From NCBI GenBank assembly GCA_002104935.1, contig MCGT01000002.1, forward strand, positions 1,449,656 through 1,513,655: a stretch of DNA of 64,000 bases, in the 5' to 3' direction. The DNA is from Hesseltinella vesiculosa (Eukaryota; Mucoromycota; Mucoromycetes; Mucorales; Cunninghamellaceae). Below the pieces are notes generated by a model that saw nothing but the letters and a program-made list of their open reading frames with translations, did not search any database and had not been told where the DNA came from. Shown here in pieces: positions 1 to 64,000 of the stretch (within the stretch, counting starts at the first letter, position 1; each line of letters begins with the position of its first letter). Both the position numbers and the translations under genes were made by a program.

Positions 1-21
1 CAAGGACCGATAACAGTAGCC

Positions 22-103
22 GTAGATGTGTCCGAGTGGTCTAAGGAGCCAGGTTTAGGCCCTGGTCACGAAAGTGGCGCGAGTTCGAACCTCGTCATCT
101 ACA
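22..103 (+). tRNA. tRNA-Leu (anticodon UAG)
   Basis: The 7-bp acceptor stem GTAGATG/CATCTAC pairs perfectly and is followed by discriminator A. The anticodon stem CCAGG/CCTGG encloses loop TTTAGGC, giving anticodon TAG, which reads CUA/CUN leucine codons. The long variable arm and the 82-nt length are those of a type II tRNA-Leu, and the T-loop GTTCGAAC is present. No intron is seen. A T6 run directly after the gene is the Pol III terminator. Confidence 0.96.
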
Positions 104-110
104 ATTTTTT

Positions 111-554
111 TGCTTTCTGGAAAAAGATCAGTTTTTGCTATGTTTTCCTATTTTTTTTACAGTGTTAGCATATAGAGACTCCCGTAGATACTGTTAACAA
201 ATGAACTATACAAGACGTTTCAGAAATTTTGTGGATAATGAGGTTACACAAGTCTCGAAATTGTCCAATGAAGTGCATTTTCTGTTTTTGGAAGACCCAT
301 CCATTGGCATGCTTGCTTTATTATTGCAGAGAATCCCAGACATCATTTGACGACTGCCAGGTAGTTCTCTGAGCTGTGAAAAAAAAAGACTGGCGAAACA
401 AGCGGACAAAATGCTTTTGTGCGGGTGAAATCTTCCCTCAGCTGTCTGGGAGAGCTGCAATTTTAATCATTGTCATTTCTCTCCATTTGTACTGGTATGA
501 AAAATGGGGTGTGAATCGACTTGACTGTGATTTTTTGATCTGATCACCAGGAGG
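111..554. other. No gene recognised
   Basis: AT-rich sequence between the tRNA and the inverted-repeat element. The only open frame (84 codons on the minus strand) has no recognisable motif and no coding-like composition, so I do not call it. Confidence 0.5.
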
Positions 555-1135
555 TAATTGGAGGTGTCAAAACGAAGCTGGTCACAAGTTGACAGGGCAA
601 CCTTCTCCAATCAACCTGCTTTTTTCAGCACCACCATCACTCATGCATTTGCCCACCTATGCAAAATTTCACATCGATCTAACAATTCATGTTGTGCAGT
701 GATTTACTTTTTTTTTTTCATTGATTCCCCTATTCAATCTCCGACCGGTGCCTGCGATACCTGGCTGGTGCGCGCAGGACAATCCCAAAACAATTCGAAG
801 GTCCAACTTTCTCCAAAGCAATCCAAAAGTCCCGATTTGATGAAGAATACCATCACGACCTTGATCATGTTGTGCATGACGATGGCACCAGCTTTCGCTG
901 TAACCAATTATTATGTGTGCATCAGCCAGGCATCGCAGGCACTGGTCGGAGACTGAGTGTGGGAATCAATGAAAAAAAAAAAAAAAAAAAAAAGTAATCA
1001 CTGCACAACATGAATAGTTAGATCGATGTGAAATTTTGCATAGGTGGGCAAATGGTGGTGCTGAAAAAAGCAGGTTGATTGGAGAAAGTCGCCCTGTCAA
1101 CTTGTGACCAGCTTCGCTTTGACACCTCTAATTTG
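555..1135. repeat. Inverted-repeat element, copy A of a dispersed repeat family
   Basis: The left arm (about 555-730) and right arm (about 960-1135) are inverted copies of about 175 bp, close to 93% alike by eye. They differ mainly by an 11-bp stretch (CACTCATGCAT) missing from the right arm and by A/T-run length. Both outer ends read AATT(G/A)GAGGTGTC, so a short AATT-type target duplication cannot be told from the arm itself. The 230-bp centre matches copy B at about 7175-7500, and a core also matches copy C at about 44800-44998. This could be a non-autonomous DNA transposon or one repeat unit plus an inverted partial second copy. No transposase is seen. Confidence 0.8.
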
Positions 1136-1285
1136 CTAGCTAAAAAAAAATGAAAATCGGTCATTTTCGCGAGGGATCCCGCTTGACGAGTATTCTAAAC
1201 ATCATTCTCCTCATCTTTAAATGGACAAAAACAAAAGCAGTGGCACTCGAAAAGGCAGATTTATTTTGGCACACTAGCGAAAAAT

Positions 1286-3359
1286 CTAGAGTTTGCTATT
1301 GTTGGTGCCGGCGAGGGAGATGACAAGGTCGGCAGCGTCGACGAGGTCGTTTGGGTGGGCAGCGATGTCGGAGACACAGCCGTGGATGGGACTTTTGACG
1401 ACGGTTTCCATTTTCATGGCGGTGATGACAAAGAGCTGTTGCCCAGGCTGGACGAGGTCACCTTGTTGGACATTGATTTCGACAAGCATGCCGGTCAGGG
1501 GGGCGCCAACGTGTCCAGGGTCTTGGGGGTTTGCCTTTGAGCGGAGGCCGGAGCCGGTGGCGGCTCGGCGGGCGAGGGTGAGGGAAAAGGCAGGGTGGTC
1601 AGGTAGCGTGGATTGTACGTGGCCGGAAAATTCGTCTGGAAATCGGTTGGTTTGGATGGTGTCGATTTGAAAGGTATGGGCAGAGCGGCGATTGTTGTCA
1701 TTGGTGAGGGTGACGTTGAAAGCATCGCCGGGTTTGAACTGCATCAGCGTGTTGGTGGGTGCAGTGCCATGAATTTCGTTTTGCCATAGGTGCTGGGTGA
1801 GAGCTTGACGACGTTGGGTCCATGGTAGGCTGGCTTGGATCAAGCGCTCCATGCTACTCTCCAATGCGTGAGTGTGGCTCAAGTGCAGGTCTGGGGTCAA
1901 GTAGTCGCGGTCGAGCACAAGTGCGGTCAGGAAGTCAAGGTTGGTGTCGACGCCGGTAATGATCGTGTTTTTCAGGGCGTGGGCGATCTTTGCCAAGGCA
2001 TCGTCCAACGAACGACCGGTGACAATGATCTTGGCCAGCAACGAGTCAAAGGTCTACCAGGATAAAAAAAAAAGAATGGTCAACACGGCGGTCATGAGTG
2101 GCTGTGAAGGGGATGGTTACGGGGTGGACGGAGGTGCCAGGTTGGATCCAGGTGTCGACACGCAGACCAAAGGTGCTCGTGGTGGGAAAGGAAGCGTGGG
2201 TGATCTGACCAACAGAGAGCATGTGGTTGTTGGAGGGTGATTCGGCGACGACACGGGCTTGGATGGCAACGAGCCTGCTTGATTGAGCAAATTGGTAGAT
2301 GGCGTCTTGAGAGGGAATAAGCTGGGGCAGGTGTTGGCCAAGGGCGATGAGGATTTGGGTTTGGACGAGGTCGATTTGGGTGATCTGCTCGGTGACGGTG
2401 TGCTCGACCTGGATACGGGGGTTGATTTCCAAAAAGTAAAACTGGTCTTGGGTGACAAGGAACTCGACTGTACCGACGGAGTTGTAGCTGATGTGGCGGG
2501 CCAATTTCAGAGCAGCTTGGTGGATGGATGTGCGCAGGGCATCAGGTAAAAACGAAGGGGCGATCTAAGCGAAAGAGATTGGTTATGGCTGCTTCCTGGC
2601 TTTTGAAAGGTTACCTCAAGGACCTTTTGGTAGCGACGTTGGATGGAGCAGTCGCGTTCTAGGAGGTGGAGGACATGGCCATGGTGGTCAGCAACGATTT
2701 GAACTTCAATGTGCTTGGCGTCGACGATGGCTTTTTCCAGAAAGACTTGCTTGGAGGGTGATTCATTCATGCAGCGCTGAAATGCCTGGTTGACTTGATC
2801 GGGTTGATGCACGAGGCGGATGCCACGACCGCCACCGCCGTCACGAGCTTTGAGCATGATGGGGTAACCGTGTTTGGCAGCAAAGGCATGGATTTGATCA
2901 GTGGATTCGAGGGACGATGCTGTACCGGGGATGACAGAGACACCTGCTGCCTGGGCCTGTTGGCGGGCAGATACCTTGTCGCCGACGGCTAGGATGCATT
3001 CGGGGGAGGGGCCAATAAAGCGAATGTTGTTCTGTGCGCATTGGCGGCTGAGCTGGTCTGATTCCGATAGAAACCCATAGCCAGGGTGAATCATGGTAGC
3101 CTCGACGCTATGGGAAGGGTTAAGTGTGGTGTGCTGGGAAATGAATGCTTTACCTTTTCGCAATGTCGATGATGTGTTGAACGTTTAAAAAAGACGCGGC
3201 AGAAGAGAGCTGGACAGACTGATCGGCATGAGCGCAATGAGAAGTGTCTTGGGCTGAGTAGACTGCAACGGTTTGGTAGCCAAGTTGGGAAGCTGCCGTT
3301 AACACACGGATGGCAATTTCACCTCGATTGGCAACAAGGATCTTTTGGGGCTGGTTCAT
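1286..3359 (-). CDS. Biotin carboxylase + biotin carboxyl carrier protein, pyruvate-carboxylase-like, no carboxyltransferase domain
   Basis: Four exons (3359-3154, 3107-2615, 2564-2121, 2053-1286; phases close) give 636 residues. The N-terminal biotin carboxylase half shows KILVANRGEIAIRV, HPGYGFLSE, the ATP-grasp glycine loop RDGGGGRGIR, HIEVQI, ERDCSIQRR and EINPRIQVEHTVTE. The C-terminus is a biotinyl domain with the lysine in VITAMKMET. These domains load CO2 onto biotin using ATP and bicarbonate. The wording is closest to pyruvate carboxylase, but the roughly 500-residue carboxyltransferase domain between the two parts is absent, so a partner subunit would be needed. An acyl-CoA carboxylase alpha subunit is the alternative. 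An in-frame ATG at 3410 would add 17 residues. I prefer 3359 because family members begin just before the VANRGE motif. Confidence 0.85.
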
Positions 3360-3486
3360 GAACTCGTTGGGTATGAAAAAAGTAGGAAAAGGAAAAAGAG
3401 AAGCGGCCATATAAAAAATTCAGGTTGTGTGAAAAAAAAAAAGGGGGGATAATTTTGCTGACAGCGTGTGGGAAGCCAGGCAAGAA

Positions 3487-3789
3487 TTATGCGAGCAAGA
3501 GGAGTTGGAGGGCTGTTCGTAGTAAATCATGACAACCAAAGATGATGACTTCTAAAAGACCGAGTACACGACCAAACTGATAGGTGACGTAGATAATGGC
3601 AAAGAGAAACAGGACGGTGACGGCCAGTATGCCATTCAGTTGGTACGTTTCCAATCGATCCAGCAGGTGTCCTTTGTGAATGACGGTAGTTTTGGTCCGA
3701 GGCCATTTTTTAAACGTTAGGAGTTTGCTTGGGGTGCGTCGTTGTGGCCATAGCCTGATTGTCCAGCGCCGGAACCATCTCGCAATCAT
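3487..3789 (-). CDS. Small predicted single-pass membrane protein, unknown function
   Basis: A 100-residue single-exon frame. The N-terminal 35 residues are very basic (MIARWFRRWTIRLWPQRR). They are followed by a hydrophobic span around residues 52-72 (GILAVTVLFLFAIIYVTYQF) and a second weakly hydrophobic C-terminal stretch ending in LLLLA. It is 77 bp upstream of the next frame's ATG and divergent from the kinase at 4184. The family is not recognised. A basic N-terminus plus one membrane helix would fit a small mitochondrial or ER protein, but this is inference, and the frame could be chance. Confidence 0.4.
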   Translation of the reverse strand: MIARWFRRWTIRLWPQRRTPSKLLTFKKWPRTKTTVIHKGHLLDRLETYQLNGILAVTVLFLFAIIYVTYQFGRVLGLLEVIIFGCHDLLRTALQLLLLA

Positions 3790-4183
3790 AATGAGACAAA
3801 AAAAAGGACAAAGAAAAAAGAGGGGAGACCGCTTTTTCTGTTGGTGCCCTTTTGTTGACAGTGCGGCCGAATTTGGAAACCCACTTTTTTTTTTTTTTTT
3901 GATTCAGCCTGCTCATCGTTTCTTTTTAAAATCACGGGTGAAAGCCCTGGCTTTGCAGTCTCTCCCTTCTGTCCTCTTCCTGGTCTTCTTTCCATTGACG
4001 CTGACATTTTGTGAAACATCACCGCCAAAGAGAGCGGAGCCAATGGCTGGAAAAAAGGATGTCGGCCAGATCAATTCCGTTTTCCCCCCCTTTTTTTTCC
4101 CCTTCCACTCTTGAGCCTGTGTTTGACGTTAAAGATTTGAATACCCCCCCCTTTGTACATCACGGTGATACTACACTTACAGC

Positions 4184-5921
<1,738 letters not shown>

Positions 5922-6012
5922 CCTCTCTCACTCTCACTCTCTGTCTCTCAGCTCGAACCGCATTAAAAAATAAAACAGACATGCGTCGACCCAATTTTTT
6001 TAATACAAAGCG

Positions 6013-6867
6013 CTAATCAATGAGTCTCTTTCTACGGAAATAAGATCGAAGGTACAGAATTTGCCAAATGCCTAAGCTAACAAGTGTAAACAAGGAGATC
6101 AGGCTGAACCATTTGACTCGGTCGTTGGTGGATTCTGAGCCGACGGGCAAAAAAAAAAAAAAAACATGGATGAGCAAACTTACTTCACTTTTGGTGTGGA
6201 CGCAGTTACCGTTGGTATTTCGCATGCGAGCTTCACGGCCTTTAAGGTAATTCATTTCATTCAAGATATCGTTGACCATGGCTTCCAGCACGCGGGTCTG
6301 CTCTTCCAAGTTGGGCAGGTGCTTGGTCTTTGTGATTTCTTCAATCGTCTTTGCTTCGGTGCCTACATTGACTTCTAAATCAACTTCACGCTTGTAATCA
6401 GAGGAAGGAAGGAAGCCTTTTCAAAAGGAAAAAGGAAGATGTAAGTTGGCGCCAATGGGTCCTCATCTTTCCTTTACCATCATCCAAAGTGTTGGTAAAA
6501 CAAATGTTGATGTTGCCGTCATGGAGAGTATCAAAAGCATTGACAAACTCGTTGCGAATGTTACGTTTTTTGTTATAGACATTAGGATGTTCTCCATCCT
6601 CTACAATCTATGAATGAGAAAAAAAAAAATATGAGTACAAATATTTGATGGTTAGAGCGAGCTACTTGCCTCGTAATCCACGCGTTGATTGAAGCCGTCG
6701 GCCACGCTGACAGTAACCAACACCTTGGTATCTTTTGGTACATACTGAGCAAAGCATCGTTGTGTAGAGCCAATGTCATCGGCCTTGGCAGCTAAAAGAT
6801 CAAACTTGATGGCTGATGAATAACCAACAAGGCTGGCTGCCAAGCAAAGCAAGAGAGCTGGTCGCAT
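6013..6867 (-). CDS. p24 family cargo receptor (TMED10/Erv25-like)
   Basis: Four exons (6867-6670, 6607-6478, 6416-6210, 6134-6013) encode 218 residues, the usual p24 length. There is an N-terminal signal peptide (MRPALLLCLAASLVGYSSA), a GOLD-type lumenal domain with two cysteines (RCFAQYV and INICFTN), a coiled-coil stretch (LEEQTRVLEAMVNDI), the MRNTNESTNDRV motif and one C-terminal membrane helix. The short tail YLRSYFRRKRLID carries the aromatic and basic residues used for COPII/COPI binding. p24 proteins cycle between ER and Golgi in COPI/COPII vesicles. Intron 1 has a GC donor (AG|GCAAGT). The delta-COP gene 3.6 kb away acts in the same pathway, but nothing shows the two are co-regulated. 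Confidence 0.93.
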
Positions 6868-7174
6868 TGATTCGAGATGAAAACTAAATTGAAAAGGGGG
6901 AAAAAAAAAATATAAAATTTTGGCCTCTCCTCAAGGAGACACTTTAACTCCGCCCATTGGCTGGCCTAGAACTCCGAGGCTCCATTTTTTTTTTTTTTGA
7001 CATGTTCATCTTTGGGATTTGTGGCAAGCTCGGTGGTTTTTTTGGGCCGAAAGTATTTTTTTGGCCTGAAAACCAACCGCCAGCTTATTTTCAAGTGCGC
7101 GCGAATTCATATCTAATACACGCAAAGCAATGGGTCATCAGGGAATGTACATTCTCTCTTGCCCGAGTTGGACC
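6868..7174. other. p24 upstream region, no gene
   Basis: AT-rich with A and T runs and a TATAAAA at 6911. It separates the p24 start from repeat copy B. No coding sequence is supported. Confidence 0.4.
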
Positions 7175-7500
7175 GCGCACGTCAAGGACGACAATGACGC
7201 TTCTTTTATCAAATGGGGTTGGACATTGGGCCTTTGGATTGCTTTGGAGAAAATTGGACTTTTGCCTCTCCAATTGCCTGCGTGCACCAGCCAGGTATGG
7301 AACGTATGGGCGGAGGTTGAAATGAGCCACCCAAATTTCGATTGAGCAAGTTGCTACACAGCACGATTGAGTGATCGTATCTGTGTGAAATTTTGTACGG
7401 GTGCGCAAATGCATGACTGATGGCGGTGCCGAAAAAATCAGGTCGATTGGTAAAGGTCGCCCAGCCAACTATTGAACAGCTTCGTTTTGTCAATGACGAT
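7175..7500 (-). repeat. Dispersed repeat family, copy B
   Basis: On the minus strand this segment aligns with the left arm and centre of copy A. Shared stretches include ACAAAACGAAGCTG, GCATTTGCGCACC/GCATTTGCCCACC, TACCTGGCTGGTGC and TTTCTCCAAAGCAATCCAAA. It lacks the inverted right arm present in copy A, so the repeat unit need not end in inverted repeats. It lies between the p24 and sirtuin genes. Confidence 0.75.
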
Positions 7501-7779
7501 TCCCCATCGATCTGAAAAGCCAAAGCAGCCCGTTTTTCTTTTTCGACAGCAGCAACCCCGTTTTCCTTGCACTATCCTCGATTATTTCAAATAAAATAAA
7601 GAACGACGTCAGAGCGAGAGCTCCGCTGGGAAAACCTATTCTAATCCCACTCTGTTTTCAAGCGTCAAACGGCAACAATTTTGCAAAACATACAACTTTT
7701 GAAAACGAAAGCTGTAAAATACGTGTAGAAAATGAAAAAAAAAAAAAAAGTAGCGAGGGAGAATAAAAAAAAAAGGTGC

Positions 7780-10008
7780 CTATGTATCTGTGATTTCATT
7801 GATGGTAGGAGAGCTAGCAGAAAGATCTTTCTTGACAGCCAACTGCTGATCCAAAAGTGCTTCGTCACTTTCATGGCTGTCATCGTCGCTTTGCACTTGT
7901 CCTCGCTCATCACATCTGCATTCAAAGAAAAAGAAATCAGACATTTGATTTTTTTTTCTCTACTGGAATACTTACTTTAGCAGTTTAGGGTCAAAAACGG
8001 CGCCAGGAAAGACGTACAAGCCGTTTTGCACAAACGTCCACATGTGATCCGATGGAGGTGGCTGGTTAGCTAGAGGCAGCACAATATCATTGGGGATTCG
8101 GCTGAGCGCCTTGCTTTCGTCGGACAAGGCACTGCCGCCAGGGAGTTTTGTGTGTTTTAGGTCCCAATCCAGCATGCGACAGAGCTCAGGCACGATGTCG
8201 TCAGAGTTGCCAAGCAATTGCACGTCAAAGGTCATATGAGTGATAGGTGTTCGGTTGATGAGGATTTGTGGTACGCTATGAGGAATATGGGTCATGATGT
8301 CGGACACAGGAGCCACCTTGAGAGAAGATCCCATGACGATAAGCAAATCCACCTGTTCTGTATCAATTGCCAGCAACCGATCAAATTCATCCGGCAGCTT
8401 TTCACCAAAAAATGTAATGTCCTGCAGAGAAGAGAGTGAGCTGCAATGGAAAAAAAAAAGACCGTTTCTTTACAGGCTTCATGATGGAAACACCTCGGGG
8501 TGGATCATAGGCATCCTCGTCATCGCTGACATTCGACGCAGGTTTTACAGGGGAAGGAGCCGAGGCACATTTAGGGCAAGGTGGGACCATCTAGAAAAGG
8601 GGAGAATGAGCTTCACTTTTCTGCGTCCCACGTTCATTTTCTTTTACCTGCTGGTAGATGGCATCCTCGATGTCCTTGCCTTGGCATTTGTAATCACAGG
8701 TAACGCAGCTGGCAGTAGCAAAGCTTCCGTGACAGTTGACAAGATTGTTGATGCCAACCTTGTGTTCGAGGGTGTCGATGTTTTGGGTGTAGTTGCGCAG
8801 CAGCTTGCCTTTATCTTCGACAAGCTTGACAAATACATGGCTGGGGCTTGGTTCATACTTGCCTGGGTACACTTCACGAGCAAAAGAGTAAAAGATCTCT
8901 GGCATTTCACGAAAGTAGTCAATGTCAAACATTTGTTGCGGGTCATCCAATTCGTATTCTTGGAGGCGAGAGTAAATGCCAGATTCAGATCGGAAGTCGG
9001 GAATGCCACAGGACACTGACACGCCGGCGCCTGTGACGATCATGATCTTTTTGGCATCACGAATCAATTGGACCACGTCCTGCAGGGTGTTCACATTGTC
9101 CAATCGATCACGTTTGCGCAGATAACGGGTGACTATGCTGCGCAAGACCTTGGCGAGTTCGATAGCTTGCGTCGCGACAATCACATGAGGAGGCTATGGT
9201 CAGGATTGAGAGGTAAATAGATCACCTCTTTCAGCAAAGGGAGCTTACCAGGTCAAGGCCAAATGCCTCTAATAATCTAGCAATAGGTTCTCGTCGTTCA
9301 ATAGCATACTTGTCAAAAAATTTCATAAAGCCTACAGAAATGGATGAGCAAGTGTATTTCTTTCGCTTTCTAGCATTACCAATCTTGCGGGCGTCTTGCC
9401 TGATGTCTTCCTTTTCCTCTTCCGTGAAGCTTTCCCATGCTGTAAGAAAATGTCAGTGTCCTATCGCTCCCTACGGTATGTTGGCTACTTACGTAAAATG
9501 ATTTCTTCGATTTGGTCTTCTTGATCTGGTTGCTGGTCAGAGTCACTGTGTTTGCGATTCTTGTCCAAGCTCAAGGCCGCGTGGATCAATTCCTCATCCG
9601 AGCCGATATCGCTTTCCGAGTCATGGTCACTTTCTTCTTCAGCCCAGTCGCCATCGGATTCCTCGTTGTACTCGTCTTCAAAATATGGGTGAGGCATCGG
9701 TTTGACTGTTTAAAAAAAAAAATTGTAGCATAAAAAAAAACAAAGTTTGTTTCTCAGAAGCGGTAGCCATTGGCCATGTGCAAACGTATTTTCTTCCATG
9801 CTATCTCTCTTCACCGAGTAGACTGTCTTTTTCAATAGGGTCTTTGAAAAAAAAAGGTATTACCTTGATCGTTCTGTCGTGACCGTTTGGCCATAGGTTG
9901 ATCAGTTTGCATAGCATCGCTTGGGGCATCATGGTCGACAGCTCGTTTTAAAGGTGACGACGAGCTAGGTTCAAGGTTATCATTTAAACCGGGTTTTGAC
10001 GCATTCAT
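7780..10008 (-). CDS. NAD+-dependent protein deacetylase, SIRT1/Sir2-Hst1 class
   Basis: Eight exons (10008-9864, 9705-9493, 9439-9380, 9331-9249, 9193-8648, 8590-8474, 8421-7976, 7915-7780) encode 581 residues with all phases closing. The sirtuin core shows GAGVSVSCGIPDFRS, TQNIDTLE, the catalytic HGS, a zinc site with CVTC and CPKC, FFGEKLPDEF, GSSLKVAPV and INRTPI. This wording is class I. The enzyme removes acetyl groups from histones and other proteins, releasing nicotinamide, probably in the nucleus. The N-terminal 110 residues are acidic and low-complexity (EEESDHDSESDIGSDEE) after a possible basic nuclear signal AKRSRQ. The C-terminal exon is also acidic. It is divergent from the delta-COP gene, with 440 bp between starts. 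Confidence 0.94.
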
Positions 10009-10448
10009 TGTGTAGCTATTGGTGGTAAGGAGCCAGCACTTGGGGAAGGTAAAAAAAAAAAAAAAAGAAGAGAGAGAGAGAGAGAGAGAGACGGTGAGAC
10101 TGCAAAAAAAAAAAAAGCAATAAACAAAGCCTGCGAGACTCCGCTTCCACAACTACAGAGGCATTCAATAATGACACGAAAAAGCGTGGAAAACGAAATC
10201 CCATACGAGTAGAGAGAGAGGGGGGAGGGCACATTCCATCAATGCATCGTGTTACAGGCAGGTATAAGAGATTGAGGGGAAGACTGGGAACGTAGGCCAT
10301 GCCACCGCTGTCGCATTTCCAACAAATCATGGTTAACTACGACGTTTCAAACACCGATTTTTTTTTCTTTTTTTTTAGAGGTGATTCTTTCTTATTTTTC
10401 CAGTCTCCTGCTCTTTCTTTCATCTAAAAAAAATAAAACCTTTACGCC
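10009..10448. promoter_or_regulatory. Shared divergent promoter region, sirtuin / delta-COP
   Basis: This interval holds poly-A/T runs, an (AG)n microsatellite at about 10070-10092 and a second GA-rich block at about 10211-10227. No coding sequence is supported. The GA/CT tracts may act as initiator or nucleosome-excluding elements, which is inference only. Confidence 0.5.
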
Positions 10449-12525
10449 ATGGTAATGAATTACAACATTGTTACATTTGTTAATTTCACACATCTTTTAG
10501 GTTGTATTAGCTGCTTCGATTGTGACAAAGAGTGGCAAAGGTACGATGAAAAAAAAAGGGGGAGGGTAAACAAAATCGGCATTCTCATCTTGTTTGACAC
10601 GTTGCTGATGTAGTGGTCATCTCTCGTCAATTCCGTGAATTCCAACGCTCTCGCATCGAAGGTCTGCTTGCTTCGTTCCCTAAACTGACCAGCTCTGGAC
10701 AGCAACATACCACGGTGGAAACTGAACACGTCCGCTATGTGTACCAGCCATTGGAAGATCTGTTCATGGTGCTAATTACCAACCGCCAGGTAAATGAACA
10801 TTCATCTCCTGTTCTTCATGCTCACCCTTTTATTCTCCTTTGACGGTAGTCCAACATTTTACAAGATATCGAATCGTTACATTTGTTTGCTCGAGTAGTC
10901 ACGGACACCTGTCGATCGTGCGATGAGCGAGATATTCTCAGCAATGCCTTTGAGCTCCTGTTTGCCTTTGACGAAATCATTTCCGAAGGATTCCGAGAAA
11001 ATGTGAACTTGTCACAAGTCAAGAACAACATTGACATGGAGAGTCATGAAGAAAAGATTCAAGAAATCATTGCCAGAGTAAGTTTTTTTTTTTTTTAAAA
11101 AAAAAAAGACGCTCACTCGTCCCCCCCTTTTTTTTTAGAACAAAGAGCGAGAAGCCAAGGAAGAACTCAAGCGCCGGGCGAAGCAGTTTGACTTGCAACG
11201 CAAGGAAGCTTCTAAACGTGGCCAAGGCTTTATGCAAGGCAACTTCAGCAGCAACGGTGGAATGGGTGGTCGATTCTCGCCTTCGATGGAACCCTCACCT
11301 CAAACGGTCATCCCCACCTCGTACACCGACTCGTAAGACTGCACCGACATTTTGTACTGCACAGCTGACATATTTCAATCAATCAAATAGGCGCTCATCG
11401 ACACCTACTGCTTCGTCTGCATCCAAAGCTCGTGGTATGAAACTCGGTCGCAAGCCAAAGACCGCCGATCTCTTTGAAGCCATCAAAACCGAAGTGGAAG
11501 AGCCTGTACCTCGTCCTTCATCAGCAGCACGCCAGCCTATTGCTGCTGTCAGTCAAGCACACCATCAAAAGTAAGAGCCTTTGCAATCTAGCGACTTTTT
11601 GCTGATATTTTTTTTTCTTGTTCATTCTTAGCGTGCATGTGTCGATTGAGGAACGAGTGTCGATGTTGGCCAACGCAGACGGTGGTCTGGAGCAACTGGA
11701 CATCAAGGGTGTTCTGACGCTCAAAATTGCTGACCCTAGCGTTGGTCGCATTCGATTGCAATTGGAAGCTGTGGACGACCCTTCTATTCAATTCAAGGTA
11801 AACGAAAGAGGCGAAAGAGTGAGTAGTAGGCTGGTCCTAATCCTACTTCATCAACCATAGACACATCCCAACGTGGACAAAAATGTGTTCAAAAACGAAA
11901 AGGCAGTGCAGATGCGAGACATTTCGCGTGCGTTCCCTGTAAATCAAAACTTGGAAGTTGTCCGATGGAAATTCTCCTCGCAAGATGAAACAGCTGTGCC
12001 ATTGTCAGGTAAGCTCTCGAGATGAAAAAGCAGCCTTTGCTTATTCTTTTTACCTAGTCAACTGCTGGCCCTCGCCTTCCGATAACGGCACTTGTGATGT
12101 CAACATTGAATATGAGTTAGAAGCCGAACATCTGGAACTAAAGGACGTCGTGATTGCCATTCCACTTCCGTAAGTCTTCCAGACTGTCCTTGACGCTTTT
12201 AACATGAATTTTTTCATTTTTTTTTACTAGTGCGGAGCCTACAGTGACGGTGCATCAAGTGGACGGAAATTATTATGTCGACCCTCAACGACGTGTTATT
12301 GAGTGGCAGTTACCCGTGATCAATGCCAACAACAGATCAGGCTTATTGGAATGTACTATCCCTGGATCGGATGTCAATGGCTTCTTCCCTGTCGCTGCTT
12401 CGTTTGTAGCCGAAAAATTGATCTGTGGCGTTGACGTCCTGACTGTCACCAACTTGGAAGCTGATACTGCTGCTGTCTTTTCCAAAGATGTTCTCTTGTC
12501 CACGGATGAATATATGGTTGGTTAA
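10449..12525 (+). CDS. Coatomer subunit delta (delta-COP)
   Basis: Ten exons (10449-10451, 10501-10540, 10614-10789, 10850-11077, 11139-11332, 11391-11570, 11632-11797, 11861-12008, 12058-12169, 12231-12525) encode 513 residues, typical of delta-COP. The N-terminal longin domain starts [22 protein letters not shown] charged helical linker follows (about residues 150-250), then a mu-homology domain from [11 protein letters not shown] to the end. Delta-COP is part of the COPI coat that returns cargo from Golgi to ER. The first coding exon is only the ATG: MVVLAASI is the conserved start, and a GTAATG donor directly follows the ATG. The gene is convergent with the chitin synthase, 209 bp between stops. 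Confidence 0.95.
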
Positions 12526-12734
12526 ATCACCTCCTCTCCCATTTAGAACCCACTTTTTTTTTTTTTTTTTTTTTCGATTCACACTCCATGGCTCTTTCTT
12601 CTTTCAAAGTATAAATACTTTTTTTCACCATTATCCCCCCCCTCCCTACGTTTTTATTTTTTTTTTTTGCCTTTTATAAAAACTCTTTTTTTTTTTTGCT
12701 TTGAATCTACAGACATGTTTATTTTGAAATTCTT

Positions 12735-15700
12735 CTAATGACCATAATAAATAGAAGGATAGCCACGGATCAAGGTGGTGGATCGGGTGTTGCGGCGGTC
12801 GGCGATTTCTTTTCGTTCCTGACGGACCCAGTCTTCAAAGCGGCGCATGACAATCCCAGTGCTGTCAAATTCACCTTCACGACGACCATGGTCTTCGCCC
12901 TTTTCATCCGCACCTTGCACCCGGCGGGTTTGGCCCCACGAAAAGTCGTCAAAATGCCAGTAGGCATAGGCTGGCAATACAAAATTCCAGATCGGCAAGG
13001 ACAACAAATACACCAGCATCCATCCCACATAGACCATTTTTCGTGTCGTCAGAGCAATCAACACTGCTGGGAGACCCAGGATGGCTGCCAGCAGGAGCAA
13101 GGGAATCACTGGCACGGGCTTGACAAAGAAGGAAATGATGATCAGGTAGACAGTAAAGGAAATGGCGGCCGGTAGCACCACTGTGCCCACGAGTTCCATG
13201 AACACCACAAACTGCATCGAGAAGCAGAATGTGCCACATAAATCGCGGATGAGCACCAATTCCAAAAGGTTATGTACAGTAGAGTTGATCCACCGCCGGC
13301 GTTGAGACAGTAACACACTAAACGTATCTGGCACCACCGTTTTGCAAACCTAGAAGAATCCGCGTTAAAAAAAAAATGGTGGGGGTCTTGTTTCTTTGTT
13401 GGTCACTTACAGCTTGGGGGACAAAGATCATTTTGCGTTTTGGAAAAGTGCGGAGCATGAGGGTGGTCAGGTACCGATCTTCACCGAGAAGTAGCAGGTT
13501 TTTCTTGTGCAGAGTGTCGACGACATTTTCGCAGTACATTTCCACAATGTCCGACGAGCAAAAGATGGGCACAAACCGATCGCCTTTTGGAGCTATGATT
13601 CGATACATACAGAAGCAGCCGGGCAAGCATGTCACGCCACCAAAAATCGATTCGAATGCCTTGGACATATGATGTGAGATATAATATTCAAACACTAAAT
13701 CGAGAAAGGAAAAAGTGAGCTACAGGTGGCCAAGAAAAAAAAAAAAAAAAAAAGGACGTGCCTTGAATAGCGGTGACCCAGCTATCGCTCTTGTTGGCAA
13801 TTTTAGTTTCACCACAAAGACCCATGATATAAGGATCTCTGGACATGCAGGCGATCATTCGGGCCAGAGAATCTGGGTACACCTTGGTATCGGCATCCAC
13901 CTATGGAGCAAGCAAAAAAAAAAAAACTAAGCAAAGTGTCGCTTTTTTTTTTTTTTTTTTTGCCATGTGGCCTACCATCAGACATGTTTCAAAACGAGAG
14001 GGGTGAAGGCCAGTGAGTTTGACGATGGCTTTACAGAATTGGAATTCGAGGTCACACATGCGCTCACCATAGTAGACTTTTTGCATCGCGTTCATGAGGA
14101 TGACTTGGCTGTCACGTTTGCCACGGTTACCAGGTTTCTTTTCGCTGGCCTCGGCTTCCGTACCACATTTGACAATGGTGATCATGGGGACCATGTGCTG
14201 TTCTTCGGGAGGGACAACAGCAGGCGCTTTGCTTGGGTCTTCGTTATAGCGGTAGTAGCCAGCATATACCTTGGCCATGTTGTGTCGTTTGGTCCCGTCA
14301 GCAATAGCGACATACGAGGCTGGCTTGACTTGGTCGCGAGGGACAATGTCGTCCTTCATCATGGAAAGAACAATGTCAGGGGTAGACATACCGTTCCCAG
14401 AGCCGGTAATGATGCCATCACAGATCACAAGCAGCAGTTTGTGAGACGAGGGGTAGTCGGTATTGGCCAGCGAGTGCAATGTGGTACGTAGACCTTCTTC
14501 ACCTTCAGAATAGCAAGTCACTACCATGAAGGTGTGGATCAGGTTGAAGTTGAAATTATATTGGCGGCCCTGGTGGTATTGAGGATGGGAGCCATAGAGC
14601 GACGACAGAGAAAGAGGTGGCTGTTGGGATGCCAGGTGAGAATCGTCATCGTTGACGGTATTGCCCTGTGAATAGTGAGAATGGATTGACCGTGCTGGAC
14701 CCAGGGCTGAGGAGGCGATGTGGTTGCCGCTAGGTGACGAGGGGGCAAGGCTGGTACGCATTGGCGTGTGGAAACCACCTTCAGAGGCAGACAGCAGGTT
14801 GTTGCGGAGGCTGTGGTGATGCGACTTGGGCGAATTGGGCGGCTGCGAGAAACGTGAGGTGGTAGGGAAGAATCGGCGGCGCTGGGGTGTCTGGACACTG
14901 GATGGGTGGGCAGACGAAGGGTGGTAAAGGCGTGAGCTGAAATGGCCGTCTCGGTAAACCAGGTCACCATCCACAGCCATGGATGTGGCGCGGGAGCGGC
15001 TGGCGAGGTGGGCTTCTTGCATGGACGTTGGATTTGTATGGGTGGAGGAGGCATCAGCGCCGTCGTGTGGGTGTGGTGGTTGATCATGGCCATCGAATGA
15101 GCAGATACTTCTTGATCTTGGGTAGTGCATGTCCTCTTCGTTTTCCATTTCCCATCGCAGCATGTCTTCCTGGCGCTGGCGTCGTTCTTCTGCAGACTCC
15201 TCGCGAATGCTGCCCAGTTTCCACGAGATGAACCAGCCAAAGATCAGGGCCAAGAAGAACCGGATCAGCACCACACCAAGAATAACAGCAAGGGATACCC
15301 AAAGTACAATGTCCGAGATGATACATCCTGTCGACTTTGTATCCAGCACACCCACCTTGAGAATATCCGTCAGACACTTTCCAATCTTCAGTCGATCAGC
15401 CGTTGAGCTTAGCCAGTACGTTGCATCGCGGCCGATAAATGCGCTGCCTGGTCCAAAGATTTGGGCCACACGCAAAGGTAATGGAATGTTTGGTGTTAAA
15501 AATCGCAAGCGTGACAAGTCAAGGACATTTCTGGGGGTCGTTCAAAAAAGAGTGAGAAAAGGAGCGGCGTTTTTTCTTTTTTTACCCGCTGAAGGCAACC
15601 AAGCTTGTTCCAGGCTTCTGGATGTCCGTCCAGTTGAAATAGACATCCCCGACGACTTGTAAACGACGAAGGGCACGGCGTGACTTTTGACTTATATGAC

Positions 15701-16477
15701 AGCCTTTTCTTTCTGGGTTGTCCGTGCCGTTGACGCTTGGTTTCTTGAGATCGATTGGGACACACGGAAAGTAATTGATGACATTGCCGCGGTCATCGTC
15801 TGCTTGGAGTGGTTTCAAAATGTCCTTGCAGTTGTAATTGACAGGCTGGAATAAAAACGAGAGATCTTTGCCGCCGACGCCGATTTCTTGCAAATCACCA
15901 CTGCCAGGAATATTCGAGTAAGGCGTCGGATGGCGAAACGATTTCAAATCATAGGCCCGACCGCTGATAATGACATGATCAGGCTGGACATTGTCTGGCT
16001 TGATTCGAGTTGGCTGGCGACCGCAGATGGTGGCATTGAATCCAAACGTCAAAAAACCCACAATACCACAAAGGAGTACAATGATTTGTACCAAGGCTAC
16101 TTTTTCTCGCCAAGCTGTTTGCATCAGCGGATCATGCAAACCTATCCTGACAGCGTTAGAAAAGAGCCAATCATGGCGTAGAACTTACCAAAGGTGCGTA
16201 ACATAAAAGGTGGAGCCCACCAGGTTAAAATCCATGTGGTAATTGTCCAGCAGGACGCTTGTTTGGGCGTCTTTTTCTCCACCTTGGGTATCTCAGCCAT
16301 CACATTCAAATAATGTGTGCGTCGTAAATATTCTGGCTTGCTTGCGTCGAATTTGTCGTATTTCTCTGATTGGGAAGGTCGTCGCTTCCTTGGCCGCTGG
16401 CCTGGTAAAGTTTCTGTGGTTTTGATCGCATGGCTACTTGTCGGTTTTGCTCGTTTATTTTCCGAAGACGATCCCAT
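12735..16477 (-). CDS. Chitin synthase, division 2 (class IV, CHS3-like)
   Basis: Six exons (16477-16189, 16141-15586, 15530-13976, 13900-13762, 13694-13411, 13349-12735) give 1,145 residues in closed phase. There are two N-terminal membrane helices, a cysteine-rich extracytoplasmic region with GNVLDLS, a third helix pair, a 250-residue Ser/His/Pro-rich cytoplasmic insert (about residues 395-620), and then the GT2 catalytic core: [49 protein letters not shown] and the hallmark [13 protein letters not shown]. Several helices follow. It polymerises UDP-GlcNAc into chitin at the plasma membrane. The [10 protein letters not shown] wording points to class IV. No myosin motor or cytochrome b5 domain is seen, which argues against class V/VII. 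The intron at 13695-13761 has a GC donor. Confidence 0.95.
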
Positions 16478-17096
16478 TGCTGTGTTCGTGAATCGTCAGG
16501 CGTTCAAATCGAAAAAAACGAGGAAAGGCGTGATAGCCTGGCTGACTGTACAAAATAAGAAATCGATAAAATAGATACAAAAAAAAAAAAAAAAAAAAAC
16601 GTGGAGCTGGCACACACGAAATAAAATAAAACGAATAAAATAAAACCAGTAGAAAGATCTCAAAAAATTAAATCAATGCAATGTGCAAGAAAAAAAAAAA
16701 AAAAAAAGAAAAAAGCAAAACAATTTCCCCACCGACCGGGATGCTGAAGAAACAAAAAAAAAGTTTAGTTTGGGGCACAGACGAGCCTTGGGGAGCACTG
16801 GATCATTTCGTAGTTCTTTTTAAAATGACCCGCTCACTCGTAGTATTTTCCCGATGGCACGGAGCTCACAAGGTCAAAAACAATCTCGGTCTCATTCTCA
16901 TTGGCAATCAAACACGCCTTTCCTCTACATCATAAAAAAGCGCGGCTGCCCAACGCCTGTGCAACTTATTGACTTTTGCATGGTCCGTGGCCGTACTTTT
17001 CACTAATGGACTCGGTAGTTTTTTTTTTTTTTTTTTTTACTCCATCACGTTCATACTGTGACTCTTTTGGTAACGGAACTGCTGAAAGATTGGACA
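16478..17096. other. Chitin synthase upstream region with homopolymer runs
   Basis: Contains A19-20 runs near 16580 and 16690 and a T18 run near 17022. No open frame with coding character was found. It probably holds the chitin synthase promoter. Confidence 0.45.
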
Positions 17097-17660
17097 TCAT
17101 ACACTAGCTCTTCTTTTTTGTTTTTTTTTGCCCGCGCCAAAATTGGAGCCGACCGCGGCGGCTTTTTTTGTCACTCGCTCACTTCGTGGAAAAATCTTTT
17201 TTTTTTTTTTTTTCGACAAGACCAGAGATGATACAAAACCAAAAAAAGAAGGGTGCTCGATTGGCAAAAAGAAACAGCCTACATGATGAAAGGCAGCGTG
17301 CACCGTGGTAGCGGAGTTCTGGCCGCGAAAGTCAGGGAAAGGGTAGCTCTCAGCATATGGATTATTGTTACGGCTAGGCCATGGCTGACGGGCTTCTTTG
17401 ATCTTGACCATTGAATCGGGCACCAATACCCCCGTGTCAATTAGCTTCAAAAGGTCATTGAACTGGAAAATACAGGTATTCAATAAAAAAACCATTACAA
17501 GGGAGCTGTACTTGCTGCCTTGAAGCCCAGACAGGTCTGACCAGGACATCCCCGTCTTGTTCGTCTGACATGGCTTCTAGTTGCCTTTTTGCATCTGGAT
17601 AAGACCAATTTCTACCGGTTCAGCATTCATTGAAATCTCATGATTTCTGCCAAAGTACCG
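17097..17660 (-). pseudogene. Unrecognised module, copy 2 (probably decayed)
   Basis: This matches copy 1 at 18854-19310 over about 250 bp at roughly 80% by eye, including the same intron position: a GT donor after the VRPVW segment and CCAG before TTCA. It reads through YFGRNHEISMNAE, MSDEQDGDVLVRPVW, then after the intron FNDLLKLIDTGVLVPDSMV, PWPSRNNNPYAE and FPDFRG. The WMIVDPDTTN segment of copy 1 is deleted and the downstream frame is lost in T runs. The protein family is not recognised. It is either a decayed gene copy or a repeat. Confidence 0.5.
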
Positions 17661-17720
17661 GTAACGGCGGACAATGGCTTAAGAGTTTTACTTCAGTAAA
17701 AAAAAAAAGGGGGGGGGGAC

Positions 17721-18037
17721 TCAATCTACTTTTCTCCTCTTTCGGCTTCCCTCTTGCGTTGCTTCAATGGGGATGGGATGGGCAGCATCACCACTGGGCA
17801 CTTCATCTTCAGTTACACTTCCACCACTCTGGCAAGGCATATCGGGAAAGGATGCTCGCTCTGCATTGGCAAAGCTTCTGCCAGCTTCCTCGTCAACAAT
17901 CATCCAGGCTACGTACAATTGACCGTCCTGCTTAGGCCAAGGGAGTCTTGCTTCTTCCTTGACTTGGACAAAAGGGTGCGTCTCCGTTGTGCCATCGTCA
18001 ATCACTCTTAAAATGGTGTTGAACTGTTACAGTCGGT
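17721..18037 (-). CDS. Unrecognised module, copy 3 (C-terminal part)
   Basis: The frame starts after a CAG acceptor with FNTILRVIDDGT and continues with VQVKEEARLPWPKQDGQLY and AWMIVDEEAG, the same order as copies 1 and 2. It ends with a longer, different tail finishing in GSRKRRKVD, which resembles a basic nuclear-localisation signal. The acceptor lies directly beside the TIR element at 18047-18582, so the element sits in the intron (or 5' side) of this copy. Function is unknown. Its intact frame and basic C-terminus suggest it may be the least decayed copy. Confidence 0.45.
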
Positions 18038-18046
18038 TGTTGATTA

Positions 18047-18582
18047 TTTTGCGCTCCCCCATAAATTGATTTGCGGTTGCGGAGAATGATTTTGTGCGCC
18101 TTTCCTAAAAAAATTATTTTTTTTTGGAATTACATGACAACTCCATTAATACAATCTTCAATGCGATTTTCAGAGTGCTTGATAAATCCATAAAGGTCCC
18201 GGCGAGAAACTTTGTGACAAGCAGCAGCTGCGGCACTCATCAACTTTTCTTCCATCAGCCATATAAATCGATAGCGCTGGGACAATGAATACGAGTTTTT
18301 TGGCGTATCCAGCACCTTAATTCGGTCTTCCTTCTTTGGCACAATGCCCTTAGCGATACTGACTGTTGTCTGAGTGGCGTTGTAGGTAGTTAAAGACACA
18401 GCGCTTGCTAGTTCAGCGGCCTCGTCTCTCATTTCGACACCTATGGCATAGCAACCATCTTCATCATACACATTTCCGAAGCCGTCTTCAAAGTAAAACT
18501 GAGGATCCATCTTTAAGTTGAAAATTTGAAAAGAAATGCGAATTTTCAGGACAGCGCAATAATTTATGGGGGGAGCGCAAAA
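18047..18582. mobile_element. TA-flanked TIR element, 536 bp
   Basis: The left end TTTTGCGCTCCCCCATAAATT is repeated in inverse at the right end with one extra C. Both outer borders are flanked by TA (18045-18046 and 18583-18584), as expected for a TA target-site duplication of Tc1/mariner-like insertion. It carries one frame (18130-18510). The size is far below a full mariner, so this looks like a non-autonomous derivative that keeps an N-terminal piece of a transposase. Confidence 0.75.
18130..18510 (-). CDS. Helix-turn-helix-like protein inside the TIR element, possible truncated transposase
   Basis: A 126-residue frame starting MDPQFYFEDGFGNVYDED. The first 60 residues are acidic. Residues 70-126 read SLSQRYRFIWLMEEKLMSA, AAAACHKVSRRDLYGFIK and HSENRIEDC, the rhythm of the homeodomain-like DNA-binding domain found at the start of many fungal transposases (Y/R-rich helix, alanine-rich helix, recognition helix). 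No DDE catalytic domain follows within the element. It could be a transposase fragment or a domesticated DNA-binding protein. The domain call is by pattern only. Confidence 0.5.
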   Translation of the reverse strand: MDPQFYFEDGFGNVYDEDGCYAIGVEMRDEAAELASAVSLTTYNATQTTVSIAKGIVPKKEDRIKVLDTPKNSYSLSQRYRFIWLMEEKLMSAAAAACHKVSRRDLYGFIKHSENRIEDCINGVVM

Positions 18583-18602
18583 TATCTGTCTTGCCATTCT
18601 TG

Positions 18603-18824
18603 ATTTGTTGAGGTTGAAAAATCTTCTTCTTTTTTCTGATTTCTGTAGTTTTTCATTAAAATGTGAGTCATCAGTTCATCACCGTATTCTATACTTTTTT
18701 TTTCACTTGCCTTTTTGGAGGGAAATATAGATTTTCTGACTGTGACTGATAAATATTGCGTTACAGGCAGGCGCTCGATGGTTCCACAAGCCATGTGGGG
18801 GCGGCTAAATGGCTCCAAGTTCAC
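18603..18824 (-). other. Open segment between TIR element and copy 1, unassigned
   Basis: The frame includes CGTIERLPVTQYLSVTVRKS and a lysine-rich end before the element. In position it lies upstream of copy 3, so it may be a 5' exon of that copy, separated from the rest by the insertion. There is no recognisable motif. Confidence 0.25.
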
Positions 18825-18853
18825 ACATCTGGCACCATCATGGCAATGTCCTT

Positions 18854-19310
18854 TTATTCGAATGTGGGAAACAAAAGGCGTTCAGGCCCGCGGAAGTCGG
18901 GAAAGGGGTTGGTTGTGTCTGGGTCCACAATCATCCACTCAGCGTATGGATCATTGTCACGACTTGGCCATGGCTCACGGGATTTTTCTTTGATAGTGAC
19001 CATTGGATCGGCCACCATAACCCCTGAGTCAATGAGCCTCAAAAGGGCATGAACTGGAAAATGAAGGTATTAATTAAAAAACTATTTTCGAGGGAGTGTA
19101 CTTACCGCCTTGGTGCGCCAGACAGGTCTGATAAGGACATCCCCATCTTCTTCGTCGGACATGGCTTCTGGTTAAATGCCTCTTTGCATCTGGATCAATG
19201 CATTTTCAGCAGCTTCAGCATCCATGGTAATCTCATGAGATCTGCCAAAGTAGTAACGGACGATCTTCGCACCTCTCTTCTGGAGGATCTCGACACGTTT
19301 TTTGGCCTTC
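18854..19310 (-). CDS. Unrecognised module, copy 1
   Basis: Before the intron it reads RVEILQKRGAKIVRYYFGRS, HEITMDAEAAENALIQMQRG and, in another frame, MSDEEDGDVLIRPVWRTKA. The intron (about 19105-19054, GTAAGT...CCAG) matches that of copy 2. After it come LLRLIDSGVMVADPMVTIKE, PWPSRDNDPYAEWMIVDPD and FPDFRGPERLLFPTFE, then a stop. Relative to copy 2 there is a 4-bp change before MSDEED and a 1-bp change after the intron, so at least one copy is frameshifted. I recognise no family. Confidence 0.4.
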
Positions 19311-19449
19311 TATTAAATTTTCAAAAGAAAGGTTGTTTTTTGTTTTTTTTTTTTTTGCGACTGGGCGGCTTTTGAACGGCTCAGGTACTGTGTAACAATA
19401 CATAAAAATAACCCAAATCAAGTATGAAATAAAAACAACCTCTTTTTCG

Positions 19450-20082
19450 CTTATCCCCAGTCACCACAGTACCTCTTTTTTCTGTCCAGCATCCGCATAA
19501 TCACTGGCTTGTGAATATCGGACGTCAGGTTCAGGGAGGCCATCACCATTTTCCAAACCTCATCTTTCACGATCAAGTTCACGCCTTGGTTGACTGGCAA
19601 GTCAACTGACCAAGCTACATCTTTCGCAGCATGTCGACATCATTCAAGCATTGCTAAAAAAAATATCAGCAACGTGCTACTTGATATAAGTGCGCGTTTT
19701 TTTCCCGACTTCCATGAATGAACTTATGGTCAGGGAGCTGTTCCGTTGCCACTTCTGTAGAACGTTGCTCTGTCATGGCTTTTTGTACTTTTTGGTCGAT
19801 GCTGAGGGCTGTGCGGTTCCTCTCTGCCGCAGTGGCTTTCATTACAACCTCCTGTATTAAGAGGGCACAAGTTTCCTTGGTAACGAACCTGGAAACTGAC
19901 ACGCCAGTGTCTTGACCATTCATAACATGGGATGTAGCAGCGGGGGCAGGAGATGGCACGGGTGGGGTAGTAGAGGGGGAAGGAAGTTGTTCCAGGGAAG
20001 GGGTAGCGAAAGGGACAGCAGTCGTCACTCGCTGACGATGGCGTTGTTGTTGTTTGTCATAAGGAGTCATTTTGGTGAGCAA
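19450..20082 (-). CDS. Unrecognised protein-coding segment upstream of copy 1
   Basis: A frame from about 20082 begins MLTKMTPYDKQQQRHRQR, followed by a Pro/Ser/Thr-rich stretch and a helical segment (FVTKETCALLIQEVVMKATA). After a possible short intron near 19680-19650, a second open stretch reads DVAWSVDLPVNQGVNLIVKD, EVWKMVMASLNLTSDIHKPV and IMRMLDRKKR, ending at a GT. This could be the 5' part of the gene whose 3' part is copy 1, which would make a multi-exon gene of about 1.2 kb. The exon structure is not secure and the family is unknown. Confidence 0.35.
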
Positions 20083-20636
20083 AGTGTTATTATTTTTTGT
20101 TTAGATTACTTGGCAAGTGGTCCTACTGTAATTTATAAGAAAAAAATAAATTTCGCTTGAACAATACAATGGCATGGATATGGATATGGATATGGAAAAA
20201 AAAACATTGAAAAAAATAGTCTTTTGGCAATAGCTTGCTAGAGTTTAGAAAAAAGAACACCGCTTAACCACAAAAGTAGCTGTATTTGGTAATGCTAAAA
20301 AAATTCAGTGAAGGTTTTAACAAGGCTTCGCCTGGGGATGGTGAAGTGTTGACAAAAAAAAAAAACGCAAAGATTTTGCGCTGTCAACAACGCTACTTTT
20401 TTGGTCATTCGTAATTTTTTTTTTCTGTGAACATTTTGTCAAGGTTGGCTAAGAGGGGGTAGAAAGTTGGTAAAGAGTTGACGAAAAAAATAAAAAAGTG
20501 AAGGTTTTAACAACGTTTCACCAAGTCTTGGTAAAAAGTTAGCAAACCATTAGCGAATTACCGCCATGGTAACACATTAGCAAATTTGGCATTTCCCCCT
20601 GTGAAATGTCACGTGACCTCAATTTTTATATGCATG
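20083..20636. other. Repeat-rich intergenic region upstream of 5S rRNA
   Basis: Contains a (GGATAT)3-4 tract near 20171-20196, several related GTGAAGGTTTTAACAA units (about 20307 and 20500), and a nested hairpin at 20348-20388: GTTGACA/TGTCAAC outside, CGCAAA/TTTGCG inside. A CACGTG is at about 20610. No coding sequence. Confidence 0.5.
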
Positions 20637-20751
20637 TTACGGCCATACGACGTTGAAAAATCCAGATCCCGTTCGATCTCTGCAGATAAGCAGCGTACGG
20701 CTTGGTTAGTACTGCGGTGAGAGATCACGCGGGAATACCGAGTGCCGTAAT
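20637..20751 (+). rRNA. 5S ribosomal RNA
   Basis: The sequence has the ends TTACGGC and GCCGTAA pairing as helix I, the internal promoter stretch GATAAGCAGCGTACGG and the conserved GGTTAGTACTGCGGTGAGAG. The length is about 115 nt. T-rich sequence follows within 15 nt as the Pol III terminator. It is identical by eye to the copy at 60258-60371, so 5S genes here are dispersed single units and not (only) in the rDNA array. Confidence 0.93.
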
Positions 20752-20935
20752 TGATTCTTTTTGTTTTTTTTTGTGTGCTCTGTCAATGACAAAAACGGCT
20801 GGGCATTCGTTCAAACATCTGCCACTTGCCTGGCTCGCCTCTCTCAACGATACCCCTTTTCTACTACAGGAGACGCACCTTTGCGGGGTTTAAATTTATT
20901 TTACAAAAACTTTAAAAGCACAATCTTTCTAGTTT

Positions 20936-22272
20936 CTACAATTTCGAGTATTTAGCAGGTTCCTTGCTGACAAAGGCCACAAAGGACTTGGGAATGTCGT
21001 CGGTGTTCAACATGGCGGAGCTCCAGGTGACCTGGTAGGCCAAAGATTCAGCGACGGAGTGATCACGCGAGTAAATCAAGTTGTGCCTAAAAAAAGGAAC
21101 GATAAGAATCGACTCTTTTAGGCATGCCAAAAGCTTACTTGGTGCCAACGACAGCCACAGGCGATTTGGAGGCAATGAGATTGGCCATGTTCATAGCTTC
21201 GGCTAAAAAAAAAGATAGGGCTCAGTCGACATGAATGGAGAGGCTAGCGGGTTTACCCATCATTTCATCAAAAGTGTCAAACACGCGATTAACAAGACCT
21301 GCTTGATGAGCTTCAGCAGCGTACATGCTACAGGTAAGAAAAAAAAAGTGAGTAACGCGAGGTAAGGGTCAAAGCTGATGCTTACTTGCGGCCAGAGAAA
21401 CACAGTTCACGCACCAAGCTTTGGTTGCCGATGACCTTGGGCAAGCGCTGCAAGGTGCCAACATCAGCAGCCAAGCCAACTATAAAAAGATGGCCAGGGT
21501 TATATCATTGTGTCAAAGAAGACAAGATCCAAAAGCTTGGGTTATTTTTTTTTTTTACCATCGACTTCCTAAAAGAGAACACAACCATCAGCTCAACTCA
21601 GCTTCTTTTCCACGCTTCACCCGACGATTTCAATTTTCACGTGGGGGATAAAATTACCTTGACGCAAAACAAAGCATCCTTGGTACAGTAACGCATATCA
21701 CAAGCAGTGACCATGTCAACACCGGCACCATAACAGCCACTGTGAATAGCAGCAATGACAGGTTTATCACATTTTTCGATGGCAGTGAAGGCTTGTTGGA
21801 AGTTCTGTGATAAAGAAAAACGGTGAGTGACAAGTGAGAGCAGTTCAGGTTTTCTTACTTCAATATGGGCACGGGTGTTGTAGCTCTTACGAGCACAATC
21901 CAGTTCTTCACCAGTTTCTTCATCAGTACTCTTGAGCAAGGTGCTTTCGGTCACTAGCTAAAAGGTGAGCAAGGGGATGGTGGTGGGCAATGACTTACGA
22001 TCTAAACCAGCAGTCAACATACGGCCAGAGCCAGAGAGCACCACCACACGAATGTTCTTGTCACCAGCAAGATCTTCAAAGACAAGGCGGACATCACGAA
22101 CCATACTAGGAAAAAAAAAAAAAAAAGGGCGTGAGCAAAAGGATGCAGAAAGTCTAGGACCAAAAGTTTACGCATCGTTGAAGGCATTGAGTTTTTTGGC
22201 TCTGTTCAATTGGACATGAGCAACAAGGTTGTTGATATCGACTTTGACAGTTTCGTATTGATATTTGGCCAT
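20936..22272 (-). CDS. Delta(3,5)-Delta(2,4)-dienoyl-CoA isomerase, peroxisomal
   Basis: A multi-exon crotonase-fold enzyme beginning MAKYQYETVKVDINNLVAHV and ending AKYSKL, a canonical PTS1 peroxisomal signal. Family motifs are RVVVLSGSGRMLTAGLD, EKCDKPVIAAIHSGCYGAG, VDMVTACDMRYCTKDA, EVDVGLAADVGTLQRLPKVI and YSRDHSVAESL. The conserved acidic residues of ECH1-type isomerases are present in GVDMVTACD, KEVDVG and AADVG. It moves double bonds during beta-oxidation of unsaturated fatty acids with odd-numbered double bonds. Introns interrupt it at roughly 22171-22106, 21998-21954, 21860-21805, 21655-21480 (more than one), 21386-21330, 21258-21205 and 21137-21090. It is divergent from UBR1, with 477 bp between starts. 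Confidence 0.93.
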
Positions 22273-22749
22273 GGCAAGGGTTGACTTTTAGAGAAAAGAA
22301 AGGCGAGGGAAAGCAGCTTATGGCATTATTTATTTTTTCGTCCAAACCCCACAAATTTCCTTGGTGGTGGTCAGCGGCAATTGTTACTCCGGCCTTTGCC
22401 GCCTCCACATTCTCCTTCATTGCGATTGCCAATGGCTCCCGTTTTTGTTGTACGGGTGTATGTTTACCCCCTCATCAAGTCACATTCCTGCACCCCGCTT
22501 CCATTCCTTTTGCATCCAGTCACCTTCTTGTCATGCATGAATTTCCTAAAAGTTGGGTGTCTCTTGAGTGTCTCCAGCCCAAGGTTCGCTTTGAGAAAAA
22601 ATCAGAGACGCAGGAGTTTGAATTGCTGCACAAAAATGGGCTTGATCACTTTTTTTTTTTTTTTTGTGCGTTTTTTTTTTTTTTTATTACTTGCATTTGT
22701 AATCCAACCTGTCCATTTGTTTGTAAAAAACAAAAACAATACAAACATC
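22273..22749. promoter_or_regulatory. Divergent promoter region, dienoyl-CoA isomerase / UBR1
   Basis: No supported gene. Two T15-16 runs lie near 22650-22685, just before the UBR1 start. Long frames present here are not backed by any motif. Confidence 0.45.
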
Positions 22750-25700
22750 ATGTCCTCTTCAACGGCAGCGACGAACCAACCGTCGCCAGCCTCCAATGCT
22801 GTACCAGGAACATGGGTGTCTTTGAAATCGTTTTTGACGGACGCGCCCACCTTGTACCAACAGAAACTGGAGCCCAATGATGAAAAACAGATTCTCACCA
22901 ATTGTTACCGAGCTCTATGGAACAATAATCCTGAATGGTTACAGCGTTACTTCTTCAAGGAGGGCCTTTCTGATCAACAATCTCTTGCTCACCTCTTGGA
23001 AAAATACGATCTATTTGGCGATATTCGTGATGACGACGACCAAGCACAAGTGCTGGCAAACAACTCTGATAATGAAATCGTCGATCCTACCAAAGATGAG
23101 CCGGAGTACTGGGAATCACAACGAGGCAAGCAATGTGGCCATTTATTTAAAAAAGGCGAAACAGTCTATCGATGCAGGTAATCTTGTCCCATGGAAAACA
23201 ACAAACACTTGACTAAACTGTTTAAAAATAGAAACTGTGGCCTTGATGATACATGTGTCCTGTGCTCTCGCTGCTTCCATGCCACCGATCACGAAGGTCA
23301 TGACGTCAAGATTTGGCTTGGCCAAGGTACAGGCGGCTGCTGTGATTGTGGCGATCCCGAAGCTTGGAAAGTGCCTCTAGAATGTCGGATTCATTCGCTC
23401 CATGCCAAAGTCGACGACAAGGGGAGAAAGGTGGTCCTGCCGACGATGGAGCCAAGAAGCAGCTTACCACAGCCACTCCTAGACGCAATGGACGACACCC
23501 TGCGAGTCGTCTTGGACTATCTACTCGAAACCTTTGCCACCTCGCCTGAAAAAGTCTCACCTGGCACTGTGGAGGAAGTGCTGCGTGACACCCAGGATTC
23601 CCATGCAGCGCTCAACATCCGACCACCCTCCCCCGACTCACACCTTCGCCGCACCTACGCCTGTGTCCTTTGGAACGACGAACGCCATTCGTTTGAACAA
23701 GTGATTGATATCGTCACCCGGTCCACCGGCAAATCTAAAGCCGAGGCCCAGAAGGACGCTGAGGCCGTCGACACCACTGGCCGACATGTCGTCTTCACCT
23801 CCGACGATATTCAAAAGGTCGCCCGCGTCGCCCAGCAAATCAACGGCATCAACCTCGCCGTCACCGTCCGATCGACCGAAAACACCCTCCGTGAAGACAT
23901 CTGCGGCGTGCTCCTGGTGTGGCTCAAGAGCCTGATCTCCGGACGCCTGACGTTTTTCCATTCTGTTCAAGGTGGCTCCTCCATCCTGCGCGATGCCATT
24001 TGCAAGATCCTCTGTGAAGACTGGTGTCTCCCACCCAATCTTGCTGCCCTCTCCACTCGCTCTCGCCGTGAGCGACGCCCAGACAATGACGACACCAACG
24101 CCGACAGCCCCTACAGCGGCCCCGAGCTTGACATGACCGATGACGAAAACATCAATGAAGACGAAGCCGCCGCCATGGTGTTCATGCCCCCTCTGGATTT
24201 TTTGGACGATGAAATGGAAATGATCGACCCTGCCGATATCGAAGAAATCGTCAGCGACCACTCCGTCGATCCCGACGACATGAATGAAGACGACACCATG
24301 GACGACCCCACCGACATGGACTATGCTGATGAACATGACGCTGATGACGATGATCCAATGGATTACCAATCCGCCGAAGACGCTACTGAATGGCTGCCTT
24401 CGCCCGTGCTGTCTAGAGACACTGCACATGACCTTGCCACCACGACAGAAGCGGACGCCCCAACCACGCCGCGCCGCCGCCGCCGCTCCTCCTCCTCCTC
24501 GTCCACCTCCTCTAGCAACCCAATGGCCCGCGGGGTACCCAATCCCAGTCAGCTCTACCGCATCGGCCTACAGTCCATGTTTTCTGGCCCAGCCCATCCA
24601 AGCGAAGTGCTTGTTTCGACCCAAACTGACATATTCTCCAACCCGCGGCGCAGTACATCCTTACAAGGCAGCCAACACCGACGCCGCTCCTCTCAGAACA
24701 AACCTTGTTCCGACATCGTCGACCTCAGCTACGACTTGGACGCTTGGTTGGCCACGACTGAGAAGAAGGAGCAAATTGAAATCGAGATCAACCAAGCCTT
24801 GGGCATCCCTGTCCCGCCCCCCAGCCCCTCGTTCATGGAAACCAATGCCCTGATGAAGAAGGAGTTCTCTCGCAAATTGCGCCTCGATTATCTCCTGCAA
24901 TTCGATCTGCGCCTTTGGAAAATCGCCCGCACCTCCATCAAGGATTTACTCATTGGCACCCTGATCTCCAACTTTGATTATCGCCCAGCTCTAGGTAACT
25001 CTTTTTATTTTTATTTCTTTTTTAGCTCATTTTTTTTTTTTTTCAATAATCAACCTTAGGCATGCGCTATGTGCGTAATTATCCAGACTTGGTGGATGCA
25101 TTCTTCTTCAAAGACCGTGAGCCCGAACACTCAATCAGCTCCCTGTCTGTCCAACTCTTGACTGTACCTACCGTGGCCTGGCTGCTGGTAAAGAAGTATC
25201 GCTTCTATGGTGTGGTGTGCTCGATCTTGTCCAACTTTTTCTTAACCGATCATGTGCACATGATGCTACCCGACCACTACCGCCGTATGCAAGTCGACTG
25301 CCGCTCACGCTCCATCACACGCCATCGTTATGCCTTTACCTTTTTCGACCTGCGCTACGTGTTGAATGCAGATGCCGTCAAAACCGAAGTCACCAAGGAC
25401 CCATTATACCTGCGATACATGGTAGACATGCTGTACCAATTCCAGGCAATGGATCCTCTGCAACGCCAGCGTGACACCCATGTCGAATACGAATCCAACT
25501 CCTGGGTCAGCGCATTCAACGTCACCTTGCAGATCGCCAAAATCTGCCACATGTTTGCCGAATGCTACTCACCTTCGCTGAATGGCTCGCCTATGCAATA
25601 TGCCGACCGCCTCGAAACTGCTCGCCGCCTGTGTCGATCGATCTATCGAGTGATACACGAAATCGCCCAGTGGGCTCCAGAAAAATCCACCGAACTGCAA

Positions 25701-28700
25701 AGCACCTTGGGCGATGCCTCAGCCGCCAACGACGGAGCTCCCCAGGTCCTTATCCGAGGCATTCAGCAGCAGATCTTCAAGACTATCAAAACCCCACACG
25801 CCGGTGACATTCAAGTGATTGAATACGATGTCACTCGGGAACCCGTCTCGTTCCACCACCCGTTCCACTGGCTGTTATCTGAGCTCTTGGAGCATGTCAC
25901 CCTCCTCTCCGACGATGTGTTGGCTGACCTTGGCTGGCGTGGTGGCTTCAAACATATGATCCAACGTGCAGGCAACACTAGTAATGACCTTTTCTTGTCC
26001 TTGCTGGAGTATCCTCTGCGTACCATTGTGCTCTTGTCCCAAATCAACTGTGGCGTCTGGGTCCGCAATGGCTATGGCGTGCGCAACCAGGTAGAACGAG
26101 AAAAAAAAAAAAAAAAAAAAGGTCAGCCCTGACTCCCTTTTTTCTTTCTTTCTTGTATGATAGGCGCGAACTTACCGTGACATCAGTGTGCGTGGAAATA
26201 CATATGACCGAGACATCTACTTGTTACAAACTGGCTTTGTGGCATCGAACCCTGATCGATTACTGGTGACGATGTTGGACCGCTTCAAGCTATGGGAATG
26301 GTTCAGTGGCAAGATCGATCAGCATCCGTCCGATTATGAACCTTCACAGCTGATTTACATGGTGGAAGAGTTCCTCAATCTCTTGGTGATCTCCGCCACC
26401 GAATTGGGTTACGCCTCGGCCATGTCGGTCCAGGATCACATTCGCCGCTACATCATTCAATACCTGGGTATCTCCGTCATGTCGCACTCTGAACTTGTCA
26501 AGCTTGTCCCTGAGCATCTGCATGAGCACGAGGCATTTGAAGCTACGCTGCTGCAGCTGGCCACCTACAAACCACCCGATGGCCTGAACGACTATGGCAC
26601 CTACGAGCTCAAGGATCAATACTACGACGAGCTGGATCCTTTCTTCTGGCACTTTACCCGCAACCATCGTGAAGAAGCATTTGATGCGCTGCGCAAGCAC
26701 CGACCTCAACTGGCGAAAACCGACCCATCCTGGTCCTGGCTGACCTCCTCCTCAGCCTCAATGGATCCTTCCAAGAAAAAGCAAGTCAAGGAAGAGCTGC
26801 TTGTGATGCCCACCTTGCCCAAGATTGCATCGGGCCCATTCACTCGTCTTGGCGAGTTCCTTCATTCTCCGATTTTATGTCAGATCATCACTCATGCACT
26901 CTGGAACATGAAGGCACATACCATATCTCCCAGTGACACCATCTTGGAAACCGTCCTATACCTTGCCATGCTGGCGGTCCAGAATATTCAACAACGATCC
27001 TTGATCAAAGCCAAGGGCAAACAGCGAGCCGAAGAGAGCTCCTCTGCATCTGCGTCCGATGACATGGCCTATGCCTCTGGCACCACCAACTTTATCGACC
27101 ATGCCATTCATGACACTTATGCTATCAAGATCAGCTCCAATGAACGCGAACGGGTCACCCTCTTGACTGTGCTGCTGCGGTGCCTGAACGACAGCAACCT
27201 GGAGCACATCCACAAGCGCCTGTACTACATTGTCGATCACATCGAGCGCCATAGCAACAATGAATCCAAGCGAACCATTGACGACTGGCGCCAGGCGTAC
27301 AAGGAAGCTCACGTCCTTGCCCAAGAATCTGCAAGTAATGCTCAATCCGAATACGAACGCAAAAAGGCCGCTGCCAAGGCCCGTCAAGCTGCCATCATGT
27401 CCCAATTCGCTCAAGCTCAGTCTCAATTCCTCTCACAGCATGGTGACCTGTACGAAGATGCCGAAGACGACAATCTCTCACCAGAGGAACGTCAGCAGGA
27501 TCCAGCTGCAATGGATTATAAAAACCTGGCTGAAGGTAAAAAAAAAAGAATAGATATAAAACAAAACACCAGCTTTACAATGCCTCTGACCCTGCTCTCT
27601 CTTTCTCTCTCTCTCGTTCAACCTCCTCTCCGTTTGCTAGGTGATCAAGCTGAAGTTCAACGCATGTGTCACTTCCCTTCTGGCACTTGTATTGTTTGTC
27701 AAGAGGAACTCAACCGCAGCGGCAGCATCTATGGTATGCTAGGTCTCGTCCAACACTCACACGTCCTCCGCCATACACCCTTCAAGCAAGCCGAAACCCT
27801 TGAAGACATCTGCGACACTGCCCAAGGCAAGAACTCTGCAACGAACCGCATGGAAGCCTCACGCGGCCCCAAACCCGAACTGCATGGCTTTCCCGTCGAT
27901 GCCAATACCTCTGGCCTACATGTTTCGTCCTGTGGCCACTTGATGCATGCCGAATGTTTTGAAAATTACCAAGCTTCGGTTGAACACGATACACGCTTCG
28001 TCGCTTACACCCCCCTGATCACCCGCCGCCGTTTCCTGTGCCCTCTGTGCAAAGCACTAGGCAACATCTTGCTGCCCATCTTGTGGAAAGGAAAACCCGA
28101 GTCGTACCCAGGCGTTGTCCAACCCCACACCGACTACACCACCGTCAAGGATCAATTGACCACCGCCTATGGGGAAATCCGTGAAACTCTGCTAAACCAA
28201 GATCCCACCGAGCATATCCCAGGCGCCTACCATGGCACCCGCGCTGCTGCTGCCACCTCTCCATCCACCTCCCCTGCAAACGACAATGTCACCCAGGAAA
28301 ACGACGGCCAGACTACTGCCCCGGCTCGACCTGAGTTTGCTGCGCTTGCCAATATGTCACCCACCACAGCAGATGCGCTGCTGACCGCCTTGGACAGTCT
28401 TTTGGACAGTCCTCACCGCCAACCCCATGCACTGGAAGCGCTCCGTGGTATCTACACCCAGCTTCTCAACACGTTCAAGATGACGGCCGCCAACAATAGT
28501 CAACGCATGATCCTCAGCCTCATCGATCTCAAGCAATCCATTGTTCAGCTCTTTGACATGTACGCCTACACCATTGCTGCCATTGAAATCGCCCAACGCG
28601 GCCAACAACAAAGCACACGTGACGTCACCGTCGAGCACACCGGCCTCTTCCTTGATGATATCTCGGCCCAGAACCAGACCCTGCTCAAGATCCTGGCGTT

Positions 28701-30225
28701 CACCATGGAACTTCTACCACGCATCATGGAGTATGGCTGGCTCACTGAGGAAAAACACCTGCTGCAGCGTGTTGCCATGGGCAATCTGTACCCACTGCTC
28801 TACCCCGAGCCACCCAGCTTGTCGCCCCTGCCTGGTTTCTCCGACAGCTCCATCCAGCCGCTGCTCTGCGACGACCCGTTCCGTGTGATGACCAGCACCG
28901 GCTTTTCCCTGGCTCCCTCTGCTGTCGACCCTCACCACCTGATGCACCTGATGTTGCTGGCCGAAATCACAAAGGCCATCGTCGGCCTGATGCAGTCCCT
29001 GACCGGCAGCGAAGTGTTGGAAGAAGAACGTGTGCAATCAGCGCTTGCCCAAGTCCTGAGCTTTGAGCAAGACCACGTCGTCGACGACCCCGCCAACCCC
29101 ACCATCATGGCTATGCAGCAACTGGCCGAGCAAGTCATGACCTATTTGTCTGTGCCCCAAGCGTTCACTCAGCAGTTTTTGACCCAGATCCCCGGAGCAA
29201 ACACTGGCCTCTTTGGTGAAAAAAGTGGTGCCGTCGTGTTGGTGGCGCTCGTGCGCACCTTTACCCTTCCGTTCCTGCGCAAGTGCTTGCTGCTGATGGT
29301 TGCCCAGCATGGTTATGTGCCTCCTCTGCCTGACACTGACATCGCCATGGCCGCCCGCGCCTCACCTCTGGATGCCGAATACGATCGCCTGCTGACTGTG
29401 CTGCGCTTGCCCTCTTTTGACAAGCTGATCCAACTCTCTGAGTGTGAGCTATCCATGGTCAGCCGCTGGTGCCAGCACTATTACATGTACTCCATGCGCG
29501 AAGGTGAATCCAAGGTAACCAGCAGAAAATAACTTTTTCGAAATCAACATGGCCGAGGCTGATCTCGCCTTTTCTTTAGGTCCCAACGTCTGCTGCTCTG
29601 ACAACAGTGGCTCCCGACTATGCACGTCTGCTACGCTTGCAACTGAACCTCCCCACCCCCTTCTCGTTGGTGACGCTGCCCTACCGAATGGATCAATTGC
29701 TCGAGGAAAGCTCACGCCGCATCTGCCGCAACTGTAAGACGGTACCCGAGGACCCTGCTTTGTGTCTCTTTTGTGGTACCATAGTTTGTGGCCGGCGCTT
29801 CTGCTGCATGCAAGACAGCCAAGGTGAATGCAATCTGCATATGCGAGCGTAAGTTTTAAAAAAAAAAATAAGGCGATCACTCATCTGTTCATGATAGATG
29901 CGGTGGCGAAGTTGGTCTCTATATGGTGATCAAGGAATGTCTTATCCTACTGCTACATGACAATGGTGGTACTATTATGAGTGCTCCCTATTTGGACTCC
30001 CATGGTGAAGCCGATATCTTTTTGAAGTAAATCCATGCCACGACAAAAAACGAAACCTGCGGCTGACTTTTTTTTTTTTTTTTAACTAGACGAGGGGCAC
30101 CGCAGTACTTGAATATCAAACGATACGAGCAGCTACGACAATTGTGGCTAACGCATTCTATCCCTGCCTTTGTGCGGCGACGTATGGAAGTGTCTCATAC
30201 GTACCAACGATGGGAAACCTGGTAG
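22750..30225 (+). CDS. E3 ubiquitin-protein ligase, N-recognin (UBR1 family)
   Basis: Eight exons (22750-23177, 23232-24994, 25060-26090, 26164-27535, 27641-29514, 29580-29848, 29898-30026, 30090-30225) encode 2,333 residues with all phases closing. The UBR box, which binds basic N-degrons, is at residues about 130-205 ([50 protein letters not shown]). A very acidic Asp/Glu-rich insert follows (about 365-465). The RING-H2 region combines CIVCQEEL with SCGHLMHAECFENY and FLCPLCKALGN. The C-terminal autoinhibitory/cap domain contains CRNCKTVPEDPALCLFCG, CNLHMRACGGEVG and IMSAPYLDSHGEAD. The enzyme ubiquitinates proteins with destabilising N-termini. This is the longest gene in the window. Confidence 0.95.
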
Positions 30226-30500
30226 ATCTTTGTTTTATATTTATAACTTTCCAATTTTCTTTCCCTCTCTCTGGATTCCCCCCTGTCTTTGTTCTCTTGT
30301 GCATTTCACCAATTTGTTGCATCTATTTATTCTTTATATCTGTAATACAAGTAACTGTATCCAGCATGACACTAAAGGGGGATACTGGGAGCCAAAAAAA
30401 AAAAAAAACCAGAAAAGTCTGGCTTTTTTTCATGCGCCACTTTTTTTTTTTTTTTTTTTTTGCTTGTTGCTTTCCAATTACAATCCACAAAGCATTGATC

Positions 30501-31056
30501 ATGGCGAAAAAAAAGAATACTTCATCAACGAAAAAGAATGAGCCAGTAAAGCCAGCCGAATCACAAAAACCTGCAGCCACCACAGACGAGATCGATGACA
30601 TTTTTGCCAGCAAAGGCTCGAAGAAGGAAAGCAAACAAGATGCTCCCAAGGATCAAACACAAGACAATGATACAAAGGACAATGCTGATGATGGCAAGGT
30701 AGAAGAAGTGGTGTTTGCTGAGCTAGCTGCTGTCAAGTCGCTTAAGCGCAAGCAGCCTTCCGCGCCCAGCCCTGAAGCCAACACCTCGATTGCCACTGAC
30801 GATACTTTTGCTGACTCTCGAGGCAAGAAAGCCAGTATGTCTCACCTATCTGTTTTACAGACGACTTTATACTGATTGATTTTTCTGTGTTAGAGCGCCT
30901 CACTGACGACGGTTATCCTCTGTATGATGTCAAGGATTTGAGGATAGGTGAAGGTGAAGACACGCCTGACTGTCCGTTCGACTGTCAATGCTGTATGTAC
31001 ACAAAGGTATGCCACGGCCATGTCCTCACTCCTTTTGTTTTATTACAGGTTTCTAA
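30501..31056 (+). CDS. DUF1764 family protein
   Basis: Three exons (30501-30834, 30894-30992, 31049-31056) give 146 residues. A lysine-rich N-terminus (MAKKKNTSSTKKNEPVKPAE) is followed by DEIDDIFASKGSKK, a Lys/Asp-rich linker, and the conserved C-terminal block RLTDDGYPLYDVKDLRIGEG with the family ending CPFDCQCCF. The last exon codes only the final two residues and the stop. Function is unknown. Many eukaryotes have one small copy of this family. It lies 275 bp downstream of UBR1 on the same strand. Confidence 0.85.
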
Positions 31057-31323
31057 ACACGTCGTTGCCTGGCCATTCCACCAAAAGCCACTCATTCATC
31101 ACACACGCATACACATTATTTGCGCCTAGAGGCTGCACGACATTTGTAGGTCCTGATACTGCTTCTATCCATACTCGTCACCTTAATTTCTGTAGATTAT
31201 TTTTAATTAAAGCAAATCTTGAGCTCGTATGAATGAGTACAACGCGATGCAAAAAAAAAAAAAAAAAGGCTGCGGTGTTTTCCTGCTTTTTGTTCTCTTT
31301 AATTTCCAGGTGGCCAATGCAAC

Positions 31324-32046
31324 ATGAATCAAGGATGTCATTCCACTGAGGCGACAGAAAACGATACAATTTCGCACTCGACATTGGCAAGTAAGAAAAA
31401 CACAACGAATCCGTCACAATCGCTAGGCGATGCCGTCATGATTTCACCCACTGATGGCCAATCATGGATACAACAGTATCAAGCGTCTGAGCATGCGTTC
31501 TTTTCATCACTACCGGTGGGTGACTTTCAAGATTGCTACATGTATGGTGAAGTGGCGTTTTGCCTTGCTGGCCTGAAACCCGTGGTGTTGATAGACCTAC
31601 CCCCAGCACTGGAGAAGCAGTATGTAGCGACGGTGCTGGACCCGTGGATCCAAGCGTTTAACGGCGCCCACCGCCAGCAACAGCAACAGTGGCAACGGCT
31701 GCAGAGGCGCCTTTTGACACCAGAGATGCATGGCATGATGGTCACCTTTTTGCTTGGCCCCCATACCCCTACAGCCGTTAGCAACCAACTTCAACATACC
31801 AGCATCGACTCGGAACAAGCGCTTGCCAGCCTGCTCGACTACCCAGGACATCTCCCTGCTAATGCACAGCAGCTGCAGACGATGCTAGAAGTGGCGTATT
31901 TCAACAAGGCAAACCACCAACTCCTGACCACCTTTGCCTGCCAGCAACCTGAAACTCCCCTTGTGCAACGCCATTTTGACCAATATGCAACTGTCATGAA
32001 ATCTTTTGGGCTTGACATTGGCCTAGTCATCCGATCTCCCATCTAA
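31324..32046 (+). CDS. Hypothetical protein, 240 residues
   Basis: A single-exon frame starting MNQGCHSTEATENDTISHS. The first 45 residues are Ser/Thr/Asn-rich. The rest is well-composed globular-looking sequence (HAFFSSLPVGDFQDCYMYGE, VAFCLAGLKPVVLIDLPPAL, MKSFGLDIGLVIRSPI). A Gln run (QQQQQWQ) lies near residue 120. A possible splice acceptor (TTTCCAG at about 31304-31310) just before the ATG may mark a 5' UTR intron. I recognise no family. Confidence 0.6.
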   Translation: MNQGCHSTEATENDTISHSTLASKKNTTNPSQSLGDAVMISPTDGQSWIQQYQASEHAFFSSLPVGDFQDCYMYGEVAFCLAGLKPVVLIDLPPALEKQYVATVLDPWIQAFNGAHRQQQQQWQRLQRRLLTPEMHGMMVTFLLGPHTPTAVSNQLQHTSIDSEQALASLLDYPGHLPANAQQLQTMLEVAYFNKANHQLLTTFACQQPETPLVQRHFDQYATVMKSFGLDIGLVIRSPI

Positions 32047-32666
32047 TGCCATCGGTGTTCTCTTCGTTTTTTTTTATGATTCCAAATTTTTTTTTCCACG
32101 GTACTCCCACATTATTTTTCCAAAAATAAAATAGGAGCAACACTTGACATCTAGAAAACACACGAGGTCCCCCCCCTCTCTCGTCAGGTAACTGGATCCG
32201 TTTTGATTGGATAAGAGCTTGGACGATGATGCCATCCTCCCCTGGCTGAAAGAAATTTCTGCAATACGGTACACGTTGATGCTTTGCATGGCGATGCATT
32301 TTATACGTAATTCACTTGAGTACAGCTATGTATAGTGAAGACGTAGACATAGACATAAAATGGATAAAATAAAAAAAGAGGGAGGCAGAGACCCACTTGA
32401 AGAGGAGCCCCTCCTCTTGACTGGTCATTTCGCTTGTCATTTTTCTAATTTTTACCCTGAGCCTCATGTGAGGTTTATCCCTCCCCTTCCCCTTCATCAA
32501 ACCCTTGCTTTGCAAATAAACGTATTTTTTTTTTCTATTTCAGTGGTTCATTTCTGACGCCGTAAAACAATAAGATGATGCAGGTGCCAAGACGGCGATA
32601 AAAAAAAAATGGGAATCAAAAAAGGGGGGGGGGAGTCTTTATTGCTACAGAGATTGGTTATTATTT
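32047..32666. other. Intergenic, convergent 3' ends
   Basis: Holds T/A runs and a G9 run near 32626. Nothing coding is supported. The flanking hypothetical genes converge here. Confidence 0.4.
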
Positions 32667-33257
32667 TCATATGTATTGTGCATCAATGATATCGGTACGC
32701 AGATGATTACGGTTGCCATCACGGTACCTAAGCATGTAACGACCATCAGGTAACTTGATATAAAAATTAGAGTAAGGAAAGTTGTTGGGTTGGCAGTAGG
32801 TAGGGCTGTATGGGGGGATGACAAGCTTGTTTGGTTGCTGGACTGGGGGTTCCCACTGGCTGGATTTTCGTAGTCGTTTGTTTTTGTTGGTGGGATGAGG
32901 TTGTGGAGAAGGCTGAGAAGGGCCGCCGTTGAAGGTGTAGAGACTTGATTGAGGCAGATACGATGCATGGGAATAACAAGAGTGGGGATGATACCGGTGA
33001 TCAGAGGGGTATGGTGACGAGGGCTCGCTATCAAATGGAGGTGGGGTCCACATCTCTTCATTGTCTAGAGAGGTACTGGTACCAGAGGTGGTGGAGGCCC
33101 TAGAGGTGTTAGTGAGGATGGATGGTGGGGAGAGGGTGGAGATGCGATGAAAAAGTTTGGACATACGCTTCCAGAGCTGGCCAATCGGTCGTTTCTTTTC
33201 CGTGAGTGCATCAGTATCCCATGTGTTTGAACAAGAGTATGTCGAGGTTGTTAACAT
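32667..33257 (-). CDS. Hypothetical Ser/Pro-rich protein
   Basis: About 196 residues from MLTTSTYSCSNTWDTDALTE. A basic segment (WKRMSKLFHRI) leads into a Ser/Pro/Tyr/His-rich disordered middle. The C-terminal 35 residues look structured (FYIKLPDGRYMLRYRDGNRN). An in-frame ATG 19 codons further up (33314) adds a hydrophobic stretch but lies in T-rich sequence. The family is not recognised. The conserved-looking C-terminus supports a real gene. Confidence 0.5.
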   Translation of the reverse strand: MLTTSTYSCSNTWDTDALTEKKRPIGQLWKRMSKLFHRISTLSPPSILTNTSRASTTSGTSTSLDNEEMWTPPPFDSEPSSPYPSDHRYHPHSCYSHASYLPQSSLYTFNGGPSQPSPQPHPTNKNKRLRKSSQWEPPVQQPNKLVIPPYSPTYCQPNNFPYSNFYIKLPDGRYMLRYRDGNRNHLRTDIIDAQYI

Positions 33258-33314
33258 TCGCTTTGGGCTTAAATAAAAAGAGAGGAGGGAGAAAAGCAAG
33301 GAAAGAAAAATCAA

Positions 33315-33746
33315 AAATTGGCAAAAAGAGAAATAAAAATGCGGAAGAGGAGGAATGCGTTTTGTCTATGCTGACAAAAAGTTGGCTGAAAAAAAAAAAC
33401 GAAAACCCAGGGGTTGGGCTTGACAAGTTGGTTCAAAGATGAAGATGAAAAAAAAGGAGGAACGAGAAGGAAGGAAAGAGAGAGATCAAGCTGCTTGAAA
33501 TAAAGCTTTGCAAACGACTAAAATGGAAAAGGCTTTAACTTTGGTAAAAGTTTAATGTTCAACAAAAAAAAAAATTTAACGCAATGGATCGCCCATTCAA
33601 CTTTTTTGCTGCTCATCCTTTTTACAGCAAGAATCAGGAGGGGGGAACAGACCACCGAGGACGAGGACGGATGAGTACAGGTTTTATAAACAAAAAAAAA
33701 CAAACTTATTCTACAATAGTCTAAAGAGGGTGATGGTGAGGGGCGT
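33315..33746. other. Intergenic, low-complexity
   Basis: Purine-rich with repeated AAAGAAA/GGAGGA tracts and A runs. No coding sequence supported. Confidence 0.4.
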
Positions 33747-36700
33747 TCAGAGTTTCTGTCTAGTTTCTATGGTTTGGATTTGTTGAATGATATCACCAGG
33801 TTGGAAATCTGTAAAGCCTTCGAAGGCCATGCCACATTCCAAGCCTTTCTTTGCCTCGTTAATATCCTTTTTCACTTGGCGGAGTGTATCGAGTTGACCT
33901 TGAAAAAAAAAAGGGATCAGAGTCAAGACATCGCGTGACACCACACTTCTTTCCTTTTTTGCACGGGGACTTTACCTTCCCAGATGGATTCCTTATTACG
34001 GATAACTCGCACCTTGCCATTCCGATTGATTATGCCATTGGTGACACGACAGCCTGCGACGGGCTTGGTTTGTTTACCCTTGATGGTGATGTCGAAGAGC
34101 TGCAAGATGGAGGCTTCACCAAGAACTTGGGTGGTGACAACAGGGGGCAACATGTCGCTGAGCTTCTCCTTGACATCGTCCAGAAGTTTGTAAATGACAG
34201 AGTAGGATTTCACAGCCACAGCTTGCTTGGCAGCCTCGGACAGCACTTTTTTGTCGGCTTTGACATTAAAGCCAATCACTTGCCCATCACACGCCGCGGC
34301 CAGCTGCACATCGCCGTCGGAGATTTGCCCAACGCCACTGTGTACCACTTTGACTCGGATTTGCTTGTTTTGGAGACCACTCAGGCTGTCGACGACCGCT
34401 TCGACTGTACCACTCACGTCACCTACGCAGCAAATGATAAGATGAGCCAGTCGATCTTTCTGGAAGCCTGCGTCGGAATGTTTTTTTTTGTACCTTTGAC
34501 AATCGCACGTAGTTCCAAGACATCGTTTCCAGTATCAATCAGGCCATCTTCTTGCAAAGTTTGTTGCAGCGCGCTCATGCGTTTGCCCAAGGATTCTGGT
34601 ACTTGATCCGATAACCCACGGTTGTACATCATCATCTCCTTTTGGTATTGTTTCTCCACAAGGCGCTCGTGTTCCAGGATTTCTCGTTGTTGACGGCGTT
34701 TTTCATTGATCACATCCAGGTCACGCAATTGTTGATCCCGACCACGACGAGCTTCGCGATTGGTCACCACCGTTTTTGCCGTGGACTAGGGTTGAAAAAA
34801 AAAAAATGGAAGGTGAGATGTTGTGCCCCTGGAAAAAAAAAATCGGTTGACATGATTACCTCGTCCTTGGCTTGGAGCATTTCATCACCAGCCACCGGTA
34901 CGTCCTTCCAGCCAATGACCTTGACTGGGGTACCGGGGGGTGCTTGCTTGAGAGGTTTTCCTTGGTGGTCAGTCATCGACCGAATCTTGCACCAGGTTTG
35001 GCCAGCGACAACGACGGAGCCGGGCTTTAGGACCCCGCGCTGCACAAGCACCGTGGCCACGTTACCTCGGCCTTTTTCGACTTGTGATTCCAGTACGACA
35101 CCTTCGGCTCCTTGAGGGTCTTGGTCAGCCTTGAGTTCCATGATTTCCGAAAGCGTGATGATGGTTTCTTCCAGCTGGTCCAGATTCAGGCCAGTGAGGC
35201 CCGACACTTCGACGCAAGGCACCTCGCCACCGATTTCTTCCAGGTGAACATTGTAGCGCGAAAGTTCTTGCTTGACGAGGGACGCATCGACACCATGCTT
35301 GTCGCACTTGTTGACTGCCACCACCAATGGTACACCAGCGGCTTGAGCATGCTTGATGGCCTCTTCGGTCTGGGGCATTACTCCGTCATCGGCCGCCACC
35401 ACAAGCACCACAATGTCGGTCACCTGCGCACCACGAGCTCGCATCGCTGAAAATGCGGCATGGCCGGGTGTATCCAAAAATGTAATAGTTTTTTTCGATG
35501 GCAAGGTCACTGAAAAAAAAAGATAATTGAATAAAGACATTGCGATGGCGGTGCAGCGGTTGTTTTACCTGAGAAGGCGCCGATGTGTTGTGTAATGCCG
35601 CCAGCTTCGCCAGCAGCCACTGAGGTCTTTCGCAAGGTATCTAGCAAAGTTGTTTTGCCATGATCCACATGGCCCATAATGGTCACAACAGGAGGTCGGC
35701 TGGGGAGATTGGTGGTGTCTTCGGGTTTTGGGCTGTGGTAAAGGTTGCAAATGATAGGAGGTGAGTCGCGCTTGCTTTATTATTTTCTTATTTTCTCATA
35801 GTGTTACCGAGGATATAAATCCAGAGATTGTCTTTCGTCCAAAATAGGATTCATATTCAATTGCATGGCGATCAAACTGGATTCATCTGCACTCAGCACT
35901 GGTAAGAAGAAGGGGGATCGGTGAGTCGACTGCTGGAAAGGTCATTCAATCGTGGAACTCACTTCGATCGTGCTTAGTGCTGCCCATTTCTAGTTCTTCC
36001 ATAGTGCCGATCATTTTTTCTACAAATTTGTAAAGAAAAATGAGACACATTTTTTTTTTTTGCATGATGGTGATACAGAGGCGGGGAGAAAAAAGCCTCC
36101 CAGCCCCTGGGTGCTTCTTTTTTTTTTTTTTTTTACCCATGCGAATGCCAAAGACCTTGGCGAGGTTGGCGACGTTGATGATTTGGGGAATATAGACATC
36201 CTTGGTCTGGTTTTCCTTGTCGGCCAGTTCCTTGGCCCGCTGTCGAGCTTGGCGCTTTTCGAGGTGACGCTTGGCTTGCTCTTCTTCCCGGATGATCTTT
36301 GCTAGTTCTTCTTCTTTGCGCTGTCGTTCTTTGCGTTGAGTCACGGACTCGCCTTCACGGGGTGGTTTGGAGAATTTGTTAAGGTGTCGTTCGTTCAGTT
36401 TGCGTGATTCTCCTTCATGCTTTTCAGCATGGAAATCGACGGGCTTGGTCCAATTGCGCTGCTGTGGTTTGGCTCGATCGGTTTGCTGGTCGCTTGTGGC
36501 CGATCGCCTATTCTTGTCCTGACCAGTCCTGTTGTTATTGTTGTTATTGTTGTTACTGTTGTTACTGTTGTTATTGTTGTTGTTCCCGGTCTTTCTGGTA
36601 TTTGGGCGTTGTTTGTCAGCCTTGGGCTTATCCATGGATGCAGGACGCTTCCATTTATCCAGGCCAGAAGCAATGGAGGATCCCCGTGCCTTATTGTTGA

Positions 36701-36812
36701 TAGCATCGTTGCTGGCCAATCGGGTAGCATGGATCCAGCGTTGCGTGCAGCCACATGCTCGCTGCATTTTCAAAAGCTGTTGCATCCGCAAGATTCTTGC
36801 ACTGCTAGACAT
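33747..36812 (-). CDS. Translation initiation factor IF-2, mitochondrial
   Basis: The nine or so exons begin at 36812-36137 and 36019-35963 and end at about 33747. A basic N-terminus ([20 protein letters not shown]) fits a mitochondrial presequence. A poly-Asn run (about residues 77-94) and a charged coiled-coil (about 125-210) follow. The IF-2 N2 segment [20 protein letters not shown] leads to the G domain: [12 protein letters not shown] (G1), [10 protein letters not shown] (G2), DTPGHAAF (G3), NKCDK (G4). Domains II, III ([20 protein letters not shown]) and C2 ([20 protein letters not shown]) are complete. It delivers formyl-Met-tRNA to mitochondrial ribosomes. The gene is divergent from RPP30, starts 157 bp apart. 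Confidence 0.94.
36530..36593. repeat. GTT/ATT (Asn-codon) trinucleotide repeat
   Basis: An imperfect TTG-TTA/TTG-TTG trinucleotide tract that on the minus strand codes the poly-Asn run of mitochondrial IF-2. AAC and AAT are mixed, so the tract is old enough to have interruptions. Confidence 0.85.
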
Positions 36813-36886
36813 GGTTGGGAAAAAAAGTGGAGAAAGGCGTTAAGAAAAGTGAGCTGGAAAAAAGTTTTTTTGAGTGAGCTCATGCC

Positions 36887-36917
<31 letters not shown>

Positions 36918-36969
36918 AGCGCCCTTTTTCTCTTGCTCACAGCTTTCGTTTTTGCTCTGTTGTTTGGCG

Positions 36970-38087
36970 ATGCTGTTTGATTTTAATCTGCCATATCACC
37001 AGGATCAGGATCAGCAAGAGCAGAAAAGACTTGAGGGAGTATTAGAAAGGATATATTCCAGTACGGCTGAAAGGCACTTGTCAACCCATGACTGATTATC
37101 CCTCTCTCTCTACAGTTGATCCTCGAGCTACCGTTGCATGGAATCTCCTTGTCAAAGACATCAGAGCAACAAAGGTAAGTACAATTAGAGGGTAAGAGTA
37201 CGCTGATCCAATCAAATGCAACGTATGCTGTGATGCTTCAAGATCAGCTCCATTTTTCTTTATTGACGCTTATTCTGCTCTTAGGTGATCGCGCCGGTGG
37301 CGGCAGATCGATTTGGCAAGACCATCACACAGTTGACGCGGGTCACAGTTCAAGTTGTGGATTCAAAAGGAAACTATCAGCTCTTGTCTGCCAACCCCTT
37401 GAACCAGCAGATCGACCTGCTGGCAGCCCAACCCACGAACATCGAGGTGTGTCGTCATGCCTGCCTGGCCTATGAAGTCGATATCATTTCCCTGGACTTG
37501 TCGCAACCAAACGCTGCCCTACCAGGCTATAGCTCAGCCCAGGTCGCTATACAGCGCGGCATCTTCTTTGAAATTTGTTATACCCAAGCCATCTCCGAGC
37601 GCCAACAACGTGTCGCCTTCTTTGCCAACGTCACCCGTCTCGTCGACCAAACCCGTGGCCATAATCTTATCCTCTCCAGTGGCGCTCTCCGTGCGCTCCA
37701 TATCAAGCGGCCGGCCGATTTGTGCATGCTGTGCGTCTGTAGACCAGTCAAGAAAGACGAGAAGCTGACCCTTTTCTATTTTTCTTCTGTAGAGGCAAGT
37801 TGTTTGGCATGTCTGATGACCAAGCAAGAGCAGCGGCCCGCTACAACTATGAACGGGTCTTGAAGAAAGCCGGTAAGAAGACATCCATTCAGAAAAAAAA
37901 ATCAGACGCAACCAAGCTCACTGATTTTGTATGAATAGAAACCCGAAAAAGCACACTGGTGGCTGCCATCCAGATCGAAAGTATGCCACCCGAATCTGAT
38001 CTCAAGCGAAAGCAGCCAGCATCACCCGCGCCTGAGTCCAAGTCTCAAAAAAAGAAAAAAAAGAAGCTGGCAGCCTCTTCGTCCTAA
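36970..38087 (+). CDS. RNase P/MRP protein subunit p30 (Rpp30/Rpp1)
   Basis: About five exons. The N-terminus MLFDFNLPYHQDQDQQEQKR is the usual Rpp30 start. Further motifs are VEVDIISLDLS-type YEVDIISLDLSQ, AIQRGIFFEICYTQAI, RVAFFANVTRLV, NLILSSGALRALHIKRPADL and LFGMSDDQARAAARYNYERV. Rpp30 is a TIM-barrel-like subunit of nuclear RNase P and MRP, which process pre-tRNA and pre-rRNA. The C-terminus is a Lys run (SQKKKKKKLAASSS). Exon 1 ends at about 37060 and the next acceptor is before TTGATCCTCG (about 37118). The stop lies 77 bp from the convergent metaxin stop. Confidence 0.9.
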
Positions 38088-38164
38088 CCCTATTCTGTGC
38101 CAAATGATTCAATAAAAAGGATGCACTTTTTGCAAATTCATCTAGCATTTTATTATATATTATA

Positions 38165-39415
38165 TTATTTTTGTTCAAGGTAGGTTTGGAAGATGTGTTT
38201 AGCGTAGTTGACGAGATTTTCGTGACGCTGGACGAGCTTCTTGAGGGTAGCGGCTTGGGCTTTTTCCTCGCGGGTAGCTTCATGCTTGTCAGCGGGAGGT
38301 AGGCTCAAAATGCAGTGCAAATAGGCAAACACAACAGCATCAAGTTTAGTGGGTTGGCTAAACAAAAAAAAAAAAAAAAGATCCCATGAGTGGCGGTCCC
38401 TTCATTTTGCGTGGTGTATGACAATTGTCGGTGCTTACGGCTTGTCGTAAAAAAAGGTTGCATCGCCCAGTTTCACGGACAGTGCTTCTAGGACTTCCGT
38501 GGCCTGTGCGTAGATCTACTCATAAAAGTAGGTGAGCCATGTTGAAAGAGCCTAGCAACATCCATTCGCTATACCTCTTCTCTGGATAAAACATCGCGAT
38601 CTGTCAGCAGCTGCTCAACCACTTGATCTTTCTTCTTGCTGGCAAGGATGCTGTTGATGGGTGCAGGGAGATGTCCATAATAAAATGACGAGGCGTGCGT
38701 GCTATAGTTCAAAGGTTCGAGCCACATGGAAAAGAGCTATATGGGTCAAGAGAAAGAAGAAGTAAGTGGCCAGGTCCTCCTCGGTCACTCGTTTGTATTC
38801 AGTGATTTTCTCCTTTTACCCAGGCAGCGTGTAGCTTGGTTTGGGCCATGGACATGAACGCAATGGCATCGTCTTCTTCGTTCCCGAGTGGCGTGTCCTT
38901 CTCCTATGTCAAAAAAAGAATAAAAGACAAAAGAGTGGGAGTGTCAGTGAAGAGCCGTTGCGTGTTATGTCGGGACTGTTTTGCCGTATCGAGATGGATG
39001 GTGACTTACATTGTCCTTGATCCACTGATCGATCTGTTGGCCAGCCAAAACTTGGCCGACGACTGTGACGAGGAATGGCAGGTGCTTGTTGGGCGAGGCA
39101 TCAGGCTCGTTGCCATTGACAATGTCGACATGGACGTTGCAGAATCGCAAATAGATCTAAGACAGTCAATGGTGGTTAACCAGGCAGGTTTCATCGAGAG
39201 CAAGCTGATGGGTTGTCATTTACCTGGGTGATCAAGCAGCCCACATCGAAACTGGCAACAGATCCTTTAGGACCAGGGCCGTAAATATACAAGGTGTCGT
39301 TTTCGAATCGTTTTGGCGCATTGACCGCAGGATACACTCTGAGGGGGAAGTTTTTCAGCTTCAAGAAGTCTAAACAGGCTGGTAGCTCCAGTGTTGGCAA
39401 ACGAGGTTGTGTCAT
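38165..39415 (-). CDS. Metaxin-like subunit of the mitochondrial SAM complex
   Basis: Six exons. Exon 1 (39415-39224) starts MTQPRLPTLELPACLDFLKL. The GST-fold metaxin pattern is visible: FDVGCLITQIYLRFCNVHVD, LPFLVTVVGQVLAGQQIDQW, WLEPLNYS, and the C-terminal TFFYDKPQPTKLDAVVFAYL block characteristic of metaxin and Sam35/Sam37 families. It ends with a helical NYAKHIFQTYLEQK. These proteins help insert beta-barrel proteins into the mitochondrial outer membrane. I cannot decide between metaxin-1 and metaxin-2 type from motifs alone. No obvious C-terminal membrane anchor is present, which slightly favours the metaxin-2/Sam35 side. Confidence 0.85.
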
Positions 39416-40288
39416 GGTGTGATATTTGTATATTTGAAAAGTGGAAGAAAAAAAAATAAAAGGCGTCCACTTCCGCTTTTTGGGAAAGCAAGCGGCTAAA
39501 GCCTGAGCTGACCCTGGGCGACTTTTTGTTAAAGCAAAATGCCTTTTTTCCAACCCAATTTCGTTTTGGTACACGTTAGAAACGGAAATGAGAACGGACA
39601 CTTGTTTAGTTGGACCTGGAGAAAGAGGCGGGTGGAGATCAAATAAACGGTCGAAAAATGAAGCAGCTTTGCAGGTCGAGATTTAGAATGCACGGTCGAG
39701 GCATACTCGTATTTATTATCTGCTGGTCCCAACATTTTGTGAAGGAAAAGTAGAAGAAACACGCCAAACACTCGCTCGCCATGTCAGCGTGCAAGTGCAC
39801 TTCAGTAGACCCAGCCCAACCTGACATGATCCTCTGCTATGCACTGTAGAAAAACGCCAATTCTCCTATTTTTTAACAGAGCATCATGACGCGGCACTTC
39901 CCCGCGAGAGCACTTTTTTTTTTTTTTTGACAGGAGATGCCATTTATTGCTCCAACAAAAACCTTATGCGAAGAAAAAAAAAAAAAAAAGAGGGAGGATA
40001 TCGAGATTTGCCGATTGTTGACAAACCTGTGGGAGCTTAAAAAAGGAGTGAAAAAAAAGGGGGAATCAAAAAAAGGAGGGATAAAAAAAGTAACACAAAC
40101 ACACAATGCAAGTGAGGTTGGCTAATTTCTCGCCAGGAGAAAAAAAAAAAAGGTGGAGTCATTCTTGTTTTCCATGCGATAAATATATGAGATTGAGATT
40201 GAGAATGATAAAGAAAGTGTGCCTATGTACAAGATGATTTTTTTGGAGACGGCAGTGTTCAAGAGGGTGGTGACAAGGCAATCACTCG
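39416..40288. other. Intergenic, A-rich, no gene supported
   Basis: Contains T16/A17 runs (about 39914 and 39973) and AAAAAGG-type purine tracts. Short frames exist but show no motif. Confidence 0.4.
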
Positions 40289-41176
40289 TTAAGTTTGATG
40301 GGCGTCCCGTGGGGCTTGCAGTAAATATTTGCGCTACAAGAAATAAAATTAGCGTGGATAATATGGGACCACCCGTCTCCTCCTCGTTTTTTTTCTCTCA
40401 CCCCCTCTTTTTTCTTCTTCTGTGTCATGCCTCCGTCATCAAGAAATTTTTAACTTACCTTTGCTTGGGACGCGGTGGAGCAAGAATAAGGTGAATAGCG
40501 ATGGGTGGCATAGGTCTCCTTGCGAGAGAGATTGGACCCAGATGGAGCTTGGATTAGGAGAAAAGGTGAGCCAGGGACACGGCGTTGGTATCGATCCAGG
40601 TCAGTCATGGTCAAGTGACAGTCGTGATGGTGCAGCGCCTCAGAATAGAATTGACGTGATTGCTGGTTTGCCTTATTGAAGTGGTCCTGTTTACGTTCCA
40701 AGGCTTGGTTTTGTTGGCGCAGGGTTTTCAGTCGTTGCTGGAGCTGGCGCCGGTCAGCAGCATGGATTTTTGGCGAGGGCGATGCTGGCGATAAGGGTCG
40801 CTTTAAATCAGGATGGCCGCCAATCCAGCGCACATGGTTCTTGGCATTTTTTTCGATCAAGCAGATACCTTCGAGAACGTTGGTGATGTCGTAAATGCGA
40901 CGCTTTTGCACGTTAAGCTGCGCCGCTGCCGTGTTCAAATCCAAATCGCCAAAATGACCGGATTGGAACAGTGTGATGAATTTCTTGGTTAAGAGGCCCA
41001 AGGATGAATCATAACGACTGGTTGTTTGACTGGTTGATCCCGTGAACATCGATTCTACTGATTTACCGCCATAAAGAGACAATGAAAAAAAAAAAAAAAA
41101 AAGTAAAGATACAGCGTGATTCTTGCGGGAACTCATTTTACATACCAGGGTTATAATAGGATGACGATGACAACAT
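40289..41176 (-). CDS. E2F family transcription factor
   Basis: Three exons (41176-41146, 41057-40459, 40333-40289) give 224 residues in frame. The winged-helix DNA-binding domain is clear: [40 protein letters not shown] and [32 protein letters not shown] is the family signature. A leucine-rich coiled coil ([20 protein letters not shown]) follows, then part of a marked-box-like region ([17 protein letters not shown]). E2F controls S-phase genes, usually as a dimer with DP. No retinoblastoma-binding C-terminus is seen. The protein is short. In an overlapping frame the last exon would read [13 protein letters not shown], so a frameshift near the 3' end is possible. Confidence 0.9.
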
Positions 41177-42167
41177 GAATGTTCTTGGAAAAGAGAGAAG
41201 GAAAAAGGCGGGAATTGACGACTGAAGATAAAAGAATGAAAAAAAAAGGAGAAAGAAAGGTGGTGCGTGTGAGACTTGGGGTTTAAATAAGGACCATGCT
41301 TTTATATTTTTACCACAAGAGGAAAGCGAGATGCAAACCTGATGTTTTGTGTTCGTTAAACAACATCATTTAAAAAAAGGGCGCAAAAAAATAAACCAGC
41401 TGCACGGACCGGCTCAAGTTCCTTTTTTGCTCCAGTCCTGCCCCTGAAAAAAACTCGGTCCGCGCAAACAAGAACAGTCATACGCTCAAATCCCATGCTT
41501 TCCATCTTTTTCTATCGATTCCATCCATCTCTCCCTCCTTTAAAAGGGTCCGTCCAAGTCAAAAAGGAGACAAGAAAACGTTTTGCACACCACTCTAGCC
41601 AAGAGACCGCCAATATATTTTTTTACTCCTTTTCTACCGCATGTGACAAAGGCATGAATCGTACCCAAAATAAATAATCCGGTGACACTCGTCCGAGGGA
41701 CAAAAAAGCTTTGATAATAAACACTAGGAGGCAAGCTGTGATTTTTTTTTTTGAGGAGCGGCAAAAGGAGTGAAAAGAGGGGCATAAACAAACGGGGCAT
41801 ACATCTTAAAATGGATGTTTACTTTTTTTTCTTCGTGCATGTTTTACTCTCTTCCGATATAAATGAAGATTACTGTTGTTATTGTTTTGGCTATGTGTTC
41901 CGTGCTCATCAGTGCTGATCCTGCTCCTGCTCCCGATCATTATTCTCTGCCTGAGTGTTTTAGTAAAAAAAAATGATGACTGGTACAAGAAGATGCACTC
42001 CCAAACACCTTCAACCAGGTGAGAGATATCGTGGCTACTGTGGAGCAAAAGGGTGTGAATGTTATGCCGTAGCGTGATCTTCTTACAATCAAAGGACGGC
42101 TTCGCTGTGGTACTGAAGGATCTGCCACAATCAACAGGAAATGACATCACGTAGCAAAAACATGCTT
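41177..42167. other. E2F upstream region and intergenic, no gene supported
   Basis: Contains GA-rich and T-run sequence. Frames at 41806-42150 (minus) have no recognisable motif. One contains STVATISLTWLKVFGS, not enough to call. Confidence 0.35.
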
Positions 42168-42916
42168 TTAAGACGTAAGAGTACTGTAAATTCGCCCAAT
42201 AACGAGAACGAAAAATAAAAGTCGCCCTGATAAACGTTTACTTTTTTTTTTCTCTATGGGGTGAATCTTTAAACAATATTTGTCACTTTTTGCAGCAGCT
42301 GCATCCTGATTATCATCCTCTTGAAGCTGTCGTTTTACTGATCGCATTTTTTTTTCAATCCCCTGTTGCGCAAGCTCATCGAACGCAGATGAGTAGGCTA
42401 GCCGCCAGCTGGTATTTAATATTTCTTGATAAACTTTGATGTTGGCATCGCAAATTGATTTGATTGCATCAAGTAATTGAGCTTCTCGATCCACTGATGT
42501 TATCAAGATTTGTTGCAAGATGTCGAACAATCTGACCACCGTGAAAATCTTTCCAACCTTGACTTTCCAGCAGACACGTTTCTTGGTCAAACAAAAGCGG
42601 TGAATGAGTGCAAAGCTGCGCCAATCCATTTCTAAGCAGAGGAATGATTGATAATGTGATATTTTCTAGCCACAGATCACAATGCACATCCATTGGTCAG
42701 GGCAAGGTACTGGAACTAAGGAGCTTGATTGGGATGATTGGGGCATGCCCAAGTGATTCATCCATGGGAGCGTATAGCACATCAGAGTGTGTACCGTCCG
42801 CCCATACAGAATCTCCAGTTATGTAGGCATCGCCATCAACACCTCACCTCACCTACGACTGCCTTGGTGACAATGTCTTTGACTTCTGGATGTTTCAGAA
42901 GATTTTTAGTTGTCAT
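42168..42916 (-). CDS. Hypothetical protein, uncertain exon structure
   Basis: A possible first exon starts at 42916 (MTTKNLLKHPEVKDIVTKAV, GT after GTAG). A second open stretch from about 42634 reads MDWRSFALIHRFCLTKKRVC, then LFDILQQILITSVDREAQLL, SICDANIKVYQEILNTSWRL and QQGIEKKMRSVKRQLQEDDN. Splicing the two keeps the frame (G|AA ATG). A segment between them (SVWADGTHSDVLYAPMDESL) also looks coding, so an exon may be missing from this model. The family is not recognised. It lies downstream of the RCC1-like gene on the same strand. Confidence 0.35.
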
Positions 42917-43159
42917 ATCCTATCCGTTCCTGATCTTCGTTCAAATGTAATTTGACAAGTTGGCGTTGCCATGGGAAAATAAAAAAGTGAAACGTTCGGT
43001 TAATTTTATTTTTTTGATGAAAAAAACAAATCTGCAAGTAAGCCAAGAAGATGGGGGGTTTTTTTTGGAACACCCTGAAAAGAAAGCTTCTTCAGAGTGC
43101 TTGCCTATTATGACACTTGCCCAACCATTCATAAGAATATTTAACAATCCCTGTACAAT

Positions 43160-44753
43160 TCATTCAACACAAAGTGCCATGGCATGATTGGTTCCCAAAA
43201 CAAGAGATTCCACTTGCCAGCCATGAAATTCCAGGCGAACGGCAGTAAATGCATGATCAACATGCCCTAAGCCTAATCGACCACTTGATCCATTTAATCC
43301 CCATGTAAACAAATCTCCAGAATCTATTAAATCCAAATAAATCAGTTCCCTTTTTCTTTTGCCCCTCCTTCAATGTTTTTTTTCTCACGCCCCCTTTTTT
43401 TTTGTAAATTTGATTTCCTTACCAGAAAGTGCTGCAGCATAATCAGTGGCGGCAAATACCCCTGTGATCTTCCTGTTGTCTAATCCATTCACTTGACCAA
43501 GAGCAAGTGATTCCAAAGTATCTGATCCTCGACCCAAACTACCGTAGCCACAGGAATACACTTTGCCATCGTCTATTAAAGAAGAATACTTGTCATTATC
43601 TGCCTTTGTCCAATATTTTAATATATTTAGTCCTACCTGTCAGCACAATGGAAAAGGGTCCTCCTGCCGCAATATCCACCACCCTTCCCATGGTTGTCAC
43701 TGGCGTGGGTGATAAAATCTAAAAAAAAAAAAATTAGCTTCGCATCTCCATAAACAACCACTTACCCGATCTATTTTTCGACCTTGCATTCCTTGGCCAT
43801 ATTCTGAGTTACCCCAGACCCACAATGCACCGTCATCTTATCGTGAAGAAAATGAGTCGCCAGAGTCTATTGGCTTCTATTTTTGGCAGACTTACCCATT
43901 AATGCCAGTGTAAAATCGGTTGAACTCGACAATTTTTTGACGCGACCTTCCAAGGCCACTCGATGAGGTGTTGCTTGGTCCATCGCCTTCTCATCGCCTT
44001 GACCAAGCTGACCATCAGCGCCCCATCCCATGCCAAAAGTCGCGGTATCTAAATATTGACCGTGAATAAGCGTCGTAGCCCTCTGGTTGAACTGTACCTG
44101 TAGAGAAGATGGTATTGTCTAGTCCACATACTAGATTCGTGATGGACGATTCTTGGATAGTGACCTGAGTAGGTTTCGACTGAGTGACAAACGTTCCTGG
44201 CCTTGACGCTTTGCTTTCGCTGAGACCGAGCTGACCGTACATGTTGTTGCCCATGCTGTAGAGGTGATCGCGTCCCTGCTGGTGAAGAACGATATGGGAA
44301 TGCTCTCTGCCGCAACCAAGATGCTTGACTTGTGTATGATCTTTCAACATCATGACAATGTGATCTTTGTTTACTTGTCCTACAGCACAGTTCCAAAAAA
44401 AAAGTGAGAAAAAAGGACCTCTCTTCATGATCAAGCGAGCTGCTTACCAAGCTGATTGCCATGATTCAACCCAAAACCATAGACATTTTCTTTTGTAGAC
44501 AATAGCGAGTGGCCCCAACCGGCGGCCATGCATGTGATTGCTTCTGTAGCCTGCAACATAGAAGAATCAAAGTCAAAAGGTTAAGTTGGTTTTCAAGGAG
44601 CCGATGCGCAAACAGATCACCCACAGGCAGCGCGTAGTCAGGTTCATGATTCAATAATACAGGCTGTAGCAGATTGGTTGCAGATCGATTCAGTGGTAGA
44701 AAATGGGAATGACCCCATCCAAAGAGAGCACGCCTGACCGTGGATGTTGACAT
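43160..44753 (-). CDS. RCC1-repeat (beta-propeller) protein
   Basis: Several exons separated by short introns. Repeated RCC1 motifs are visible: ALFGWGHSHFLPL, HSLLSTKENVYGFGLNHGNQ, LYSMGNNMYGQLGLSE, GMGWGADGQLGQGDE, ALWVWGNSEYGQGMQG, KVYSCGYGSLGRGSD and LFTWGLNGSSGRLGLG, each with the G-x-N/W-G-x-x-x-G-Q/R pattern. About seven repeats fit one propeller. It ends NHAMALCVE. Such proteins act as GEFs or scaffolds. The short N-terminus before the first repeat and absence of chromatin-binding tails suggest it is not the nuclear Ran GEF, and a mitochondrial RCC1-like (RCC1L) role is one possibility. Start 44753 is chosen because the first repeat begins 10 codons later. Confidence 0.8.
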
Positions 44754-44799
44754 GCAGACAAAAAAAAAGACAAAAGTTTTTGCCAAAACTTAAACGTCG

Positions 44800-44998
44800 G
44801 CGGAGCTTGAAACTACAGACGTCTTTTTTTTTGCGTTTTGAAAAAAAAATAGCATGAATTGTACAGGATTTTTGCTCTGGTAAATCGACATGATATTTTG
44901 CATGGGTGCAGTAGATCGTGAGCCATGATGAACGTGAAAGAATAAAGTCGATTGGTGGAGGCCTCTCAGCCAACTTTTGAGCGATTTAATTTTCACAA
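44800..44998 (-). repeat. Dispersed repeat family, copy C (diverged)
   Basis: On the minus strand it aligns with copies A and B: AAAAGTTGGCTGAGAGGCCT, CCACCAATCGAC, CACCCATGCAAAATATCA and GTCGATTTACC. It is the most diverged copy and lies 45 bp upstream of the RCC1-like start, so it may be part of that gene's promoter. Confidence 0.6.
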
Positions 44999-46100
44999 CG
45001 CCAAAACCTCAGCCAAAAAACGGCGACTTTCCGCAGGGGACCCCCAGGACACCTGGCGCTTGAACACAAGCTGTGTGTGCATGGCATCGGATTTTGAAAT
45101 TTTGAAGTGGTTGGGTGACGAGATCAAGTTGAAGCTATTGAAATACAAAACCTACTTTCTATTCATTTTTCCTTTTCCCTTCTTTCACTCCAACAAGCAA
45201 AGGGGATGGTTTCCTATCGACCTCGTCTGTGAAGCTATACATGAGGGGTCAGTTTTTCTTCATCTCATACTGTATGTGCGTCAATAAATCGTCGAAAAGC
45301 GATACCCGCCAATCCACTCCATTCATAAACCGAGCTTAGGGTGGGGGTAATAATGGCCAACCCCACAAGCCTCCCTGACACAGCGCTTCGGTGGTCTTGG
45401 GATAAGCAATCCCCAAACAAAGAAAAAAGTAAAAAGGATAAAATAAGCATAATTAAAAAAAATTAGCCTTGCAAAATTGGGCTCCCCAATTCCGCCAAGA
45501 AACTCCAACGATCCCATGAAGGCAATGGTGATAACCTTTGATGTTTAAAAATATAGTTTCCCTGGCTTACTTGCCGCGTAATTGCATGCCTTTGTGCAGG
45601 CGCAGTGCTTGACCTGTCACATATCAATAGGCTTATCGCCTGCCAAATATCCTAAATTTAAACTTTTCCTGGGAGTCCCCAATCGTCTCTCTTCAACAAA
45701 TTGCAATTCACATGCCTATGGGTTACATTTAGGCAGAAATACAAACGTGCTGTCTACTGGTACCGCCAGTTTGATCGAAAGGTGAGAAGATAACGAACCA
45801 TCAGCAGCATCAGCTGAGAAGGGCGGGAAATAAACGACAGCAGAGAAAGTAGGAGTTTGCCAGCGTCACATCTGTTCCAATACATGCTGGTATATGTTGG
45901 ATGAAGGCAATGACAATGAAAGCAAAAAAAAGAAAGAAGGCAGCCATGATGGCAACCGTAAAATGGCGCTGAAAAAAAAAGAAAACTAGAAAAGGAGGCT
46001 GCTATGACAAGTGGAAGCCGAGTCGGAAACATAGCACCCTACACTCAAGCCAATTACGTGACAGTGCACAGCCAAAAAAAAAAAAAAAAAAAAAAAAAAA
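44999..46100. other. Intergenic region, nothing convincing
   Basis: Contains short frames without motifs, a segment with CCCCAACCCC-like clusters at 45340-45500, and an A28-type run at 46072-46101. No gene is supported. Confidence 0.4.
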
Positions 46101-46111
46101 ACTACTCAATC

Positions 46112-46229
46112 CAATTGATTAAGCCAAGACACGCTATTTTATGGAGAGACTGAACTCCTTGGAAAAAAAGGCTATGGCAGTCTAAGACACTTTGATTAAG
46201 CCAGTGCACGCTGTTTTAGGAAAAGAGCG
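46112..46229 (+). repeat. Two direct repeats of about 35 bp
   Basis: TTGATTAAGCCAAGACACGC at about 46117 recurs as TTGATTAAGCCAGTGCACGC at about 46192, each followed by TATTTTA/TGTTTTA. The pair lies just left of the large palindrome. Confidence 0.6.
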
Positions 46230-46230
46230 A

Positions 46231-46690
46231 AAAAAAAAAATTCAGGACGCGCGTGAAAAAAACCAATTCCAAAAAAAATACAGGGTCAGACAAACAGGTC
46301 GGCCAGGGTTTGAAAAAAACCCATATTTAGACATAGTCAAAAAGTGTGTGTTTTTAAACAAATACTTTCCTTCAATGGGAATGAAAATAATTGTGAGCGA
46401 TATATTTTTCTTTATATGGGTGGTGGATTTTTTGAAAAAATACGTGCCATAAAAGGGTCAATTGCCCTGAAAAGGCATGTATTTTTTCAAAAAATCCACC
46501 ACCCATATAAAGAAAAATATATCGCTCACAATTATTTTCATTCCCATTGAAGGAAAGTATTTGTTTAAAAACACACACTTTTTGACTATGTCTAAATATG
46601 GGTTTTTTTCAAACCCTGGCCGACCTGTTTGTCTGACCCTGTATTTTTTTTGGAATTGGTTTTTTTCACGCGCGTCCTGAATTTATTTTT
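46231..46690. repeat. Large near-perfect palindrome (fold-back element)
   Basis: The left arm (about 46240-46448) and right arm (about 46474-46682) are inverted copies of about 209 bp. The order TTCAGGACGCGCG, CAATTCC, ACAGGGTCAGACAAACAGGT, TTTAGACATAGTC, AACAAATACTTTCCTTCAAT, GTGAGCGATATA, ATGGGTGGTGG is mirrored with only a few differences. The spacer of about 25 bp itself contains AGGG/CCCT. The centre is at 46461. Both strands therefore encode the same nonsense peptide. It is probably a fold-back/MITE-type element, and no transposase is present. Confidence 0.9.
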
Positions 46691-47458
46691 TTGCAGCATT
46701 GTACCTTTTAGGTTTCTTTTCTGGGAAACTTTTGTCGCATTTTTCATTTTCTTTTGCGTCGACGACGTCGTCCATGATTTTGGGAAGTATTTCTATTGTT
46801 AATGTCACCTGCACGTAGCGCGTTACATCGACAAATCTACTGGCATCTGCAAAACTTTGTTTTGGACGTTTTTTTTTTTTGATGTACACTGCCTGCCACG
46901 TACTGTTTTCTTTAAGCGGGTGGGTCCCACTACTTCAGCAAAGAAAAAAAAAACCTGGTTTCACAACAGAGAATGCTAGGACTCAAGCAACTGAGACTAA
47001 GCCCGCAAATTGTAGTAATGTACCATGTCATATTGATTATATTGGTGCTTCTTCAACAAGGGATTTATATTCCACTCTCTTATCTGAAGACAGCAGGTAA
47101 CGTGATGGAGGTCTAGGATATGGCGCAAAAGGCATTAACAGCCAGGAGAGAAGTTTATGTGAAAGCCTGGTTAGCTCTGGAACTCTTCTATTGAGCTTAG
47201 CCACTGTGTAGAGGCCTAGTAGACGATGTTGTACAAAAATCAAAAGGCAATTGTGCCATCACACCACTCAAATCAAGAAAAAACACAAACACCTTGCGGT
47301 TTTTTTTAAGGTAGGGGACGGTTGATGGCCGCAAGCGGTGGGAATCGTACTTGTTTATTAAATATGATGTGGAAGAGAGAAGGTTGCAGTATTAGAAACG
47401 GGAGGTGGATGCCAAAGAAAAAAAATAATAATAAAACTACAATGGGGAAAAGAGGGCG
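46691..47458. other. Intergenic, possible gene remnant
   Basis: On the plus strand a frame at about 46950-47100 reads CSNVPCHIDYIGASSTRDLY, faintly like the start of RNase H2 subunit C (PCxIxxxG). The expected FRGR segment is absent, so this is not called. Other frames are without motifs. Confidence 0.25.
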
Positions 47459-49116
47459 CTAAGTGATGCGTTTTTGAAAGGCGGATTTGAAAAAGCCCTT
47501 GAATCTGTGGATCATTTTGAGCTCAACCATTTTGATCTTCTTTTTGGGTGAAAAGTCAGCCTTATCTGTAGCAGAGGAAGGGACAACTTGGACGTGTTTC
47601 TTTCCATGTAAGGACCAAAACGATTTTTTCTTAGCGCCCATGGTAGCAGTGGGCGGCGTGTGGAAGGGAGCAGCTTTTTTCGAGGCTTTGGCCGAGGGTG
47701 CTGCCGCTGGGTCAGTAAGCGAAGATGGGGGTCGTTGTTTGCTAGGGGTTGAGGCCACCGCAGGCTTGTTGCTAGGCTGGTAGGAGATAGGGCGGGTTTT
47801 TTTCTCGGGCGCGGTAGTGGGGAGGTCGTTGTTGGGGGTGTAGGTAGATGCGGTTTTGTGACGATGACCAGGAGCTGGCCCAACAGAGCAGATCGCAGGT
47901 TGGCGTCGAGGAGCTGCTTGCTGTTGCTGGATAAGCAAGGAGGCACGACGAAGAGAAGCGATGGAGGTGGAGGTGGCGCTGGGCAATGGTGGAGCTATAG
48001 ATTCGGACTGGAGCCAGGGGTGCTGGAGACAGTCGACCGCAGTGATACGGTCCTTGGCATTCTTGCACAAAAGTCGTTGGATCAGATGAGCAGCCTCGGA
48101 GGTTATGTAGCGAGGCATACAGAATTGACCTTGACTGATCTTTCGAAACAATTGAGGCATGTCGTCACCTTGGAATGGCAATGTACCGGTCAGCATAGCA
48201 AACAAGATCACACCACAGCTCCACATATCGACAGGAGGGCCTCTGTAAGGGGTAGCTGTCACCATCTCGGGGGCTGCATAGAAGGGCGACCCGCAATATG
48301 TGCTGAGCACTTCTTGACGTTCCTTGATTCTCTTTCCAAACCCAAAATCACAAAGCCTGACCCTCTGTTTCCTATCAATCAGCACTGAACGAGAGGTAAG
48401 AGAGATGAGTCTTAACGTTCAATGACGCCTCTTTTTACCATTTTCAGGTTTCAGGTCCCGATGGACAATGCCATTCTAAAAAAAAAAAAAACATGAAAAC
48501 GGTGGTAGACTATGTGAGGCATTGTGTTACTTCATGAATGTAGCAGACAGCCTCGATGATTTGTCGAAACCATCGTTTGGCCTTGGGTTCGGTAAGTTTT
48601 TGCTCTTGCTTGATCCGATCAAATAACTCTCCGCCTTGGATATACTCCATGACGACATAGATACATTCTTCATCCGAGACGACACTGTAGATTTGTACGA
48701 TATGTCGATGGTTCAAAAATGAGGCAAAGTCTTCACAGATCGACTGTTCTCGTAGCGCGTGTTGTTTCTGGTCATTATTTTTAAAGAGTCTCTTGTCCAC
48801 GACCTTGACAGCGACCTAATGATAATAATAATAATAATAATAAAAAAGAGAGAGAAAGAGGAATGTGATCAGAAAAAAAAGCAATGGTTTTTCTTCACTG
48901 CCATGGCCTTTCCTGTTGACCGTTTGTCCTGTCTTCAGCTAAATAGACTTTGCCAAAGTTGCCTTTGCCAAGCACCAAGATGCTTCTGTACCGGTCGTGG
49001 AAGGCGTGTGGTTTCTTCCTACTCTCTACCTATATGACATCAGGAGGGTCAGTGGCTGTTCAAAAGGCAGTCGCTCAGGTTACTTCATTCGGACGAGGGT
49101 GTATGGCGGCAGTCAT
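47459..49116 (-). CDS. CAMK-like Ser/Thr protein kinase
   Basis: Exons include 49116-49084 (MTAAIHPRPNE), one from 49029, and 3' exons ending at 47459. Motifs: LGKGNFGKVYLAED (P-loop), VAVKVVDKRL (catalytic Lys), VVMEYIQGGELFDRI, HRDLKPENVLI, LCDFGFGKR, YCGSPFYAAPEMV, PVDMWSCGVILF and DRITAVDCLQHPWL. The pattern is AMPK/CAMKL-like. A Pro/Ser/Ala-rich tail of about 150 residues ends in a basic amphipathic stretch (HRFKGFFKSAFQKRIT) that might bind membrane or autoregulate. No canonical GT donor lies in frame after YLAEDRTNGQ, where the exon should end, so the N-lobe junction is unresolved. The start is 242 bp from the divergent gene at 49359. Confidence 0.88.
48823..48843. repeat. (TAA)n microsatellite in kinase intron
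   Basis: Seven TAA units in the intron directly upstream (on the minus strand) of the exon beginning VAVKVVDK. Confidence 0.9.
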
Positions 49117-49358
49117 GGTGATGCTTGTATCGCAAAGTCAAAGAAAAGAAAAGAAAAACAAAGGAGAAACGCAGAGAGATTAAGAATTAAGCAACATGTT
49201 CAAATTGAAAGAGGGGAGGAAAAAAAAAAAGTTTCCGAGCGCTCAAGTGTGCTGCCCAGATGCATGATGGAGTGGCGAGGCACGAAAAAAAGGGTTCCTT
49301 TTTTGGCTGCTTCCAGAAAAAAAAACTTTTTTCTTTCTTGATTTTTGATTCTTTGTTC

Positions 49359-50283
49359 ATGGATGCATTTACTCCTCGTCCGCTGGCGACGAAACCTGGG
49401 TATAGTCGCGGCCAACCCTCTTCAAAAGCACGGAAAGAACTCTCGATAAATCCTGATCAAGAAATCAATGCCTTTAGCTTTCCTACTGTCGTCAAAGATG
49501 TTGCCATTCAACATAATGCGTACGCTTTCTACATTCTTCCACATCCTCTGCTAACCTTTATTTTATGTTAGAATTCGATCACGATTGCTGTATCGCTCTC
49601 TCATTCGTGATCAATCCTTTTTACTCCATCTCAAACGTCTCTGGGAAAAAAAGCTTGACAAACTAAAGGTAACCTCTTGCTCTCTTTGGAGAAAATGCGC
49701 AAAGGGAAAAACAAAAAAAGAAATGGAGGCAGAAACAGGAAGAGGTTGTGTATCATGAGACCAACGGCGATGCGCCAATACATGAAGATGGCAAACACTG
49801 ACACGCCTTTTCTTTCAGTTGGAGCGGTCCATCCTGAAGCAGATGTGTGAATACAAAGGCGAGGATGTCGAGCAAGTACCAGCGCTTTTTGAATCAGCCA
49901 AGCAGGTCGAAACGAGCACCTACGCCTTGCAACAATTGGAAGAGGGGGCATCTGCATTGCCCACAACAGCTACTTTGACTGGCGCGTCGTCTGAGACACC
50001 TTCTACCACCCGATCCCCATTACTTGAGCCAATGACCAAACGAGCCCGAATGGATAAGGATTCGATCGAAACAATTCGTGCCCGCGACCAGCCAGACACC
50101 GCTTCTGAGACCTCTCAAGCTGACGATCAAGAAAGTGATGTGTCAGATACCCTGGAGTCACAGGTGGCAGACGACGAGATGCTGGATACATTGAATGACG
50201 ACGGCGACGAAGACCCGGAGGATGACGAAACCGCACGACAAGCTCTGACCTACATGCTCCAGCACTTTGGTCCTGACCTTTGA
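49359..50283 (+). CDS. Hypothetical protein with acidic C-terminus
   Basis: Three exons (49359-49519, 49572-49668, 49819-50283) encode 240 residues in closed phase. It begins MDAFTPRPLATKPGYSRG. Residues about 35-100 form a likely helical block (AIRSRLLYRSLIRDQSFLLH, LKRLWEKKLDKLKLERSILK). A Ser/Thr-rich linker carries a possible nuclear signal (MTKRARMDKD). The C-terminal 70 residues are acidic (DDEMLDTLNDDGDEDPEDDE) and end in a short helix ALTYMLQHFGPDL. The composition suggests a nuclear protein, but I recognise no family. The short shared promoter with the kinase is the only context clue. Confidence 0.7.
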
Positions 50284-50823
50284 CGAATGCCTGCGCCCGA
50301 CGATACCCCATTCTACGCCATCCACTTCTTGGTGCCTATCCACCCCTCGTCTCTCCCCCCCCCCCAGACACACACATACATCCACGCCAACATAGAAGAT
50401 ACCCTCCATTTCATCAATGAAAACCTTGACAATTAAAGATTTGGTGGACAGCCACGATGCGGAGAAGAAATGGGCGCTGAAAAAGGGAAGACTGATGAAA
50501 AAAAGGTAGGGGCCAAGATTATCGTTGTTTTTTGAGAGGCACATGATCATCCTTTGATTTCCAAAATGGGCGACATTGTGCAAGCCGTTGGCAACACACA
50601 CAATTTGTGTTGTTTCCCACGGGAGGGTTGGCAGGTTGTGCATTCAGCACTGTTTGACAGAAGATGTGAAGGCTTTGAACTTTTTTTTTTCGTTTTTTTC
50701 TCACGGTTCTGACCACAACTTTTTTTTTTCATCACACAAAAGCTCATCTCCCTCTTTTTTTTTTCCTATTCTACTTTTCTCTCTCTCTTTTTCTTACGGC
50801 ATATTTATTTTATATTGGTGAAC

Positions 50824-52291
50824 ATGCTGCGCTCTTCCATCCTAGCTCACCGTGGCTTGCTCGTAAAAAAAAACAGAGGTATTTGGACTCAACTACCTCG
50901 TGCTTTTCTGCACACGACGCCTGCCGACCCCGCCAAAGCACAGCCCATGCCAGAGCCGACGCACAAACCAGAGGGCACAGAGGAACGACCACAGCAATAT
51001 ACCAGCAAGATGCATTTTATCGATAGCATGGCCAATCTGCAAGCCTACCGCGTCATGGACGCACACGGTCACCTTTTGGATCAGCAACAGCAACCGCCTG
51101 TCGACCTGAGCCAAGACGAAATCAAGCATCTGTACAAACTGATGCTGACGTTGCACCAGATGGACAAAATCATGTATGAAGCACAACGCCAAGGCCGTTT
51201 CAGTTTCTATATGACCCATTTTGGCGAAGAAGCCTTGCTCGGGGTGGTAGCTGCCTTACAGCCCAAAGACGTGATTCACGGTCAGTACCGCGAAGCCTTT
51301 GGCTTGCTGTACCGAGGCTTCACAGTCGAGGAATGCATGGATCAATGTTTTGCCAACGTTGCCGACGGTGGTAAAGGTCGCCAGATGCCTGTCCATTACA
51401 CCAGCTCCAAACATTACTTCCAGTCCATCTCGTCTCCTTTGGCCACCCAAATTCCCCAGGCCGCCGGCTCAGCCTATGCTCTCAAGATGCGTATTCCTAC
51501 CCAGTATCACGCCAACGACAGCGAACGCAACTGCAGTGTCTGTTTCTTTGGTGAAGGGGCTGCCTCAGAAGGTGACTTCCATGCTGGCATGAATTTAGCC
51601 GCCACTTTGAAATGCCCTGTGGTGTTTGTTTGGTAACGACGCAAAAAAAAAAAATAAGGATGCTGTGCGGCATGACGAAACCCCATCGATCGATCGCTTA
51701 CCCCCTCTCTTTTTTTTTTTTTTTTTTTTGCTGTCTAGCCGCAACAATGGCTATGCCATCTCAACCCCTGCCAGTGAACAATATAATGGTGACGGTATTG
51801 CTAGCCGTGGTGTTGGCTATGGCATGGACACGATTCGAATTGATGGCAATGATATGTGGGCTGCTTACAATGCCACCAAGACTGCGCGCAAGATCGCTGT
51901 CGAAGAAAACAAGCCGGTGCTGATCGAAGCCATGACCTACCGAGTGGGCCATCACAGTACTTCGGATGACTCAACAAAATACCGAGACCGCAAGGAAGTC
52001 GAGCGTCATCAACAATTCGAAAACCCAATCACGCGTGTGTGCAACTACATGATGAACCAAGGCTTTTGGACCCAAGCCGAAGACGACCAATACAAACAAG
52101 AAGTCCGTGACCATGTCATGTCCTCGTTCAAAAACTCCCAGAAGAAAAAGAAGCCTCCCGTCAAGGAACTTTTCACCGACGTCTATGACACCCTGCCTCC
52201 CAACCTTGTCCAACAAGAAAAAGAATTGGAACGCCTGATCACCACCTACCCCGAATACTTTGATTTCCTCGACGAGCATGAAAAATCTTAG
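50824..52291 (+). CDS. Branched-chain 2-oxoacid dehydrogenase E1 subunit alpha, mitochondrial
   Basis: Two exons (50824-51632, 51739-52291) encode 453 residues, the usual length. A basic N-terminus (MLRSSILAHRGLLVKKNRGI) fits a mitochondrial presequence. The thiamine-pyrophosphate enzyme motifs are QGRFSFYMTHFGEEALLG, QYREAFGLLYRGFTVEE, GKGRQMPVHYTS, SSPLATQIPQAAGSAYA, FFGEGAASEGDFHAGMNLAA (GDG-type TPP site) and CRNNGYAISTPASEQYNGDG. The loop YRVGHHSTSDDSTKYR contains the two regulatory serines of BCKDH E1 alpha, which separates it from pyruvate dehydrogenase. With E1 beta and E2 it decarboxylates the 2-oxoacids of Val, Leu and Ile. Confidence 0.96.
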
Positions 52292-53183
52292 ACATCCCTC
52301 CCTATTTTCCCCCCATTTCCCATTCATGTAAAAATGGAGGATGAATAAACCCATAGTGAAGTCTTGAGTTTGATGTCCCTTTCTGATAAACCAGTGTCTT
52401 GGCAAAACGGAGGGAGTCCAGGAGACGTGCCCAAATGCTTGTCTGGCCATTATTAAAGTGCCGCTCTCGGATTAAACATGACAGTTGCACTCACAAGATT
52501 CAATTCAGATGCATCCTTTGCTGCGCTTCACTCTCGGGGAAACATGGGCCCGATGCCTGTTGATTTAAATTCATTGCCAATGCAACTGTCGTAAAAAATA
52601 AAATAAATACAAAAGCCGTGAATAAAATTTCGGATGATTCCCAATAGCCGCTTCCGAGGAGGTGCTACAAAAAGGGGTCCCCGGATCCCAATAGAAGAAA
52701 CCACTCCAGGCATCGACGTGACACAAAACGCAAGAAGGGATACGTCAAAAAAAAACTTGCATCTGTCCCAGATGCTTCACTCTGGGAGCTAAAGAGCTCT
52801 GATTTTTATATATCATCAGTGGCAGGGGTGCTGTAGTACGATAGGTGGCTTCAGGTGGTGGTGCCGGTGAATGGTGCAGATACATACACTACATGACTTT
52901 TTTTTTTTGATCTTGAAGCGACGGTATTTACAAAAAAAAAAACCCAAAAATTGAAATGAAGTTTCAAGGGCACCATGCCCATTCCCTGCACCTGCCCTTT
53001 CTAGTTCACTTGATCTATTCATTTCGCAAGCATGATGCTATGAAGCGGACAATGTCGCCATATCGGAGCTTAAAGCGGCCGTGACTCAACAGGAAAGAGG
53101 AATCAGTTCATCCTTTCTTTTTTTTTTGCTTTTCTTTCACCTTTCTTCCCAATTGACGCCTTTCAACAAAGGTCATATAAAAA
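52292..53183. other. Intergenic, no gene supported
   Basis: Includes AATAAA-type sequence after the dehydrogenase stop and T/A runs near 52900 and 52935. Short frames lack motifs. Confidence 0.4.
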
Positions 53184-55322
53184 ATGGCTGATGCAACAGA
53201 AACCAACAGCCTTCTACATCCTCACCAAAAGAACTATCATGCCACGCGTGCGGGTCAACCAGCGAAAACGCCAACCTTGACGCAGTTCCCCGCTGTCCAT
53301 TATGAAGACTACAAAGACAACTTGGGCTCTGTGTCCTTATCGCTATTGACTTTTTGGTAATTTGCAAAGAAATAGGCTAATGACAAAGTGTTTATCTTTC
53401 GCAATGTCTGATTTAGCTTGTGCACGGGTGCTTTTCTCGCAGCGCTGGATACTTCCATCGTGAGCACCATATTTAACGTCATTGGTACTGAATTCGAAAG
53501 GTACATCATCAAGGAAAATGATTGGGTCCACCCATTGACAAATTTTAATAGCGCCAACCTTGCCATCTGGGTCATCACTTCCTATTTGCTGAGCTCCTCA
53601 GCTTTCCAACCAACATGTAAGGTCCAGCAGAATGAATGAGATATATAAAAAAAAAAGGAGGGCAACACAAACTGATTTTTCTACTCCTTTTTTTCTTTTG
53701 CATAATTGCACCCTATTTTTTTTTTTTTGGATTTATCCGGATTGCAGATGCCAAGCTCAGTACCGTGTTTGGACGCAAAACCATCTTGATCTTTATTTTG
53801 AGTTCCTTTTTGATTGGCTCGGCAGCATGTGGTGCAGCAGGATCCATGGTCCAAATGGGCCTTGCGCGCGCAGTGGCTGGGATTGGTGGTGGTGGTCTCA
53901 TGGCTATGTCATCCATTGTGATCCATGATTTGGTACCCATGGAAAAACGGGGTCAATACCAATCCTACGTCAACATGGCTCAAACGGTAAGCAACACTGT
54001 TTCATGCTAGTCTTTTTCTTTTTTTTTTTTCCCCCAGAGGGGATAGCTTATTTGTTTTCTTTGTTTCGCTGCTGTTAGATCGGTGCGACAGTGGGTGCGC
54101 CTCTGGGAGGCATTATCAACGACACATTTGGCTGGCGACATTGTTTTTATTTGAATATACCCTTTTGCCTGTTCATTCTGTACGTGTATACCTGGCGTTT
54201 GAACAACTACAATCTGGCCATGGGTGACCACTGGTTCAGAAATATAGGTGCCAAGCTTAGCAACATCGATTACTGGGGCATTCTCTTTTTATTCATCGGC
54301 AACTCAACTTTTGTGGTGGCCACCTCGTTCGGAGGCAACACCATGGAATGGACTGACCCGTGGATTGTGGGTCTGCTTGTCACCAGCCCCATCTTCTTTG
54401 GCCTCTTTGTGATTCATGAAATCAAATGGGCTGCTCAGCCTCTGGTGGCGCGCGACATGATGAAAAACCAAAATGTCTTGGCTGTCTGCGCCAACAACTT
54501 TTTCCTGTGCAACTCCACCATGACACTGAATTTCCTGGTTCCTCAATTCTTCATGGTAGGACGCTCTGAAAAAAAAAGGAAGTGAAAAGATTCATTTTCT
54601 GTTTGATCAGGGTGTGCTGGGCTTTCCAACATCTTCTGCCGGTCTTTGGGTGATGCCTCGGTCCGTCATGGTGGCGATTGGGTGCTGGGTTGCCGGGCGC
54701 TATTTACAGAAACATGGTCGTTATTACAAATTTACATTGGCTGTGATACTGTCGCAGTTGGTGGCTGCCATTGCCACCTTTGCCTGGAAGCCCGATACCC
54801 ATATGGCTATCAAGATGGGCTCTTTGTGTGTCGAAGGCTTTGCATTTGGCGCCTTGTTTGTCGTTACTATGGTGGCGCTCGTGGCTGATATTCAACAAAA
54901 AGGTAACCAGCAAGTTGAAGAAAGAAAAGAGAGAGGAGGACGGTGGCAAAGGCAAACACTCACTTTTTTTTATTTTTTTGCTCACAGATGCTGCGGCAGC
55001 TACCTCCATGATCTTCTTATCGCGCTCATCAGGCTGGCTGACGGGCGGTTCAATCTCGGCTGCAATCTTACAGGCAAACCTGAAGGCTAATTTACTAGAA
55101 ACAATCACCGGACCCGAGGCCGATGAAATCATCGAATTTGTCCGTACGTCCATCACCAAGATCCGCACCCTACCTCCGGATATCCAGGCAGTGGTAATCC
55201 AAGCCCTTCTACGAGCCATTCATTCCTCCTTGTTCTATGCTGTCATTGCCTCGGTGATCACTGTGGTTGCCACTCTGAAATTGAAAGACTGCGATATCCG
55301 GGAAAAAAAGCCTCTTCCGTAA
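53184..55322 (+). CDS. Major facilitator superfamily transporter, DHA2/Vba-like (14-helix)
   Basis: Six or more exons. The cytoplasmic N-terminus (MADATETNSLLHPHQKNYHA) leads to helix 1 with the family motif FLAALDTSIVSTI. Motif A appears as AKLSTVFGRKTILIF, motif B/C region as MGLARAVAGIGGGGLMAMSS and GATVGAPLGGIINDTFGWRH, the last typical of 14-helix drug:H+ antiporters. Further helices follow to LFYAVIASVITVVATLKLKD. Family members export drugs or move basic amino acids into vacuoles. The substrate cannot be told from sequence. Introns fall at about 53360-53415, 53502-53552, 53617-53747, 53988-54079, 54555-54610 and 54901-54987. Small in-frame stretches inside introns are not exons. Confidence 0.9.
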
Positions 55323-56570
55323 AAAAAATCACGTCATTTTTTTTTCCCGCATTGCATCATCATTCTTATTAAAAAAAGGGGACACCATTAGGATACTCGA
55401 TGATGAAAACTTCAGAGTGGGCTGCAAGGGGGATGGGCATATTGTTGTTGTTTTTCAGTTTCTGCCCTGAGTTGTCACGGTCGAGGAAAATGGGTTAATG
55501 AACGGGTAGCCAATGAGCGACTGGCATTTTGGTCGATGAATTCCCACGCGTTTAGGGTTGCAAAATAAAAAAGAAGAACAGCCTATTTCAAGTGAACTAC
55601 AAGCCAAAAGCAACTCACGGTGTTTTTCACTATCGAGGCGGGGCCGAGGTTTGAAAAAACAAGGGGGGGGGGGTTGCTGTCGACCTCACCTGTCGTCATT
55701 GTTTTAAATAACAAATTTCATGCAGCCTTGCGTGATACTCTATGAATCGTTTGATCGCCGCCAAGAAGTTTCCAAACCATCGCCAGACGAGCCTATCATG
55801 TCGCTTGGTTACTGTCACCCCCTCTCGTTCCTTTCCTTATTCTTGCCGTTTAAAAAGCCCCGCATGTTACACAGCCAAACCAATCGACCATCACCCGATA
55901 ACCTTTTTTTTTTATCTTTTTGTTACGCACTGACCTTACAGAAGCATCGTTCTTTGCTTTTTTTTTTTCTTTCTTGAAAACCGTCAACGCCAAAAAGAAA
56001 GAGAAAGAGAAAAAGAAGAAGAAAAAAAAAGTCAGCAGAAAAAAAGCCTCCCTGAGAAAAGAAACATTTTTATATTTACTTGGTGTTGTGACCCTAGCAA
56101 CACGAGTTGGAAAATAACATTGCTGTGTGTGAGAAAAGATGGATTTGGAATGCTTTTGCATTCTCACACAAAGAAAAAAGTGTGTGAGGTTACAAAGTGG
56201 TGAGCTGGTCTGTAGAAGGTCAGGTGTCATCATTTAAAAAAAGGGGAGGCGTGGGACTCGCCATGATAAACATGGCCAAAATAAAATACCATTGGGTTCA
56301 ACTCTGTTTTTTTAGTGTAAACAAGTGGGAAGGACGAAGTGACAGGTCAAGGGAAAAAAAAAAGAGAGACAGTCATTTTGGAAGTGTGACCATGGCTGAA
56401 GAAGACTGCCGCATGCGACTACGGCAGGTAAAGTTTTGACGCGCCAGCTGGTCATGGTTGGTGGAGACATTGAGCCAAAGAAGATGCTTCTTTTGTCAGC
56501 AAATTGCCATGGCAATAGAAGAATCCATAAAAAAAAGGACAGTCATAACTCTGCCACTTACCTGCAGTCA
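55323..56570. other. Intergenic / EF-2 upstream region
   Basis: No gene supported. Contains a C/G run (G9-10 near 55665), purine tracts, and an inverted repeat TGTGTGAGAA (56127-56136) / TTCTCACACA (56162-56171) with an inner AATGC/GCATT. A further GTGTGTGAGG follows at 56181. Confidence 0.45.
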
Positions 56571-56718
56571 AGTATAAAGAGGAGGGTCATGAGAAAAAAA
56601 TTTTCCTCTTTTTTTTTTCTCTCTCTCTCTCTTCACCCTCTCTCTCTTTTATTGCACTTTTTTTTACTTTTTCTTTTAACATCATCCCTCATCGCCATCT
56701 CTGATTCACATTAACAAG
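56571..56718 (+). promoter_or_regulatory. EF-2 core promoter and CT-rich leader
   Basis: A TATA box (TATAAAG at 56573-56579) is followed 40-75 bp later by CT-rich blocks (CTCTCTCTCTCTTCACCCTC, about 56619-56650) and then the leader to the ATG at 56719. TATA plus a CT-rich initiator is typical of highly expressed fungal genes. Confidence 0.65.
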
Positions 56719-59700
56719 ATGGGTAAGTCATGGACCTGCGGAGTACTCATGCTGCATAAACGTGGTCTAAACCACGCTTCCAATCAAACGTGTTCTGGAC
56801 CTATTTTTTACTCACTCTTCCTCTTTTATGATGCTTCTTTCCTGGTGTGCTATTTCTTGGGGGCCATCTTTTCTTTTCTCATTAGTGGTAAGTAATCCTG
56901 GTCATGTCTTGACGAAATGTCGTCAAGCAGGATGTGTGGGAAAATAAAAAAATGCTAGCCCCTCATGGTACTCAACTCTTTGTTTTATTAGAATTTTACA
57001 ATCGATGAAATCCGTGAATTGATGGTAAGTATTAGTGTCACTCTCCCCCCTGGTCCTTTGTTTTGTTGGGTGTGAAAAAAAGGAGAATGGACCCTGGGTG
57101 GTTGAGAACTTGCGCGACGTTGGTTGGCTCACTTTTTTCTATAGAACCGTACAACCAATGTACGCAACATGTCTGTGATCGCCCACGTTGACCATGGCAA
57201 GTCCACATTGACTGACTCGCTGGTATCCAAGGCTGGTATCATCTCCGCTGGCCGAGCTGGTGACATGCGATTCACTGATACCCGTCAAGATGAACAAGAC
57301 CGTGGCATCACTATCAAGTCAACAGCCATCTCCATGTACTTTGCTCTGGAACATCCAGAAGACATCAAGGAAATCAAGGACCAAAAAACCGAAGGCCACT
57401 CCTTCTTGATCAACTTGATTGACTCGCCTGGCCACGTCGACTTCTCCTCTGAAGTCACCGCTGCTCTTCGTGTCACCGACGGTGCCTTGGTTGTCGTCGA
57501 TTGTATTGAAGGCGTCTGTGTCCAAACGGAAACCGTCTTGCGCCAAGCCATTGCCGAACGCATCAAGCCTGTGCTAGTCATCAACAAGGTCGATCGTGCC
57601 TTGCTGGAACTGCAACTCAAGAAGGAAGAACTCTACAACGTAAGCTCAAAAAAATCCCCGCTTGTCGCTCCTGCTTGAGCTTTTTTTTTTTTTTTTTTCC
57701 TTAGACGTTTGCCCGTACCATTGAATCTGTCAATGTGATTATTGCCACTTACCTGGACGATGCTCTTGGTGATGTGCAAGTATACCCCGACAAGGGCACC
57801 GTGGCCTTTGGTTCTGGTCTCCATGGCTGGGGCTTCACCCTGCGTCAATTCGCCATCCGCTACTCGCAAAAGTTTGGTGTGGACCGGGAAAAGATGATGC
57901 AACGCCTGTGGGGTGAAAACTACTTTAACCCAAAAACCAAGAAGTGGTCCAAGAACAGCACTGACGCCGACGGCAACAGCCTGGAACGTGCCTTCAACAT
58001 GTTTGTGCTGGATCCCATCTTCAAGATCTTTGAGTCCATCATGAACTTCAAAAAGGAAGAAACCAAGGTCCTGCTGTCCAAGCTCAATGTTGTGCTCAAG
58101 AATGAAGAAGCCGATCTCGAAGGCAAGCCTCTGCTCAAGGTCGTCATGCGCAAGTTCCTGCCATGCGGTGATGCCCTGCTGGAAATGATCTGTATCCACC
58201 TGCCGTCGCCCATGACTGCCCAGGCCTACCGCGTGCCAAACCTGTACGAAGGCCCGGCCGACGACGAATGTGCCACTGGTATCCGCAAGTGTGATCCCAA
58301 AGGTCCTCTGATGCTGTATGTATCCAAGATGGTGCCCACCTCAGACAAGGGCCGCTTCTATGCCTTTGGCCGTGTCTTCTCCGGCACCGTGCGCGCTGGT
58401 CTCAAGGTCCGCATCCTCGGCCCCAACTACGTCCCTGGTGGCAAGGCCGACATCACCATTAAGCCTATCCAACGTACCGTGCTGATGATGGGTCGCTACA
58501 TCGAAGCCATCGACGACTGCCCAGCTGGTAACATTGTGGGCCTGGTCGGTGTCGACCAGTTCTTGGTCAAATCTGGTACCATCACCACTTCGGAATCTGC
58601 CCACAACATGAAGGTCATGAAATTCTCTGTGTCTCCTGTCGTCAAGGTCGCCGTCGAAGTCATGAACGCCAACGACTTGCCAAAACTTGTCGAAGGCCTG
58701 AAACGTCTGGCCAAATCCGATCCTTGTGTGCTGACCTACACCTCTGACTCGGGTGAACACATCGTTGCTGGCGCTGGTGAACTGCATCTGGAAATCTGTC
58801 TCAAGGACTTGGAAGAAGATCATGCCCAAGTGCCTCTAAAAAAGGGTGACCCTGTTGTGCAATACCGTGAAACCGTCACTTGTGTCTCTGAGCAAACCGC
58901 CCTGTCCAAGTCCCCCAACAAGCACAACCGTATCTGGATGAAGGCCAGCCCCATGGAAGAAATAACCTCCGTGGCCATCGAAAATGGTGACATCGGTCCT
59001 CGTGATGATCCCAAGATCCGTGCCCGCAAACTTGCTGACACCCACAGCTGGGATGTCAACGAAGCCCGACGCATCTGGTGCTTTGGTCCTGATGGCACTG
59101 GCGCCAACTTGGTATGGATAGGCTACAAAAAAAAAAAAAAAAAAAAAAGATCACATCGCAGCTGACATTTCATACTTGCAGCTGGTCGATACCACCAAGG
59201 CAGTGCAATATCTGAATGAAATCAAGGACTCTTGCGTCGCTGCCTTCCAGTGGGCTACAAAGGAAGGTGTGCTGGCTGAAGAAAACATGCGTGGCTGCCG
59301 CTTCAACATCTTGGACGTCACCTTGCATACCGACGCCATCCATCGCGGCGGTGGTCAAATCATCCCTACCACCCGCCAAGTCATCTATGCCTCGACCTTG
59401 TTTGCCAAGCCAACGCTGCAAGAGCCTATTTACCTGGTAGAAGTCCAGTGCCCTGAAAATGCCATTGGTGGCATTTACAGTGTCATGAACCGACGCCGTG
59501 GTGTCGTCATTTCGGAAGAACAGCGCCCTGGCACCCCCATGATGACCATCAAGGCTTATCTCCCTGTCAACGAATCCTTTGGCTTTGCTGGTGATCTGCG
59601 CGCCCAAACCGGTGGCCAAGCCTTCCCTCAATCTGTCTTTGATCACTGGGAACAAATGGCCAACGGTGATCCTCTGACCCCTGGCAACAAAGGTAAACCC

Positions 59701-59834
59701 TGGAAAGCCAGAAAAAAACGTCTTGCTCACTCATCCCTTTCCCCCCAGTTTACGACACTGTCCGAGCTGTGCGTACTCGCAAGGGTCTGAATCCTGATGT
59801 ACCTACCGTCGACAAGTACAATGACAAGCTCTAA
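56719..59834 (+). CDS. Translation elongation factor 2
   Basis: Exons 56719-56722, 56886-56887 (a 2-nt microexon), 56992-57024, 57145-57639, 57705-59111, 59182-59692 and 59749-59834 total 2,538 nt, 845 residues, the normal EF-2 length. The N-terminus becomes [20 protein letters not shown] only if the 2-nt exon is used. G-domain motifs: [12 protein letters not shown], the effector [18 protein letters not shown] and NKVDRA. Domain IV holds [19 protein letters not shown] with the diphthamide histidine. It ends [10 protein letters not shown]-2 is the GTPase that translocates the ribosome. Third-position C bias is strong, as expected for a highly expressed gene. Confidence 0.97.
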
Positions 59835-60257
59835 GCCTGCATTGGTCCCAGGTGACTTCGTACTTGTTTTTTTTTTTCTTCCCTTCATGCCAATTTTTTT
59901 TCTTTCATCTCCCGCTTCCCGCCCCCTCCTTCAATAACAAGATGATATAAAAAAAATGATTGGAAACAAATATTGGTGATTACAAAGGGTCAGCCACCTA
60001 CAAATTTGGATGCGGAGCCGATCAGGCTAGTCATAGGGTGTTTTAGATGAGAATGCGGTCGATACACAATTGGTGGGCATCCACAACGAATAGCCTTGAA
60101 TTTTTTTTTTTTTTTTCAAAAAACTGTAGCCAGACCATCCTACGTGGGAGCAAGCCACGGTCCGGGGCCGGGTCACAGTGTCACCAAAATCTCAGTGACA
60201 GCTAAGAATCAAAAAAAAAAAATACCAGTGGCACGAAGATGCCAAAAAAAAGAACAA
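59835..60257. other. EF-2 3' region, intergenic
   Basis: EF-2 3' UTR with T runs and AATAAC-type sequence, then spacer to the 5S gene. Nothing coding seen. Confidence 0.45.
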
Positions 60258-60371
60258 TTACGGCACTCGGTATTCCCGCGTGATCTCTCACCGCAGTACT
60301 AACCAAGCCGTACGCTGCTTATCTGCAGAGATCGAACGGGATCTGGATTTTTCAACGTCGTATGGCCGTAA
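60258..60371 (-). rRNA. 5S ribosomal RNA, second copy
   Basis: Minus-strand copy identical by eye to the gene at 20637-20751, including helix I ends and internal promoter. Past its 3' end (60257 downward) an A-run gives the T-rich Pol III terminator on the coding strand. The 5' flank shares only GCATG with the other copy and then differs, so the two are dispersed and not part of one long duplication. Confidence 0.93.
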
Positions 60372-60400
60372 CATGCTTTGATAGACCGTAGAAAGGGCCT

Positions 60401-60868
60401 TGTTGTGAAATCGGCAGTTCGGCGCCCGATTCGGCCCGAATTGCCGAATAATTGTGATTGGCCATTTTCCTTTTCCCTTTTTTGTTTTTTTCTCTCTCCG
60501 CTTCCAATTCTTATTTTATTTTTTGACATCTGAACCCTGATTAAACACATCTCTTTTTGACGTTTTGAAGCGGAAGTGAAAGGTCAACAGAAAGAAGGAG
60601 AAAACCCGTACTTTTGTTCTATTCCTGCAGTCCGAAACCCTTTTCCCTATACACCCACACGTGCCGTCATATCATTTTGGTGGAGGAGAGGAGCATACAC
60701 AATTTTATTATTACAACTACCTACTGCAACAGTGACCGCACGACATCTTTTTTTCTTCTTTACACTTTTACTTCTTCGCTTCCCTTCCGAACCCCGACTT
60801 GAACCGTATACTTTTCCAGACATCTACCTCGTTTTTTTTTCTTTTTGACACTTTACATCGTACCAATC
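60401..60868 (+). mobile_element. Probable 5' LTR/leader of Ty3/Gypsy element
   Basis: Starts TGTTGTGAAATCGG, a plausible LTR 5' end (TG), and leads to the gag ATG at 60869. A 12-bp hairpin with one mismatch (60411-60422 with 60436-60447; TCGGCAGTTCGG/CCGAATTGCCGA) is right at the start. The LTR 3' end and primer-binding site could not be fixed, and the 3' LTR is outside the window. Confidence 0.45.
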
Positions 60869-61813
60869 ATGACCAACTCAATCGAATTGTACAACTTAAT
60901 TGACAAGCCCGACAGCTTCAAAGGCGACCCTCAATTGGAAAACCCAATGTTGTGGTTACGAAATATGGAAACCTGGATGGATGCCTTAGACCTAACTGAG
61001 GAACAGAGGCTCAAGGTAGCACCTACGTTTTTGAAAGGCGCTGCTGCGACCCAATATGACAAGAAAATGGAAAAGCCGGAAACGTGGGCCGCCTTCACTG
61101 CAAGATTCAAGGAAACGTTTGTGCCAAGCGACCTGGAAGAAAGTTGGCGTAGGAAGTTGGATTCCATGAAACAAGACACGTTGTCGGTCTCTGCCTTGAA
61201 ATTAGCTCTCGAAGAACTTTTCTTTCGTCTCGATATCACAAATGATAGCGAAAAGAAACGTCATTTGATTAAGTCACTAAATTGGGAACTAGCCAAGTGG
61301 GTGGAACGCAGCCGCCCTACCACCTACGACGAAGCCATTAGTTATGCCCGTCAGGAAGAAATCATCATGAGCAAATATGGCCGCACCAACCATCATGGAA
61401 GTTTGCAAAATCAAGATTATCGAGAGCAACAAGATCCTTCCCCATACTCAACTCCTATGGATCAAGAGAAACAGTGGTATCTACCAAGCCGAGATAATGA
61501 AAGCATCACTGACACGATGGACAATTTAGCCGACGCGCTCGGCAAGCTCAAGGTCCACTTCACTCCCCGTCCCACCCAAGCACCAGCGCGACGTTATCAA
61601 GTACCTCAAGATTATGGCCAACGCTATGAATCTGGTCCTTCTCGCAACACCCCACGTGGTCCATTCCAACCTTCCCGCCAACAAGGAAACGGCTGGACCT
61701 GTCACAACTGCGGCGATCCCAACCATTTTGTGCGCAACTGCCCATTCCCCCGTCAAAACCGTGGTGATCCTTACCAACAACATCAAGGTCCGGGAAAAGA
61801 CCAGGGACAATAG
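60869..61813 (+). CDS. Ty3/Gypsy retrotransposon Gag
   Basis: A 314-residue frame starting MTNSIELYNLIDKPDSFKGD. The retrotransposon-gag domain shows WLRNMETWMDALDLTEEQRL, FLKGAAATQYDKKM, TWAAFTARFKETFVPSDLEE and a C-terminal CCHC zinc knuckle (CHNCGDPNHFVRNC) followed by a basic Gln/Gly/Arg-rich tail. It forms the virus-like particle and packages element RNA. The frame is intact. Its stop is 64 nt before the open pol frame, which is in the +1 frame. Confidence 0.92.
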   Translation: MTNSIELYNLIDKPDSFKGDPQLENPMLWLRNMETWMDALDLTEEQRLKVAPTFLKGAAATQYDKKMEKPETWAAFTARFKETFVPSDLEESWRRKLDSMKQDTLSVSALKLALEELFFRLDITNDSEKKRHLIKSLNWELAKWVERSRPTTYDEAISYARQEEIIMSKYGRTNHHGSLQNQDYREQQDPSPYSTPMDQEKQWYLPSRDNESITDTMDNLADALGKLKVHFTPRPTQAPARRYQVPQDYGQRYESGPSRNTPRGPFQPSRQQGNGWTCHNCGDPNHFVRNCPFPRQNRGDPYQQHQGPGKDQGQ

Positions 61814-61877
61814 ACCAAGGGATACCTATTGTCCTACAACCCCCAACTATCCCGATAAGAACGACGGATGATCGTGA

Positions 61878-64000
61878 CAAAAAAAAATAAATAGCGAAAA
61901 AAAAAACGATGACGACGCTTACACTTCCCAAAATTTCCTTAGTGAGACGCAAATACGCGCAATACAAGGTGTGAAGGTGTACAATGCAAAACATAGGAAG
62001 CGACGAGGACACACTGACGCCACAGGCAAGTTGGTGATCAAGGACGTGCCGCCTACCCCTGATGGGAAACCGAAACAAAGAGGTCCTCTCCGTCGTCTAC
62101 AGGTGGATGTGCCCCCAGTTGACATTTGGAATGTGATGCAAAATACGACGGCTGGACCAGGTGGTGTATCCCTCGCGCAGATCCTCGCCAGAGACAAAAA
62201 ACTGGCGAAAGACGTGGTGGATGGTATCCGTTACTGCCATGGTCGAAACGCCAAACGCCCTGTGATGCCCGCTGCGATAACTGACACAGGTGCTGCTCCT
62301 TCACCGTTCAAGGCCAACCCTACCCGCATTAACGTCGCTGTAGCCGTAGAAGACGTAGACGATGACTCTTTTGACGATGATTCAGTTTTTGATGAAGACG
62401 GTGACGCTGAATACTCTGAAGTGGAAAGTGACGTGGAAGAATCGTGGAACAATTTCCCTAAAGACGATGACTATGAAGACGTATTGAGTATAGCAGACGG
62501 GAAGGAGATGAAAAAACTATTGCCGTTCTCTGTCCCTGTTACGATCCTTGGTAAACCACTACAAGCCGTGGTAGACACTGGTGCAGCACTTTCCGTTATC
62601 AGTTCCGCGCTAGTGCATCGTCTTGGACTGGTGGTGGATGGCGACATGAACTTCACCGTGGAGAATTTGGACCAGTCGACAACAAAACCGGGTGGTCTCT
62701 GCCATGGGGTCCCCATCGAAGTGGCTGGTTACAAACGCCCTGATAACATGATTGTACAAGACCGCAACGATGACCTATTACTATTGGGTATGCCATGGTT
62801 ACAACGCTATGAAGCTACGCCATTACCTGCCACCTTGGAACTCAAGTTGCCAGTATGTAAGGAACCTGAACAAAACTTACTGATAAGAGGTTGCGTTTGT
62901 GAAAATGATCCTGCAGTGCTATCGCGCATATATCATATCGCTACTCCAAGCTCGACTCCCGAAGTTGGTAGTATTAAGGACATACTGTATTGGGGCAGTG
63001 GGGATGGAGTCGAAGTCGACAAAACAATCGGGATGGAAGTTGGCAGTGGGGATGGATCAACGAAAGAAAAAGTTGAAAAAAAAAAAACAATTGGGACCGA
63101 CGGATCTGAGGGCGCAATTATCAAGTCCGACAACCAGGCTGTCCATGATCTAGTGACCCGATACCTAGCATGTTTCGTCGAACAAACTGGTCCCGGTTTA
63201 GTGACTGATTTCTGCCATACCATTATGGTTAACGAAGATAGGCCTATCGCAGGGAAGCCGTACAGATTGACCTGGGAACAAGACGACGTGCTCAAGAGCA
63301 CGCTGAATGATTTGTTGGCAGAAAAATTAATCCAGCCTTCCCAAGGACTGTATGCAGCCCCTGTAATTTTTGTAGCGAAGAAGACAGGAGACCTCAGAAT
63401 GTGCGTGGACTACAGGAAGCTGAACGCGGTGACGGTCAAGGACTCCTTTCCTTTACCCCACATCGACGACATTATCGATGCTCTAGGAGATGCGTGTATA
63501 TTTTCGACGCTGGACGCAGCATCTGGTTTCTGGCAAGTTCCGATGGACGCTGACTCAATTCCGCTGACAGGATTTACAACTAAATATGGAACCTATGAAT
63601 TCCTGGTGATGCCTTTTGGGTTAACAAATGCCCCCTCCACTTTTCAAAGGGTGATGTCGCAAATTTTGGGAACCGCCATTGGATCTTTTGCCTACGTGTT
63701 TGTCGATGATATTATTGTTTACTCCCAAACGGAAAAGGAACACCTAGGACACCTTCAATTCATTTTCGAACGATGCACTGAAGCAGGATTGAAATTGAAG
63801 TTGGCAAAGTGTGAATTTGGAAAACAAAGCGTAGAATATCTTGGCCATGTGGTCGGCAAAAAAGGGTTGTCTCCACACCCCCGCAACTTGGCTAAAATCA
63901 TAGAGTTGCCAGCTCCGGTGAACAAGGATGGGGTAAGATCACTTTTGGGAATGACTGGATATTACCGTAGGTTTGTAAACGACTATGCGCGGAAACTCCG
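61878..64000 (+). CDS. Ty3/Gypsy retrotransposon Pol (protease, reverse transcriptase), runs off window
   Basis: Open for at least 707 codons to the window edge. After an acidic N-terminal region (about 61930-62490), an aspartic protease has AVVDTGAALSVIS (D-T-G) and LLLLGMPWLQRY. A linker rich in GSGDG repeats leads to reverse transcriptase: PYRLTWEQDDVLKSTLNDLL, AAPVIFVAKKTGDLRMCVDY, FSTLDAASGFWQVPMD, FLVMPFGLTNAPSTFQRVMS and the active-site FVDDIIVYSQ, then EYLGHVVGKKGLSPHP. RNase H and integrase lie beyond the window. No ATG is evident at the 5' end of the frame, and two TGA codons (61869 and 61875) precede it, so expression would need frameshifting, re-initiation or splicing, or the copy is defective. 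Confidence 0.92.

Follow-up and report, generated by a model that had tools for sequence, protein, structure and literature searches.

Coding exons of a single nucleotide have been described in Arabidopsis APC11 (PMC4674806), in plant VPS55, where the GTRAGT donor following the exon is conserved (PMC8831610), and in the Fusarium gene CYP621A (PMC12940212). The account of CYP621A also mentions exons of 2-5 bp known from previous work on Arabidopsis, Drosophila and humans (PMC12940212). For the APC11 exon, intron definition combined with stepwise intron removal was proposed (PMC4674806). In filamentous fungi, work on stwintrons describes the pairing of splice sites by intron definition (PMC5639578), so that the missing exon platform of an ultra-short exon should be no obstacle in these organisms.

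The window, a stretch of 64,000 nucleotides from the mould Hesseltinella vesiculosa (Mucorales, Cunninghamellaceae), contains a gene for elongation factor 2 (EF-2), located on contig C12 and encoded on the plus strand. The coding part of exon 1 is ATGG (56719-56722), with 5' UTR upstream. It is followed by intron 1 (56723-56885), a phase 1 intron of 163 nt that runs GTAAGT...CATTAG, with the donor GTAAGT at 56723-56728 and the acceptor ATTAG at 56881-56885. The next exon is the dinucleotide TG (56886-56887), which supplies bases 2 and 3 of the Val2 codon and has a canonical acceptor and donor on its two sides, TAG/TG/GTAAGT. Intron 2 (56888-56991; 104 nt, phase 0, GTAAGT...TATTAG) has its donor GTAAGT at 56888-56893, while its acceptor TATTAG ends at 56991 and is followed by AATTTTACAATCG. 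Exon 3 (56992-57024) begins AATTTT. The in-frame codon just before the AAT at 56992 is TAG, which doubles as the acceptor, and consequently exon 3 cannot begin further upstream in that frame. The gene is completed by exon 4 (57145-57639), exon 5 (57705-59111), exon 6 (59182-59692) and exon 7 with the stop codon (59749-59834). Intron 3 (57025-57144, 120 nt) sits after the residues ELM and has no counterpart in either of the two paralogs described below, both of which read straight through GLMDKVTNVRN. Just downstream of EF-2, a 336-aa open frame (60803-61813, plus strand) ends in a CCHC zinc-knuckle-like stretch and looks, by eye, like a retrotransposon gag.

A sequence-only reading had proposed this start, and ATGG, TG, both GTAAGT donors and the ATTAG and TATTAG acceptors were all found at the positions it gave. 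The joining of ATGG, TG and AATTTT to an MVNF start was reproduced exactly, as was the length of the frame; the seven joined exons comprise 2,538 nt including the stop codon and encode an EF-2 of 845 aa. Skipping of the TG does lead to the wrong frame, the product being MEFYNR followed by a stop. The best database match was the EF-2 of H. vesiculosa itself (P0001), which has 845 aa and is 100% identical to the window product; judging by that entry, the annotators of the species reached the same EF-2 product as the spliced model. The same reading had placed the exon far below the size normally allowed for recognition. The 2-nt size stands, while the 1-nt exons of APC11, VPS55 and CYP621A show that it is not below the known minimum.

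The genome has two more close EF-2 genes, C15 (L010) and C1 (L011), with the same start anatomy. In C15, ATGG is followed by a 191-nt intron (GTAGGT...CTATAG), TT, a 132-nt intron (GTAAGT...CTTAG) and AATTTTACG. In C1, it is followed by a 242-nt intron (GTAAGA...GATTAG), TT, a 92-nt intron (GTAAGT...CATAG) and AATTTCACT. The TT exons are at the same place as the TG and also have canonical sites on either side (TAG/TT/GTAAGT), and the donor of intron 2 is GTAAGT in all three copies. Both paralogs encode MVNF, with the synonymous GTT instead of GTG as the codon for Val2, and the database protein of the C1 copy (P0023) starts MVNF, as does P0001. Another EF-2-like gene, L012 (C12:380.5-386.5 kb), was considered and set aside; it has no such start, the frame continuing from its own Met, and by its appearance it may be an EFL1/RIA1-type relative. 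The genes just upstream of the C15 and C1 EF-2 copies encode proteins that are 47% identical over 258 residues and resemble, by eye, nucleotide-sugar transporters. Together with EF-2, these paired upstream genes may have been left over from a segmental or whole-genome duplication.

Splice models of the gene start were scanned with one or two introns of at least 35 nt, GT or GC donors, AG acceptors, a start no more than 700 nt upstream, a middle exon of 1-3 nt and a product beginning M-V-NFT. Exactly one such model was obtained for the window copy, ATGG plus TG. There was also one for C1 and there were five for C15, three of which use the same TT; among the five, the model with the donors GTAGGT and GTAAGT was the obvious choice. 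The proposed 2-nt coding exon is thus supported both as the sole canonical M-V-NFT model scanned and by its recurrence in the two paralogs, where the change from TG to TT is synonymous. A direct joining of other sites that would still give MVNF had been named among the findings that would speak against it; this was looked for among the one- and two-intron models and none was present in the window copy.

The introns of the three copies were compared by global alignment, with the match counts set against those of 100 shuffles. Five of the six comparisons fell inside the shuffled range and the sixth, intron 1 of C15 and C1, was marginally above it (131 matches, shuffle maximum 130), while all six pairs scored above the shuffle mean. 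By this measure, the arrangement was kept while the surrounding intron sequence was lost. The likelihood that the sites arose by chance was estimated from dinucleotide shuffles of the intron region, with the outer 40 nt left out. YAG-TN-GTAAGT appeared in 3 (C12), 5 (C15) and 4 (C1) of 20,000 shuffles, corresponding to per-copy chance rates of 1.5e-4 to 2.5e-4. On both strands of the whole 27-Mb genome, YAGTNGTAAGT had 79 sites and the reversed pattern 487. Three of the 79 are the EF-2 sites, which do not represent three independent origins because the copies are related. Stricter patterns with seven pyrimidines before the AG, which the EF-2 sites themselves do not match, showed no excess in the genome over the reversed-pattern control at a spacing of 2 nt (3 sites, control 23), 1 nt (4, control 10), 5 nt (7, control 19) or 8 nt (3, control 16). 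When the seven candidates with 1- or 2-nt spacing were read in translation, several had an open frame across the AG like an ordinary exon, and, judged by translation alone, a tiny exon was shown for none of the seven.

The age of the exon was approached through EF-2 protein trees, the anatomy itself being compared in the three genes of this one genome and the relatives at the protein level. A careful tree of 34 rows (LG+G4, ultrafast bootstrap/SH-aLRT), 33 of them taken from the 120 proteins that were the best of 7,994 matches, was three rows smaller than a quick tree of 37 rows, which had also included a further Radiomyces entry and two fungi that are only distantly related. Both trees had 844/852 columns with the N-terminus included, and the C15 row was partial (646 aa). 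The quick and careful trees agree on two EF-2 clades. The clade that holds C12 has 10 rows (100/97) and includes members from Halteromyces, Chlamydoabsidia, Absidia, Apophysomyces, Fennellomyces and Dichotomocladium, while the one that holds C1 and C15 has 15 rows (99/98) and includes members from Absidia, Halteromyces, Cunninghamella, Lichtheimia, Circinella, Apophysomyces, Phycomyces, Radiomyces, Pilobolus, Benjaminiella and Rhizopus. A node supported at 99/98 unites both clades and leaves out the three Umbelopsis rows. A tree in which the three Hesseltinella copies were forced into one clade was 141 log-likelihood units worse and was rejected (p-AU 1.8e-51). On these trees, the EF-2 duplication lies at the base of the Mucorales sampled. 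The split-codon anatomy, present in all three EF-2 genes of the genome, is spread over the two old clades and, since these parted at that basal point, the shared 2-nt exon would most simply predate the duplication. Gene conversion between the copies could mimic great age; a recent conversion is unlikely because the introns of the copies are unrelated.

A scan of viral and genome contigs for DNA of relatives yielded no EF-2 relative. Among the database proteins, the best 120 of the 7,994 matches included 32 EF-2 entries from Mucorales and Umbelopsis. Eleven of these start MVN, eight have the NFT block behind another start, such as MNFT, MGNFT, MANFT or MPFPLQFNFT, and 13 are without the NFT block, while 73 of the remaining 88 entries start MVN. 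The frequency of non-MVN starts (21/32 versus 15/88, Fisher p = 8e-7) is a rough comparison, in which the entries were sorted by name and come from mixed pipelines, two of the 32 are Hesseltinella's own, the group of 88 is partly non-fungal and two of its 15 non-MVN entries (P0002, P0084) start MVK or MVH. For Rhizopus microsporus, one entry starts MVN and three are truncated, the protein being otherwise near-identical. Gene-finding programs easily miss an exon of this kind, and the excess is, as an indirect sign, what would be expected if they stumble over the EF-2 start of the relatives too; a 2-nt exon could explain the missing MVN start in the 21 entries, while the 11 that do start MVN count against this. 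The Umbelopsis entry P0029 reads MVDRLLLIVNFTVEEI, which would fit an intron at the phase 1 site only, ending ATAG/TN. Going by this protein alone, the Val/Asn intron may be specific to Mucorales.

Considering all of these observations, it is very probable that Val2 of EF-2 is split by two introns that flank an old, constitutive 2-nt exon and are spliced stepwise by intron definition. The spliceosome would pair the sites across each short intron, and the two introns would be removed one after the other, because the acceptor and the donor are only 2 nt apart and their joint occupancy is unlikely. We lean toward the removal of intron 1 first, in transcription order. Once it is gone, ATGGTN/GTAAGT would be like any other exon-intron junction, its donor being perfect, and the predicted spliced starts are ATGGTGAAT in C12 and ATGGTTAAT in C15 and C1. 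For the 9-nt exon of potato invertase, the second intron was reportedly removed first (told in PMC4674806), and the EF-2 introns may follow that order instead. A YTNAY scan of the last 60 nt showed that the branch-point-like sites of intron 1 are weak or badly placed in all three copies, while CTCAT, CTGAC and CTAAC were found at about -30 in intron 2 of the three copies. The poor sites of intron 1 speak against an easy recognition and may reflect a looser branch point or a slow removal of this intron. Of the earlier suggestion that recursive or coupled splicing may be needed, the stepwise removal was retained and a special recursive machinery was not, as intron definition of two short introns would suffice.

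Several other interpretations could account for this start. The whole block could be removed as a [D1,2] stwintron, giving a protein that starts MNFT without Val2. The block starts with GG, as this type must (PMC5639578), an inner intron can split the donor between bases 1 and 2 (ATG/G/GTAAGT...TAG/TGGTA), the frame remains open and the entries P0004 and P0021 of relatives start MNFT. However, this reading calls for GTGGTA as the outer donor (GTTGTA in the paralogs), which is implausible with a perfect GTAAGT 3 nt further in all three copies. Moreover, the database proteins P0001 and P0023 both retain Val2, and MVN is the start of 73 of the 88 non-Mucorales entries among the best 120 of 7,994 matches. 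We consider removal of the block as the normal route to be highly improbable; the tandem donors could still give a small amount of MNFT product. A different 5' exon is likewise highly improbable; translation would then begin further upstream or within intron 1, and the TG would either be part of a longer exon or go unused. As single-intron models, 33 donors within 56000-56964 could link an in-frame ATG to exon 3 directly, and one of them is the same GTAAGT, reached from an ATG at 56828 or 56831, but none of the 33 yields MV-NFT. The frame leading into the intron 2 donor has no Met in C15 (8 aa) or C1 (2 aa), so this route is not conserved, and the identical database protein begins MVNF.

The exon might instead be regulated, its skipping serving as an off switch for EF-2. 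The skipping products of the three copies are MEFYNR, MEFYD and MEFHYR, each followed by a stop, that is, frames of 5 or 6 codons, and the retention of either intron also leads to an early stop. Such stops, however, are readily produced when the conserved I-D/E codons are read in that frame and are therefore no sign of selection, and a perfect donor lies beside the exon in all three copies. Regulation by skipping is unlikely on this evidence. We are similarly doubtful that the exon was kept since the Mucorales ancestor because its splicing gates EF-2 output, through introns that are removed slowly and in two steps at the start codon and through skipping to dead-end mRNAs of 5 or 6 codons; if this were true, a core translation factor would have its level coupled to splicing capacity.

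If the constitutive 2-nt exon is borne out at the RNA level, an exon near the physical minimum would have been kept in a core housekeeping gene through a basal duplication. Such exons would then be stable over very long times, which would fit splicing by intron definition, and the three natural copies with unrelated introns would provide a simple test bed for the splicing of a 2-nt exon and its order. The 2-nt exon was searched for under several names and was not found in the open-access literature, which does not show that it is unpublished, and a search on EF-2, Mucorales and introns gave no title on such an exon among the matches listed.

Judged against the 1-nt cases in plants and Fusarium, this is a known kind of exon, for which the host gene and the apparent age are unusual. 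A ratchet point of recursive splicing was considered and rejected, as the 2 nt between AG and GT stay in the predicted mRNA and the introns have 92-242 nt. The Drosophila ratchet points resemble the proposed EF-2 arrangement in that acceptor and donor nearly abut and removal is stepwise, but they are described mainly in long introns and resemble 0-nt exons (PMC8605326). The [D1,2] stwintrons share with the proposed EF-2 model two short introns, stepwise removal, a block that starts GG and intron definition; a stwintron, however, leaves no coding base inside (PMC5639578), whereas EF-2 would keep 2 nt and its formal outer donor would be poor. CYP621A is also a fungal nuclear gene in which the tiny exon keeps a conserved motif in frame, is conserved over at least 20 orthologs and is wrong in automated models (PMC12940212). 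Its exon is 1 nt long, in a rarely expressed P450 of one genus, and is documented by SRA reads (PMC12940212), whereas that of EF-2 has 2 nt and occurs in three paralogs of one genome that stem from a duplication basal to the sampled Mucorales. APC11 and VPS55 have, like EF-2, an ultra-short, frame-essential coding exon between two short introns that annotation misses (PMC4674806, PMC8831610), and VPS55 shares with EF-2 the conserved GTRAGT-type donor after the tiny exon (PMC8831610). The plant exons differ in that they have 1 nt and are backed by RT-PCR or RNA-seq (PMC4674806, PMC8831610), while the EF-2 exon has 2 nt, belongs to an elongation factor of a mould, lies right behind the start codon and is predicted from DNA.
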